Source: Spraguea lophii
Lineage: Eukaryota > Microsporidia > Spragueidae
Direction of reading: 5' to 3'
Length of the DNA: 33,157 bases
Assembly: GCA_001887945.1 (NCBI GenBank)
Contig: LDOQ01000362.1
Span: 1-33,157 of the forward strand
Shown: one piece after another, positions 1-33,157 of the stretch
Layout of the letters: every line of letters begins with the position of its first letter
Position numbering within the stretch: the stretch's first letter is position 1
Program-made: the position numbers and the translations under genes
The notes under the pieces: model-generated
Seen by the model: only the letters and a program-made list of their open reading frames with translations
Told to the model about the DNA's origin: nothing
Databases searched by the model: none

Positions 1-367
1 GCATTAATCTCATCTTACCTTATGCTCCAGAGTGTTAGGATTTTGCGTCTGGTGCGCGTCGCCGCCCCCACTTCCAGCTCTTAAGGAATTCCCAGCCTTT
101 TCCGTTGCATAGTATTGGCCGAGTCACAAATCAATACAGGGATTGCAACTACATCAGCTGAACACTACTTTAATCTAGTAGCGGGGCCGTCATACAAGGC
201 ACAGCTATGCTGCACTATCGAAACCTCACCCACTCAACAACCTTTTTCTTCTCTTCTGCATTTATTATTTTTTTTTTGTTTTGAAAACTTTTTCTGGATG
301 AGGGATTCGAACCCGCCAGGCTTGGGGTTTGGTTACCACCCCACGACCACTGGGCCAGGCGGGACTA
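1..367 (-). mobile_element. tRNA-derived SINE, copy A (3' part cut by window edge)
   Basis: This is a GC-rich block in AT-rich surroundings, about 98% identical by eye to the complete copy at 23209-23709. Read on the minus strand it starts near 367 with a tRNA-like head holding an A box (347-357) and a B box (303-313), followed by an A-rich linker and a unique body; the tail lies beyond base 1. The head is not a working tRNA: the bases before the A box do not pair with those after the T-arm. It encodes no protein; the 90-aa open frame across 115-387 is an accident of sequence. Near identity to copy B implies recent activity. Confidence 0.85.
303..357 (-). promoter_or_regulatory. Internal RNA polymerase III promoter of SINE copy A (A and B boxes)
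   Basis: On the minus strand TGGCCCAGTGG (347-357) fits the tRNA A-box consensus TRGYNNARNNG, and GGTTCGAATCC (303-313) is a perfect B box. The 33-bp gap and the A box about 10 bases from the element's 5' end are as in tRNA genes. Pol III transcription is inferred from the family pattern. Confidence 0.8.
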
Positions 368-1373
368 TAAAAATTTTATTTGTATAATTTTTCTGTATGA
401 CTGTGGTCTACAATGGTTTACAAGATATTACAAAATTACAATCTATTATAATAATTTAACTTATAAATAGAATCAAATAGAACCAATGATATTAAATAAT
501 TTTCAACCAAATTTATCTTCTTTTAAAATATTCTTTGAAAAACATAACATTATCAAATAATAATCATTAATGATATATTCTCTTTATTAAATTTTATTAA
601 ACTTTTTTAATAGTACTTAACATTACTTCAAATAAAAAATATTACAATATTCTACAAACAGATTTACAATATTTTACAAACATATTTTATAAAACATTAC
701 ACATAAATTACATACCATTTTAAAAAATAATATAAAACAATAACTTATATATAAAAAGATTTATAACACTTCATTAAGAATTTATTTTTAAGAAACACAA
801 TCAAAACATTTTTTCAAAAATTTTAAAAACAACAAGAAAACATATTAATAATAAATCATATATATACAAATAAATATATAAATCAATATACAAATCAATA
901 TAATAAAATGTAAGATTTTATATTCTAATTCCTAAGAATCTTTTAAATATAATATATATATGTAATCATTGTATATAATATATTATATTTAATCAATCAT
1001 AATATAAATTATCATTTATAAATATAATATAAAAAATATTTCTTCCGATCTTCCCACGTAACCAATAATATTATAATAAAATAAAACTACCATAACATTT
1101 TAATTGTTTCTTCTACTCAAAAAACTCTTTATCATATTTCTATTATTTAAAATTTAAAATATTTTTTTATTATAAAAAAGTTTTTTAAAAAAATTCTTTC
1201 AAAACCAGATTATAAAATAATACAGCACACATAACACATAGATATGTTACATCATCTCATTCATATATAACATTAAAACAACTAAATATATAACATTAAC
1301 AACTAAACATATAAATATAAAACTAAACTATAACATTAACATAAATATAAAATATTTTTTTGAAGAAATAATT
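368..1373. other. AT-rich intergenic stretch
   Basis: About 1 kb of very AT-rich sequence between the SINE and RPL10, with many short A and T runs. I see no open frame of note, RNA gene or recognisable element on either strand. Confidence 0.6.
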
Positions 1374-2030
1374 TTATTGTATTGCATTCTCACACAATTT
1401 CACATATCTTTCAACTGTCCCCTTTTCCTTTATGATTTTAACATGGTCTCCCATATTTATCAATTTCCCATTATTTTTCAATTCTTCAAACTGACTTCTC
1501 TCAATCCCTGAAAATCCATACTCATTAGATTTCTGTACTTCATATTTTCCCGGAAATTTATATCTTGCCCTTCTTAATGCCTCCATAGCCATTTTCAAAT
1601 TAGAATCTTTAGTTCGTATACTAATTATTCTCTGTCCAAATCTTACTCTTGCAGCAGTACCATATGGTTTACCATATGCCAATCTCATACCCGTCTGCAA
1701 TCTATCTGCACCAGCACAACTCAACATTTTATTAATTCTTAAAATGTGATAAGGATGCACATTTATTCTAACGTGATAATTATCTTTTCCTGCATTTACC
1801 ATCATATACTTATTAACAGCAATACGTGCAGATTCTAAACTCTCACTGCTCAATTGTTCCTTGGAGTAACTTATCAGATTCACATTCAATGGAAGATCTA
1901 CACATGGAGCATTCTTATTTCCTAAATCGTGAATTCTAATCTTAGGATCAGGTACACCTCTGCAGAATCTACTCTTAATGTAAGGCTTGTTTTTGCAATA
2001 ACGATAACATCTTCCTGGTCTTCTACCCAT
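1374..2030 (-). CDS. RPL10: 60S ribosomal protein L10 (uL16)
   Basis: This encodes the large-subunit protein uL16, which sits near the peptidyl-transferase centre and is loaded late in 60S maturation. The 218-residue product begins [17 protein letters not shown], the usual eukaryotic L10 start, and keeps the family blocks [27 protein letters not shown] and [14 protein letters not shown]; its length is normal. I chose the ATG at 2028-2030. The frame stays open upstream to 2264, but that extension is hydrophobic low-complexity translation with no L10 homologue, and CCCC lies directly before the chosen ATG. An AATAAA overlaps the TAA stop and may be the poly(A) signal. It is the last gene of a minus-strand run that continues upstream to the tRNA at 5559. 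Confidence 0.98.
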
Positions 2031-2036
2031 GGGGAT
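2031..2036 (-). promoter_or_regulatory. CCC-type start-proximal motif of RPL10
   Basis: On the minus strand TATCCCC runs directly into the RPL10 ATG. CCC- or GGG-like motifs just upstream of start codons are described in microsporidia; the same C triplet precedes SPT7 and NOP10 here. It supports the short start over the longer open frame. Confidence 0.6.
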
Positions 2037-2336
2037 ATAAAAAATAAAAAAATAAAAAAATAAAATTATAATTATAAAATTATAATTATAAAAAATATGA
2101 AATGTGAAATGATAATGTGAGAGAGCAAGATTTGATGTGGGAATGATAATGAAATTGTGAGAGCAAAAAATAATAATGAAGATATAAATATAATATAGAT
2201 AAAAAAATAAAATACTGCAAATCCCTTGAAAGAATATAAATTTACTTAGAACAATATAAAACAATCATACACTAACAACAATCACAATAAAAATAACCAT
2301 ACCACATCAATATAAAATATAAAACAATAATTCTAT

Positions 2337-2471
2337 TTATCTTTCATGATAATAATCTTTCTTTGGTTTTATTATAACAATCTCATCTTTATCTTTATCT
2401 TTATTTAATTTCTTACTACTAATTATTTCTATATTACTTGTACTATCAAATAAACTCTCACTACTATTCAT
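2337..2471 (-). CDS. Small charged hypothetical protein (44 aa)
   Basis: I do not recognise this protein. The 44 residues begin MNSSESLFDSTSN and end in a lysine/aspartate-rich stretch (KLNKDKDKDE ... KPKKDYYHER), soluble and probably disordered. The frame extends upstream to 2648, but that part is hydrophobic translation of AT-rich repeats, so I use the internal ATG at 2469-2471, which has TCCT just before it. Its position in the gene island, its strand, and a composition unlike the surrounding low-complexity translation favour a real gene, but no homologue confirms it. It could be a chance frame. Confidence 0.4.
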   Translation of the reverse strand: MNSSESLFDSTSNIEIISSKKLNKDKDKDEIVIIKPKKDYYHER

Positions 2472-2695
2472 AGGATAAATTATATTACAGAATAAATAGA
2501 TATATAAAGGAGTAGAAAGTGAGTGATAGAATAAAGGAGTGATAATAATGTGTGATAGAATAAAGGAGTATAAAATATTTAGATATAAAATAATAGAACA
2601 ACATTTAATAACAATAACATTTATATTAATATTTAATAACAATAACATTTATATTAATAACACTCTATAACATTTATATTACTTATTAATATTAT

Positions 2696-4000
2696 TTAAT
2701 AATAATCATTTATTATCTTAATTATTTTATATTTAAATACATCTATTAATATTTCTATAAGATTATTCTTTATTTTTTTATATCCTATTTTTTTAAGAAT
2801 ATTAAGAATATATTTTCTTATAAGAATATTTATAGATAATATATTCTTATTATCTATAGTGGTAATGGTATGATTGATAGTAGTGGTAATGGTATGATTG
2901 ATAGTACGTGTATTAGGGTTAGGATAGGTAGTATTAATACTAATACTACCATTATTATTATTATCATTATCATTATTATTATTTATTTCTATTGTATAAT
3001 TATTATTATTTATTTCTATTGTATAATTATTATTATTTATTTCTATTGTATAATTATTATATATTTTTAAAACATCTTCTAAATCATTTATATTTATATT
3101 CATATTACAATATAACTTATTATCACTCTTACTACCATATAACTTATTACTTTTATTACCTATATTACTACTACCATCCACACAATTACCACTATAACCA
3201 TTACCACTCTTACTATAACCATCACAACCACCAGAACTATCATTATACTCATCTATATAATATATTTTATTCATATGATTATTTATTGGTAATGGTATAT
3301 GATTATTTATATATTTTATTAATGTTCCATCTCTCTTTTTTATTTTATATATTTTTATATTTTTATTAATAAGTATATCTGTGTATCTTTTCATCTCTGT
3401 AGCATATTTTATAAAAATAGGACCAGCATTGTAAATAAAACAATTATTCCATATTAATTCTAAATCTTCTTTAAATTCATTATTTATTTGATTATTGTTA
3501 TGAGTATGATTGTTAGTGTTGGTATGGTTGATAGTAGTATTGGTGGTAGTGGTATTAGTAGTGATATTGGTATTAGTATTATTATTGTTAGTATGATTAG
3601 TAATATTGTTATTATTAGTAGTATTGTTATTATTAGTAATATTGTTATTATTAGTAGTATTGTTATTATTACCATCACTACACTCTTTACCACTACCATC
3701 ACTACCACCACTACTATAACCATAACAATCATTACAATCATTATAACAATCACATAAATAATCATTATAAAATATATATTTTTTACTCATTGTGTTAAGA
3801 TCCATAGGATTTTTTATTATATCATAATAATTAGGTGCATCTCTTCTACTTACTCTGTAATGGAAGGGTAGACTATATGGAATATGTTCTTTTAATTTAT
3901 TTATCAGTAATAAATATTTATTAGGTGGTGGGAATATCTTTTTAAGAATATTTTTTTTTAATGGAGATGAAGATAGAATTGAAATATATGTATTAAGCAT
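2696..4000 (-). CDS. SPT7: SPT7-like bromodomain and histone-fold protein (SAGA subunit)
   Basis: Probable SAGA co-activator subunit: the bromodomain would bind acetyl-lysine and the C-terminal histone fold would pair with another subunit in the nucleus. The 434-residue product shows bromodomain ZA-loop and first-helix sequence at residues 46-75 (SRRDAPNYYDIIKNPMDL) and the B helix at 176-191 (FKEDLELIWNNCFIYN, with the acetyl-lysine-binding Asn), then GPIFIKYATEMKR as in Spt7. Residues about 388-434 look like a Bromo_TP histone fold. Between the first two bromodomain helices lie about 93 extra residues, first Cys/Gly-rich, then almost pure Asn/Thr. A second Asn-rich stretch with three NNYTIEINN-type repeats lies before the histone fold. 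It is much shorter than yeast Spt7. The start has ACCCTT before the ATG. The bromodomain is clear; SPT7 rests on domain order and motif likeness. Confidence 0.85.
   Translation of the reverse strand: MLNTYISILSSSPLKKNILKKIFPPPNKYLLLINKLKEHIPYSLPFHYRVSRRDAPNYYDIIKNPMDLNTMSKKYIFYNDYLCDCYNDCNDCYGYSSGGSDGSGKECSDGNNNNTTNNNNITNNNNTTNNNNITNHTNNNNTNTNITTNTTTTNTTINHTNTNNHTHNNNQINNEFKEDLELIWNNCFIYNAGPIFIKYATEMKRYTDILINKNIKIYKIKKRDGTLIKYINNHIPLPINNHMNKIYYIDEYNDSSGGCDGYSKSGNGYSGNCVDGSSNIGNKSNKLYGSKSDNKLYCNMNININDLEDVLKIYNNYTIEINNNNYTIEINNNNYTIEINNNNDNDNNNNGSISINTTYPNPNTRTINHTITTTINHTITTIDNKNILSINILIRKYILNILKKIGYKKIKNNLIEILIDVFKYKIIKIINDYY
2981..3061. repeat. 27-bp tandem repeat, three units, inside the SPT7-like gene
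   Basis: Three in-frame 27-bp units start at 2981, 3008 and 3035 (unit begins atttatttctattgtataat). They encode the repeated peptide YTIEINNNN on the minus strand. The length is a multiple of three, so unit gain or loss keeps the frame. Confidence 0.9.
3600..3671. repeat. 18-bp tandem repeat coding the Asn/Thr insertion in the bromodomain
   Basis: About four imperfect 18-bp units (ta[a/g]tattgttattattag) encode alternating NNNNIT and NNNNTT on the minus strand. They form part of the low-complexity insertion that separates the first two core helices of the bromodomain. Confidence 0.85.
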
Positions 4001-4364
4001 AAGGGTTATTTTATTATTATTTGATATGATTATGATTGTTAGATGGTTGATATGATTTATTTATTATGATTGTTATATTGTTGTTATGGTTGTTGTTATA
4101 TGAGTGTTATATTGTTGTTATGGATGGTATAGATATAAATATTATTTATTATCTTTTAAACGAAGAAAGATTATGGCAATAGAATATTTTTAAGTTAAGA
4201 AATAGATAGTAATAAAAAGTATAATTAAAATATTATATTTATTTCTTAATATCTATTTCATATTATTATCTTAATATTTATATTATTTACTCACTTCTCA
4301 ATCCTACCACTCTACCACTCTATCCATTAACCCATTAATACTACCACTCTACCATCTCTACATT
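4001..4364. other. Intergenic region upstream of the SPT7-like gene
   Basis: AT-rich spacer between SPT7 and NOP10 with short direct repeats (tgttatattgttgttatgg appears twice near 4070-4120). No open frame or RNA gene seen. It must hold the SPT7 promoter; the only signal I can point to is the CCC next to the start codon. Confidence 0.5.
4003..4005 (-). promoter_or_regulatory. CCC start-proximal motif of the SPT7-like gene
   Basis: On the minus strand the SPT7 start reads TAACCCTTATG, with CCC two bases before the ATG. NOP10 has the near-identical TTACCCTTATG, so the shared ACCCTTATG looks like a conserved start signal of this genome. Confidence 0.6.
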
Positions 4365-4517
4365 TTACTCGAATGGAAATATTTTATTTCTTTTTTTTAT
4401 TTCTATTCTATATTCTGAATTTTTATCTGTAACAGAAAATTTAGCTGGGTGGGAAACATATTCTGTTTCTTTAAGTGTGTATATTCTTTTATTATTTTCT
4501 ATTCTATGATATAACAT
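4365..4517 (-). CDS. NOP10: H/ACA snoRNP protein NOP10
   Basis: NOP10 is the smallest core protein of the H/ACA ribonucleoprotein, which pseudouridylates rRNA in the nucleolus together with the pseudouridine synthase Cbf5. The 50-residue product, too short for most gene callers, contains KRIYTLK near the start, then SHPAKFSVTDK and YRIEIKKR, matching the family signature YTLK ... SAHPARFSPDDKYS ... R..IKKRF. Eukaryotic NOP10 is about 60 residues, so this is a trimmed but complete form with a shorter middle and C-terminus. The start has ACCCTT directly upstream. It sits between the SPT7-like gene and the small membrane-protein gene, all on the minus strand. Confidence 0.93.
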   Translation of the reverse strand: MLYHRIENNKRIYTLKETEYVSHPAKFSVTDKNSEYRIEIKKRNKIFPFE

Positions 4518-4519
4518 AA

Positions 4520-4522
4520 GGG
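4520..4522 (-). promoter_or_regulatory. CCC start-proximal motif of NOP10
   Basis: The minus strand reads TTACCCTTATG at the NOP10 start, matching the SPT7 start at nine consecutive bases. This supports the chosen ATG. Confidence 0.6.
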
Positions 4523-4779
4523 TAAGATTTATAATAATAATTATTATAGATTATATATGTTATATAATGATGATATAGATGTTATATGTGATGTTATATG
4601 TTATATATTATAATGGTGATATAAGAGATATATGTGATATAATTATTATGAATGTTATAGATGGTATAAGAATTATAATTATTGTTATTACCACCCACTT
4701 ATATCATCTATACCACATATAACATCATTATAACATATAACAATTATTGTATAAAAAATATTTAGAAACTATGTTTTAA

Positions 4780-5058
4780 TTAAGCATACGGTTCACTTGT
4801 GAGCTGTCCTTTATGCATGAGCTGACTTACATCTATGTCCTCTTCTTTCAACGCTGGTGCTGTTGCGCCGACTTTCTGTTTTGGTGTTTCTGTATTATCG
4901 CTGCTTCCAAAAAGTCTGGGTCCTACTACTATGGATAATGCTATTAGTGCTACTACGGTTAGTACGATTATAAGAATTAATACTATTTTTTTAATATTAG
5001 ATTCTCCTTGTTCGTCTTGTGGTTGTTGTGTTTGTTCTTTATTTTCATTGTCTGCCAT
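4780..5058 (-). CDS. Small single-span membrane protein (92 aa)
   Basis: I do not recognise a family. The 92-residue product has a polar Gln/Glu/Asp-rich N-terminus (residues 1-22), one strong hydrophobic helix (about 25-45, KKIVLILIIVLTVVALIALS), and an acidic 45-residue tail. Two lysines before the helix and no cleavable-type signal suggest a type II or signal-anchor orientation, which is inference. Base composition is clearly less AT-rich than the flanks, and codon use looks like a true gene. There is no CCC motif at the ATG (5056-5058), unlike its neighbours. Overlapping frames on both strands (4835-5089 plus and 4983-5261 minus) are shadows. Confidence 0.8.
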   Translation of the reverse strand: MADNENKEQTQQPQDEQGESNIKKIVLILIIVLTVVALIALSIVVGPRLFGSSDNTETPKQKVGATAPALKEEDIDVSQLMHKGQLTSEPYA

Positions 5059-5488
5059 TTATAAGATTGAGAATATGTGGTTTTTATAGGAAAATATGAA
5101 ACTGTAAGAGAATTGTGGTAAAAGATGTGAAACAAAAAATGTTTTATAATTGTAAATAAGGATGTGATATAATAATGATGATATGATACGATGGTGACAA
5201 ATGATAGTGATGATATGATACGATGGTGATGATGTGTGTGTAAAAGATAATTTCTTTTCAAAAAAATATAATATTTAAATTTACTTATGATGGATTTTAT
5301 AATATTGATTATTTATCATTGTTTTATAATTTTTTTATAATTATTTTTTATATTTTGAGTTAAGAATGAGAAAATATCTTTATAAATAAAATATTACTTA
5401 AAGAAAACTATTCTTATACTACATGATACTAAGTTTTATATTAAGTTTTATACTACGTTTGAAGTTTGATATTGGGTTTGGAAAATAA

Positions 5489-5559
5489 AGGCTTATAGCG
5501 GAATCGAACCACTGTCTCTACTTTACGAGAGTAGCATTTTACCATTAAACTAATAAGCC
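5489..5559 (-). tRNA. tRNA-Thr (anticodon CGU)
   Basis: A complete cloverleaf on the minus strand: 7-bp acceptor stem GGCTTAT/ATAAGCC, D stem GTTT/AAAT, anticodon stem CTACT/AGTAG with loop CTCGTAA (anticodon CGT), 4-base variable loop, and T arm AGTGG-TTCGATT-CCGCT with one G-U pair. Anticodon CGU reads ACG threonine codons. No intron. The 3' CCA is not encoded, as usual for nuclear tRNAs. Confidence 0.95.
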
Positions 5560-6060
5560 ATTAATTTTCATTATATTGGTTATATATATATTTAATAGTA
5601 TACAAAAAATATATTTATTTAAAACATTGTTTTGATATTTATATTTGTATAATGTTTAAAATCTTTGTAATTATATTGCAATGTTTTAAAAATAATATTA
5701 TTATTTATTTAATAATTGTCAATTAGTTATATATGTGATGTAATAGATTAAAGTATTATTGGATTTTAATTAGTTTAAATTAGTTATTATATGATGCATT
5801 AAAAAGTTATTTTACATATTTTGTTTATGAAATTTTGAATTTTATGAATTAAAAAATATTAGAAAGATTAATTCTTTAATTTATATTATGCAAAAATATT
5901 ATTACTTTTGTCGTATGTATAAAGAATAAAATACAAAGATAAGTTGAATATTATTTTTAGTATTTAAAAACAAAGAAAATAACATGATAAGCAAAGATGT
6001 TAATAATGGTTAAAAAAGGAAGCTGAATATTTTAAACGTATTAAAATAGATTATGTTTTA
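5560..6060. other. AT-rich stretch after the gene island
   Basis: About 500 bases with no supportable gene or repeat. It marks the change from the gene island to the mobile-element region. Confidence 0.5.
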
Positions 6061-6390
6061 TAAACAATAAAAAATAATTTAGAGTTATATCAGATGAATT
6101 TATAAAAACAATTAAACAGGAGATGATAAAATTATATGATGGTTCTTCACATCCCGGTGTAAACAAGTTAGAACACTTAGAAATCAGAAATTTTTAAAAT
6201 TAAAAGATAAGTAATAAGAAATATTGTAGAAGAATATATTATTTGTCAATAATTATTATTCTTTAAAGCAAATGAGAAACTTAAATATATTAAATCCAAA
6301 AAACTTTATTGAAAAAAATACAAATTTATATATATATTTAAGAAAATATAATAATAACGAGAAAAAAATATGAATGGCTTTTAAAAATTA

Positions 6391-6406
6391 TTTATATTTG
6401 CATGAA
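6391..6406. repeat. Left target-site duplication of SINE copy C
   Basis: tttatatttgcatgaa at 6391-6406 is repeated exactly at 6574-6589, on the other side of the SINE. A 16-bp direct repeat is typical of LINE-machinery (target-primed) insertion. Confidence 0.92.
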
Positions 6407-6573
6407 TTTTTTTTTTACGAATGAAACTTTTATTTATCAAAGCTTCCTGGCCGGTTGCGGCCTACCATGGTCTGTGACCTTCGGTTCCTCGAGCGACATT
6501 AAACTTGTACTAACTGGTTTCGCTACAGATATGCATTAATCTCATCTTACCTTATGCTCCAGAGTGTTAGGAT
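6407..6573 (-). mobile_element. 5'-truncated SINE copy C
   Basis: About 167 bp almost identical to the 3' third of the full-length SINE at 23209-23709. On the minus strand it starts within the body (AAATCCTAACACTCTGG), lacks the tRNA-like head, and ends in a run of A (the T run at 6407-6416). Sixteen-base exact direct repeats flank it. Loss of the 5' end with a kept A tail is the signature of incomplete target-primed reverse transcription, and it fixes the element's orientation and 3' end. It sits inside the older gypsy integrase relic. Confidence 0.92.
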
Positions 6574-6589
6574 TTTATATTTGCATGAA
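6574..6589. repeat. Right target-site duplication of SINE copy C
   Basis: Exact second copy of the 16-bp sequence at 6391-6406. Confidence 0.92.
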
Positions 6590-7178
6590 ATTTGTCTTTT
6601 GTTATCAATTAAGAAATAAGAAACCCGAGTATATTATGTATTCTTTAGAGAATTTATTTTATTCAAATCGAACATTACAGCTAATACAATTGATGATGAT
6701 TTAAAAAGTTTGAACCCACATATGAAAGAATTATACAAATATTAGAAAAATTTACATATGTTTGGTAAAAACTGAGATATTTTGACTTATAGGAATAGGT
6801 TGAATGTTTTAATTAAATATTAATAGGAATGGTAAATAGGAAACATTTACGAATAATAAAAATAATTGGCCTAAATATTTTTTAAAAGTTACATTTAATT
6901 ACAACAAAATTATTTATTCTGTAACATTGAAAAAGTTATTTGAATTATTTCACAACCAGTAGGTAGAAAATAATATAATGTAACAATGAAAACATAGGAT
7001 TATCTTCTAGCGAATTTATTTTTATGAGAGTGTGTATATTAAAAGGATGTGTAGATATTGTAATCCACAAATATTAAAATACAAAATAAATGATAAAGTT
7101 TTAATTAAAAAAATTTTTGGTATTGATAGCGATATTAAAAAAATTAGATGATTTTTTATGAGGATGATATATATTGAG

Positions 7179-7640
7179 TAGTCTGGCTTGGCAGGGTAAT
7201 CACAGTGTTATAACCAAATTGTAAACCTAACTGATTTAAATCCCTCAGTTGAAGAATTTGCAAAAAAATAAAATGTTGATGAGAAGGAGAAAAAAATAGT
7301 TAAATTGTTAGGGCCTAATAGCGTAACTTATCTCTGACTTGTATGTCACACTATTATTATACCCAAAAACAGTGTTTAGAATATGTCGTCATAATCTCTA
7401 TATTGATTTGTGGTTTTACCAATATTATGTTAAGAATCTTTAAAGGCTGACGATATCGATCTGGATCATACGCAAAATTATAACGCCGAGAGCATAAGGT
7501 AAGATAAGTTAGTGTATTCTATAGCAAGATTAATTGGTACAAACTACTCATATTTTAAGGAACCAAAAGTTTCCGATAATAATGAACCCATCCAACTGGA
7601 GCTCTTTGAGAATAATTAAAATATTGTTAAAAAATATATA
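7179..7640 (+). mobile_element. Old, AT-decayed full-length SINE copy D
   Basis: Plus-strand copy of the same SINE, heavily diverged but colinear. Shared blocks in order: tagtctgg at the head (7179-), taaccaaa and aatccctca of the tRNA-like part (7210-7247), cttgtatg (about 7338), tattgatttgtg followed by ccaatattatg (about 7400-7430), cgcaaaat, then gagcataaggtaagat exact at 7490-7505, and ggtacaaa and aaggaacc further on. Many G or C positions of the young copies are A or T here. The last part (about 7570-7640) differs, so it may be a different 3' subfamily. No clear target duplication remains. Both promoter boxes are damaged. Confidence 0.8.
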
Positions 7641-7969
7641 AAATACACAAGAACAAAAAAAATTCAGTCTCATTTGAATTAAAAATTCACTCATACTCCA
7701 TTTTAGGCAACCTTAACAGATTTCTTTTTATCCATCATTTAAACACAATCACATTCTATAAGCAGACCAGACAGTTTAATGTTAATATTATAATTTTCAC
7801 AAAGATGGGTTTTTCAAAAGCATTTATATTCAATCTTATTATTTTTATATAAAAGATACAAAACCAACAAACTTTATATCAAAACACATCATACTATGAA
7901 GTTAGATTGATTTTAAATTTACATAACATAGATCCACACAAGTAATTTTTTTAAAAATCGCATTTCATT

Positions 7970-8240
7970 TACCATTAAAACATTTTATTTAGTAACATCT
8001 AGATTATCTGTGTTATTAGTTATTTAAAACATAAGTAGTTGACATTAACTAGTTTCGTTATACATATCATTGATTTTATTTTATAATATAGTCTTGTTAA
8101 TAAAAATTATACATTTGATCCATATTGTTCTTTTCATTATATCTTAATTCGATTTAAATGTTTTTTGAACATGTGCTAATTTTGTAATCAGTAAAATCAC
8201 AGATTGTTTGTGCGCGTTTAATAAAAAATTTTATATTAAA
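7970..8240 (-). mobile_element. Possible very old SINE fragment, copy E
   Basis: The stretch around 8040-8110 (attaactagtttcgttatac and what follows) aligns in order with the SINE 3' region (ctaactggtttcgctacag ... catatgcattaatctc), in the same orientation as copies A-C. Beyond these about 80 bases the match is weak. Likely an ancient copy, but chance likeness in AT-rich DNA is not excluded. Confidence 0.45.
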
Positions 8241-8745
8241 AAAACTTTTAATTCCTTTCATTTTCGTTTAATTCCATCCTATTTAATATTTGTTCTAAAA
8301 TATAAGAAATCACAAATTATATATTTTACATCTTTTTCCCGATGAAATAAATTCTTCATTTCATGTGTATTTCATATAACATTGTTTATGGCGATTTAAG
8401 CGCATATCATTAAAAATTTTTAAGAGAATAGTAATACGAAAACAATTAAACAATACTTGATTAATAAAAATTATTCTTTTTTAAAATTCCCAAATTAAAT
8501 ACAATATTATTTAAAATTAAACAAAAAACATTATATATTCCAAAATTTAAATATACGATTTTATGTAATAAATCTTTTGATTTCAAATAATAATATTTAT
8601 GTAAAGACATGTTTGATTTTCCAAATTTATTTATGATATTCATAACTCTTTAAATTATGTCGGGTTTCCGATAATATTAAGGTACCAAATAATAATCTTC
8701 GCAAGAAAAAAATAAAACATCCAATAACATTAGAAAATATCCAAA
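8241..8745. other. AT-rich stretch without clear genes
   Basis: Includes a 60-codon open frame on the minus strand (8461-8643) of low-complexity composition that I do not accept as a gene. Nothing else is recognisable. Confidence 0.4.
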
Positions 8746-8749
8746 GAAA

Positions 8750-9140
8750 AGTATGGGTAAGGTGTGCAAATAAAGACCCTATAAGGAGACAATCTCAACA
8801 GTTTACAGCAAACAAAATATAAATAAAAATATATTAACTATCTAAAAAACCGTATGGGTTTTTTGTTGGCTTCAAAACCATGGATTAAGTTCATCCAAAA
8901 GGTTATATCCAAAATGTAAAAAATTATGCCAGTTAAATGCGGTGAGTGGATAGAATTATTTAGATAGAGACGTTCTACATTAAAATGCAAGAGAAAAAAC
9001 ATATCAATAAGAAAAAAGATTTTTTTGATGGTTTTAAAATTCTTATCTATGAAATACTTTAAGTATTATTAGAAATATGTAAAAAATCTACACATAAACG
9101 TATAATAAAAGAAACGAAATTAAGTTATAGATATTAAATT
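8750..9140 (+). repeat. Left arm of a long imperfect inverted repeat
   Basis: This arm and the reverse complement of 9690-10085 align over several hundred bases with substitutions and small gaps. Shared blocks include gcaaataaagacc, tttttgttgg, ttcatccaaaaggttatatc, and gatggttttaaaatt/tgtggttttaaaatt. The repeat covers the 5' part of the Merlin transposase. Confidence 0.8.
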
Positions 9141-9580
9141 CTATAATAAATAAATTAAAACCTGTGGCAACCAAAAATAAATAGGTAGATATTATAACAT
9201 AATAGAAATCGATGAGACAACTGTCTCAAAAATAAATATAATATTGAAAGATTTCTAAAACAATTTTAGATATTTGTGACATTTATATGAACACAAAAGA
9301 AGTATTTTATTCTGATGAAAATAAAAGAAATGCCGAAGTCATTGAAAAAAACAATCAAAAACAATTTAAAGTAGGAACAAGAATAATAACTGATTGCCGG
9401 AAAGCCTATTCAAAACATTTAACCTGGGTTATACACATAAAACGATTAATCATACAGAGAACTCGTACACCCACAAAACAAATAAATACATACTCAAACC
9501 ATCAAAATTACGTGGAGATATTTAAAAAAACACCTAAAACACAACCTATACAGAATATAAATGGGCTAATAACTTAAATT
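8750..9580 (+). pseudogene. Merlin/IS1595-type (ISXO2-like) DDE transposase relic
   Basis: Remains of a Merlin DNA-transposon transposase. The N-terminal part is broken by stops (KKDFFDGFKILIYEI near 9016-9060). IEIDETTVSK with the first catalytic Asp is at about 9204-9233. The second Asp lies in GTRIITDCRKAY (about 9377-9412, within an intact frame starting at 9287). A +1 frame then reads HTQTIKITWRYLKKH (about 9490-9530), the family's HTQ.IE..W block with the catalytic Glu replaced by Lys. The enzyme is therefore dead by substitution as well as by frameshift. The first about 390 bases recur inverted at 9690-10085. Confidence 0.75.
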
Positions 9581-9689
9581 TAACTTTATTTTTATTTAAA
9601 ATCAAAAAACGTCTTTTTCACGAGCTCTTAAACGGTTTAAAATATATTAAATGATTTATTTGTTTGTTTTATTCTTTTCGTTTCTTCTT

Positions 9690-10085
9690 TAACCTCTTCT
9701 TTATACGGTCTTTATTTGCACATCTTACCGAATATATTACCTTATAACTTATTCTATTTTCCACACGGAGTTTATGTATTAATTTATTATATATTTCCGG
9801 TATTATTTGAAATGGTTTGTAGATAGAAATTTTAAAACCACAAAAAACTACTTTTTCATATATTCTATAGTATAACATTTCTATTTTATCATCTCATTTA
9901 TTTTTCACGACTTGTATACATTTCAGATATAACCTTTTGGATGAATTTAATTTGTTATTTTAAACCAACAAAAACCTCATACCGTTATTTGGTAATTCAT
10001 ATATTTCTATTGATATTTTGTTTTTTGTAAACATTTGGGGCAGTTTCTTTATAGGTCTTTATTTGCATATGTTACCTTTTAATTT
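9690..10085 (-). repeat. Right arm: inverted 5' fragment of the same Merlin element
   Basis: A minus-strand copy of the beginning of the 8750-9580 element, so the two point toward each other. Its inner part carries a 69-codon open frame (9669-9878) ending in SVRCANKDRIKKRLKKK; the left arm reads VRCANKDPIRRQ, and gcaaataaagacc occurs once in the left arm (about 8769) and twice here (about 9710 and 10060). That suggests an internal duplication on this side. No catalytic region is present in this arm. Confidence 0.65.
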
Positions 10086-10099
10086 CAATTTTATTTATT

Positions 10100-11900
10100 T
10101 AGAACATATCAAGCTTTATATCATCCTTATTTGCTATTTGGTCCGAGTATGTTATTTCTGCATAAAAGAAGTTGTTTTGTTTAATGTCAGTGATGTCATT
10201 TTTTTGCACGAAATTACAAAACTTCTTTTAAATATTTTTTTTGTTATATCGAATTTTGATTAAAGATTAATAAACCATTTTAAAGTATCCTGATGAATGG
10301 TAATATCCTATTAAATTATTTATTGTTTTTTTGAAGAAAAATGGGCATTTTTAAAACCAAACGACATACAAGTAGGTCTGTATCTTTGCTTGTATATTGT
10401 AAATATTGTAAGATCTTTTGATTTTCATAAGTTTTGATTTGACAAGGTCTTATTTTTAGGTTTATCTGCTAGAATATTATATTTCCATACATATCTTTTA
10501 ACGAGTTATATATTTCCGGATCGGGTTAGTTTCAGTTTTGGTGATTTTAGGTTCGATATTCGTAGCCGCAATAATTTTATTCCATTGTTTATTTCCTGTT
10601 CAAGACATGCTAATAAATTGTGACTTATATAAATGATTCTTTAATGATCCTATTTCTCGATAATTCTTGTGCATACTCTTTCGTCTGCTGTGTAAATAAA
10701 TCTATATATTATATTGTATTTATGAATTGTTTCATCTTTTCCTACATGTATTGTAAATTTTTCTGTTCTTATTTTCTTCGTTGGATCGATTTTTATATAG
10801 TATACCTTTGTGGATTCTTTGATATTATTTGTCTCCTCTGTTATTACTGGGTACTTAATTTTTTGTTTGCAGATTGAACTGTGGTACTGTTTTTTGTTTA
10901 TCTAATGTAGGCAACTGTTTTCAGGGCTCGTCATTTGCTTTTTATTAATTATCATTTAACTTTTATGATTAAATTATTTAACATGTTGTTTATGTATGCA
11001 ATGTTTTTAAATTTCATGTGGGGAACGTGTCTATTTCTATTGGTCCAGTATGTTGTTATGATTACCTTTGATTTGGTACCTAACTGGATTTTTTCATTTA
11101 TATTTTTTTATTTGCAAATTCAATTTCTTATTATTGTTTATATAATTTTCAGTTGCCAATATCCAGTAGTATGTTAATATTTTTGTTGTTGCGTTTAAAA
11201 AAATCCTTTCATTTGATGCTGATATTTAATTACTTAATGTTTCAATTCTTACGATCTCCCTTTTTTATATGATCTTCAATATTGTGATATTTTATATTCC
11301 CTTTCTCTTTTGATTTATTTGTTATTATCATTAAGTTTTCCTAAATGATTAATTTTCTAGTATTGCTATTCTTTTTATTAATTTATTTATTTCGTTTACG
11401 CCAAACTCATTCATTTTTTTTTGAGACCTTAGGAATTTATTCTATCGAAGGATATCTGTTTAATTGTAGTAATTTTTTTGGCTTTTGTATAATTACTAAT
11501 ATTTGTACTTTTTATAATTATGTTTCGTATTCGGTTATTCTTACAAAATTATATAAATTTATTAGAGTTCAACTCTCTTTGAAACATACATATTGATACT
11601 ATCGAATATTCGAGTTCGATGAATTTTATAATATTTTAATTTTTAGATTTTACATCACTTAATCGTTCAAACATATCCGAATCCAGTATGGGTTCTAATG
11701 CATCTCTGCGTTCACCATTTTACCGGTTAAGTGGATTTGTAACTATTTAAAGTTTCTTCCGTTTTGTTGATATCAAGTGTTTCTGATTTTCAATTTTCTT
11801 GATTTCAATTATTATTTCTGTATTGAGTTCTAATTTTAATATCGTGAACTTTAAAATTTGATGTTTGAATGAACAAGATTTTTAATATTTGCTTGCTTGT
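10100..11900 (-). pseudogene. Ty3/gypsy-type pol relic (protease to reverse transcriptase)
   Basis: Minus-strand decayed pol. A possible aspartic protease core reads ILLDIGN at about 11145-11165 (DIG where DTG is usual). A reverse transcriptase block reads QRYRPTCMSFGFKNAHFSSKK (about 10335-10395), matching R..MPFGLKNAP..F. Downstream, TDIKQNNFFYAEITYSD (about 10150-10200) resembles the KC.F....V.YLG block that follows the YxDD box. Stops and frameshifts are frequent. The plus-strand frames at 10018-10263, 10620-10877, 10935-11177 and 11345-11596 are antisense shadows rich in Phe, Leu and Ile. I cannot find its LTRs. Confidence 0.6.
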
Positions 11901-12815
11901 AATTTAAATTAAATTAGTTATAATACGTGATGAGAGACAGTCTAATAGGATCTTTACATATATTACTTTATATGCTCATGGGGTTTATACGAGTGTTGAT
12001 AACTAAAATATTTTGGAAGTATAAAATAAACCTTTATTTATTTTAAATATAACTTTAATAATCAATTGTTTTATTTCATCTTGTTTTCAACTTTTTTTAT
12101 ATCATCGATTATTTCTTTTGAATAATTAATTTCAGTACAAATCCTTGTATCTCTTTCAAAAATAATTTAAGGTTTTATTTTCAATCACGTGTGTATCCTT
12201 TACGTTAACTCCTATAACTATATAATATAGATTTTGAAATATGAAAATTATTATTCAGATATCTATAATAACCTGTTGATTGTTATTCTGTATTTTCATA
12301 ATATATTTATCATAAATCGATTAAAATTCGATGGGAAAATTTCATCTTATTTAAAATTATCATAATAAATATTATAGCAATATGTTTTTTAAAATTATGC
12401 CAAAATTAATTAAACCAAAACTATTTGTCTTATTAGTAATATATTTTTCTAATTCATCACTTTCCTCCAGTAGAACAGAAAAGGTAATTATTGTTATTTA
12501 AAATGCTTTTCATATTTCGTTGTCTAAATGAAACATTTATTAGATGCTTTAACTATATCTTTTTAAATATTAACAGATTAAAATAACGAAACAATTCCAG
12601 GAATTATTTCGAAAATACATCTTTTAATTATATATATAAATGATAGTTTCCAAACATAATGTTATATATTTAGATAAATTTTTAAGTTTGAATTTATAAA
12701 AAAAAACTTCCAACATAAAATATATCAATGAAAACCTTTATTATTAACCATCTTTATAATTGATAAATTCGAGTAACTTCTTAAAATTTTAAAATGTACC
12801 ATCTCAAAAGCAATT
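11900..12815. other. AT-rich stretch without recognised features
   Basis: No open frame worth naming and no repeat that I can align elsewhere in the window. Confidence 0.5.
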
Positions 12816-13046
12816 TTATGAATATTCTACATATAGTAAACTATCACAATAATAAAAATTAAAAGTTATATTGAAAATATTTACATTTAAATCATATTGT
12901 AAAAATAACTCATTTACATATATTAATTTATTTGGTTCATGCAACTCATCTAAAGAAGTTATAATATTATTTACTTCGTAGTTTGAATATATGATTTCCC
13001 ATTGTATTTTGTTTTTGTAGATTACAACATATGGGATTTGAAACAT
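12816..13046 (-). CDS. Hypothetical open frame (76 aa)
   Basis: An uninterrupted 76-codon frame, MFQIPYVVIYKNKIQWEIIY to CDSLLYVEYS, rich in Ile, Asn and Tyr. Not recognised. No start-proximal CCC or GGG motif. In so AT-rich a region a chance frame or a transposon fragment is as likely as a gene. Confidence 0.2.
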   Translation of the reverse strand: MFQIPYVVIYKNKIQWEIIYSNYEVNNIITSLDELHEPNKLIYVNELFLQYDLNVNIFNITFNFYYCDSLLYVEYS

Positions 13047-13905
13047 ACCTATTGTTTATCTCATAACATTTCTAGACATTTTCGTCGTTGAGATAGTCCT
13101 TCAATATATCTTTTTACTATAAACTCAACTTCGTTTTTTGAAAAAAATTGTTGCATATATTGGGTTGGGAAATATTCTAATATGTTCACTTTTTAAAAAA
13201 TTATTTTTTTACCCTTAATAATAAAATAATAAACAATGGATAAGGGTTTTTAAGTTATTAAAAGAGTTATTCCTTCGTCTCTTATAAATCCAAAAAAATT
13301 TAAAATGAACTGTAATTTGTTAGAATAAAAATATTTTACGTTATACTAAGTATTTCCTATCATATTTATGTATATATTGGTTTCTTGATCATTGAAATTT
13401 TTATTATGATTTACAGTATATTGTTTCATTATTATATCTTTTCTAATGGTTTAGATATACTATAAATTCGCGTTTGGTACGATTTTTTATAATAACTGAG
13501 AGTATTCTCTTAATTTTATTTTCAACCACTTTTTTATAAGATTTTAAAGGTAATAATCGTCAAATCTTCAATTAATATCTTTTTTAATGTTGATTTCAAG
13601 AAGATTATTATATTATTTTTCCTATAAGTTGATGATAATAAAAAAAATCTTTGCTATATCTACAATTAGAAGTATCATTGGTTAGAGATAACCTAAATTT
13701 CTGCAATGCTAATATATTAAAAAATGTAGTAATGGTGTTCTAATACCAAAAGATTCTTATCTTTTGTTTTAATTGACATTGTGATTATTATTCATATATC
13801 ACATTAATATTTTTAATGATAAATTATCGTTATTTCTATTTTTATATTAAATGTTTCTCTGAGTATATTTAAAACCCTTTACATTTTTATTTTTATTCCA
13901 TCTTT
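13047..13905. other. AT-rich stretch without recognised features
   Basis: Short broken frames only; nothing I can identify. Confidence 0.5.
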
Positions 13906-13909
13906 CTCT

Positions 13910-14345
13910 AACCCTAAATTAACTTAACCTATACACATAGTTGTAATAATTCATATCCCTAGTATTTCTCGGTTTGGGAGTGTTCTTAAAACTATATTAT
14001 GGTTTAACATTAGTCCCTTTCTAAAACTTTAAACAAATCAGTATCTGACATAGGTATTCTTCTCTTTTAGAGAGTCACTTATACTATAGATGAAAGTGTG
14101 ACGACGAACACACTCGAGTCAGTTACAAACCCCACCAAGTAACTAAAGTTTACTAGTCTATCCTTTTATCAGCACTGTGTTATCAACAGGCGTATGGACG
14201 GGGATCCTGCCAAAAAACAGAGTTTATAACCGTGTGTTGCAGAAGTATCAGCACTGGTATAAAGGAAGAGACTAAACCTTGTAGGGCTTCTTTCCGGGAA
14301 ACCCCCTGCTACTATCTTTATTTAATATGTTTTATTGTTAAAAAA
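13910..14345. repeat. GC-richer block of unknown type
   Basis: The region, mainly 14060-14310, is visibly richer in G and C than its flanks and has no open frame. It contains tatcagcactg twice (about 14168 and 14248). Part is weakly inverted: tagtctatccttttatcagc against the reverse complement of the stretch ending agagactaaacc. I find no A or B box and no second copy in the window. It may be a solo LTR, another SINE family or host-derived DNA. It lies just outside the nested Merlin element. Confidence 0.4.
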
Positions 14346-14403
14346 GTTATTGTGAACAAATACATTCCTTAATTTATATCTTTTTTGCGAGGTCCTTTAA
14401 CAT

Positions 14404-14411
14404 CATTTTTT
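14404..14411. repeat. Left 8-bp target duplication of the nested Merlin element
   Basis: catttttt here and catttttc at 19388-19395 flank the inverted repeats (one mismatch). Eight to nine bases is the usual Merlin duplication size. Confidence 0.7.
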
Positions 14412-14436
14412 GGCGAAAGTGTAGAATACGACACCC
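14412..14436 (+). repeat. Left terminal inverted repeat of the nested Merlin element
   Basis: Reads GGCGAAAGTGTAGAATACG then ACACCC inward. The right end, reverse-complemented, differs at four or five positions, mostly transitions, with one extra base near the inner end. Confidence 0.85.
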
Positions 14437-14479
14437 ATTAAAATAGAGGTTTTAACGAAAAAGAACATAATAAAACTCT

Positions 14480-14763
14480 TTATTGAATAGTAAAACTTGC
14501 TTTTATAATATTTATATATTCTTTCTATTTATTTTTTGAATTGTTACGAAAAATATATTCAAAAGATATGGATTAATGTTTTTTTATATTATTTCCTTTG
14601 TTTTTATCCATTTTTTTAATAAACTCCACTTACATTCAATATTTTGAATGTGTATTTATTTGTTTTCCTTTAAACAAACTCAATATTATGATTAATTTTT
14701 TGATGTGAAAATCCTAAATTTTTTAAATTATCGTATGACTTAAATGAATCAGTTATGATAATT
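14480..14763 (-). pseudogene. C-terminal half of the split Merlin transposase
   Basis: Carries the second catalytic Asp (GSIIITDSFKSYDNL, about 14720-14763) and, after a frameshift, the catalytic Glu block (HIQNIECKWSLLKKW, about 14600-14645), then EYIFR near the C-terminus, all typical of ISXO2-like/Merlin transposases. The first codons abut the LTR retrotransposon at 14764-14768. A stop and a frameshift between the Asp and Glu blocks show that it was or became non-functional. Confidence 0.8.
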
Positions 14764-14768
14764 GATCC
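14764..14768. repeat. Left GATCC target duplication of the LTR retrotransposon
   Basis: GATCC here and at 18740-18744 flank the two LTRs exactly; 5 bp is the usual Ty3/gypsy integrase stagger. Confidence 0.92.
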
Positions 14769-15015
14769 TGTCCTGTTGGACAGGATCTTGTCCTATAAGA
14801 CTCCTGTGGAAGGTTGAATAACTAGAGGCAGGTCTAGCTTTACTAAAAAGACTAAAACGTTTATACTTTGGTAACATTGTTTTACTTTTATTTATTTTGA
14901 AACTTATATATTTTGTTTCTGGTACATTAGTTTCATATATATCAGATCAAATATATCAATGTGTATTACACATCATTTAAATTTAATAGTCTAGAACTAC
15001 ATGTTAAACACAATA
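14769..15015 (-). repeat. 3' LTR of the gypsy element
   Basis: 247 bp, starting TGTCCTGTTGGACAGG and ending AAACACAATA on the plus strand. It differs from the other LTR at five places, including C to T in the terminal CA. Its copy of the LTR-internal ATG (near 14877) reads out into Merlin sequence. Confidence 0.95.
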
Positions 15016-15029
15016 TTCTGCTACTTCCT
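15016..15029 (-). promoter_or_regulatory. Candidate polypurine tract
   Basis: On the minus strand AGGAAGTAGCAGAA sits directly before the 3' LTR and overlaps the end of the pol stop codon TAG (15028-15030). Twelve of fourteen bases are purines. It is where plus-strand priming is expected; assignment is by position. Confidence 0.5.
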
Positions 15030-16093
15030 ACAAGAAAGCTGGTTTGATATTTTTAATACTAACCATGAATATTCCATTTGGTTTTTCTATAGCTACTATA
15101 TTGTTAGAAGAATATGTTTTGACAATCTTATATGGGCCTTTATACGGGCTCTCTCCAGTTTTCCTTGAATTTGGTTTTTTAAGTATATCATGTCATTAAT
15201 TTTATATGTTTTATTTAATCTTTTATTATTTTTTCTCTGAGTATTATTAACTTTAATTTTATTATTTTCTGCCTTGGTTTGAATTAGTTCTAAACTATTT
15301 GGATTATTTTTGAAAACAGAGATCAACTTTGATGGTGTATTTTTAATGGTTGTTCTGTAACAGTCATTCAAAATTCTTAGACGATAGAAAATGGCTTTAT
15401 TTAGTTCTTTTCCTTTATAAATTCTTAAAAGTTTTAATATTATTTTATTAGTGTTTTCAGACATTCCATTTGATTCTGGGTTGTATGCAGAAGTTGTCAC
15501 GTGTTCTATATTCCTTTCTTTGAGAAATATTGAAAAGTTTGAGCTAGTGAATTGACGGCCATTCTCAGTCGGTAGCTTTTTGGGCTCTCCAAATTGTTTG
15601 AAAAATAATACAAAACCTTTCCTTATAAGTTCTTCACTATCTATTTTCTCTAATAAATACAACTGTGTAAAACGAGTAAATATGTCTGTTATTGTAAGTA
15701 TATTAAATGCGGGTATAGATAATTCATTTATAAATTCAGAGCTTCTAAATGGACCTATAATGTCTGATGGTAACACTTCAAGAGGATAATCCGAGTTTAT
15801 GGAACCTACAATTTTACCATATTTATGCTTAGTTGTTGTGATAGGCTGACATTTTTTACATTTTTTAATAATATCTTTTGTTTTACTAAATGGTACTTCT
15901 ATTCCAATGTTTCTTACAGTTTCGAAAGTCCGTGCGTTCCTGGATGTCCTAGAGCTATATGTTCCTTCATTATCTGTGTATCTGAAAGATTTTTTTTACT
16001 TGTTATTGAAAAGCTTCTTGATAATCCATCTGCTACTTTGTTATGTTTACCTTCTATATGCTTCATTGTAATATTGTATTGTGTGAGATATTC
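15028..16093 (-). pseudogene. Integrase region of the gypsy element (broken)
   Basis: Starts with the segment following RNase H (KHIEGKHNKVADGLSR), then the H2C2 zinc-binding part (HPGTHGLSK and CKKCQ, about 15830-15950) with a frameshift near 15920. The core lies in the open frame 15096-15776: first Asp in SDIIGPF, second site PTENGRQF where DNG is usual (Asp replaced by Glu), and Glu in NPESNGMSEN. Near 15150 another frame change leads to SPYKGPYKIV, a GPY/F module, and the tail ends at the TAG at 15028-15030. Inactive by two frameshifts and probably by the D-to-E change. Confidence 0.88.
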
Positions 16094-16531
16094 TTACCAT
16101 CTGTGTACTCTACTAAATGGTTCTTGAAGTTTAAATGTTATATTTCTATTATCTGTTTTAGCGATTATGTTCATATTAAACAATATAGTTCTGAATCGAA
16201 TTACAGTCATATATAATGCAAAGTACTCCTTTTCTACTATTGTGTATCTTAGTTCGGATTTTTGTAATTTATGGCTATATAATGCTATAACACCATGTTC
16301 TTGATATAATACACTGGAAATGCCAATATCTGATGCATCTGTTTCAATGTAAATATCCTTTTCAAAGTCGGGATAGCATAAAGTAGGGACCTTTTTAACA
16401 TTAGTCCATAGGTTATCTAATTCTTCTCTTTCTTGAATTTTCCATTGATAGGGTGTTTTTTGTTGTAATTTATCAGTCAAAAAGGTTGTTCTACGAGTCA
16501 TTGACTTGATAAAAGGCCTGAACCAATTCAA
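16094..16531 (-). pseudogene. RNase H region of the gypsy element
   Basis: The 145-codon frame begins with the end of the RT connection (NWFRPFIKSMTRRTTFLTDK) and holds the RNase H catalytic pattern: Asp in IYIETDASDIGI, Glu in YTIVEKEYFAL, and Asp in IAKTDNRNI. It ends at TAA (16094-16096) where the frame continues with clear homology (EYLTQYNITMKH); a CAA glutamine codon probably mutated to TAA (C to T). Upstream it is one frame off the RT part. Confidence 0.9.
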
Positions 16532-16536
16532 TAATC

Positions 16537-16956
16537 CTATAAGTCTGGTAGCTCCTTCTTGGTTTTTGGAAGATCTATTTTGGTTAGATAATCCAGGTTT
16601 GTTAAATTTGGTTTATAACCTTCTTCTGAAATTATATGACCAAGGTAATTAATCTCTTTCTTAAAAAATATACATTTTTCTATATTTATAGTAAATCCTT
16701 GACTATTTAATCTTCTTCCTACAGTTGATACGTGATCTATGTGCTCTTCTATTGTTTTGCTGTGAATTAATACGTCGTCTAAGTAAATTTTAACATATGG
16801 TAGGTTTTCTAATACATTTTGCATAGCTCTCTGAAATGATCTTGGTGTATTAGTGAGTCCAAAAGGTAATCTCAAGTATTCGTAATGGTTGTTTAGGATT
16901 GAGAAAGCTGTATATTTGATTGAATCTTTTTTCATCTGAATCAGATGGTATCCCAT
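16537..16956 (-). pseudogene. Reverse transcriptase palm of the gypsy element
   Basis: A 139-codon frame with GYHLIQMKKDSIKYTAF, PFGLTNTPRSFQRAM and the catalytic YLDDVLIHS box, then INYLGHIISEEGYKPN, all canonical Ty3/gypsy RT blocks. The preceding IDLN (with the first catalytic Asp) is also in this frame, upstream of the first Met, so the Met at 16956 is not a real start. Joined to its neighbours by frame changes near 16978 and 16545. Confidence 0.92.
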
Positions 16957-18238
16957 GTTAAGGTCAATTGAACTGAATATACTTGATCCCTAAGATCTGT
17001 TAAACAATCTGTGATGTTAGGACATGGAAAAACTTCCTTTTCTGTACAATCGTTCAGTTTGGAATAATCTACCACTAATAGTAACTTCCCATTCTTTTTA
17101 GGAATGAAAAACGCAGGAGAGTAATATAGAGAATTGGACTTTCTAATTATATTATTTTTTAAAAGATTCTGTACTAGGTCTTGACCGTTTTTTCTTAATT
17201 GGTAGGGTGTATTATAATTCTTTATTTTAATCGTTGGTTCTTTTGTTATTTTAATGGTGTGAGAGTAACCAGAATAACAACCTATCCTATCTGTAGGATT
17301 TGCCAATTTAAGTACTTCAATGACTGATGTTTGTTGTTTTGTAGTAAGTAGACGTGGAGACATTGATGGTTTTCTAGATGTTAATTCTATGCTTCTTCCG
17401 TCAATAGTTAAACAGTTAAGTGCGAATTGTATAGAAACCTCATTCTTTTCTAGAAACTTTAAACCCAGAATTGCATTACAGCTTAGTGAAGGTACTACAA
17501 GTAATGATTGGTTGAATATTGCATTTTTTATCTCATCGAACTGGATTTCTACTTTTACTTCTTTTGATATTTCTATTTTCTCTTTGTTAGCTACTTTTAT
17601 ATTTAGCACATCTATTTCTTTTGTTTCAAGATTGAGTTTGTCTATTATTTCTTCTGATATATATGAATGCTGTGCAGCTGTATCTATCAGAAATTCTAGT
17701 GGTAAACTTTTTATTTCTCCATTTATAACTATCAAATTTCCTCTTTGATTATCGTTAAGCGTATTTATTTTCTTTTCTTTATTTTCTAGTTTTAACTGAC
17801 GACACTCTTTCTGATCATGTTTTGAGCTTTGATGAAAATTGCACCATTTTTTATCGTTTATAAATTCTACATTTTGTTTTTCAGAGATTGATTTATTTTT
17901 CGTTAATCTTTGGGGTGTAGATAAGATCTCTGTTTCAACCTTCTCTATATATTGTTTTATCTCATCTATCTCATATTTTTCCATTTTGATCATCTCTATC
18001 CTTGTCTTTTGTGTTAAACCCTCCTTAAATTTCGTTTTAAAATACAGTTTCTGTTCTGCTATTGTCCATTTGTTGCATAAAGCTAATTCTTTGACCTTTG
18101 TATCTATATAATCATAATATTCTGTAATTGTTTTGTATTCATGTTGACTAGTTTTTTCTAATAATGCTTCAATCATTGTGGCTTGAGTGGCGTTGTATCT
18201 TTTCTTCTGTATACATTCTATAGCCTTTTTTGGATCAG
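16941..18238 (-). pseudogene. Gag (C-terminal part), protease and N-terminal RT of the gypsy element
   Basis: Open frame (the longest Met-started part is 16941-18176, 411 codons). In order: capsid-like helical region, zinc knuckle WCNFHQSSKHDQKEC (C-x2-H-x4-H-x4-C, about residues 112-125), aspartic protease PLEFLIDTAAQHS (Asp about residue 165, DTA rather than DTG), and RT beginning with YSPAFFIPKKNGK and VVDYSKLND. The frame is open upstream of the Met and connects in the -1 frame with the short gag frame at 18239-18601 at AAAAAAC (18248-18254). It ends by frameshift in front of the IDLN motif. Confidence 0.9.
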
Positions 18239-18601
18239 CTATATTATGTTTTTTCTTATGTTATTTCTTGTTAGTTCTTTGATTACGCTCATGGATGTTT
18301 TTTCATCCAAACCGTTATTCCTTATTAGATCCTTTAAGGTTGTTATCCAACTGTTTAAGTCTTGATTATCTATGTCTTCTAGTATTTGTATGTTTTTTCT
18401 TATCTTAATGCTAGTGTTCTCAATAGGCATTTCTATATCTATGGATTTGAAATGTTTTGCATGTTTTTGGTTCTTTGGCAATGATATCATTATGTCATGT
18501 GGGACAGGGTCTTGTCCTATAAGACTCCTGTGGAAGGTTGAATAACTAGAGGCAGGTCTAGCTTTACTAAAAAGACTAAAACGTTTATACTTTGGTAACA
18601 T
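18239..18601 (-). CDS. Gag N-terminal frame starting inside the 5' LTR (120 aa)
   Basis: Starts at an ATG in the 5' LTR (18599-18601), so about 36 residues are LTR-encoded, and runs without a break across the LTR boundary at 18493 into the internal region. The product begins MLPKYKRFSLFSKARPASS; the rest is charged and helical, ending NNIRKNII. TATATAAG lies only 26-33 bases upstream of the ATG, so the leader would be very short. It stops two codons after an A_AAA_AAC heptamer, and the -1 frame continues into the rest of gag. A capsid domain split in this way could be programmed frameshifting or a homopolymer indel. Confidence 0.75.
   Translation of the reverse strand: MLPKYKRFSLFSKARPASSYSTFHRSLIGQDPVPHDIMISLPKNQKHAKHFKSIDIEMPIENTSIKIRKNIQILEDIDNQDLNSWITTLKDLIRNNGLDEKTSMSVIKELTRNNIRKNII
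18248..18254 (-). promoter_or_regulatory. Candidate -1 frameshift heptamer A_AAA_AAC
   Basis: The minus strand reads A AAA AAC in the gag frame, a canonical slippery heptamer. Slipping back one base enters exactly the frame that continues into gag-protease-RT, and the zero-frame stop TAG follows two codons later. No stimulatory stem or pseudoknot is obvious. Confidence 0.45.
18480..18491. repeat. 12-bp perfect palindrome at the position of the primer-binding site
   Basis: AATGATATCATT lies one base inside the 5' LTR boundary, where a tRNA-complementary site beginning TGG is normally found and is absent here. It is within the gag coding frame, so it may be chance. Confidence 0.5.
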
Positions 18602-18739
18602 TGTTTTACTTTTATTTATTTTGAAACTTATATATTTTGTTTCTGGTACATTAGTTTCATATATATCAGATCAAATATATCAATGTGTATTACACATCAT
18701 TTAAATTTAATAGTCTAGAACTGCATGTTAAACACAACA
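18493..18739 (-). repeat. 5' LTR of the gypsy element
   Basis: 247 bp, starting TGTCATGTGGGACAGG and ending AAACACAACA on the plus strand. On the element's strand it contains TATATAAG (18627-18634) and the gag ATG (18599-18601). Confidence 0.95.
18627..18634 (-). promoter_or_regulatory. Candidate TATA box in the LTR
   Basis: TATATAAG on the minus strand, 26-33 bases upstream of the LTR-internal gag ATG. The same sequence is present in the 3' LTR. Placement implies a nearly leaderless transcript; inference only. Confidence 0.4.
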
Positions 18740-18744
18740 GATCC
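18740..18744. repeat. Right GATCC target duplication of the LTR retrotransposon
   Basis: Exact partner of 14764-14768. Removing the element and one copy restores the Merlin transposase frame around Asn-Gly-Ser. Confidence 0.92.
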
Positions 18745-19263
18745 ATTAACAACATTTTCTCTTAGTTCTTTTTCAATAATTTCCCTTTTTTTTATTAGGT
18801 AATTCAGAAAAAAATAGGTTACCATCTTCCATAAAAATTCCGTCTAATGTCCATTTTGTTTTAACAGTTCTTCCTTTGTTGTATTTTCTTTTACTAATTA
18901 CCGATTCATCAATCTCAACTTTTTTCGCGACACCACCTATTTTTTTAAAATTTTTCTTTGTATTTTTTGGCAGCTATTTCTCTAAAAACTTTATACCAAT
19001 ATATTATAGTCTTTTTTTACAATTTTGTATTATTTTCTATTGTTGTAAATTCTGGTTTTGAACCACCCGTATATTAAAATTATAAATATTTTAAATTTTA
19101 TATTTTTCTTTTCTAATATACTATACTCTTTAATTATAACTTTATTCTTGTTATATCTATAACTTAAACGCCTAAAATATGATTTTTCTTCTTCTAGATT
19201 TATGTTTATTTTCATACTTTTTTTACATTCATCATATATCTTATTTTTTATCAAAATACCCAT
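18745..19263 (-). pseudogene. N-terminal half of the split Merlin transposase
   Basis: From the ATG at 19261-19263: a Cys-containing N-terminus (IYDECKKSM), the family's LEKKNIKFKIFIILIYGW helix (about 19060-19115), then after a frameshift VEIDESVISKRKYNKGR (first catalytic Asp; about 18870-18920) and KWTLDGIF. A further frameshift near 18795 precedes IEKELRENVVNGS, which ends at the LTR junction. Together with 14480-14763 it makes a transposase of about 270 residues, normal for Merlin. The IS1595-like pattern is strong, but this copy is dead. Confidence 0.82.
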
Positions 19264-19361
19264 ATTACGGAATATTGGGAGAAAACAATTAGTGCTAAAT
19301 AACTTTGAATAAAAATTAACATCACTTCTATTGACAAAAATTTTTCATATTGCATTTTTGA

Positions 19362-19387
19362 GGGGCGTCATATTCTACATTTTCACC
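19362..19387 (-). repeat. Right terminal inverted repeat of the nested Merlin element
   Basis: Inverted partner of 14412-14436, directly followed by the duplication catttttc (19388-19395). Confidence 0.85.
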
Positions 19388-19396
19388 CATTTTTCT

Positions 19397-19692
19397 GTAA
19401 ATAACCGTTTTAGCTTCAAAAAAGATATATAAAAATGTAGTTCAAAAAAAATAAATTCATCTAATAATTTTTAATAAGCCCAATATAATGCAGAAAATGT
19501 GAATTTTTATCATATAACTAATATGAATATTTAATAATAATTAATATTAGTTACCGGTAAATCGTCATTTTAACTTTCAAAAAAGGTATGTAAAAGAGCA
19601 GTTTAAAAGAAAATAAATCCATCAAGTAACCTTTAATAGTTCCAGTAATGCGGAAAATGAATATTCTTTATCGTATAAATAAAAATATTCTC
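19397..19692. repeat. Diverged tandem duplication, two units of about 159 bp
   Basis: Units starting near 19397 and 19556 align over most of their length (gtaaat..., ttcaaaaaa, aaataaatycatc, taatgcrgaaaatg). They lie between two Merlin copies and may be part of the terminal region of the second (19705-20430). No coding capacity. Confidence 0.7.
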
Positions 19693-19704
19693 ATATATAA
19701 TTTT

Positions 19705-20430
19705 TTATATTTTTACTCCTATTAGACCTCTTGTTTTTAAAAAACCTTTTACATGTTTCCACTTATTCTCTATGTTTTGTGTGTGGATTGCAGGATTGTT
19801 TGTATCCACAAAATTCTTGGAGTGATTTACGACATAATGAGTAAAATTCCGTTCAACCAATGAATTATACCCTTTCCATGAGTCAGAAATAATAGCTGTT
19901 CCCTTTTTTATATGCGAAATACAACTTTCCAAGTTTTTGTGCATTTCTTTTAGTAGTTATTTTAAAAAAACATTGTTTTGTTCTCTACATACTCCTCCAA
20001 CACATCACTTTTTTTTGTAAAGTAAATTTCATCTATCTCAGCTGTTAATTTTTTCCTCTCTATTCTTTTTTTTGGGTAGATATTTTATTTTATTCCACAT
20101 TATATTCTTAATATTTACATAGGTAATATTAGATATACTGTTTTCTCTTAATTTTTTTTGTTCTTTTTGAAGTACCGTAAATTATCAATAAAATTTTGAT
20201 AAAAGTGTCTTCAAACCATATAATAATGATTTTTTTATGGGAGAAAATGAAATATTTGTGTATCTAAAATTAGTACATTTTCATAATCGTTTATTTTACG
20301 TCTTCATTTGTTATTAGTTTTAATACCTTTATAACATTTTTCGAATTTTTTTAAGATACCCAAATCCACAAAATAATCAAAAAATGTTATATGGTTTTCT
20401 CATCAATGGATTAATTCCAAGCTATTAATA
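19705..20430 (-). pseudogene. Merlin/IS1595-type transposase relic, third copy
   Basis: The open frame 19705-19944 carries the textbook C-terminal signature: second catalytic Asp in GTAIISDSWKGYNSL, HYVVNHSKNFVD, and catalytic Glu in HTQNIENKW. The first Asp is in AEIDEIYF (about 20025-20045) in another frame. Upstream, to about 20220, a weak trace of the N-terminal hydrophobic helix remains. All three catalytic residues survive, so decay is mainly by frameshift. Diverged from the split copy at 14.5-19.3 kb, so it is a separate family or an older branch. Confidence 0.8.
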
Positions 20431-20601
20431 ACATTATTTTTTTGTGGTAGAAGTCTCTTTTATATAACTTTTTTTGAAAATTAAAGCGATATCTTACTAA
20501 ATTTTTATATTTAAATTGTTTTTATTCTTTGTAATTATAATCAAATATATACTTTATTGAGGACATAATAGTTTGGATAGATATCAGACTATTGAATAAA
20601 A
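20431..20601. other. Short AT-rich spacer
   Basis: Nothing recognised between the third Merlin relic and the TTAA element. Confidence 0.4.
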
Positions 20602-20605
20602 TTAA

Positions 20606-20633
20606 GACCCCAATAATAAAATCAAATATTAAA
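20606..20633 (+). repeat. Left 28-bp terminal inverted repeat of the TTAA element
   Basis: Exact reverse complement of 21763-21790; the preceding TTAA is the presumed target duplication. Confidence 0.93.
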
Positions 20634-20639
20634 CAAAAA

Positions 20640-21715
20640 TATTTTTAATCGTTGTTATTATCATTGTTAAAATTATTAGGAATATTATTAGACGTTCTTC
20701 TAAGTATTGTTCTATTTATGTTAGCTATTTCGTTAAAACATCTCAGTCTATATTCTCACGTAGCTAATATTTCCTTACACTTCAATAATATTTGGGAATT
20801 ATAGCATTTCTATCATAGATTTTACTATTATTATTAAAACCAATCGTAGTTAGAAATAACTTGGCTGGTGTTTCATTCACAGCTTTATATTTTTTTATAT
20901 TATATTGATACTTTACCTCATCAATAATATTTACCTATTGTATTGTATTTCTGTATAATATTACAGATATTAAACTTCTTTTGATTATAAAATTAAATCT
21001 TTAAACTTGACTCTGTGACTCTGGATGATGGGGGATATCTAATATATGTCTTATATTATATTTTTACATATATAATTTATTAATCTATTGTTAAATTCTC
21101 ACCATTATCAGTGTGTATTTCTCTGGGAATAATACATCTTATAAAATGATTTTCTAAATGGATATACATTTCTTCTGCAGTTTTATTGATACATGGGAAA
21201 CACCATACAAATTTTGTTGCACAATCAATCATACTTAAAATATATTTAAAGTTATTATTATCAGATTGACAATCTAACATATATGTTATATTTAATTGAA
21301 TTCTATCAAGTTTTTGTATAATAATGATGATAGGCTGTATGGATATTTATCAATATATGTATCGCGTACACCACAAATAGAATAATTATCCAATACAACT
21401 TTTATATCGATTATTTTTATATTATAAAATTTGTTTATTATTTCATTAAATGTTGAATTTATATCTTTATGGCAACTTTCATAGATTTTTTCAATAAAGT
21501 CCTTTTTAATCAAACAATATATTTCAGAGGATGTTTATTTGGTTTTATTAAAATTTTATAATTCAGTAATAACATTTTATCTGCTTTTATTTTAAACTTC
21601 TTTTTTTGGTTTTTGTTAAAATTAATTGGATATACTCTGTTCTTAAATATATAACCAAATCATTATATTCTTCTTCTGTTTTTATTTTTATTAAATTTGC
21701 CATAATGAATTTTTT
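20640..21715 (-). pseudogene. Integrase-like DDE transposase of the TTAA element (frameshifted)
   Basis: Starts at the ATG near 21714 (MANLIKIKTEEEYNDL) just inside the right repeat. Frame 21292-21513 has a zinc-binding-like part (ESCHKDIN ... NYSICG). A frame change near 21295 leads to YMLDCQSD (candidate first Asp) and ILSMIDCATKFVWCFP, then REIHTDNGENL with the second Asp (21080-21280). Another frame reads DIPHHPESQ and RFN (about 20990-21050), matching the P.HPqSqG.vErfN block with the catalytic Glu region damaged. At least four lesions. Overall order and spacing are those of retroviral-type integrases. Confidence 0.75.
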
Positions 21716-21762
21716 AAAAAGAGAAATTTGCATTTTATAAACACGTTTTATAAGGGTTTTTA

Positions 21763-21790
21763 TTTAATATTTGATTTTATTATTGGGGTC
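21763..21790 (-). repeat. Right 28-bp terminal inverted repeat of the TTAA element
   Basis: Exact partner of 20606-20633, followed by TTAA at 21791-21794. Confidence 0.93.
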
Positions 21791-21794
21791 TTAA

Positions 21795-22555
21795 TTCACG
21801 GTTAATATTTTTTATTTTTTACATTATAAATAATGGATTCTAATTTTACATCAGGAACTATTCAAAAAAATATGGATTTTTTAATTATTAATATATAGAG
21901 ATTAGTAAAAACCGAGAAACTATAATATATTATATAATAATTTAATATTACATTTTTGATTTTTATGAAATGTATATTTTTATTTTAGATAAAATATTTT
22001 CATTGTGATCATATTATGTTTTTAAAAAAAAATATTTTATATTCATCGTTTAAATTTTTTGGATTTATTATTTTTATCTATATATTTGTGTTGTATCAAT
22101 TGAATTATTGGGATTTAATTTTTTAAAACCAATAAAAAAGAGTAATGTAAATATATTTTTTTAAAAATTCAAATATTATATTCATATCATATAGAATATA
22201 AATAAGTTATTTATCTTTATTTATTCTATATTTTCTTATTCTAATTACTTTTATTAAAATCACAATGGTTATTATGATTTTAATAAAAATTATGTTCAAA
22301 TAATAATGTTAGTATAACTTAAATAGTAAAATAAATATTTTATCTGATTTCTATCTGTCTATATTTACCTCATCTTATAATATAAACATATAAATAGAGT
22401 TTAACTATATATAAGATTATATTTATATTTATAATCTTTATTATAATACATATATTATAATCAATTTTTTTAAAACAATAATAATTATAATATATTGTTA
22501 TTGTCTAATATTAATATTAACTACTTCAAAAACAGACCTTAAATACGAATATAAC
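21795..22555. other. Very AT-rich stretch without genes
   Basis: No open frame. Around 22252-22290 there is a short inverted repeat (tttattaaaatca ... tgattttaataaa, 13-bp stem), which could be a tiny hairpin or chance. Confidence 0.45.
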
Positions 22556-23194
22556 AATAAAAAACAGGGCAAGATTCGAAAATAAGATAAAATGTCCAAG
22601 TAAAATTCTTTCTTTTTGTAGAATTTAAGAGGCATTAAATAAAATTATAGGTGTTCTTTATATAGAAGCATGTGAAAATGATAAAAAGTAAATATACTAA
22701 TGAGTCTATTTTACGGTGCCGTGGCCAAAAGAGGTAATAAACAAATAGTTTCTGTATGGGTTGACTGTGTATTGAATAATATTAAATCAACTTTGGTTAT
22801 TATAATCAGTGTAATATAAAAATGTATTTTAAATAGAAGATTTAAAGATATAATGAAGGAATTAAAAATATTATTCGATGGTCTGAAACCGGCATATCGA
22901 TTTTCGATTGTATATAATAAAAAAGTAAAAAAACAGCTATAAAGATAAATGGGTTGAAATTGACGATCTGCTATTTTAAGAAATTATAATGTTTGAAAAT
23001 TCAATAAATAAATGTATATTGTTTGAAGTATTGATAAGGTGACTAAAGGAATGTTTTTTCTTGCAATAATTACAAGAAATCCAAATTTTTTGAAACGCAT
23101 TAATAAGAAACATGTTAAAAGAAGATTTATTAATAACAACAAAATTTTGGAAATGTTATAAAAATCTTCAAAACTTAAGTTATAAATATTATAA

Positions 23195-23208
23195 AATAAA
23201 TTATTTGA
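23195..23208. repeat. Left target-site duplication of SINE copy B
   Basis: aataaattatttga, repeated exactly at 23710-23723. Confidence 0.93.
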
Positions 23209-23709
23209 TTTTTTTTACGAATGAAACTTTTATTTATCAAAGTTTCCTGGCCGGTTGCGGCCTACCATGGTCTGTGACCTTCGGTTCCTCGAGCGAAATT
23301 AAACTTGTACTAACTGGTTTCGCTACAGATATGCATTAATCTCATCTTACCTTATGCTCCAGAGTGTTAGGATTTTGCGTCTGGTGCACGTCGCCGCCCC
23401 CACTTCCAGCTCTTAAGGAATTCCCAGCCTCTTTCGTTGCATAGTATTGGCCGAGTCACAAATCAATACAGGGATTGCAACTACATCAGCTGAACACTAC
23501 TTTAATCTAGTAGCGGGGCCGTCATACAAGGCACAGCTATGCTGCACTATCGAAACCTCACCCACTCAACAATCTTTTTCTTCTCTTCTGCGTTTATTAT
23601 TTTTTTTTTGTTTTTTTTTGTTTTGAAAATTTTTTTCTGGATGAGGGATTCGAACCCGCCAGGCTTGGGGTTTGGTTACCACCCCACGACCACTGGGCCA
23701 GGCGGGACT
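23209..23709 (-). mobile_element. Full-length tRNA-derived SINE, copy B (about 501 bp)
   Basis: The reference copy of the family. On the minus strand: tRNA-related head (23640-23709) with A and B boxes, an A-rich linker (the T runs at 23600-23640), a GC-rich body of about 380 bp, and an A-rich 3' end (T run at 23209-23216), bounded by exact 14-bp target duplications. No coding capacity, so it needs a LINE for movement. GC content is roughly half, against perhaps a fifth in its flanks. It lies in a dead Merlin transposase gene. The 69-codon frame 23539-23748 across the head is not a gene. Confidence 0.93.
23646..23700 (-). promoter_or_regulatory. Internal pol III promoter of SINE copy B (A box 23690-23700, B box 23646-23656)
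   Basis: TGGCCCAGTGG and GGTTCGAATCC on the minus strand, 33 bases apart. Both boxes are intact, so this copy could be transcribed. The surrounding bases do not fold into a tRNA acceptor stem. Confidence 0.85.
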
Positions 23710-23723
23710 AATAAATTATTTGA
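23710..23723. repeat. Right target-site duplication of SINE copy B
   Basis: Exact second copy of aataaattatttga at 23195-23208. Confidence 0.93.
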
Positions 23724-23949
23724 GAAACTTTTTACAACCAATAAATAGAAAAATAAACATATAAACAATAGGAACAAATTGGCTCTGGCTAAAATATTAT
23801 ATAAAAGTAAAAAACTCGAATTTAAATGGGGTATTATATGTGTGATTTCACAGTATTTTTTTAAAAGATCATAACCCCAATTTTACGAAAATTGTACTCA
23901 TACTAAAATGCTATCTTTAATTGGGTTTAATCTCGTTTTTTAGGATAGT

Positions 23950-26290
23950 CATATTCTTTATTAGCAAATATTCTTCTTTTTGTTTTCAATAATACTGCTG
24001 AAGTAGAAAGTCCGAGTAACTGGCATGTCGCGATGGTATACCTATCAATGACTGGCACTCGGCTAACATTGAACTCAAAAGTATTTCTGTTTTCTTATAT
24101 AATTACCATCGATTTATTTTCCAATGTCCGGTGTCATCTTCTACGCTTGGTATCATTTCTCAATTTTTTTAATACTATCGTTTAAATCATGTTTAGATTC
24201 AGTCAATATTACTACATCATCAGCAAATAGAAGACCAGGTATAAGTGGCAAACGATTATCAGCCGTTACATCTCTCATCTCGTTCAAGAAATCATTAATA
24301 TAAAGGTTAAACAAGATCGGTGAGATTGGGCAACATTACTTAATACCAATCCTATACCCAACGTCCTCTGATATAATGCCACCAAACTCAACTACAACTT
24401 TAGTATTTTTATATAATACATTTATATACTGGAATACTCTACTATGGAAATTCATGACTGCAATTTCATAACAGATTACTATAAGAACTCGATTGTATGA
24501 CTTGAGAAGTTTGCAATTAAGACGCATGTTTTATCGTTCCTTCTTATCCACGCGTGAGATTTCATATAAAGAAGTAGCTTGTGAAACACCCTCTTTAAGT
24601 CCTCTAAAGCGAACTTGATTCATGTTGATTATTATTTTCATAATCAGGTTACTCAGTGTTGATATCAATAAAATTCCCTTGTAATTATTACACTTTGAAA
24701 GATCATCTTTCTTAAAAACAAGAATAATCATTGCGCTGTTCGGTTTGTCTAATATTACATTAGTATTAAACATTTGTGTTAAAAAAGTTGAACCGACAAC
24801 AAAACATAGGGGTTATACAATGTGATTTTCCTATATCATTCTATAAAGGTTTATAGGAATCCCATCGACATGTGATGCTTTACCCTGTTGAATATGTTTC
24901 AAAGTAGTAAAACTTCATTTTGACGGAGATCGTCATCACAACCATCTAAGACCATCCCTGTGTATAACCTTCCCCTACAGTGTTTGCTATGATATCATTA
25001 TCTTAGGTGAATACTTATAAGTATTCACCTAAAAATCACAGATAACATGTTTTATTAAACGTTCATCATCCACAATGGTTTAGAGACAAAGTTGAACGTC
25101 GTATGTTGATTGCTATACGAATTCAACGATGGAGCTTTTTAGAACTATTTTTATGTAGGTTTTTATACCTTTCTCTATATAAGAAGCCTATCGTTCCTTT
25201 ACATTCCGGATTTCCCTATCAGCAGAACACTTAAGTGCTTTATATATTACAGGCAGGATTTATAATCCCGATATCAGTAGACTCTTTTTTCTATTGTTTG
25301 GGGTGTCTGGGATGAGTAAAATATTATTCACCTCTTATTCATCGTCTTTTTAAGATTATACTCAAGAGGGTATTTCCTATTAAAAACTGCAGATAGAGTT
25401 AAATTTCACAAATACACTCTTTTTGTCTCTATTATTCAATTGTATCATTGGAAATATTCCCAATCACCTCAGACATTTTACATAGATCATTACGAAACCT
25501 TAATTTGTTAATCTTACAATGATTAATAGTAACCTCCGCCAATACAGGCAAGTGTTAGATAAATTCTATTTCCTATTGGGACCTTGACTAAGAATAAAGT
25601 TTTTGTTTATTAAATCATATAATCAATATATTTTTCGTACCGTCTATTTTAGACAACCCGTCAGATGGATTTTCTGCAAGAGAGGAATTCTTCATTCACA
25701 TTGAGTCGTATTTGCAATGTTGTTTGTGTGGGCCAGAAGGTAGACTATTTCAACCCTCTTTGTTAATACAATTTTATTGTACATTGATATTCTTTTCTCT
25801 CTTCGGTAATATCATCAAATTGATATAATGCTTCGTTTTTTTCTGGCGGATTATAAAGGATGTAAAATGAAACAAGCGTTATATTCTATAGCTGTTTGTC
25901 AATTATTTTTCTGACATTCTTACAAGGACGTAATCTTTATGCTCTGGAGGTCTCTTATAAACAGATTATATTAGATCCTTCGCATCAAGGAATATTTAAA
26001 AATCATGTGGTTTGATTTTCATGTCAGAAATATTAATTGATACAGATTCAAGTGACTCATATTTACCGTTAATAAGTTTACCGTCGCGAAATGTTACATT
26101 ATCCCAGCTCAGTTGACAACCTCTTTTATGAGTATTCCACTCTTTTCAGAGTTTTTAAAATCTTCATCTGGCTGTTTTATTCAATTCGCCGACAGGTACC
26201 AGAAAGAAAACTTTGATAAAACGCTTAAATGTTTCGGTTGAGAAACAAAACAATTTTCACACTCCAGATCTGATTGCATTAATCGCATGT
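23950..26290 (-). pseudogene. Decayed LINE (non-LTR retrotransposon) with reverse transcriptase
   Basis: Minus-strand RT of the LINE type. Motifs in order: QQGKASHVDGIPINLYRM (about 24845-24905, the gKA.G.DgIp block), then AMIILVFKKDDLSKCNNYKG and ISTLSN (24640-24740, the W..a.ivpifKKGd...c.NYRGI.LLs block), and after a frame change CPISPILFNLYINDF followed by GLLFADDVVIL with the catalytic FADD box (about 24205-24335). Stops and shifts are common. The upstream part (25.0-26.3 kb) could hold an endonuclease but I see no secure motif. The ends are not defined. It is the only LINE seen here and so a possible relative of the SINE's mobiliser. Confidence 0.75.
25003..25032. repeat. 30-bp perfect palindrome
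   Basis: TTAGGTGAATACTTA followed at once by its exact reverse complement, with no spacer. It lies inside the LINE relic. A perfect 15-bp stem is unlikely by chance and seems younger than the decayed sequence around it. Confidence 0.95.
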
Positions 26291-26306
26291 AAATGATTCT
26301 TGTATA

Positions 26307-26391
26307 AGGTTTTTTGATCAAATACGTACGGTGTCAAAATATGTAAAAATATTTTAAAGGAATGGGTCTTTTTTTTAATTAAATTCGTACG
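26307..26391 (+). repeat. Left terminal inverted repeat of the mariner-type element
   Basis: About 85 bp, imperfect reverse complement of 27474-27556, including gtaaaaatattttaaa and two copies of a [a/t]cgtacg motif. Confidence 0.9.
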
Positions 26392-26397
26392 ACCTTA

Positions 26398-27390
26398 ATG
26401 AATGAAAAAATATACAAAAAAATTGAAATTGAAACAAACAAAAAATTACTTTTTTTACATATTAAAGGTATGTCATTTAATAAAATAGGAGAGAAACTGG
26501 AGTAGCTAAATCTATTATTCAATCAATTATTCAAAAATTTAATATCAAAGTTGTTTTATCGATTGAAGGAAAAGGTGGATAAATAGTCTAAATTTGGTGA
26601 TGTCGAAAATACATTTATATCGGACCCTGTTGATGTCACCCCAATAATCACCTTTAAAAAACAACAGAAAAGATGAATGAAAGGTTTTTGATATCTATTC
26701 TATGCCTACAATTTTCAGAAACTTAAAAAACTTACATCTCTTATTAAATCATTAATTACTATTTCAGTGAATATAAACACCGAAACAACAATCGAAAAGC
26801 GTATATAATATGACGAGAAATTTACATGCTTATCATATAAATCATTCATATTTATAGACAAATCAGGATTTTCTCTTACAATTAATGTTAAATGTTGCAG
26901 AGCAATTATTGGCAAATCTCATTAAGTAGAAGTTGGAGGTATAAGAACAAAAACTTACAGTTTTGTAGCGATTGAAAATAAGAGTACTGTAATACATTAT
27001 AAAAATAATATTAATGTGTAAACGGTATTGATTTTAAAGAATTTTTAAGAGATTCACATACTATTACAATTGACAAAGGAATTAATAATCCAATATATGC
27101 TCTGATAATGTCAGAATATATTATTATAGTGGTGTTGTTGATTTAATCTCGGAACTTAATCTTTCGATTTTGTATCTTTCACCGTATTCTCTGTTTTAAA
27201 CATAATATAGAATAGTTTTAGTAAATGCAAGAATATTATTGGAATAATGGTGATAAACGCACGAGAAGAACTTTTTAAACATATTGATGAAAACTTTAAT
27301 TACACAACATCAGATGACCTAGCGTGATTTTTTAGGAAAATGTTGAGATATTTGTCAAGTTGTAGGAATAATGAAATTATACTTGAATAA
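26398..27390 (+). pseudogene. Tc1/mariner-type transposase (broken)
   Basis: Starts MNEKIYKKIEIETNKK at 26398, next to the left repeat. A helix-turn-helix reads IKGMSFNKIGEK, then after a frameshift GVAKSIIQSIIQKF. A D-containing block reads FIDKSGFSLTINVKCCRA (about 26855-26905; DK for the usual DE), followed by VGGIRTKTYSFVAIENKS. TITIDKGIN (about 27063-27090) replaces the usual ivmDNa.iH, and LYLSPYSLF (about 27170-27200) is the LPPYSP.LNPIE block with its end broken. Numerous stops. The minus-strand frame 26715-26915 is a shadow. Confidence 0.78.
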
Positions 27391-27473
27391 ATTATTTATT
27401 CTATTAAAGTGTTTTTTATGTATATACTATCTTATAAACTACATTTCTTTTAATTTAATTTTTAATTTTTAAA

Positions 27474-27556
27474 CCGTACGAATTTGATTGAAAAAAGTTC
27501 CATTCTTTTTAAAATATTTTTACTTATTTTGACTGTACGAATTTGATCAAAAACCT
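27474..27556 (-). repeat. Right terminal inverted repeat of the mariner-type element
   Basis: About 83 bp, partner of 26307-26391, followed by TA (27557-27558). Confidence 0.9.
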
Positions 27557-27559
27557 TAT

Positions 27560-28900
27560 TGTAGAGAACAAACAATCTAAAATATTTTTTGAAGATTTAT
27601 TAGAAATTTGAGTAAAGAGGTAAATTTAATATAATTTTAATATAAATAAAAGAGATTAAAATAATGAACTTGAAATATATCACATTAGGAAAAGAAATTT
27701 ATAAAATAAAGCTACAACAACTGTTTTACATTACATAAAACCGTTATGATAATAAGAATAATAAAAATTCAAATAAATATGTTAGAATTGGCTGAAAAAA
27801 ATAAATGTTGAAAATATAAAGCAATTATTAAAAAATTTTTATAACTAATTTACATGATAAATATAATTTAATAATGAATGAATATTTTTGTTACCCACGA
27901 AACTTATCAGGATAACCCATTCCTTTTCTACCTACCTTAATTTATGTTCTTTCCATATTTTTTATTATAACTCCTTTTTCAAGAGTTATTTTAGAGGTTT
28001 TATTATAAATTAAAAATGTTAATTTTTTTAAGTTATCCTTTGGAATATCCCATAAATACAGATTTAAACATTAAATAAAATCAAAAACATGATTATATAA
28101 TAAATAGGGAAACCACTAAACCAGAAAAAAAAGAATTCAAAGTTTATAGATTAAAAAATTTGATAAAAAAATATTCATCTAATACAGTTAGAATTTTAAT
28201 AATTAAAAAGAATTAAAACATGTAATCAAAATAAAATAAATAACAATTCAAATTATAAACAAGAGGAAAAACATTGATCTTTTAATAAAAGTAAAATTCA
28301 TAATAATAATGATGAATATCGTTCTTCTGAAATAATTGAGTAAAAACAACATTAACGCAATGAATAAAAATGTTAATTCAAATTATATTATATTAATATC
28401 TCGTACAAACAATTTTAAGATTTTATCCCCAATAGCCATTATAGCAGATAATAATTATATATTATCTGGTCTAATAAAATATAATAATATCAAAATTGAA
28501 TACCCAAAATAAAAATATAAACTTTGTAAATAAAACACAATTAACAAATAGGTGTAATTACCAGTAAGAATCTCAGTAATTTTAAATAAATCATTCAAAA
28601 TAAAAATACTGATAATCCCCATCCATTAATTTTTTGGTACATCATTTCTATCTCAAAATAAAATAATTCTCTACTTTGAAGTAACCATAAATAATACCGA
28701 TGCACATAAAATTTAATTTTTATAAAATATTTCAAGACAAGTTTTACAAACGCGAATATGAAATTTACATATTAATTCTAGACTAAAAAAACATATTCAA
28801 CTGTTAAATAACATAATAAATGAAGATAAAGCAATAAGATTTATAATAAAGATTAAATTATATTACCAATGAATATAATACATTAATACATTGATTATTG
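27560..28900. other. Very AT-rich stretch, possibly an eroded retroelement
   Basis: Many short A-rich plus-strand frames and no clear motif. It may be the 5' part of the relic at 28900-29500, but I cannot support that from conserved residues. Confidence 0.35.
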
Positions 28901-29500
28901 GAAAATCAATAAGACCAGTAGATGTGTATAAATTATATTATAACAAATGCAATATGCATTATAACTCATTCAATTTGTTGTCACATTTCATGATGTACAT
29001 GTAAAAATAATTTTCAACATAGTCCTTTTATATCGGTATAAGCTAAAAAATGATAGATCACGATTAATGTGATATTTTATATAAGTTATATAATAATACA
29101 TCATGTCATATCAACCAAAAAAAATAAGTTAACAGATTGTCTCAAAAAAAGTTTTGCGAGATTGAAATCGAATAAAAGAATTGGAAACATGGCAAATATT
29201 CTTTTAAAAACTCATTTTGAAAAAATTACACTAAAAGTCTACACATTCCCAAAATGGGATTGCTGATTATTTAAAACATCAAATATGACTTTGATTATTA
29301 TTTAAAATAGATATATTATATAAAAATGTAAGAAATGTAGAAAATTCATGGAATTAAAAAAAAACAAAACAATATATTAGATGGTTTGATCTTGGTTTAC
29401 AAAATTAAAATCTACAATAAAATTCAATATATATTAAAGACAGTTTTATATTTTCAATTATTAAAACATCCTTAACAATATATAAATGGTCCAATAAAAC
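28900..29500 (+). pseudogene. Possible LTR-retrotransposon pol relic
   Basis: Weak. HSQNGIADYLKHQ near 29240-29280 resembles the G..N.vADaLSR block between RNase H and integrase, and a C..C pair follows (KCKKCRKF-like, about 29325-29350), as in an integrase zinc-binding part. The 65-codon frame 29069-29266 overlaps it in another frame. Decay is heavy. Confidence 0.35.
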
Positions 29501-29509
29501 CCTGATAAA

Positions 29510-29870
29510 TGAGATTAAACATGAACTGAAGCTGATTATAATATAATTAATATAGTTATAAATATTATATGGTAATTTAGAAAAAAAAGTATTTTTTAAA
29601 TAAAAATATTTATTTTAAGTATATTAAAAAATTTTTGATATATACAGATTTTTAAAAAACTTTAAAATATTTTTTTAATTTAAATATTATATTTTCATCT
29701 TAACGGATGCATAAGGGAAGGTGTATATTGTCGTAACGAAGGTCTTTTTGGTCAAGTAAAATATATAAGAACGAACGGAAATCCCTCATCACTTATATAA
29801 ATAATCAGTTTTATTTATAAAATTTAAATATTTCTTAATGAGAATCCCCTGTAACTTTTGAGGATTCCAA
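29510..29870. other. AT-rich stretch with a small GC-richer patch
   Basis: A patch at about 29700-29800 (ending aatccctcatcac) faintly resembles the SINE head, but not enough to call. Otherwise nothing recognised. Confidence 0.3.
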
Positions 29871-29879
29871 TTGTAAAAA

Positions 29880-30680
29880 ATAGGAAATTAAAGAATAGAA
29901 AGGTTAAGATGGCTTTTATTCATGATATTTACCGAGAATAATTCTTTATCTCAAATTGGTGCACGGGAAGAATACATAGTAAAGGTTGGCTATATATCAT
30001 AGTTCATTATACATAGAGCTGCTAAGGACAGTAACATTTTAGAAAAAGATTGAAAAGGAAATCTTCTATAATCCTTTCGGATGATTATAGAAAACAGGTT
30101 ATCAGCTATCGTTCTTCATTTCTCGGGATGTAAGGCAAAAAAATCTTGTTTTAGACGAATAAGAGTTCACGTTCCACATAAGCAATTTATATGGGTATAA
30201 CTCATAAATATATTAGTCATTATTTATATTAAGTCTCTAATAAAAGTCAAAAGATTTCAACATCTGGTGTTTTCCATAATTAATATAGTATATAATAAGT
30301 TTTAAAGAGAGAATACAAATTGGAACGCTTTAAAATATTCATTAATAAGGTGCATGATAAGATTATATTTATTGAAAATATAATCTTAATATTAGATAAT
30401 TTTAGATTTCATATAACCAACGAAATGTTATTTTATTTGACAGTGAAAAACATAAGATACTTATTTTTACTCGTTAATTCAAGAATTAAACCCTATGGAA
30501 AATATCTTTGGTTGTTTTAAGATTTTATATCGAATAAAAAATCAAAAGCAAATAGAAGGAATATTTTAAAGAATATATTTTAAAAGATTTTATACCAAAA
30601 TATGAGATAAAACAAGCAATGTTCTTAATGAATATTCAACATCTAATCATGTAATTAATTTAAATAAATCTATTTTATTT
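29880..30680 (+). pseudogene. Tc1/IS630-type DDE transposase relic
   Basis: The C-terminal half is recognisable: an uninterrupted stretch in the frame 30320-30520 reads IILILDNFRFHITNEMLFYL, the DN..H block with the second catalytic Asp, then after a frameshift LIQELNPMENIFGCFK (about 30474-30520), the LNPIEN.fs..K block with the third acidic residue. Upstream text (NTNWNALKYSLI, about 30315-30350) fits the preceding helix. The N-terminal helix-turn-helix at about 29890-29960 is uncertain. Several stops. Confidence 0.7.
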
Positions 30681-31494
30681 AAAAAATAATTCTTACTTTT
30701 TTCTGAATTACTTTGTAACATAAAATTAGGTATATATTATGAAATTAAAATCCGATTGTTTTATTTTACAAACTATATTTAATATATATTAACGAAAATA
30801 TGTTTTTGTTTTCTAAGATATGATATAAAGAAGTATTAAAATTATAATTATAAACTTATTATAATGGTTATTACAAGCTAATTAATTAAAACTTTATTTT
30901 TGATTATATAGTAACACGTATAAATTAAATAAGAATATTTTAATCAATATTTAGTTTATAACATAAAATATTTATATTGTATTTATATGATAAATAATGT
31001 AATATTTATATTTATTTTATTATATAATGATGACATTGGTTATAATTACAATGATATCATTTCGTCTTTTATAAATTTATATACATCTTCTGTATTAACA
31101 TTATCAGTGTTTTTTATCGTATATTATACACCTGTTAAAAGTATTTATACTGTATATTATAATAATGAATTTTATTTGTATTATAAATATACATTATAAT
31201 AAGAATTAAAAAGATTTAATAAATATAATAACATTAATATACCAGTTAATTTTAAAATAAAAATATAAAGATATTAATTTCTAATTTTTTAAACTTTCCA
31301 TAAAAACTCTCTATATCATTTATCATTTTACATACGGCCAAAATATTGTATCGTTATAGTAAGAGATTAAAATCATATCTATAATTAATATATTTTATTT
31401 AATAGACAATATATATCGAAGTCAAACATACGATATAATTGGAATATATAAATAGAAATAAATGAATAAAAAGCTAAAGCAAAAGATACTTTAT
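30681..31494. other. AT-rich stretch, including a doubtful 70-codon frame
   Basis: The plus-strand frame 30987-31199 is a Tyr/Ile-rich hydrophobic translation (MINNVIFIFILLYNDD ...) that I cannot tell from chance. No other feature. Confidence 0.35.
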
Positions 31495-32487
31495 TCAATA
31501 GATTTGTATAAATAACCAAAATATTATCTGTATTGATATCAATGCTATCGTAGTATTTCCAATTTCAATGTTGTTTTTTGATATTATTTCTTTTCCTTTT
31601 CCATCAAACAAGGTTTCTGGTTTTGTTTTCTCCATTATATCTTCCTTGGACGTAGTTTCTTGATTTGTTGTTACTTCTTTCCCTTTTTCTTTAGAAGATT
31701 CTTTTTGATTTGTTGTAATCCTCTCGAATTCCGATTTGCTATTAAGATAATAAATATAACCCGCATTCTTAAAGTTTGATATTTCAATAGAGATAATTTT
31801 ATTATCAAATGTAAATACTTTGAAATTCTTAAAGTATTTTAAGATATTGAGTCCGACCATATAATCATAGTCTATGCTAGAATAAACGTTATTCGAATCA
31901 TTATCTAAATAAATATAAAAATACCCCAGTTTCACTTTATAAATATCATTATAGATATTATTATATGCAATATTTTCTGTCAGTTTAACATTTATAACCG
32001 TGTTTATGGTCGTGCTATTTATTGTTATATTGGCATAAAACAGTATATTGGTTATCATCATTTTATTTTCCAATATAATATTACTATTCACATTTTTTCC
32101 TTCTAACTTTCCCTCGTTGTTTAATTTTAAATTCGAAAACCTGTAATAATCATTACGGTTTATACTAACAACTCTAATACCACTATATTCTAAACTATTA
32201 ATCGTGAATTCTGTATTACCTTCATCTAAACTTGCCTTATAACCAAGATCATCAATATTTCCGTTACCCTGTTTCTTTATTCCATTTTTCTCTTTTATCT
32301 CTATTAAAACATCTTTAATATTAGTTTTTTCTCTATGACTACTTATATCACTTGTTTGTATACTTATAAAATATATCAAGCAAATAATCGGTAATTTTCT
32401 TATTTTGATCATAGTTAATAACTTAATAAAAGCATTGAAATCTTTTTCTTTCTCGTAAAGAAATTTAAATTCATTTCTATTTAACAT
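31495..32487 (-). CDS. Secreted or GPI-anchored protein, possible aspartyl-protease-like fold
   Basis: The only long intact protein gene outside the gene island. A second ATG at 32410-32412 gives MIKIRKLPIICLIYFISIQT, a good signal peptide, and may be the true start (305 residues); the first ATG has GAGGGTAAGAA upstream, a GGG-type start motif, so both remain possible. The middle has several N-glycosylation sequons (NITINSTT). DYDYMVGLNILKYFKNFKVF with TFDNKIISI resembles the C-lobe of pepsin-like proteases (ILG..fL..f..vFD), but I see no DTG, so activity is doubtful. A Thr/Glu/Lys-rich stretch with repeated TTNQ precedes a C-terminal hydrophobic segment (about 309-330), consistent with a GPI or membrane anchor. 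Confidence 0.7.
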   Translation of the reverse strand: MLNRNEFKFLYEKEKDFNAFIKLLTMIKIRKLPIICLIYFISIQTSDISSHREKTNIKDVLIEIKEKNGIKKQGNGNIDDLGYKASLDEGNTEFTINSLEYSGIRVVSINRNDYYRFSNLKLNNEGKLEGKNVNSNIILENKMMITNILFYANITINSTTINTVINVKLTENIAYNNIYNDIYKVKLGYFYIYLDNDSNNVYSSIDYDYMVGLNILKYFKNFKVFTFDNKIISIEISNFKNAGYIYYLNSKSEFERITTNQKESSKEKGKEVTTNQETTSKEDIMEKTKPETLFDGKGKEIISKNNIEIGNTTIALISIQIIFWLFIQIY

Positions 32488-32814
32488 TTCTTACCCTCGT
32501 TAAAAAAAAGATTTTAAATATTTATTTTTTTAGTCTAAATAAATAAAAGGAGATACATTTCAAATAAATTATTTTTATTAATAAAAAATTAATATCTGTA
32601 TTTCTAGTTATCTCAAAGCTTATAAATTATTTTTTGTCTTGTATAATTTTATATTTAAATTATCTTTACTTTTTAATAATTTCTCATTCATTTTAATATA
32701 AAAAATATTTTTTAACAAACTTCAAGTTTTGAGTAATTTAAAAACTTTGTTTAAAAATTAAAAAAAGATCTATATCGTAAATTAAAATATATAAACACAA
32801 ATTTTTATTATACC
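32488..32814. other. Intergenic, AT-rich
   Basis: Between two divergent frames; would carry both promoters. No specific motif beyond GGG at about 32498-32500 region on the minus strand (GAGGGTAAG) before the secreted-protein start. Confidence 0.35.
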
Positions 32815-33157
32815 ATGTGTACTCAAAACGACACATCGAATATTGTTATTTCAAATAGACTTAGAAAGTGTGTTATTTCTATGAAAAACAAAAAGGGGTA
32901 TTTTGCAAAAGCTATTGAAAAAACGTTGTATATAAAAGATTCTACAATATATAATATTATAAAAGTATATAAGAATAAAAAAAGAGCTGGTGGTTGTAAA
33001 ACTACTGAATTAAATAAAGTTTTTTGAAGATAGAAAGTTTAATATTAAAAATGAAGAAGTCTGTAATAATTATTTTAAAAGAGTTTATCCGTATATAAAC
33101 AGCATCCACAACATTAGTATTGTGAAATTCACGGCAGATCATATTCTGGCAGCATTC
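32815..33157 (+). pseudogene. N-terminus of a Tc1/IS630-type transposase, cut by window edge
   Basis: The 70-codon frame starts MCTQNDTSNIVISNRLRK and contains a helix-turn-helix (RLRKCVISMKNKKGYFAKAI then LYIKDSTIYNIIKVYKN) and a GG.KTTELN linker, the order of the DNA-binding part of Tc1- or IS630-type transposases. It stops at a six-T run (about 33019-33024); the +1 frame continues FEDRKFNIKNEEVCN to the window end, so a one-base change would keep it open. The catalytic domain lies outside the window. Confidence 0.6.

What the first reader, a model, noticed from the sequence alone, without database searches (positions are those of the whole stretch)
23195..23723. A complete tRNA-derived SINE in a microsporidian-type genome
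Copy B has every SINE hallmark: intact A and B boxes 33 bases apart, a non-coding body, an A-rich 3' end and exact 14-bp target duplications. To my knowledge tRNA-derived SINEs are not a standard part of described microsporidian mobile elements, which are mostly LTR, Merlin, mariner, piggyBac and some LINE elements. At least three, probably five, copies occur in 33 kb, so the family is probably abundant.
Basis: partly seen in the sequence, partly recalled or inferred. Interest (0 to 1): 0.85.

Follow-up and report, generated by a model that had tools for sequence, protein, structure and literature searches.

The report
tRNA-headed SINE paired with microsporidian LINE
A 500-base parasitic "jumping RNA" is scattered through the small genome of a microsporidian parasite and carries a structured tail shared with a larger retrotransposon that probably copies it; such hitch-hikers are well known in animals, plants and other fungi, but I found none described in detail for this group.

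Summary
Window 23211-23709 (sense on the minus strand) is a 499-bp non-coding element with A and B boxes 33 nt apart, a short A tail and an exact 14-bp target duplication. In the 5.27-Mb assembly its 3' end, middle and head match 122, 110 and 103 times (<=3 mismatches; reversed controls 0). Of 92 well-preserved copies read with both flanks, 67 have exact duplications of 9-16 bp (control 1.0%); 75 are full-length, 17 5'-truncated. Full copies lie a median 1.2% from their majority sequence. RPL10 places the genome in Microsporidia (71% to Dictyocoela muelleri).
New here: a probable partner. A 49-nt block near the SINE 3' end is 86% identical to the 3' UTR of a LINE in the same genome. Truncated copies of that LINE have A tails and 11-15-bp duplications. 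The SINE 3' domain folds into three hairpins with two-sided changes at 10 of 21 pairs.
Reservations: parent tRNA unidentified, no intact LINE seen, no transcript data, and a 2013 Nosema bombycis table already lists unnamed "SINE" sequence. New member of a known kind.

The parts
23195..23208 (-). 3' target-site duplication (TCAAATAATTTATT on the minus strand)
   Evidence: exact 14-bp match to 23710-23723
23710..23723 (-). 5' target-site duplication
23211..23709 (-). full-length SINE copy B, 499 bp, element position p = 23710 minus window coordinate
23637..23709 (-). tRNA-like head
   Evidence: A and B boxes at the element's 5' end; not called as a tRNA by ARAGORN or Rfam
23690..23700 (-). A box TGGCCCAGTGG
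23646..23656 (-). B box GGTTCGAATCC, 33 nt from the A box
23599..23636 (-). A-rich linker (holds a TTTT run; a run of 4 or more T lies inside 67 of 75 full copies)
   Evidence: sequence
23330..23598 (-). body of unknown origin
   Evidence: only weak partial Rfam matches, all below gathering scores; no match to the LINE stretches at hand
23245..23293 (-). block shared with the LINE 3' UTR (element 417-465, 86% to L020:1344-1392)
23264..23285 (-). hairpin 1 of the 3' domain
23249..23262 (-). hairpin 2 (GGCCG CAAC CGGCC), also in the LINE
23223..23246 (-). terminal hairpin 3 (GAAACTTT / AAAGTTTC)
   Evidence: 94.4% of cells paired, 5 of 8 pairs with changes on both sides
23209..23216 (-). A tail
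   Evidence: sequence
1..366 (-). SINE copy A, element positions 377-1, cut by the contig start
   Evidence: 95.5% identity
6411..6576 (-). 5'-truncated SINE copy (element 334-499); duplications 6394-6406 and 6577-6589
   Evidence: 98.8% identity, exact 13-bp duplication
7371..7542 (+). old SINE relic in two pieces (72.9 and 75.9% identity)
24138..25818 (-). decayed copy of the LINE family (many stops)
   Evidence: 71.6% DNA identity over 654 bp to the C72 LINE

Best explanation
A tRNA-related SINE family, recently active in a Dictyocoela-like microsporidian and copied by target-primed reverse transcription using the proteins of an endonuclease-type LINE of the same genome. Steps: (1) RNA polymerase III starts at the 5' A/B-box promoter (inferred); (2) the transcript's 3' domain, a three-hairpin structure whose core is LINE 3' UTR sequence, followed by an A tail, is taken by the LINE reverse transcriptase (shared sequence and structure shown; binding inferred); (3) the LINE endonuclease nicks AT-rich DNA and the A tail primes, giving 9-16-bp duplications and occasional 5' truncation (footprints shown for the SINE and for three LINE copies; enzymology inferred).
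For: Copies and controls: 122/110/103 matches to 3' end/middle/head, reversed controls 0. Exact duplications of 9 bp or more in 67 of 92 well-preserved copies with both flanks (two of them in the window), against 46 of 4539 mismatched flank pairs; median 13 bp. Full-length 75, truncated 17, sharing the 3' end. 75 full copies a median 1.2% from the majority sequence. Partner LINE: open frame with endonuclease then RT start at C72:3-1439 (best database relative 31% identical, E 6e-53). LINE 3' end in L020; of 16 LINE matches to it, 13 end within 6 nt of each other. The two LINE ends are linked by L020, where a 68-bp piece 98.5% identical to the C72 LINE follows the 3' end, and by one relic on C1 that carries both a C72-like stretch (75% over 256 bp) and a piece of the 3' region. 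LINE copies at C8, C6 and C2 have A tails and duplications of 11, 13 (one mismatch) and 15 bp. SINE 417-465 is 86% identical to the L020 3' UTR (E 1e-10); 40 of 43 aligned block positions match the C8 copy and 38 of 43 the L020 copy. A 35-nt LINE block pattern finds 8 places at 0-2 mismatches and 91 SINE-type ones at 3, reversed controls 0. Three-hairpin 3' domain: 10 of 21 pairs with changes on both sides, shuffles 3.1 +/- 1.5 (0 of 500 reach it), slid versions at most 4.
Against: No RNA data. The very last about 30 nt are only suggestively like the LINE end (four LINE ends, shuffle p 0.008, 0.008, 0.035, 0.089; two of the four score no higher than the best of 219 other pre-A-run sites of the window), and the LINE has roughly 95 nt between block and end that the SINE lacks. 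No intact full-length LINE was seen: the C72 copy runs off its contig and matches its best relative in two frames; its Pfam domain scores are below the curated cut-offs. A run of 4 or more T inside 67 of 75 copies might stop pol III early. 25 of 92 well-preserved copies lack an exact duplication of 9 bp or more. In the structure test one measure, further pair types, did not clearly exceed shuffles (56 of 500 reach it). The parent tRNA was not found.
Confidence: 0.85

Rival explanations
1. A real SINE, but moved by another LINE; the shared block is an old piece of this LINE's 3' UTR that no longer matters.
For: The last about 34 nt of the SINE do not match the LINE closely, and a second LINE-like C terminus sits at L020:2-331.
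Against: Block and hairpins keep pairing, with two-sided changes, between old and young copies, and A tails and duplication lengths agree between SINE and three LINE copies.
Confidence: 0.17
2. A family of processed pseudogenes of one cellular pol III RNA, not a SINE with its own spread.
For: A pol III promoter and an A tail would both be expected; the body has no known source.
Against: LINE-derived 3' block; 15 shared polymorphic positions among 75 copies, which points to several source copies; Rfam gave only weak partial matches.
Confidence: 0.04
3. A non-autonomous DNA transposon (MITE) or Helitron.
For: Short, non-coding, dispersed.
Against: Duplications of variable length 9-16 bp, A tail, and 5' truncation with a constant 3' end; internal A/B boxes; LINE-shared 3' block. 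Its two ends are not inverted copies of each other (my reading; one search looked only for arms of 40 nt or more).
Confidence: 0.01
4. An assembly artefact or host DNA in the sample.
For: Several contigs end inside the SINE, and some copy pairs have exchanged flanks.
Against: 67 of 92 insertions each carry their own duplication; flanks are AT-rich, and the window contig carries a microsporidian RPL10 gene; the common breakpoints fit a 127-mer assembly graph.
Confidence: 0.02

Closest known systems
tRNA-related SINE/LINE pairs with a common 3' tail (58 SINEs with a partner LINE, per the review PMC3747384; passages including part of its abstract read)
   Same: pol III-type head, 3' sequence taken from a LINE, structured 3' end in some; the review notes that poly(A) does not exclude stringent recognition (silkworm SART1)
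   Different: here the clearly LINE-like block is set off from the 3' end by a gap in the SINE; I read only passages and cannot say whether the review's table holds a microsporidian pair
AfuSINE2 families of Aspergillus fumigatus (PMC5063351, abstract read)
   Same: tRNA-related fungal SINEs, 140-493 bp, duplications of 4-14 bp
   Different: low copy number there; here over 100 matches to the head in a 5.27-Mb assembly
Unnamed SINE fraction of Nosema bombycis (PMC3614468, Table 2 passage)
   Same: SINE-labelled repeats in a microsporidian, 28,669 bp, 0.18% of the genome
   Different: no sequence, structure, duplications or partner in the passage I read
Microsporidian LINEs (passages read of PMC4202319, PMC3486916, PMC13174016 and PMC3614468)
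   Same: non-LTR elements are known in the phylum; N. bombycis has Dong-R4 LINEs
   Different: this LINE has an APE-type endonuclease before its RT (weak Pfam matches); the word SINE has 0 occurrences in the main texts of the first three

Membership tests
tRNA-related SINE | internal pol III promoter (A and B boxes) at the 5' end | tested here: met
   head pattern 103 matches
tRNA-related SINE | head recognisably descended from a tRNA | tested here: inconclusive
   46-49 identical positions in 75-82 columns for the 8 best of 22 distinct host tRNA sequences (the two best, score 13.5, exceed their 200 shuffles; not all of the next ones do); no ARAGORN or Rfam tRNA call
tRNA-related SINE | short and non-coding | tested here: met
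   485-501 bp in 75 copies; longest stop-free frame 69 codons
tRNA-related SINE | A-rich or simple tail and target duplications of variable length | tested here: met
   67 of 92, control 1.0%
tRNA-related SINE | many dispersed copies | tested here: met
tRNA-related SINE | transcription by RNA polymerase III | not testable with these tools
   no RNA data; T4 or longer inside 67 of 75 copies noted
SINE/LINE pair (common 3' tail) | 3' region shared with a LINE of the same genome | tested here: met
   49-nt block, 86% to the L020 LINE, 40 of 43 positions to the C8 copy, 8 LINE places
SINE/LINE pair (common 3' tail) | identity running to the extreme 3' end | tested here: inconclusive
   ATAAATAAAA-TTTC similarity, four LINE ends, p 0.008-0.089
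SINE/LINE pair (common 3' tail) | LINE protein copies the SINE RNA | not testable with these tools
   bench assay needed
CORE-, V- or Deu-type SINE superfamilies | the conserved central domain of each | not tested

The most novel reading that the evidence does not exclude
The SINE and its LINE came together into this AT-rich microsporidian from a GC-richer genome, perhaps its crustacean host, and have stayed active, so that a parasite genome under reduction now carries a two-tier retrotransposon parasitism of animal origin.
Probability: 0.25. Interest if true: 0.75.

Novelty: new member of a known kind. Interest (0 to 1): 0.55.

Why it matters
Microsporidia are models of genome reduction. A young, well-preserved SINE family of over 100 copies (about 1% of this genome at about 0.5 kb each, inferred from the counts) with a probable LINE partner shows that non-autonomous retrotransposition has run recently in such a genome. 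It gives a concrete probe to look for SINEs in other microsporidia, a set of insertion markers for this lineage, and a test case for horizontal transfer: SINE and LINE are 45% and 43% GC, the window 24%, and three gypsy-type ORFs of the genome 28-30%.

Tried and rejected
Rfam for an origin of the body: only four weak partial matches, below gathering scores. Parent tRNA: 22 distinct sequences among 31 ARAGORN tRNAs (30 loci of the 57 tRNA matches, plus the window), none convincing. SSU rRNA for placing the organism: Rfam RF02542 gave 0 matches in this assembly (45 candidates, 5 scored), although the same search rang in 9 of 14 control genomes, so the placement rests on RPL10 alone. SINE in viral contigs and in GTDB contigs, one exact pattern each: 0 and 0. 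Endonuclease target motif: an apparent lack of A at position -1 of 67 sites is probably an artefact of extending the duplication into the A tail; otherwise only AT-richness. Ectopic recombination between inverted copies (L064/L065; two copies in L116): not claimed, because this looks like a short-read assembly. The shared contig ends at element position 376/377 first looked biological; they fit an assembly graph with 127-mers (a polymorphic site at 250 plus 127 = 377; 376 plus 127 = 503, in the A tail), an inference from the numbers; two other contig ends (C22, C50) lie elsewhere in the SINE, near positions 97 and 28. More LINE sequence could not be fetched.

Papers: full-text library searches (open-licence PubMed Central; listings partly capped). 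No title or abstract start in these listings describes a microsporidian SINE family. Of the 25 papers listed I opened 2 (PMC3614468, PMC4438587) and of the 16 one (PMC6416283); the rest of those two lists were seen as listings only.

Full report
Observation. The region 23195-23723 was read on both strands. On the minus strand it is an element of 499 bp (23709 to 23211) followed by two more A and flanked by the exact 14-bp repeat TCAAATAATTTATT. A strict A-box/B-box search of the whole window returns this copy, copy A and the genuine tRNA-Thr gene only. The longest stop-free frame is 69 codons.

Family. The window is contig C48 (33,157 bp) of a 5,273,041-bp, 73-contig assembly. Patterns of 36-37 nt from the 3' end, middle and head match 122, 110 and 103 times at up to 3 mismatches, with 0 matches of the reversed patterns. 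I read 91 neighbourhoods of the 122 3'-end matches (one search lists best matches first and not all of them, so the sample is biased to well-kept copies) and 9 contig starts, together with the window. BLAST with copy B and flank analysis gave 98 copies with a 3' end and both flanks: 75 full-length and 17 truncated copies at 90% identity or more, and 6 older ones at 70-83%; 9 more were cut by a contig or locus edge. Among the 92 well-kept copies 67 have an exact duplication of at least 9 bp (59 of 75 full, 8 of 17 truncated), against 46 of 4539 pairs of flanks from different copies; 0 of 6 old copies keep one. A looser score with one mismatch allowed gives 71 of 98 at 10 or more, control 1.4% of 1942. 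Duplications are 9-16 bp, median 13. The 75 full copies differ from their majority sequence by a median of 1.2% (range 0.2-5.8%) and share 15 polymorphic positions in many combinations, so several source copies have probably been active.

Organism. The ribosomal protein L10 gene at 1374-2030 (minus) is 71% identical to Dictyocoela muelleri; the other named hits near the top are mostly microsporidia. Dictyocoela is placed in phylum Microsporidia. No SSU rRNA was found in the assembly.

Partner. A reverse transcriptase search gave nine places, including LTR (gypsy-type) elements, telomerase, and a LINE fragment at the very start of contig C72. That LINE frame (479 codons, then cut by the contig end) has endonuclease and RT-start domains, all below Pfam's curated cut-offs; its nearest relative in the protein database is 31% identical (E 6e-53). 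A second place, L020 on contig C21, holds a LINE 3' end: C-terminal coding region with a CPFC...H...C motif (my reading), stop codon, 3' UTR and A tail. A 68-bp piece 98.5% identical to the C72 LINE follows directly. No single intact copy joins the C72 part to this 3' end; a relic on C1 carries a C72-like stretch (75% over 256 bp, L021) and, further along, a piece of the 3' region (C1:71679-71763, 84%). Inside the L020 3' UTR lies a block 86% identical to SINE positions 417-465. Searching the genome with the L020 3' region gave 41 scored matches (40 of 108 candidates scored): 16 are LINE matches, 13 of them ending at the same point within 6 nt, with varying starts; the other 25 match only the block and are SINE copies. 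Three truncated LINE copies read with both flanks carry A tails and duplications of 11, 13 (one mismatch) and 15 bp, read by eye; in a fourth (C67) the duplication was not clear. A 35-nt block pattern matches 8 places at 0-2 mismatches, all LINE matches, with 0 in the controls; its other 91 matches, at 3 mismatches, carry the SINE-type sequence. The window itself holds a decayed LINE copy 0.4 kb from SINE copy B.

Structure. Folding gives three hairpins in the SINE 3' domain; hairpins 1 and 2, in or next to the shared block, also form in the C8 LINE copy. On 18 sequences that I picked from about 35 distinct tails (28 plus 7 older ones), 9 well-kept, favouring variants, and 9 older or divergent, 89.8% of cells pair, and 10 of 21 pairs have a change on both sides (11 cells), against 3.1 +/- 1.5 pairs in shuffles (0 of 500 reach it) and at most 4 in slid versions; the count of further pair types is not clearly beyond shuffles (56 of 500). 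The structure was derived from the element itself, so the pairing percentage is biased; the two-sided changes are the stronger point. Related rows can inflate such counts.

Extreme 3' end. SINE ...ATAAATAAAAGTTTC and LINE ...ATAAATAAAATTTTC (C6, C2) both sit just before the A tail; shuffle p values are 0.008, 0.008, 0.035 and 0.089 for four LINE ends, and among 221 window sites before A runs the two SINE copies score 58 and 62, the next best 25, and the four LINE ends 22-28. I treat this as suggestive. Both contain AATAAA, the usual polyadenylation signal (recalled).

Mechanism. Shown: dispersed copies, duplications, A tails, truncation, shared and conserved 3' domain. Inferred: pol III transcription, recognition of the 3' domain by the LINE reverse transcriptase, and nicking by the LINE endonuclease. 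This is the accepted scheme for SINE/LINE pairs (review PMC3747384, passages including part of the abstract).

Known or new. In kind it is a tRNA-related SINE with a LINE-shared tail. For microsporidia, in the papers I opened, I saw SINE as a repeat class only in a N. bombycis table, 28,669 bp or 0.18% of that genome, without description in the passage (PMC3614468). The word SINE has 0 occurrences in the main texts of PMC4202319, PMC7313128, PMC13174016 and PMC3486916 (the plural was searched in the last three only). Subscription journals, Repbase and Dfam were not searchable.

Origin. SINE (44.7% GC) and LINE (43.3%) stand out from the 24.4% window; three gypsy-type ORFs are 28-30% and RPL10 34%. 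Recent arrival from a richer genome is possible, but copies at 70-83% identity show a long stay, and host genomes could not be searched. I give it 0.25.

Noticed in passing
window 14769-18737: LTR retrotransposon: 245-bp direct repeats 98% alike around broken gypsy-type frames (the RT stretch holds 1 TAG and 2 TAA).
   Followed up: partly
window 20600-21796 and 26333-27533: Two stretches of about 1.2 kb bounded by inverted repeats of 49 nt (90%) and 59 nt (81%), like DNA transposons with terminal inverted repeats.
   Followed up: no
starts of contigs C3, C15, C19, C25, C35, C48, C54, C56, C58, C60 and the end of C9: These 11 ends break at SINE position 376/377; this fits a short-read assembly graph with 127-mers, so SINE counts are probably lower bounds. 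Two other ends (C22, C50) lie elsewhere in the SINE.
   Followed up: yes
L064 and L065 (C1:142.5-144.6 kb); L116 (C45:91.8-94.3 kb): Inverted SINE pairs whose flanks look exchanged, as after inversion by recombination between copies, or a misassembly (by eye for L116; for L064/L065).
   Followed up: partly
L054 (C1) and L119 (C52): Two SINE copies with the same 5' flank but different 3' flanks: rearrangement or misjoin.
   Followed up: no
L020:2-331: A second, different LINE-like C terminus (my reading of the frame) upstream of the first, so contig C21 starts in a cluster of LINE pieces.
   Followed up: no
L020:1527-1620: A 68-bp internal LINE piece runs straight into another LINE-like frame beginning MGNFNFF; it could be a template switch.
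   Followed up: no
L013 (C2:65028-68276): Telomerase reverse transcriptase with long asparagine-rich stretches, 17% GC.
   Followed up: no
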